From: Caldifarciminota bacterium
Lineage (GTDB): Bacteria > Hydrothermota > E44-bin80
Direction: 5' to 3'
Assembly: GCA_023127905.1 (NCBI GenBank)
Contig: JAGMEZ010000565.1
Coordinates: forward strand, 1 to 16,014
DNA: 16,014 nucleotides
Shown here: in pieces, positions 1 through 16,014 of the stretch
Position numbering within the stretch: position 1 is the stretch's first letter
Layout: every line of letters starts with the position of its first letter
Translations under genes and position numbers: made by a program
Notes under the pieces: model-generated
What the model was told of the DNA's origin: nothing
The model's input: only the letters and a program-made list of their open reading frames with translations
The model's database searches: none

Positions 1-37
1 TGCGATCTAAAATTTCAATTAATTGTTCATTTATCAT
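1..37 (-). CDS. 5' end of an unidentified gene running off the left edge
   Basis: The minus strand has an ATG at 37-35 preceded by a run of five G (complement of 45-49) at a 7-nt spacing, a good ribosome binding site. The twelve visible codons read MINEQLIEILDR and stay open to the window edge. The start overlaps, as ATGA, the stop of the winged-helix remnant frame just upstream (TGA at 36-34), the spacing typical of translationally coupled operon genes. Twelve residues are too few to name the product. Its place downstream of hsdM and an AlbA_2 gene would fit another member of the restriction-modification locus, but that is only context. Confidence 0.55.
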   Translation of the reverse strand, partial: MINEQLIEILDR

Positions 38-111
38 ATTATTTCCCCCGTGAATTCATTTGGTGATTTTGACTCCTGGCAAAATTCGAGCACCCTGGCA
101 TACCGATCAAA
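34..111 (-). pseudogene. Remnant of a winged-helix C-terminus (AlbA_2-regulator-like)
   Basis: The frame ending at the TGA at 34-36 reads DRYARVLEFCQESKSPNEF followed by TGEII and a stop. It aligns without gaps to the winged-helix start of the complete AlbA_2 protein encoded at 485-1900 (DRIAKILQYCEKPRSLKEM): seven identities in 19, and most other positions are conservative. The frame is open back to a TAG at 166-168 but has no ATG, GTG or TTG start, so it looks like the 3' stump of a second copy of that gene. The stop overlaps the next gene's start as ATGA, which suggests the intact ancestor belonged to the same operon. The similarity is short, so chance is not excluded. Confidence 0.4.
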
Positions 112-151
112 TCTAAATTTGAAATCACAAAATGTGACCTCAAGTTTGAGG
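107..151. repeat. Three adjacent perfect inverted repeats
   Basis: Three dyads follow one another almost without gaps: TCAAAT-ctaa-ATTTGA (107-122), TCACA-aaa-TGTGA (125-137) and CCTCAA-gt-TTGAGG (138-151). Each arm is perfect. Sequence and loops differ between the three, so this is not a simple tandem repeat. They lie inside the non-coding stretch before the left-edge gene and could be a protein-binding array, RNA hairpins or a decayed palindromic repeat. No function is assigned. Confidence 0.6.
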
Positions 152-239
152 TGGTGAAATAGAACCTAAAGGCACTTAAATTTTCTGAATAACCTCTGAG
201 TTTGCTTTTCTTCATCTTCTGTTTCACCCTCTCTTTTGT

Positions 240-401
240 TCTCCCCCATCAAGGGGGAGAAGATTTAGGAAGTAATTCTCCCCGTCAAGTGGGAAAAGAT
301 AAAGAAGCGTAGAACCTCTCCCGCGACGGGAGAGAAATATGAGGGGGTGAGATTCTCTCCCCAGCCTACGCTGAAGCTTCGGCTGACATACATCAAGGGG
401 A
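240..401. repeat. Array of CTCCCC/GGGGAG palindromes with a nested 28-bp insert
   Basis: Four related hairpin units follow each other at roughly 38-nt steps. Unit 1 (240-260) has 8-bp arms TCTCCCCC/GGGGGAGA around ATCAA. Unit 2 (277-296) is imperfect, TCTCCCC-GTCAA-GTGGGA. Unit 3 (316-334) has 7-bp arms CTCTCCC/GGGAGAG around GCGAC. Unit 4 has its arms TCTCCCC (356-362) and CATCAAGGGGA (391-401) separated by 28 bp (363-390) containing the palindrome GAAGCTTC. The loops of units 1, 2 and 4 share the TCAA element, so unit 4 looks like the same hairpin opened by a small inserted element. This resembles REP-like intergenic repeats. Unequal unit spacing and imperfect repeats argue against CRISPR. 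Together with the dyads at 107-151 it fills most of the gene-free stretch 38-484. Confidence 0.6.
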
Positions 402-484
402 AGGAAAACAAAGGAATTTTTCGAATGTCCGATAAATGTCTCATAATATCTCTTAAATAATCATTACCGATAATATTATTTTTA

Positions 485-1900
485 CTACTGCTTTCTAACA
501 TATTTTTGAAACCTGCTTCTTGGTTTATCTGGAATAGTTCTTTCTAAATAGTTCTTTTCAAGCAATGGATTTAGAATTTGATAAATAAAGTTTTTTCTAT
601 CTTTAAGCTCTAAAAACTCCATCATTTCTTTTAGAGAACGCGGTTTTTCACAGTATTGTAATATTTTTGCTATCCTATCTCGCATTTCGACTTGTGGGGT
701 GACTTGTGGGGTGACTTTGGGGGTAACTCCTACTACAGGATGGGGAAGTATTAACCTAAATGTATTATTTTGTGGATTATTTATGTAATATGGAAGCTCG
801 TAACCTTCTTTTTTTAGTGCTTCTGTAGTCGTTTTTAGTCCTGTACCTTTCGACTCTGCCCATTGAAGGTCATAAAATACTGAAGCAATATTAGGATTTC
901 GAAGTTTTGAACCAGGCGTGTCAAACTCATCCGGATTCTTTAAGGAATATCCTGCATTGTAAAATTCAACTCTATCATTATAGATTATCACCTGAGCGGG
1001 ACTTGAACCAAAATAATCCTGGTGCATTAAAAGATTAGTGAGAGACTCTCTCAAAGCATTACTATGTGCATTTTCTTCTATCCTATCACCTCTTACATCG
1101 CTCTGGAAAGGTATGAGGAAAAACCTTTCCATAAAGTCCAATGCGATTGAACGTATAGTTATAAGATTTCCCTTTAAATCTCTTGAAAGAAAGGGATCTT
1201 TATCCTTTCCCCATTCAATTCCTTTTATTCTAATTATATCAAGCCGTATTGCTGGAAAATATTTTCTTATTGCTTGTTCCTTACCAAAAAGGAGCAATCC
1301 TGCAGCTGTTAATTTTACAGTATTCTCAACAAGAAGACTATAAGACTTTAAAAGATATTTATCGTTAAATTCCAGTTCTGGGGTATCAACCTTGATTAAC
1401 TTTCTTAGTGAACGATAGGCAGATAATGTTTCAGGATTAATGTCGTCGGTTGAACTGCCATCAACAGCTTGAGCATCAGGTGCTCCCATTCTTTCAAGAT
1501 AATAATGATGGACATCTTGGTCAGTAAGCCTTAAATCTGTTGCACCGACCCTTTTAAATCCGCCTTTAATAGGACCAGCATCCTTTATATAAATCGGTTT
1601 TTGATACTTAGGGGCTTCTTTAACCACAATTGCAATAATAGGTTTTCCCCTATCACTTTCTATGTCAGCATTTACCAAAGGGCAGAAATTGAATTTTTGA
1701 CCGACTGTTGATGTAAAATCATCAAGTAATTGCGAAGGATTCTTGAGTCCAACAGGCACATATTTATCATTCATTTTTTCATAACCCAGTAGAATCATTC
1801 CTCCACCCTCATTTGAGAAAGAAGAAACGGTTTCCCAAAGAGACTTTGATAAACTCGATTTACATAATTTATACTCTACTCTACTTGTTTCGTATTTCAT
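485..1900 (-). CDS. AlbA_2 (Schlafen-type) DNA-binding putative transcriptional regulator with GHKL-like region
   Basis: The 471-residue protein has the layout of the RNA/DNA-binding AlbA_2 regulators. Residues 1-135 form the AlbA_2 domain (VEYK near the start, SSFSNEGGGMILLGY, then GFKRVGATD). About 280-395 is the HATPase_c_4-like region, with RESLTNLLMHQDY matching the E-N-H box and AESKGTGLKTTTEAL the glycine box. A VTPKVTPQVTPQV linker follows, then a winged helix at about 405-471. Such proteins often sit inside type I restriction-modification loci, as here, 36 nt after hsdM and presumably cotranscribed; a regulatory role is inferred. The only in-frame ATG is 1900. It lacks a Shine-Dalgarno motif at normal distance (GGAG lies about 22 nt upstream), so translation may depend on hsdM, or an unusual upstream codon may be used. 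No damage is seen in the coding frame. Confidence 0.85.
   Translation of the reverse strand: MKYETSRVEYKLCKSSLSKSLWETVSSFSNEGGGMILLGYEKMNDKYVPVGLKNPSQLLDDFTSTVGQKFNFCPLVNADIESDRGKPIIAIVVKEAPKYQKPIYIKDAGPIKGGFKRVGATDLRLTDQDVHHYYLERMGAPDAQAVDGSSTDDINPETLSAYRSLRKLIKVDTPELEFNDKYLLKSYSLLVENTVKLTAAGLLLFGKEQAIRKYFPAIRLDIIRIKGIEWGKDKDPFLSRDLKGNLITIRSIALDFMERFFLIPFQSDVRGDRIEENAHSNALRESLTNLLMHQDYFGSSPAQVIIYNDRVEFYNAGYSLKNPDEFDTPGSKLRNPNIASVFYDLQWAESKGTGLKTTTEALKKEGYELPYYINNPQNNTFRLILPHPVVGVTPKVTPQVTPQVEMRDRIAKILQYCEKPRSLKEMMEFLELKDRKNFIYQILNPLLEKNYLERTIPDKPRSRFQKYVRKQ
691..726 (-). repeat. 12-bp tandem repeat encoding the VTPQ linker
   Basis: CTTGTGGGGTGA occurs twice in tandem (691-702, 703-714), followed by a diverged third unit CTTTGGGGGTAA (715-726). 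On the coding strand this gives the VTPK/VTPQ/VTPQ linker between the ATPase-like region and the winged helix of the AlbA_2 protein. The unit length is a multiple of three, so gain or loss of units would change linker length without shifting the frame. Confidence 0.8.
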
Positions 1901-1936
1901 CTTTTTTTCTTTTATGATATTATCTCCATATCTTCC

Positions 1937-3697
1937 CTAATATTTCAATTCTTCCAGATAATTAGCAAGTTTTTTTGTGGTCTTGTCAATCTCTTTTTCA
2001 AGCCCGTCAAGCTCTTTCCATTCCTTTGCAATATCTATCTCCTCAATTTTTTCTTCCGGGAATACGTAGAGGGTAACATTGAGGTTGTAATCGTTCTCCT
2101 CTATTTCTTCACGTTCTACTATTCTTGAAAAACCTTTATCCTCTTTCGACTTCTTATATGCTCGAACTATCCTGTTTTGATTGTCATCATTCAGATAATT
2201 CAATTTTCGTACTTCAGGATGTTGTGCATACTCCTGACTTGCATTTATGAAAAGTACCCTGTCTTTTCTCCTTCTTTGCTTATTTTTATTAAAAATCAGA
2301 ATTGCCCCAGGTGCCCCTGTATTGTAAAAGAGTTTCTCTGGAAGAAGAATGATTGTTTCTATGAGGTCGTCCCTCAGAACTTCTGTCCGTATTGCTTTTT
2401 CTTTACCCCCTCTAAAGAGGCATCCATTATCAATAACTACGCCAATCCTTCCCGTATCATTCTTTGCAGAGGCGAGCATATGCTGAATCCAGACCCAATC
2501 CGCACTTTGCTTTGTGCTGGGACCATACCTGAATCTTTCTTTCCAGAACTCTCCTTTTTTAATGACCTCCTCATTGTATCCATCCTGATTCCACGGCGGA
2601 TTGGCAATAACCATATCAAACATCTTCACTCCTTCACCTTTTTTAAACTTTGGATAAAGAAGTGTATCACCAAAAGTTAAAAGTGCATTTCTGATGCCAT
2701 GGATATAGAGGTTCATCTTTGCCATCGCAAGGGTTTTGGGGTTTACTTCCTGTCCGAGGAGAAAGAGTTTATCTGCTCCTTTTGTACCATACTTGTCTTC
2801 AACATGCTTGTATGACATTATAAGCATTCCTCCAGAACCTAAACTTGGATCATATACACTTTCCTGGGGTTTCGGGTCGAGCATCTTAACAATAAGTTTA
2901 ATAACCTCTCTTGGAGTGTAAACTTCCCCCTCTTTCGCTTTCTGTGGTGCGAAATATCTCAGAATCCACTCATATGCATCACCAAGAATGTCAGGGGATA
3001 CATTGTGAAGCTTTTTCATACTAAAGAGTTCAACAAGTTGTCTCAGAATCTCCGCATTTTCACTGCTTGTTGTAAATTGGACAAAATCTATATTCTCAAA
3101 TACATCCTTTAATTCGGGATTTCGCTCAGCAATTACCTTCATTGCTTTAGAAAAATTCTCAGGCAATTTACCAGGAACTTTCCTTATATTTTCCCATAGA
3201 AATTTCTCTGGAATATCAAAATCATGATACGTTGAAGCCTTCGCTTCCTGTTTTGCTTCCTTCTTGTTAAATCCATCCTCAAGAGCGTCTTGATATGATT
3301 CTTCAAAATCCTTTTCCCACTTGTCACTTATTCTCTTGTAAAAAAGAAGAATAAGAATGAATGTGTAATCAACCCTTGTTCGGATTAAATCCGCTGCTTT
3401 TTTGAGAAGCCCTTCAAGGTCCCTGCGTGTCAGTTTATTTTTATCAATCTTAAGCATTTGGGATATAATTTCTTTTTTACTCTTTAATCTATAGATTCGC
3501 TTTCTCGCATCATCCTCGTCAAAATCTGCTTTAAGCATTTCTGCTTTTCTCAATTCAGAAAGAATTACATTTACCTGTTTCTTATCATCATTAAGGGCAA
3601 CTTTTAATGCTTTTTGTGCATCAACAAACTTGAAAGGTTTATCCTTAAACTCCTTCCATAAAGCTGTATATCGTTTTTCTATCCATTTCTTAACCAT
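1937..3697 (-). CDS. hsdM: Type I restriction-modification DNA adenine methyltransferase subunit (HsdM)
   Basis: An N6-adenine DNA methyltransferase, the modification subunit that works with an HsdS specificity protein. The start at 3697 (MVKKWIEKRY) is chosen because AAGGAG lies 6-7 nt upstream; an in-frame ATG at 3712 contains that Shine-Dalgarno within its own first codons. The 586 residues begin with a winged-helix-like segment (about 1-65), then an HsdM N-terminal helical domain (about 85-240), then the Rossmann methyltransferase domain. The SAM-binding motif DPSLGSGG starts at Asp283 and the catalytic NPPW is at 366-369, both intact. A charged coiled tail ends the protein. The length is in the usual range for HsdM. 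No hsdS or hsdR is in the window; they may lie beyond the left edge. A promoter and a dyad are visible upstream. Confidence 0.92.
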   Translation of the reverse strand: MVKKWIEKRYTALWKEFKDKPFKFVDAQKALKVALNDDKKQVNVILSELRKAEMLKADFDEDDARKRIYRLKSKKEIISQMLKIDKNKLTRRDLEGLLKKAADLIRTRVDYTFILILLFYKRISDKWEKDFEESYQDALEDGFNKKEAKQEAKASTYHDFDIPEKFLWENIRKVPGKLPENFSKAMKVIAERNPELKDVFENIDFVQFTTSSENAEILRQLVELFSMKKLHNVSPDILGDAYEWILRYFAPQKAKEGEVYTPREVIKLIVKMLDPKPQESVYDPSLGSGGMLIMSYKHVEDKYGTKGADKLFLLGQEVNPKTLAMAKMNLYIHGIRNALLTFGDTLLYPKFKKGEGVKMFDMVIANPPWNQDGYNEEVIKKGEFWKERFRYGPSTKQSADWVWIQHMLASAKNDTGRIGVVIDNGCLFRGGKEKAIRTEVLRDDLIETIILLPEKLFYNTGAPGAILIFNKNKQRRRKDRVLFINASQEYAQHPEVRKLNYLNDDNQNRIVRAYKKSKEDKGFSRIVEREEIEENDYNLNVTLYVFPEEKIEEIDIAKEWKELDGLEKEIDKTTKKLANYLEELKY

Positions 3698-3718
3698 ATG
3701 TATCTCCTTCAAAATATT

Positions 3719-3746
3719 AGATAAGCATTTTAATTATCACTTATCT
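3719..3746. promoter_or_regulatory. Dyad in the hsdM leader, possible operator
   Basis: AGATAAG (3719-3725) and CTTATCT (3740-3746) form a perfect 7-bp inverted repeat separated by 14 nt of AT-rich sequence. It lies between the predicted transcription start and the hsdM ribosome binding site. The position suits a repressor site or a leader hairpin affecting translation. No regulator can be named; the downstream AlbA_2 protein is one candidate. Confidence 0.4.
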
Positions 3747-3759
3747 TAAAAGCATTTAT

Positions 3760-3788
3760 AATATAATATGGAAAAGTAATTTTGTCAA
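3760..3788 (-). promoter_or_regulatory. Sigma70-like promoter for hsdM and the AlbA_2 gene
   Basis: On the minus strand a perfect TTGACA (-35, 3788-3783) is followed by a 17-nt spacer and TATATT (-10, 3765-3760), one base off consensus. The predicted start near 3753 leaves a leader of about 55 nt before hsdM. This is the best promoter in the window. Confidence 0.7.
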
Positions 3789-3918
3789 GAGGAAAATGGA
3801 TTTAGGGGGAGAAAAAAGTTGAAATTGTGTTGCGATTTTGAGAATGGCTTACCTGCGCTTCCAAGCCTTACATACTGTAAAAATTTCTCATACTCAAGAT
3901 ATATCTCTCTCCCCTTAA
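3785..3918 (-). other. Gene-free stretch with a startless open frame
   Basis: The 328-nt gap between hsdM and the small secreted gene holds the hsdM promoter and leader, the hairpin at 3922-3952 and this open frame. From about 3918 to a TGA at 3785-3787 the minus strand reads a protein-like peptide including EKFLQYVRLGSAGKPFSKSQ, but there is no ATG, GTG or TTG in frame, and a TAA sits just upstream. It may be a gene remnant or a repeated intergenic element. I do not recognise it. Confidence 0.25.
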
Positions 3919-3921
3919 TTT

Positions 3922-3952
3922 ATGCTGGTACCCCAGGAAGGAGTACCAGCAT
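3922..3952 (-). repeat. Strong 13-bp hairpin downstream of the small secreted gene
   Basis: Arms ATGCTGGTACCCC (3922-3934) and GGAGTACCAGCAT (3940-3952) enclose a 5-nt loop. Twelve of 13 positions are complementary. The one exception is C opposite A in plus-strand RNA but a G-U wobble in minus-strand RNA, so the stem is fully paired only when read from the strand of the neighbouring genes. It lies about 74 nt after the secreted gene's stop. There is no U-tract, so it is not a canonical intrinsic terminator; it could be an mRNA 3'-end stabiliser or a weak or Rho-assisted terminator. Confidence 0.6.
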
Positions 3953-4025
3953 TGAATAGGATACTATTATTTTACTAAATAAGATAGATTCTATTTAAAA
4001 CATGAACAATTTCCTTGATGTGTAA

Positions 4026-4751
4026 TTAATCAGTGAAAATGAGATTCCACGTGTATGTTCCACCTGCAGAGAGATACCCTGTTGTTGGACCCCATTCATA
4101 ATCTGTATATGGGGCATACCCATAAAGAAGTATTGAACCGGCACTAACACCGGTTACCCAACCTACATTACCGGAGTACAAAATTCCTCTGTCATAACCT
4201 TCAACATAGACTCGAATATAATAGGGCGTATCATTATTGATGATAACCGTTCCTGCTCCAGCTCTTTGCGAAGAAGCTGCCTCATATTCTTTTGCCTTTT
4301 TTCTGAGATCGGATGCTACTTTCTTATCACCCAACCCAAACGTTGCATCTTCATATACGTCAGCAATCTTCATAGCAAGCTTTGCATTTTTTTGCTCCCC
4401 TGCGAGTTCAACAGTTTCTTTCAGCAGTGCTTCACCTGTAATAACAGAACTTTTCTTTCCCGAATCCTTCTCTGCATAAAGCATTAACAATGCAGCGGCT
4501 ATCAGAGTATTACCATCTTTGTGGTCCCTTCCCTTATCTATCATCTCTCCAATATCAGCAAGATAATGATATTCCGCACCTAAGTCACCCATTATATTTT
4601 TGTACTTCAATGATTCAATGGGTTTTTCCATTGCCTTCCCGCTCACGGATTTCTCTTCTCCTTTATTCTCCGCAAAAGAGAAGGTGGTAAATGCAAGGAA
4701 CGAAACCGTTAAAACGAGCAGGGTAACCAGAAGAATCTTTCCCTTTTTCAT
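4026..4751 (-). CDS. Small secreted protein, helical then beta-rich; unknown function
   Basis: The 241-residue product starts at 4751 because GGAG lies 5 nt upstream; a possible ATG at 4775 would give a poorer start and push the signal peptide inward. Residues 1-27 are a signal peptide (MKKGKILLVTLLVLTVSF, cleavage near FSFA). About 45-155 is predicted helical, Ala/Lys/Glu-rich and TPR-like in spacing but not a clear TPR. The last 75 residues (from TVIINNDTPYYIRVYV) alternate aromatic and small residues with many Gly and Tyr, ending TYTWNLIFTD, which suggests a compact beta-sandwich. It is the last gene of the exported block, 135 nt after the second CHAT gene. A substrate, inhibitor or binding partner of the CHAT proteases is a possible role, on context only. 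Confidence 0.75.
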   Translation of the reverse strand: MKKGKILLVTLLVLTVSFLAFTTFSFAENKGEEKSVSGKAMEKPIESLKYKNIMGDLGAEYHYLADIGEMIDKGRDHKDGNTLIAAALLMLYAEKDSGKKSSVITGEALLKETVELAGEQKNAKLAMKIADVYEDATFGLGDKKVASDLRKKAKEYEAASSQRAGAGTVIINNDTPYYIRVYVEGYDRGILYSGNVGWVTGVSAGSILLYGYAPYTDYEWGPTTGYLSAGGTYTWNLIFTD

Positions 4752-4794
4752 GCTTTCTCCTTTCCTTCTTAGCATCAGTACAGAAAAGATGCAG

Positions 4795-4845
4795 TTAATT
4801 GTCGATTAGCTTCTTCCTGTAAGAAGAAACTTTTCTTGAACTCAT
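4795..4845 (-). other. 16-codon leader ORF with a 12-nt anti-SD match
   Basis: The complement of 4844-4855 reads AAAGGAGGTGAT, a 12-nt match to the classical anti-Shine-Dalgarno sequence at the 16S rRNA 3' end. An ATG at 4845 overlaps its end and opens MSSRKVSSYRKKLIDN, then TAA. GGAGG-to-ATG spacing is only 2 nt, too short for good initiation. The site may therefore be a ribosome standby site or a relic start for the secreted gene 43 nt further on. A CTTCTT/AAGAAG 6-bp stem (4810-4826) lies within it. Confidence 0.3.
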
Positions 4846-4886
4846 CACCTCCTTTCTGTTGAATTCTGTTTAAACATAACAACTTA

Positions 4887-7721
4887 CTATTCCCAATCAC
4901 CGAAAAGAACAAATGGTGCCCAGAAGCGTGGTGATGGATAATCTGATTCCTTTATCATATATCGCTGAGCTTCGCAGATAGATTTCGCCTTATCACCTTT
5001 TTTCATTTCTTTATAAAACCGCTCCATCAGGAGGACAGCTGGAGCATCTCCCACATGCCAGAGTGATGCGATAATAGAAGGTGTTCCAGCAAAAATAAAT
5101 GCCCTGGTTAAACCAACAAGATCGTCCCCTGAAGAGAACTCCTTTCCAGGAATATAACTTCCAATTTTCCCCGTTTCGCAGGCACTTAAAGTAACAAGAT
5201 AACAGGAAAGGTCAAGTCCAAATATCTCGCTGACTGTCAGGCTCCCATCATCATTCTTAGATGAGGATAAAAGAATCCTTGATAGAAGGGGATTTTCTCT
5301 GTTCAGCTCACCATGTGTTGCCAAATGGATAATATCATATTTACGAGCAACCTCTTTTAATTTACTCTCAGTTGCTTCCACGTCTGTATATACCTTTATT
5401 CCAGGAAGAAGTCTTTGAGAACGCAACTTTTCTACTTCTTCAATCGTTCCATCCAGATTCCCCCAACCAGGATAATCAGAAAAATCTGATTTGGCAAATA
5501 GGAGGGATCTCTTTTTCCTTCTCTTATTCTTATCATGCGCAATTTTCAGAATGGATGATGATGGCGAATAGAAAAGGTCATACTGTTCAATAAAAAAGGT
5601 TTGCGGATCCTTATTAATAAGCAATGCATTAAAAGGAAGATGGTGAAGCACCCCATGTGGCACAATACAAACCCTCTCCTTACCCTTTAATTCTTCTTCC
5701 ACAACCATTATAAGTTTTTCATACAACTTGTACGCAAGTGATTCCCATCCTTCAAGACTATAAATATATTTTCTGAGCCAATCAACGTCTTCATATAACT
5801 CTTCTGGTGAATAGTCGAGTTTCTGCGCGCTCACATTCCTCTCATCAATTGCAAAAAGAAATACACCTTTATGACAGAGAAAGTATTCGAGAATAATTGT
5901 CTTATTATCCAACATCCTCTGCAAACCTTTGAGATCAATCGGTTCAACTACCTTCAGCGAATGGTACTCGGAATACTTATTCTTCAGTTCTTTAAGAATA
6001 CGCTGGTGTTCAACAAATGCTTCCATTTTCTGTTCCTGGTCTGTAAGTAGTTCAACCTTTCGAGAAAAAACCTTTTCTTCCTGTATTAGATCCCTAACGT
6101 CGTCTGGTAATTTTTTTATTTTTATTGTTTTTTGTCCTATTATATCAAGAAGCGCTCGTGCCTTCGCCCTCTCGATATATAAAAATGCCTCCTCAATCCT
6201 CCCATTTTCAAGAAGAATTTCAATCAATTCTTCATAAATTCTAATTTTATCCTCAATGAAAGAGGATTTAAATTCCTGAGTTACAAGCTCTCCCCGTATG
6301 TTCTCAACAATACTTATTGCCTTTTCTAAAACCTCGACACTTTCCTGTATTTTATCTGCATTTCTATATGCAATACCAAGACTCGCAAGGGATGTCGCCT
6401 TGAGTTCTGGAAGATTGAGTTCGCCTATTAAGGAGATTGCTTTTTCATAACTGCGTATCGCCTCTGTATACTCCTTCTCTATCATATAAATGTTGCCGAC
6501 ATTACTGTATGCCTTTGCCTGACCGATAGTATTTTTCAATTCACTATATACCTTGAGCGCCTCATTGTATAGAGAAAGTGCTTCATCAATTTTCCCCAGT
6601 CTCTGATATACCAGCCCCTTATTGTTTAATCCATTTGCTTCTTCAACCTCTTTGTTCTTCCTTTTGAAGATCTCTATGCTCTTCTCAAAATAAGTTAAAG
6701 CAGAATCACTGTATTCTTTCTTATTTTCGCTCAACTCGAAGTAAGAATTCCCAATATTTTCCATTGCAATCGCTATACCAACGGTATCTTTTCTAATTTC
6801 GTATAATTCTTTGATTTCCTTCAGATAATCAAGTGCTTTATTATATTTTCCGATTTCTTGATAAACAAGGGCTAAGGTATTCAGTATCTCTGCTTCCCCC
6901 TTGAACAATCCTCCTTCCCGAAGGTTCTTAAAATGCTTCAATGCTTTATCGAGTAAAAGAATTGCTTCTCCATAATGCCCCTGTTTTCTCTCAACAGCAC
7001 CTAATTTCCCGAGATTATCCGCCACACCCTTTCTGTTTCCCATTACCTCAAAGATCTCTTTTGAGGTTTCATAATGCTTTTTTGCGCTATCATACTCGCT
7101 CATTCTGTGATATATATTTCCAATATTATGGAGAACATCTGCTTCTCCCCTTAGATATTCAATCTCTCTCGCCAACTCATATGCCTTCCCATAGTAAAAA
7201 ACTGCAGAATCCAAATCTATACTAACTTCAAACAGGTGTCCTATATTCCCAAGCAGTGCTACTTCATCCTTTCTATCTTCAATCTCGTTATAGCCCGATG
7301 CTTTCAATATAATCAATGATTTCCTGTAGTAACTCATTGCTTCAACATATAAATTTTCCTCCTCAGAGACTATCCCGAGATTATTGAAAATTTTTACCTC
7401 TCCTCTTTTATCACCAACTTCCTTAAATATATTAAGAGCATCTTTGTAGTATACCTTTGCTTTCTTCAAATCACCACACAATAGCTCTATATTCCCAAGA
7501 CCTTTCAGCGCACAAGCCTTCAATTCCTTCAGATTTTCAACCTCAGCATCCTTAAGAATCTTTGTGTATAAATGGAAAGATTCCTCGAATTGTTCTATCT
7601 CAAGGAGTGAATCTGCCATATTAAGGTTCTTTTCAATTTCAGGATGGGATACAACCTGTCCTAAAAGAGATAATGAATGAAAAAAAATTAGTACGAAGAT
7701 AAGAAAAAAGCGGTTCGACAT
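4887..7721 (-). CDS. Exported TPR-CHAT cysteine protease (944 aa)
   Basis: CHAT domains are caspase/separase-like (clan CD) cysteine peptidases, usually fused to TPRs that sense or bind partners. Residues 1-22 are a signal peptide (MSNRFFLIFVLIFF, ending LLGQ), so the protein acts outside the cytoplasm. About ten kinesin-light-chain-type TPRs of roughly 40 residues cover 45-500 (repeated LxNIGxxY and ALxYYxKAL patterns). The usual CHAT linker (YIERAKARALLDIIG) and a charged coiled coil follow. The CHAT domain is about 605-944, with IVPHGVLHHLPF at 686, HLATHG giving catalytic His803 and LSACETG giving Cys848. Both catalytic residues are intact, so activity is plausible. The start overlaps the FecR gene's stop by one base (TAATG), indicating translational coupling. 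Substrate unknown. Confidence 0.9.
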   Translation of the reverse strand: MSNRFFLIFVLIFFHSLSLLGQVVSHPEIEKNLNMADSLLEIEQFEESFHLYTKILKDAEVENLKELKACALKGLGNIELLCGDLKKAKVYYKDALNIFKEVGDKRGEVKIFNNLGIVSEEENLYVEAMSYYRKSLIILKASGYNEIEDRKDEVALLGNIGHLFEVSIDLDSAVFYYGKAYELAREIEYLRGEADVLHNIGNIYHRMSEYDSAKKHYETSKEIFEVMGNRKGVADNLGKLGAVERKQGHYGEAILLLDKALKHFKNLREGGLFKGEAEILNTLALVYQEIGKYNKALDYLKEIKELYEIRKDTVGIAIAMENIGNSYFELSENKKEYSDSALTYFEKSIEIFKRKNKEVEEANGLNNKGLVYQRLGKIDEALSLYNEALKVYSELKNTIGQAKAYSNVGNIYMIEKEYTEAIRSYEKAISLIGELNLPELKATSLASLGIAYRNADKIQESVEVLEKAISIVENIRGELVTQEFKSSFIEDKIRIYEELIEILLENGRIEEAFLYIERAKARALLDIIGQKTIKIKKLPDDVRDLIQEEKVFSRKVELLTDQEQKMEAFVEHQRILKELKNKYSEYHSLKVVEPIDLKGLQRMLDNKTIILEYFLCHKGVFLFAIDERNVSAQKLDYSPEELYEDVDWLRKYIYSLEGWESLAYKLYEKLIMVVEEELKGKERVCIVPHGVLHHLPFNALLINKDPQTFFIEQYDLFYSPSSSILKIAHDKNKRRKKRSLLFAKSDFSDYPGWGNLDGTIEEVEKLRSQRLLPGIKVYTDVEATESKLKEVARKYDIIHLATHGELNRENPLLSRILLSSSKNDDGSLTVSEIFGLDLSCYLVTLSACETGKIGSYIPGKEFSSGDDLVGLTRAFIFAGTPSIIASLWHVGDAPAVLLMERFYKEMKKGDKAKSICEAQRYMIKESDYPSPRFWAPFVLFGDWE

Positions 7722-8674
7722 TAATTACCTTTTGTCAATTCCTCGTATTTATCAAGTTCCCGATTACTCATCTTTTTTAGTCCAAAATCGCTGTAAACCT
7801 CACTTAAAGAACGATGGAATTCAGGTATATCTGGAGCAAGGGCTATCAATCTATCCAACTCTGCTATCGCAAGACCAAAAAGCCTATTTTCTTTATAAAG
7901 TTCACTCAGGAGAAGGTGGGTTGTGATCTCATCGGGAGAGTTTTCACATATAGCTATCTTTTCATTTTCCACTATCTGAGCTTTCGCCTCGGATAACACC
8001 TTAAAGCGAACAATTCTCGACGCTAATACCTTCTCTTCTTTTTGCGCTTCTACCTTCATAACATATGATTTTTCACGCTCTAAAGATTGCCAGTCTACCG
8101 GGTACTCAATCGCAGTATCGCTGAGTGTTATAGTCCCCACAGCCACCGCCATCCTCTGTATTTTTAAACTGTATTCTTTTGTCTCGCTTACAGACGTCCA
8201 TATAAGCTGTGGTTTATCCTCAAGAATTACTGAATTTCCCGGAGAAAGAATAAATATTCCTGTTGTGTCAGGTGCTCTCACACCTTTTCTCCCCCCCAGC
8301 CTTTCTGACGCTGCTTTGAATGCGAAAAGTGGCTTGAAGTCCTCTGTTCTCTTCTCTTCGATGGCTTTATCCTTTGCTTCTTCACTTTCTACCTCCAGCC
8401 TTCCAGTCTCAATTACAATGGAAGATGACGCTCCTATCGATCTAAATTTTCCTGATGTATAAAGAATTACCAATTTCCCATCACCACCTATCTCAATCTT
8501 ATCCCCTGAGTACAGTTGAACCATTGCATCGGTCGGAAGATCTTCACCATCCCTTTCTATGTGAACAGACCCGGAAAAAGACGTAATAATTGCCACGGCT
8601 TCCTTTTCTTCCTCAGCAAAAAAGGGACTTAATAAAATTAAAAAGATTAAGCAAATAAGATATAATCCCTTCAT
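7721..8674 (-). CDS. Exported FecR-domain protein with TPR-like C-terminus
   Basis: The 317-residue product has a signal peptide (1-20, MKGLYLICLIFLILLSPFFA), then a FecR-type beta domain at about 27-95 (SFSGSVHIERDGEDL, LYSGDKIEIGGDGKLVI). A conserved-looking RKGVRAPDT turn at 129-137 leads into a beta-sandwich region (about 145-228) of fibronectin/DUF928-like pattern ending VRFKVLSEA. The last 70 residues hold a TPR pair (THLLLSELYKENRLFGLAIAELDRLI). FecR domains outside iron transport are common in periplasmic or surface scaffolds, and FecR plus CHAT-TPR neighbours recur in other bacteria, notably cyanobacteria. Here it is coupled to the following CHAT gene by a TAATG overlap, so it is probably a partner or sensor for that protease. 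AAGGAG and GAGAGGAA precede the ATG. It lacks the FecR inner-membrane helix, so a role as a sigma-factor regulator is unlikely. Confidence 0.85.
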   Translation of the reverse strand: MKGLYLICLIFLILLSPFFAEEEKEAVAIITSFSGSVHIERDGEDLPTDAMVQLYSGDKIEIGGDGKLVILYTSGKFRSIGASSSIVIETGRLEVESEEAKDKAIEEKRTEDFKPLFAFKAASERLGGRKGVRAPDTTGIFILSPGNSVILEDKPQLIWTSVSETKEYSLKIQRMAVAVGTITLSDTAIEYPVDWQSLEREKSYVMKVEAQKEEKVLASRIVRFKVLSEAKAQIVENEKIAICENSPDEITTHLLLSELYKENRLFGLAIAELDRLIALAPDIPEFHRSLSEVYSDFGLKKMSNRELDKYEELTKGN

Positions 8675-8695
8675 TTCCTCTCACTCCTTATGTTA

Positions 8696-8724
8696 TATAT
8701 ACAACAAAAAAATATGCCTGTCAA
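8696..8724 (-). promoter_or_regulatory. Putative internal promoter before the FecR-CHAT pair
   Basis: In the 87-nt gap between the large CHAT gene and the FecR gene, the minus strand has TTGACA (8724-8719), a 17-nt T-rich spacer and TATATA (8701-8696). The predicted start lies only about 15 nt before the FecR ATG, leaving just enough leader for AAGGAG. It would let FecR and the second CHAT protein be expressed apart from the upstream genes. The -10 is two bases off consensus and the region is AT-rich, so this is moderate evidence. Confidence 0.5.
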
Positions 8725-8761
8725 TAATATTTTCCTTAAAACCAAACCTGGAAAATATAAA

Positions 8762-11700
8762 CTACCTCCAGTTTCCAATCAGGATAAAAGGAGCCCAAAA
8801 ATAAGGATGTGAAAAATTTTCGCTCTTCAGCAAATCAAGCTGAGCAGATCTTAGTGCATCCAGTTTATTTTCATCCCGGTTTTTTAGTTCATGATAAAAA
8901 TTTACAACAAGCTTGCTTGTTGAAACATCATTTACCTCCCACAGCGTTGCGATGAGGGTAGGTGGTCCTGCCATTGCAAACGCCTCAGCAAGAGAAATTA
9001 ACTCAGATCCACTCCCTCCCTTACCCTCTTCAGTTGCTGTCTGGCACGCTGAGAGAAACACAAGGTCGGTTCTATCTCTGAGGGCAGTATATCCAGCCAC
9101 TTCAAGTAGCGTCAATTTCTGTTCGTTCTCCGTATCGCCTGCAAATAGAAGGTATGATTCGAGTGGGTTATTCAGGATTGTACCGTGTGTTGCAAGATGT
9201 ACAATATCATAATCCTTTGCATGTGTAAGAAATTTCTCTTTGGTTGCCTCACTGAGCGTCCAGATGAGAGCATTCTGCTTAAATATCTCATTTCTCAGTA
9301 ACTCCACTTCTTCTGAAGCAGATGGAAGACTCCCATCAGGATTACCCATACCTATCAGTTTATCAATACTTTTATCCTCTTCTCTCAAAAGGTCAGCAAA
9401 GGTTGCAGATGTTGTATATGAAACTTTCTTCAAGTTGAGAAAATATTCTTTCTTTCCCTTTTTCTCACATACAAGGGCATGGAAAGGGAGATAGTAGAGA
9501 GAGCCAAAAGGGACAATGACTATATTTTCAAATTTTTCCATCTCATCCTCTACCGGTCTCAGGAGATATTCATAGAGTTTCAATGCAGGCTCATTTAATT
9601 CCTCATCCACATTGGATAATGGATCCTTAACCACTCCAAGGTAGTATTCCACGAGACCGTTTATCTCAGACTCCGCTACATCTACTGATTTTGCAACGAA
9701 GTGGTTCTTTCCAATGCAAAAAATGTAAAGCTTATCAGATGAGATGAAATACTCGAGAAGCAGGATATTACCAGGAATATCGTTTTGAACATCCCCGAGG
9801 GTCGCAGGTTTTATGGTGAGAGCATCAAACATATTCGGGTTCTGAAATTTCAGTCTCATCATCCATTGATTGAACTCTCCCTCGGTATTTGCCAGCGTTT
9901 TACTTAATGTCATAATTTTAGTCTCGTCCTGTTCTTCAACAGGTTTTTTCTTCTCCTCTAAAAGCTGTTTCTCCAGCGCTTCTTTCTTTTTTTCAATCTT
10001 ATCAACTTCCTCAAGCGTCAACTTCAGTTCCTTATCTTCTGTCTTGGGTTTTATATCACCAAAGGCATCCTTTATTATCTTCGATTTGCTTTCCTCTATG
10101 TACTTGAAAGCCTCATCTGGTTTTCCCATCCTTATGAGTATATCGATTAACCTTTTGTATACCTCAATCTGTTTCTCCATTTCCGCGAATCCCTTTCTCA
10201 ATTTCTCACTCTTTATCTTCTTCTTTATTCCAGAAAGGGTCCCTGCCGACCTCTTGTAATACTCTACTGCCTTCTCAAAGTTGTCCATTTCTTCGTATAC
10301 CTTTCCAGCATTAAGTTCATACCGCCATTTCTCTGTCTTCACTCCTATTGCTTCTGCGATCTCTATTGCTTGAAGGTGGCATTTAAGCGCTTCCGTATAT
10401 CTCTTGAGCTCTTGATAAGTTTCCCCCATTTCATCAAGACCTTGCATTTCTGTATAGCTTGAGTTTACACTTCTCACAAGTCGCAATCCTTTTTCGTGGT
10501 ACGCAAGTGCTTCGGTATGCTTTCCCTGCCTTGAATACGCTACTCCTATATTAGAAATTGCACAACCTTCCCCCACTGTGTACTCGATTAATCGGGAGAG
10601 ATTACGGCATTTAATAAAGTACTCGAGAGCCTTTTCATATTCGCCTGTAATTTCGAGGTAAACAAGTCCAAGACTATTAAGGGCATTCGACCTATCTGTT
10701 TTACTACCTAACGCTGTGGCTGCATCGAGAAAATATTGACGATATTTTACAGCATTCAACGAATCACCCAACTCACTGTATATACTTCCAATACCACTGT
10801 ATGCATACATTTCTGTCCACCTCTGGTTCTTATCCTGTGCCACCTTTAGAGCTTTCATCTGGTATTCAAGAGCCATTGAATAGTCACCCTCATTTTCATA
10901 TGCCCATCCTATATCACTCAAAGCAGAACAGATACCGGGGAAATTCATTGTTTTCTCATGTATGCTGAGCGCCTTTTTGTAGCTACTTATCATCTCATCA
11001 AATTCCCCCAAACTACCTACAAGAAAGCCGATTGAGGAAAGCGTCCATGCTTCGTTTATAAGGTCATTATTATTATGATAGAGTATCTGCGCTTCCTTCT
11101 TATATTCGAGTGCAGTTGGATACTCTCCTATACTTTTATAATAATCACCAATGGCAGCAAGGTATTTTGCCTTTTTCACCTCATCAAAGAGTTCATCTGC
11201 TATAATTCCCGTCTTCTCATAGTACTTGAGTGCCTTTTTGTGCTGATGCAATCCGGCATAACACCATCCAATCCTTAACAATGACCACATCTCTCCAGAT
11301 TTATCACCTATCGACCTGTAAAGTTTTAGAGCCTTCTCTGCATATTCTATACCTTTCTCGTACTCAGCCCTACTATAGTAGGTTCCTGCATTATCGTATA
11401 GTTTATCTGCTTCGTTCCCCTGTCTTGCCTTGGTCACATTCAGATAGACCAGTTCGGTATCAGCTCCCATCTGTTGTGCAAGCCCAAAATCAGCAAGCGC
11501 ATCATTGAAATATTCCCAGTACAGGTCGCTCTCTCCTAATTTCAGGTATCCATCAGTATCTTTGGGGTTTAGTGAGATTGCCTTTTTCCCTTCATTGTAC
11601 AGTAACCATGCCTTCAAGTTTGGTATAGGTTGAAGCGAGTAAGCCTTCTCGAGATAGGGTTTCCCCTCATCAAATTCTCCTAATTCAGTATATGAATAAC

Positions 11701-13789
11701 CAAGATACGATAGAGCCGTAACATCATTATTCCTTTCTGCAATTACCTTCTTCAATTCCTCAATACACCGTTCATACTCACCTATATGCCAGTGAGCACG
11801 TGCAAGTCTCAGTCGTGAATTAATATCACCAGGATTATCCTCTAATTTTTGGATGGTCTCGAGTATACACTCAACGTTAACAAGGTCATTCCGTGCATCC
11901 CAGAAATCATTGTCTATTTCTATAGCTCTCTCGAAGTATTGTTTTGCTTTTTCATAGTTTCCTTTCTTTACGTAAGCCAGAGCAAGGTTGTAATTAGGCC
12001 ACTTATATTCTGTGTCTAACTCAGTTGCTTTCAGAAAATAAGCTATCTGCTTATCTATAATGCCCATCTTCTGATAGGCTAAACCAAGAATATTATACCC
12101 CCATGCAACACTCGGACTAACCTTAATCCCTTTTTCAGCCCATTCCACAGCTCTCTGATAATCCTTCTTCCCTTTATAACAATTACTAATACTTATGTAT
12201 GGGTCATACTCTTTGGGGTCAATTTCAAGAATACGTTTATACACTACAATCGCACTGTCATAGAATGCATGATCGAACATGTAGTCTGCCATATCATCCA
12301 GATTAGCTTTGACGCATTCTATATCATCTATCTTCTCACAGATACTAATCGCATTTTCCCACCGGTATTTTGCATAATCAAAATCACCTTTTCCCCAGTT
12401 CTCCCACGCCCATTCCTGTTCCTGAAGTGCCTTCTTTCTCTTTGTTGTTTTGTCTATAAGTCGACGTGCTTTCTTTGAATCTGGATCAAGTTCAAGTGCC
12501 CTCTTATATTCAGTTATTGCAGCGTCGAAGTTTTCTTCTTCATACTTTATGTTTCCGGTCATTATGTATGACTCTGCGCCCCCCCCTACAATATACTGTT
12601 TCTCTCGCGCTGAAGCGTATCTGAGCCACTTCTTTATGTTCTCATCCTTCGGTCTTATTTTCGCAAGGGATTCGAATATTTCTCGCGCCTTTGAATACAT
12701 CGACTTACCAGTATAGGAATAACCAATGTATGTATTGACCGCAACACTATCATATCCCAGCTCTTTTGCCCGATAAAACTGCTCAAGGGCTTCATCGTAT
12801 TTATAAAGCTCATAGTATTCCCTCCCAAGCTCATATCTAACCATAACATCATTCGGGTCATCTTCCAGCATCTTGATATGCTTGAGCACCTTCTCCGTAA
12901 ATCTTAATCTCTCTTCAGCATAGAAATAATCAGGGAATGTAGCGAGTGCCTTCTTGAAGGATTCAATAGCATCCTGGTACTTCCCTTCGGCAACGAACAT
13001 GTCGCCTTCATCAGCATGCGGTGCTGCTTCTTCTTTTTTCCTCTCATGTTCTGCTGTAGGTGTCTCACCGGACATCCACGTTGCATATGTCGAAATGAAC
13101 TCCCAGTAATAGTTAATATATCTTGCAGGAAAGTACCTTACGTATTCTAAGTAAAGTTTTACATCTTCCTTTCTGGTTTTTTCAAAGGCTTCCCCCCAAC
13201 TCATACCATCAAATATCCCTCCCTTTATTATCCTTCCTCCACCACCCAATTCTGCAACATCAGCATGCTTGTGTACCTCTTCGACCAAAACATCAATGAT
13301 ACTGTCAATTTTTTCCTGGGATGGGTTCCTGATGAGCTCTTTCAATTCAAATATAGGCAACTTAAATTCGTAGTCAATGAATCCTATATCCCATGCTGCA
13401 ATCATACCAATATCCGTTCCTAAAACGAATACAGGAATTTCAGCGTTCAATCCACAGTAATCTCCGAACTTTACAACACCGTCAATATCCTGCAGTGTAA
13501 TGAATACACTATCCGGAGTTAGCTTCTTAATTTTACCATTTGCAAGCTGAATATCCCACTCTATTTCTGCACCACCATCACCCCTGTTGGGAAGAAAAAA
13601 GCAGAGGTGATCAACAATAAGATTATCATTCTCTCCCCTGTTGACAACAACAGTTTTCCCATCATCTAATACAGAGGTAACATGCCCGACTATCTGCTCT
13701 ACTTTTGTTTCATGTGCGGATATGATTGAATTAACAGAAAGTACTGTAAATAAACCAAGAATACACAGACTCTTTCTAAATAATTCCAT
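8762..13789 (-). CDS. Giant exported TPR-CHAT cysteine protease (1675 aa)
   Basis: The first 25 residues are a signal peptide (MELFRKSLCILGLF, ending SIISA). Residues 28-250 are a unique N-terminal region: a beta-rich part (VGHVTSVLDDGKTVVVNRG, to about 125), then a helical part with no family I recognise. TPRs of two kinds follow. Classical 34-residue repeats occupy about 255-800, with a similar block appearing twice (LEDDPND at 308, LEDNPGD at 649). Kinesin-light-chain-type repeats occupy about 805-1190. A linker (YIEESKSKIIKDAFG), a charged coiled coil (about 1250-1310) and the CHAT domain (about 1320-1675) complete it; HLATHG gives His1535 and LSACQTA gives Cys1582, both intact. GAGGAG precedes the ATG. 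It starts 19 nt after the deiminase gene and is almost certainly cotranscribed with it. It likely acts in the periplasm or at the surface; substrate unknown. Confidence 0.9.
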   Translation of the reverse strand: MELFRKSLCILGLFTVLSVNSIISAHETKVEQIVGHVTSVLDDGKTVVVNRGENDNLIVDHLCFFLPNRGDGGAEIEWDIQLANGKIKKLTPDSVFITLQDIDGVVKFGDYCGLNAEIPVFVLGTDIGMIAAWDIGFIDYEFKLPIFELKELIRNPSQEKIDSIIDVLVEEVHKHADVAELGGGGRIIKGGIFDGMSWGEAFEKTRKEDVKLYLEYVRYFPARYINYYWEFISTYATWMSGETPTAEHERKKEEAAPHADEGDMFVAEGKYQDAIESFKKALATFPDYFYAEERLRFTEKVLKHIKMLEDDPNDVMVRYELGREYYELYKYDEALEQFYRAKELGYDSVAVNTYIGYSYTGKSMYSKAREIFESLAKIRPKDENIKKWLRYASAREKQYIVGGGAESYIMTGNIKYEEENFDAAITEYKRALELDPDSKKARRLIDKTTKRKKALQEQEWAWENWGKGDFDYAKYRWENAISICEKIDDIECVKANLDDMADYMFDHAFYDSAIVVYKRILEIDPKEYDPYISISNCYKGKKDYQRAVEWAEKGIKVSPSVAWGYNILGLAYQKMGIIDKQIAYFLKATELDTEYKWPNYNLALAYVKKGNYEKAKQYFERAIEIDNDFWDARNDLVNVECILETIQKLEDNPGDINSRLRLARAHWHIGEYERCIEELKKVIAERNNDVTALSYLGYSYTELGEFDEGKPYLEKAYSLQPIPNLKAWLLYNEGKKAISLNPKDTDGYLKLGESDLYWEYFNDALADFGLAQQMGADTELVYLNVTKARQGNEADKLYDNAGTYYSRAEYEKGIEYAEKALKLYRSIGDKSGEMWSLLRIGWCYAGLHQHKKALKYYEKTGIIADELFDEVKKAKYLAAIGDYYKSIGEYPTALEYKKEAQILYHNNNDLINEAWTLSSIGFLVGSLGEFDEMISSYKKALSIHEKTMNFPGICSALSDIGWAYENEGDYSMALEYQMKALKVAQDKNQRWTEMYAYSGIGSIYSELGDSLNAVKYRQYFLDAATALGSKTDRSNALNSLGLVYLEITGEYEKALEYFIKCRNLSRLIEYTVGEGCAISNIGVAYSRQGKHTEALAYHEKGLRLVRSVNSSYTEMQGLDEMGETYQELKRYTEALKCHLQAIEIAEAIGVKTEKWRYELNAGKVYEEMDNFEKAVEYYKRSAGTLSGIKKKIKSEKLRKGFAEMEKQIEVYKRLIDILIRMGKPDEAFKYIEESKSKIIKDAFGDIKPKTEDKELKLTLEEVDKIEKKKEALEKQLLEEKKKPVEEQDETKIMTLSKTLANTEGEFNQWMMRLKFQNPNMFDALTIKPATLGDVQNDIPGNILLLEYFISSDKLYIFCIGKNHFVAKSVDVAESEINGLVEYYLGVVKDPLSNVDEELNEPALKLYEYLLRPVEDEMEKFENIVIVPFGSLYYLPFHALVCEKKGKKEYFLNLKKVSYTTSATFADLLREEDKSIDKLIGMGNPDGSLPSASEEVELLRNEIFKQNALIWTLSEATKEKFLTHAKDYDIVHLATHGTILNNPLESYLLFAGDTENEQKLTLLEVAGYTALRDRTDLVFLSACQTATEEGKGGSGSELISLAEAFAMAGPPTLIATLWEVNDVSTSKLVVNFYHELKNRDENKLDALRSAQLDLLKSENFSHPYFWAPFILIGNWR

Positions 13790-13808
13790 TTTCAGCTCCT
13801 CTCTTATA

Positions 13809-15524
13809 CTATAAAATAAGTAAAAACTTCCCTTGTTCTTCTCCTTGTTCTGTAATAATTTTATAGAAATAGACGCCCTGTGTCAATGGACGATTCTCAT
13901 CGTTTCGTAAATTCCATTCAACAAGATACTTCCCGGGCTTATACACTGCGTTTTCTAACAGTTTCACCCTTTGCCCAAGAACATTGTAAACCTCAATCCT
14001 TACACCCGTTACCTCTTGCAAGCTCAATGAGAAAATCAGATTGTTATGGGCAGGGTTTGGATAGGCTTTAAAGGTACATAGTAGTTTTCTTAAATCATTT
14101 TCAGCAACGGAAACACCAGGTCCAACAAGAAAAGCATAGATATGAGGCGGGACATTAAAAGGTGAGGTTCTTCTGATATCTTCAGTGTTTTTTGCCAACA
14201 GATAGTAGCAAACAGTGTCACCGAAAGATTGCGCAGGGATATAGCCCGCGTATACACCGGGTGTATCACCAACTGCTGAAAGTGGAGTAACATTAAATAC
14301 TGGATTGCTGTTAATTTTATAAAAGACAAGGGTTGAATCTGTAATTAAACCACCCGAAGTGATAATTTCAGCCCTTACCCTGTAAGGGTTTAACGTATCG
14401 TTTGTAGAATCTGGTAATGCATAGTGTTTGATGTGAATATATCGTCTGCTTGGAGCCTGCATTGTAATACAGTGGATAGCCCCACCTGAACCGGACATTG
14501 AGGAGCAGTCTATACCGATTATTTCGTGGTTTGGTAAGAGTTGTTCGTAGATAAATAATGCCGTGTCATCCTCCGAAAGCCCCCAGAGTGGGACAAGAAC
14601 CTTATTGTTTACCATTAATGAATTGAGATATGTAGGTGGTGCATCTGACGTTGACCATGGCATCGGTATTCTCACCACGCAATAATTATATCCTTCTCTA
14701 TTTTTGCAGCTGGCAATTGAATCCGCATTTTGATTAAGCAAATTATAATTCTGGTGTCCAGGTTCATATTCACCGACAAGAACCAGCGTGTCATTCAGAA
14801 TCTTTGTCCACAGATCAATATGTCCTGTATATTCAGTATTCATCCGCTGCAGCACAATGAACTGTTCAAGTCCACTATATTCTAACATTAAAGAATCTAT
14901 CTGCTCAGGTGTCAAAGATAGGTTCTCTTGATATATTAGTGTGCTTGCAAAACCGGTACCTAAACCGTCCACCATAAAATTACCACCAGCATGTATTAGG
15001 GGCGAACCATAAACGGGAATCGCCCAGGCATCACCTATGCGCCATGGGATTGTATCATCATCTGGTCTCCAGGATCGATTATAGATAAAGTCAACTATTC
15101 CTTCAGTGTTATCGTACTTGCGCATAAACCATGGACCATAGTCGCGGCTCCAGACGGAATTCCGTGGCCATATATAGAATTCTACCGAATCGAGCGGAAT
15201 ACCATTATTTTGCAGGTAATTTATAATATTATTCTTTTCACCATTGCTGCCAACAATTATATATGTCTTTGAAATCGCAACGACCTCACGAACAATTTCC
15301 CGGAAAATTGAGTTAAAGTAGCCATATAACCATGTAATAAAGACACCATGTAACTGTTCAAATTCACCAGGGGTTTCAACCCAGCCTCCAGGTGGTACTG
15401 TCACAATATGTCCCTTTCCAATTTCATCTACATGTAAACTCTCTTCCGGGGTCATCCACTGAGGAAGGAAATCATCTCCAGGATTTGGATTTGTTGCCAG
15501 CATTAAAACCAATAGGAATACCAT
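13809..15524 (-). CDS. Secreted peptidylarginine-deiminase-like enzyme (PPAD family) with T9SS-type sorting domain
   Basis: This family hydrolyses guanidino groups: agmatine in the cytosolic agmatine deiminases, peptidyl C-terminal arginine to citrulline in secreted PPAD of Porphyromonas. The catalytic residues are all visible: Asp128 in WSRDYGPW, His235 and Asp237 in GHIDLW, and Cys352 in GGAIHCIT. They match the PPAD set (Asp130, His236, Asp238, Cys351) almost in number. HAGGNFMVDG and an Arg-containing NRSWRPDDD loop also fit the family. About 375-470 is an Ig-like segment, and 488-571 (YPNPAHNN, VYNVLGQRV, GVYFYKI) is a type A sorting-like domain, so the overall order equals PPAD rather than the single-domain agmatine deiminase. 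AAGGAGGAG precedes the ATG, and an in-frame TAA just upstream blocks extension. The N-terminus is hydrophobic but short, without basic residues, an atypical signal peptide. Confidence 0.88.
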   Translation of the reverse strand: MVFLLVLMLATNPNPGDDFLPQWMTPEESLHVDEIGKGHIVTVPPGGWVETPGEFEQLHGVFITWLYGYFNSIFREIVREVVAISKTYIIVGSNGEKNNIINYLQNNGIPLDSVEFYIWPRNSVWSRDYGPWFMRKYDNTEGIVDFIYNRSWRPDDDTIPWRIGDAWAIPVYGSPLIHAGGNFMVDGLGTGFASTLIYQENLSLTPEQIDSLMLEYSGLEQFIVLQRMNTEYTGHIDLWTKILNDTLVLVGEYEPGHQNYNLLNQNADSIASCKNREGYNYCVVRIPMPWSTSDAPPTYLNSLMVNNKVLVPLWGLSEDDTALFIYEQLLPNHEIIGIDCSSMSGSGGAIHCITMQAPSRRYIHIKHYALPDSTNDTLNPYRVRAEIITSGGLITDSTLVFYKINSNPVFNVTPLSAVGDTPGVYAGYIPAQSFGDTVCYYLLAKNTEDIRRTSPFNVPPHIYAFLVGPGVSVAENDLRKLLCTFKAYPNPAHNNLIFSLSLQEVTGVRIEVYNVLGQRVKLLENAVYKPGKYLVEWNLRNDENRPLTQGVYFYKIITEQGEEQGKFLLIL

Positions 15525-15673
15525 CTCTCCTCCTTATATTTTGTATGGTACTGCGAAAAACCATTTTTGCAACTTTCTTTTAACTTACAATTTTTAAGAT
15601 TTTTATATAATTTATGCTTTCCTCCTACAGAAGTTTCCCATCCCCAATATCTACCTACATCAATTCTCCTTTT

Positions 15674-15692
15674 GTTGGGGACAAGTCCCAAC
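15674..15692. repeat. Palindrome GTTGGG/CCCAAC in the upstream intergenic region
   Basis: GTTGGGGACAAGTCCCAAC folds as GTTGGG-AC/GT-CCCAAC with one bulged G and a 2-nt loop. It lies between the deiminase gene and the CPBP gene, about 30 nt from a second palindrome. No U-tract follows on either strand. It resembles small dispersed intergenic repeats; only a genome-wide copy count would confirm that. Confidence 0.5.
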
Positions 15693-15719
15693 GCTACAAA
15701 ATACTGAACCCTTGATTTG

Positions 15720-15744
15720 GTTTCGGGAAATTCTTTCCCGAAAC
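15720..15744. repeat. 10-bp perfect palindrome GTTTCGGGAA/TTCCCGAAAC
   Basis: Perfect 10-bp arms (15720-15729 and 15735-15744) enclose a 5-nt loop. Pairing extends a little further with a bulge (TTTGG against CCAA). It lies 46 nt after the CPBP stop in minus-strand direction, where it could help end transcription, but no U-run follows on that strand, so an interspersed repeat is as likely. Confidence 0.5.
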
Positions 15745-15790
15745 ACCAATTTTCTTAATTTCGGACTTGCCTTCTTTTTTATGTCCCCTT

Positions 15791-16014
15791 TCATCCGTTT
15801 AATTTACCTAAGAAGCTTAATAATCCTCCACCAATATTGAACATCATATGGGCAATTATTGCAGGAATCAGGCTGTTTGTTTTTTCGCGAAAGTAACCTG
15901 CTACAACACCTAAAATAAAAGTAGAAAAAACTATTCCTGAGAACATATAAATATTCATTCCTGTTGTTAATAATCCGATATGCATTGCTGCAAAAAACAA
16001 AGCGCCTATTAAAA
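15791..16014 (-). CDS. C-terminal part of a CPBP (CAAX/bacteriocin-processing) family membrane protease
   Basis: The frame is open from the window edge to TGA at 15791, about 74 residues, and has no convincing start inside the window (only a TTG at 16000, in mid-motif), so the gene is cut by the edge. GALFFAAMHIGL matches the family's motif with a metal-binding His at the end of a membrane helix, and SLIPAIIAHMMFN matches the final His/Asn motif. Two hydrophobic helices are visible (around IYMFSGIVFSTFILGVVAGYF and the AIIAHMMF segment). The glutamate-pair motif would lie outside. CPBP proteins are multi-pass inner-membrane proteases or related factors, some linked to prenyl-protein or peptide processing. 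It is separated from the deiminase by about 266 nt with two palindromes and is probably a separate transcription unit. Confidence 0.8.
   Translation of the reverse strand, partial: LIGALFFAAMHIGLLTTGMNIYMFSGIVFSTFILGVVAGYFREKTNSLIPAIIAHMMFNIGGGLLSFLGKLNG

What the first reader, a model, noticed from the sequence alone, without database searches (positions are those of the whole stretch)
4026..15524. Exported module: PAD-like deiminase, two TPR-CHAT proteases, FecR protein and a small secreted protein
Five consecutive same-strand genes all appear to carry export signals; two encode intact CHAT protease dyads and one an intact deiminase site. CHAT proteases are best known as cytoplasmic effectors (for example Csx29 with type III-E CRISPR, or gasdermin-cleaving proteases), so a fully exported pair coupled to a FecR scaffold and a deiminase is unusual. 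In Porphyromonas, Arg-specific gingipains (clan CD) create C-terminal arginines that PPAD converts to citrulline. If these CHAT proteins cut after Arg, this block would be an independent version of that pair. The coupling is my inference.
Basis: partly seen in the sequence, partly recalled or inferred. Interest (0 to 1): 0.75.

Follow-up and report, generated by a model that had tools for sequence, protein, structure and literature searches.

The report
Exported CHAT protease module beside deiminase
In an uncultured bacterium, an exported pair of caspase-like proteases belongs to a gene module that recurs in other bacteria, while the arginine-modifying enzyme beside it looks like a relative of the gum pathogen's enzyme that lies next to the module in only a few relatives.

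Summary

(1) PAD is Porphyromonas-type: catalytic residues and the C-terminal-arginine clamp (R152, R154, Y233) are kept in the 120 best homologs of 335, many named 'agmatine deiminase'. It adjoins CHAT1 in 2 of 38 WOR-3 PAD loci examined and lies 2 kb away in a third. C25 (gingipain-family) matches occur in 147 of 147 genomes, so CHAT is not needed as partner.

(2) The conserved unit is a FecR-like protein, a TPR-CHAT (CHAT2), a small two-domain protein and a TPR/beta-barrel protein. CHAT2 orthologs occur in 9 of 147 genomes; the whole small protein in 8 of those 9 and in 0 of the other 138. CHAT1, FecR-like, CHAT2 and the barrel recur together on a contig labelled Mcinerneyibacteriota. In the window the barrel gene is lost; a 23-codon relic remains.

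The small protein's hinge holds an arginine in 45 of 45 rows, making it my best candidate substrate. Cutting after arginine is unproven: separase's arginine-reading residue is not evident in these CHATs. 'FecR' is not confirmed by Pfam, and PAD and CHATs carry different export signals.

The parts
13809..15524 (-). PAD: Porphyromonas-type peptidylarginine deiminase (catalytic domain, Ig-like domain, T9SS type A sorting tail)
   Evidence: PF04371 2.1e-46, TIGR04183 1.7e-10; P. gingivalis PPAD 4yt9 E 8.2e-60 over residues 42-465; D128 R150 R153 Y232 H235 D237 N301 C352 match PPAD D130 R152 R154 Y233 H236 D238 N297 C351
8762..13789 (-). CHAT1: large TPR-CHAT protease, N-terminal signal by eye, His/Cys H1535/C1582
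   Evidence: PF12770 6e-60 at residues 1400-1673, many TPRs; full-length relatives in G013, G066, G077 and L107, in pieces on two contigs in G015
7721..8674 (-). FecR-like protein: N-terminal beta-rich region (by eye), weak Ig-like and C-terminal TPR hits; Pfam FecR not matched
   Evidence: directly upstream of CHAT2 in 9 of 9 WOR-3 genomes with a CHAT2 ortholog
4887..7721 (-). CHAT2: TPR-CHAT protease, N-terminal signal by eye, His/Cys H803/C848
   Evidence: PF12770 2.7e-62; alignment of 8 orthologs; ortholog set of 9 genomes
4026..4775 (-). Small secreted two-domain protein (likelier start at 4751, with a better ribosome site): helical domain, hinge, beta-sandwich
   Evidence: 43 homologs; AlphaFold2 mean pLDDT 83.6; whole protein in 8 of 147 genomes, all with CHAT2
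4263..4265 (-). Codon of hinge Arg171 (Arg163 in the 241-aa form), candidate protease site
   Evidence: Arg in the hinge of 45 of 45 rows (the window's own protein is there twice); only one other stretch is as constant for Arg
3842..3910 (-). Relic of the TPR/beta-barrel gene that follows the small gene in relatives
   Evidence: 23 aa, 78% identity to the G013 barrel protein, 39.7 bits against at most 23.9 in 300 shuffles; also listed

Best explanation
Two neighbouring things. (a) A CHAT protease module of the cell envelope, here in a reduced form: FecR-like protein, CHAT2, small two-domain protein and CHAT1. In relatives it also has a TPR/beta-barrel outer-membrane-type protein and often an M48-TPR peptidase. 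Most likely the TPR-CHAT proteases are exported to the periplasm and held inactive. Their TPR arms, with the FecR-like partner and the barrel, respond to a signal in the envelope. Active CHAT2 then cuts the small protein in its hinge, at or near the constant arginine, and parts its helical domain from its beta-sandwich. (b) A PPAD-type exodeiminase, exported by the type IX system and acting on C-terminal arginines. It has become the upstream neighbour of CHAT1 in this family only and is more likely served by C25 proteases. Shown by sequence: families, intact active sites, conserved order and co-occurrence, the hinge, the relic. Inferred: location, activation, substrate, cleavage site.
For: CHAT2 orthologs stand apart in 9 of 147 genomes (626 bits or more; the next best match has 275). 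FecR-like is directly upstream in 9 of 9 (in G069 only its end remains at the contig edge). The small gene is directly downstream in the 7 where the contig continues. The whole small protein is in 8 of these 9 genomes and in 0 of the other 138. The barrel protein is full length in 7 of the 9, a relic in the window, and unseen in G015, whose contigs end first; of the other 138 only G016 and G138 have partial matches at E<=1e-20. In family f22 small, barrel and CHAT2 are confined to the same 2 of 23 genomes. L107 (labelled Mcinerneyibacteriota) has barrel, CHAT1, FecR-like and CHAT2 in a row: CHAT1 30% identical over nearly its full length (E 0.0), FecR-like E 3e-13, CHAT2 E 8e-99, barrel 32% (E 4e-80). 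Hinge Arg in 45 of 45 rows, between a helix ending at 161 and a strand starting at 166. In the Csx29 system a TPR-CHAT cuts a neighbouring gene's product in a flexible loop (PMC10028731, passages). PAD: eight key residues in 120 of 120; SprA-type matches in 145 of 147 genomes including this one; C25 in 147 of 147.
Against: No assay. The hinge Arg may be structural. The small protein has no known family and its fold matches are weak (none at E<=0.001). L107 lacks it on the 10.3 kb held, so it is not shown to be part of the cross-phylum module. FecR-like relatives also occur without a CHAT beside them (G075, G079, G081, G139). The acid that separases use to read P1 arginine is replaced in Csx29 (PMC9729208, passages), and at the counted position CHAT1 has Ser and CHAT2 Val. 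The window lacks the barrel and M48 proteins, so the module may be decaying here. For a PAD link: PAD ends 19 bp before CHAT1, and CHAT2 genomes carry PAD in 8 of 9 against 31 of 138 (p 1e-4), though not beyond their own families (p 0.24).
Confidence: 0.42

Rival explanations
1. One reading: CHAT proteases cut after Arg and the adjoining deiminase converts the new C-terminal arginines to citrulline, an independent version of the gingipain-PPAD pair.
For: PAD keeps the C-terminal-arginine clamp. PAD is 19 bp upstream of CHAT1 here and 41 bp in G015. The small protein offers a constant hinge Arg; cutting there would create a PPAD-type substrate. TPR-CHATs resemble separases, which cut after Arg (passages of PMC10028731, PMC9729208 and PMC4626109).
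Against: Adjacent in 2 of 38 PAD loci, near in 1 more; relative G014 has PAD and no CHAT was found. Only PAD has a T9SS tail. The separase Arg-reading acid is not evident at the counted position. 12 C25 matches in the same genome. The best-scoring promoter-like site on this strand (11 of 12) lies at 13886-13858, inside the end of PAD and ahead of CHAT1, though such sites are no commoner than chance here.
Confidence: 0.13
2. PAD works with C25 (gingipain-family) proteases secreted by the same type IX route; its place beside CHAT1 is a chance of gene order.
For: C25 in 147 of 147 genomes. A C25 gene lies directly upstream of PAD, same strand, 3-125 bp away, in 4 of 38 loci (G065, G094, G096, G097), and an ORF with only the C25 C-terminal domain in G093. 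In 15 of 38 loci PAD lies one or two genes from a phosphomannomutase-like gene (name recalled), so its setting varies.
Against: The three whole C25 neighbours of family f23 have lost the His that I recall as catalytic; only that of G065 keeps His and Cys. P1 preference of these C25s not tested.
Confidence: 0.55
3. The module is an outer-membrane quality-control unit: a BepA-like M48-TPR protease and CHATs that remove failed barrel proteins, with the small protein as chaperone or inhibitor rather than substrate.
For: The M48-TPR protein scores best against NCBIfam BepA (1.8e-25, though 89.6 bits against a cut-off of 570); the six barrel proteins looked at in WOR-3, and that of L107, end in Phe, as outer-membrane barrels often do (recalled).
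Against: M48 does not follow the small gene in the window, G013 or G077, and no full-length homolog was found in the window's draft genome; a dedicated barrel gene suggests a specific rather than general role.
Confidence: 0.25
4. An anti-phage or cell-suicide unit like other TPR-CHAT systems, placed beside restriction genes.
For: HsdM and AlbA/Schlafen-type genes follow downstream; PADLOC finds restriction methyltransferases there.
Against: The five genes match no PADLOC family except generic TPR models; all carry apparent export signals (by eye); no relative of the window's HsdM or AlbA protein was found in the 20 fetched loci; the restriction genes sit where the barrel gene was lost.
Confidence: 0.05

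Closest known systems
Porphyromonas gingivalis PPAD (PDB 4YT9, 5AK7)
   Same: Catalytic plus Ig-like domain over residues 42-465, T9SS tail; D130, R152, R154, Y233, H236, D238, N297, C351 all kept (roles from passages of PMC4487231 and PMC4893104)
   Different: C239 is Leu in the window and in 120 of 120 close homologs; no C25 gene next door in the window; activity untested
Gingipain R (C25) with PPAD
   Same: Both settings put a PPAD-type enzyme with a clan CD cysteine protease; C25 genes adjoin PAD in 4 of 38 WOR-3 loci
   Different: In the window the neighbour is CHAT, not C25; link not conserved; no T9SS tail detected on CHAT
Csx29 (TPR-CHAT) with Csx30, type III-E CRISPR
   Same: TPR arm plus CHAT protease, encoded with a partner that may be its substrate; sequence similarity (8d9g E 1.7e-05 with CHAT2 alone, 2.4e-14 with a profile)
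   Different: No CRISPR-associated genes recognised among the window's ORFs; apparently exported; partner unrelated; barrel and FecR-like genes instead
BepA-type M48-TPR periplasmic protease
   Same: M48 plus TPR in the modules of five relatives
   Different: Far below the curated cut-off; absent from the window

Membership tests
PPAD-type peptidylarginine deiminase | Cys-His-Asn triad and two guanidinium-binding Asp (D130, D238) | tested here: met
   window, and 35 of 38 WOR-3 loci with every residue (two truncated, one divergent); 120 of 120
PPAD-type peptidylarginine deiminase | R152, R154, Y233 that hold the C-terminal carboxylate and bar internal arginines | tested here: met
   roles from passages of PMC4487231
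PPAD-type peptidylarginine deiminase | Ig-like domain and T9SS C-terminal tail | tested here: met
PPAD-type peptidylarginine deiminase | Deiminates C-terminal peptidylarginine | not testable with these tools
   needs enzyme assay
CHAT protease | CHAT domain over Pfam cut-off with His and Cys | tested here: met
CHAT protease | Cleaves after Arg as separase does | tested here: inconclusive
   separase D2151 is K670 in Csx29 (PMC9729208, passages); counted position is Ser in CHAT1 and Val in CHAT2; an Asp four residues after the Trp is shared with separase
Csx29 / Craspase | Linked to Cas7-11 and Csx30, Csx29 model over cut-off | tested here: not met
   CHAT2 56.3 bits against cut-off 300; no Cas family among the 7 window proteins scanned
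FecR | Pfam FecR domain | tested here: not met
   no hit at E<1 in the window protein or five relatives
Gingipain-PPAD pair | Conserved linkage or shared export of an Arg protease and PAD | tested here: not met
   CHAT adjacent in 2 of 38 PAD loci; T9SS tail on PAD only
BepA | Curated BepA score | tested here: not met
   a relative's M48-TPR protein: 89.6 bits against 570

The most novel reading that the evidence does not exclude
An exported, caspase-like proteolytic signalling system of the bacterial envelope, found in more than one phylum: a TPR/beta-barrel sensor, a FecR-like scaffold and paired TPR-CHAT proteases, in WOR-3 with a dedicated two-domain substrate cut at a constant hinge arginine. 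In one WOR-3 family a C-terminal-arginine deiminase has joined it and may cap the product as citrulline.
Probability: 0.2. Interest if true: 0.8.

Novelty: new variant of a known kind. Interest (0 to 1): 0.5.

Why it matters
The TPR-CHAT protease studied in most detail in the papers I saw (Csx29) works with a CRISPR effector. A recurring exported form with its own barrel protein and a candidate substrate would open envelope signalling by caspase-like proteases to test. The WOR-3 deiminases show that the PPAD architecture occurs widely in an environmental phylum. The P. gingivalis structure paper took that architecture to have arisen by fusion to new C-terminal domains and called the function unique (PMC4487231, passages). 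[quoted passage not shown] the conserved C-terminal-arginine clamp and the probable misnaming as agmatine deiminase are what is added here.

Tried and rejected
Csx29 membership: score far below cut-off. Defence system: nothing specific in PADLOC for the five genes. PAD-C25 pairing as strong support for an Arg-protease/PAD unit: beside PAD in 4 of 38 loci, but the three f23 proteins lack the His. CHAT/PAD co-occurrence as support: weak over the phylum (p 0.07), and the CHAT2/PAD signal vanishes within families. Reading P1 preference from the separase residue: the PDB alignments reach only part of the separase site, so inconclusive. 'FecR next to exported CHAT everywhere': of nine proteins of 305-339 aa next to distant CHATs that I scanned, none matched Pfam FecR, one is ankyrin, one PLP-dependent; a blast link to the window's FecR-like protein was seen in 4 of 79 loci, L099, L107, L109 and L121. 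A single-sequence model of the small protein was poor and was replaced. Paper searches for CHAT with FecR, periplasm or outer membrane and for WOR-3 with type IX secretion listed no paper that I recognised as describing such a module; preprints and most subscription papers were not searchable. A draft had given the Csx29 E-value wrongly; it is 1.7e-05.
Full report
What is there. The window is a whole 16,014-base contig of a draft genome (2.88 Mb, 668 contigs, 89% complete). Names of relatives suggest candidate division WOR-3; the nearest named relative is filed as Cloacimonadota. Five minus-strand genes, in order of transcription, are PAD, CHAT1, a FecR-like protein, CHAT2 and a small secreted protein. 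Gaps are 19, 87, -1 and 111 bp. No terminator-like site of the simple scan lies in those gaps. A strong promoter-like site (11 of 12) lies at 13886-13858, inside the end of PAD and ahead of CHAT1, but promoter-like sites as a whole (50) are no more than shuffles give (45). Whether the five are one operon is open. These two CHAT matches are the only ones found in the genome.

Deiminase. The best solved relative is P. gingivalis PPAD, E 8.2e-60, along catalytic and Ig-like domains. Papers on PPAD name D130, H236, D238, N297 and C351 as catalytic, and R152, R154 and Y233 as holding the C-terminal carboxylate (PMC4487231 and PMC4893104, passages). For agmatine deiminase the first paper lists equivalents of the catalytic residues and W217, not of R152, R154 or Y233. 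The window has all eight. Of 38 WOR-3 loci examined, 35 have all eight; two are truncated and one (G133) is divergent. One further genome with a match, G090, was not fetched. In the 120 best of 335 homologs every one has all eight, and position 239, Cys in PPAD, is Leu in all 120. Changing C239 to Ala or Ser left about 8% activity in PPAD, so the Leu is a caution. Many of the names given by sources are agmatine deiminase. SprA-type translocon matches occur in 145 of 147 genomes, including this one, in line with the T9SS tail.

Where PAD sits. Of 38 PAD loci, CHAT1 is directly downstream in G000 and G015, and 2.0 kb downstream in G013, all one family. In the fourth member of that family, G014, PAD is present and no CHAT was found. 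In 15 loci PAD lies one or two genes from a phosphomannomutase-like gene (name recalled from its sequence, not tested). In 4 loci a C25 gene is directly upstream, and in G093 an ORF with only the C25 C-terminal domain. Some contigs end close to PAD, so these are lower bounds. C25 matches occur in all 147 genomes; in this one 12 of 15 candidates were scored and 12 matches listed. The three whole C25 neighbours in family f23 lack the His, while that of G065 keeps His and Cys.

The conserved module. CHAT2 orthologs stand apart in nine genomes of three families: G000, G013, G015, G066, G067, G068, G069, G074 and G077, at 626 bits or more against 275 for the next. A FecR-like gene is directly upstream in all nine. 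The small gene is directly downstream in the seven where the contig continues; in G077 it lies on another contig, 188 bp ahead of the barrel gene. The whole small protein is present in eight of the nine and in none of the other 138 genomes; its beta domain alone is seen in G072, G076 and G081. An M48-TPR peptidase gene follows the small gene in five of eight. A TPR/beta-barrel protein is full length in seven of the nine, and among the other 138 only G016 and G138 have partial matches at E<=1e-20. Large TPR-CHATs follow in G066-G069 and G074 (in G067 cut by the contig end), and in G066 the last one is the CHAT1 ortholog. FecR-like relatives also occur without CHAT beside them, in G075, G079, G081 and G139, so that protein is not exclusive to the module. 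L107, labelled Mcinerneyibacteriota, has barrel, CHAT1, FecR-like and CHAT2 in a row on 10.3 kb, without PAD or small protein there. So CHAT1, FecR-like and CHAT2 look like the older part of the window's order, and PAD the later neighbour.

A relic. Between the small gene and HsdM, bases 3842-3910 on the minus strand read as 23 residues that are 78% identical to the barrel protein of G013. They score 39.7 bits; the best of 300 shuffles scored 23.9. No full-length barrel or M48-TPR homolog was found elsewhere in this draft genome, only TPR-level matches. The window's module is thus a reduced copy.

The small protein. The protein search gave 43 homologs; the organism names given were WOR-3 or Cloacimonadota. 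With 43 aligned sequences AlphaFold2 gives a helical domain to residue 161 and a beta-sandwich from 166 (241-residue numbering; mean pLDDT 83.6). The hinge holds an Arg in 45 of 45 rows, the window's own protein being there twice, and only one other stretch of the protein is as constant for Arg. Fold matches to solved structures are weak. By analogy with Csx29, which cuts Csx30 in a flexible loop (PMC10028731, passages), I propose it as substrate. This is inference.

Would CHAT cut after arginine? Separases do (PMC4626109, passages). One structural paper states that separase D2151, which reads P1 Arg, is replaced by K670 in Csx29, whose catalytic Cys is C627 (PMC9729208, passages). Counting 43 residues from the Cys of the Csx29 sequence printed reaches a Lys eight residues after a conserved Trp. 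At that place CHAT1 has Ser and CHAT2 Val. An Asp four residues after the Trp is shared with separase, so the pocket could still be acidic. Verdict: inconclusive.

Location. By eye, CHAT1, CHAT2, the FecR-like and the small protein have Sec signals; no T9SS tail was detected on them, while PAD has one. So the CHATs are more likely periplasmic and PAD extracellular or on the surface. This is a further point against direct coupling.

Verdict. The genes are real, the reading of active sites is right, the linkage of PAD to CHAT is local, and the more interesting object is the exported CHAT module with its hinge protein. It is a new variant of a known kind.

Noticed in passing
window 3842-3910 (-): 23-codon relic of the TPR/beta-barrel gene that relatives keep downstream of the small gene; the restriction gene HsdM now follows it.
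   Followed up: yes
window 485-3712 (-): HsdM-like methyltransferase and a Schlafen AlbA_2/HATPase/Fic-like C-terminal protein, apparently a separate restriction or defence cassette; no other restriction gene was recognised among the window proteins scanned.
   Followed up: partly
WOR-3 phylum, 147 genomes: C25 (gingipain-family) matches in 147 of 147 and SprA-type translocon matches in 145 of 147 genomes, so type IX secretion appears general in this phylum.
   Followed up: partly
L201, L203, L204: C25-family proteins directly upstream of PAD that keep the Cys region but have lost the His, perhaps non-catalytic partners.
   Followed up: partly
L107 235-10346: Contig labelled Mcinerneyibacteriota with barrel, CHAT1 (with a lipoprotein-like signal by eye), FecR-like and CHAT2 in a row.
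   Followed up: yes
G076:C1:2019443-2019904, G081:C21:16456-16692, G072:C277:2664-2843: The beta domain of the small protein recurs alone, twice in a row in G076, without the helical domain.
   Followed up: no
window about 15792-16014 (-): C-terminal end of a membrane protein resembling the CPBP family (by eye, not searched) just upstream of PAD.
   Followed up: no
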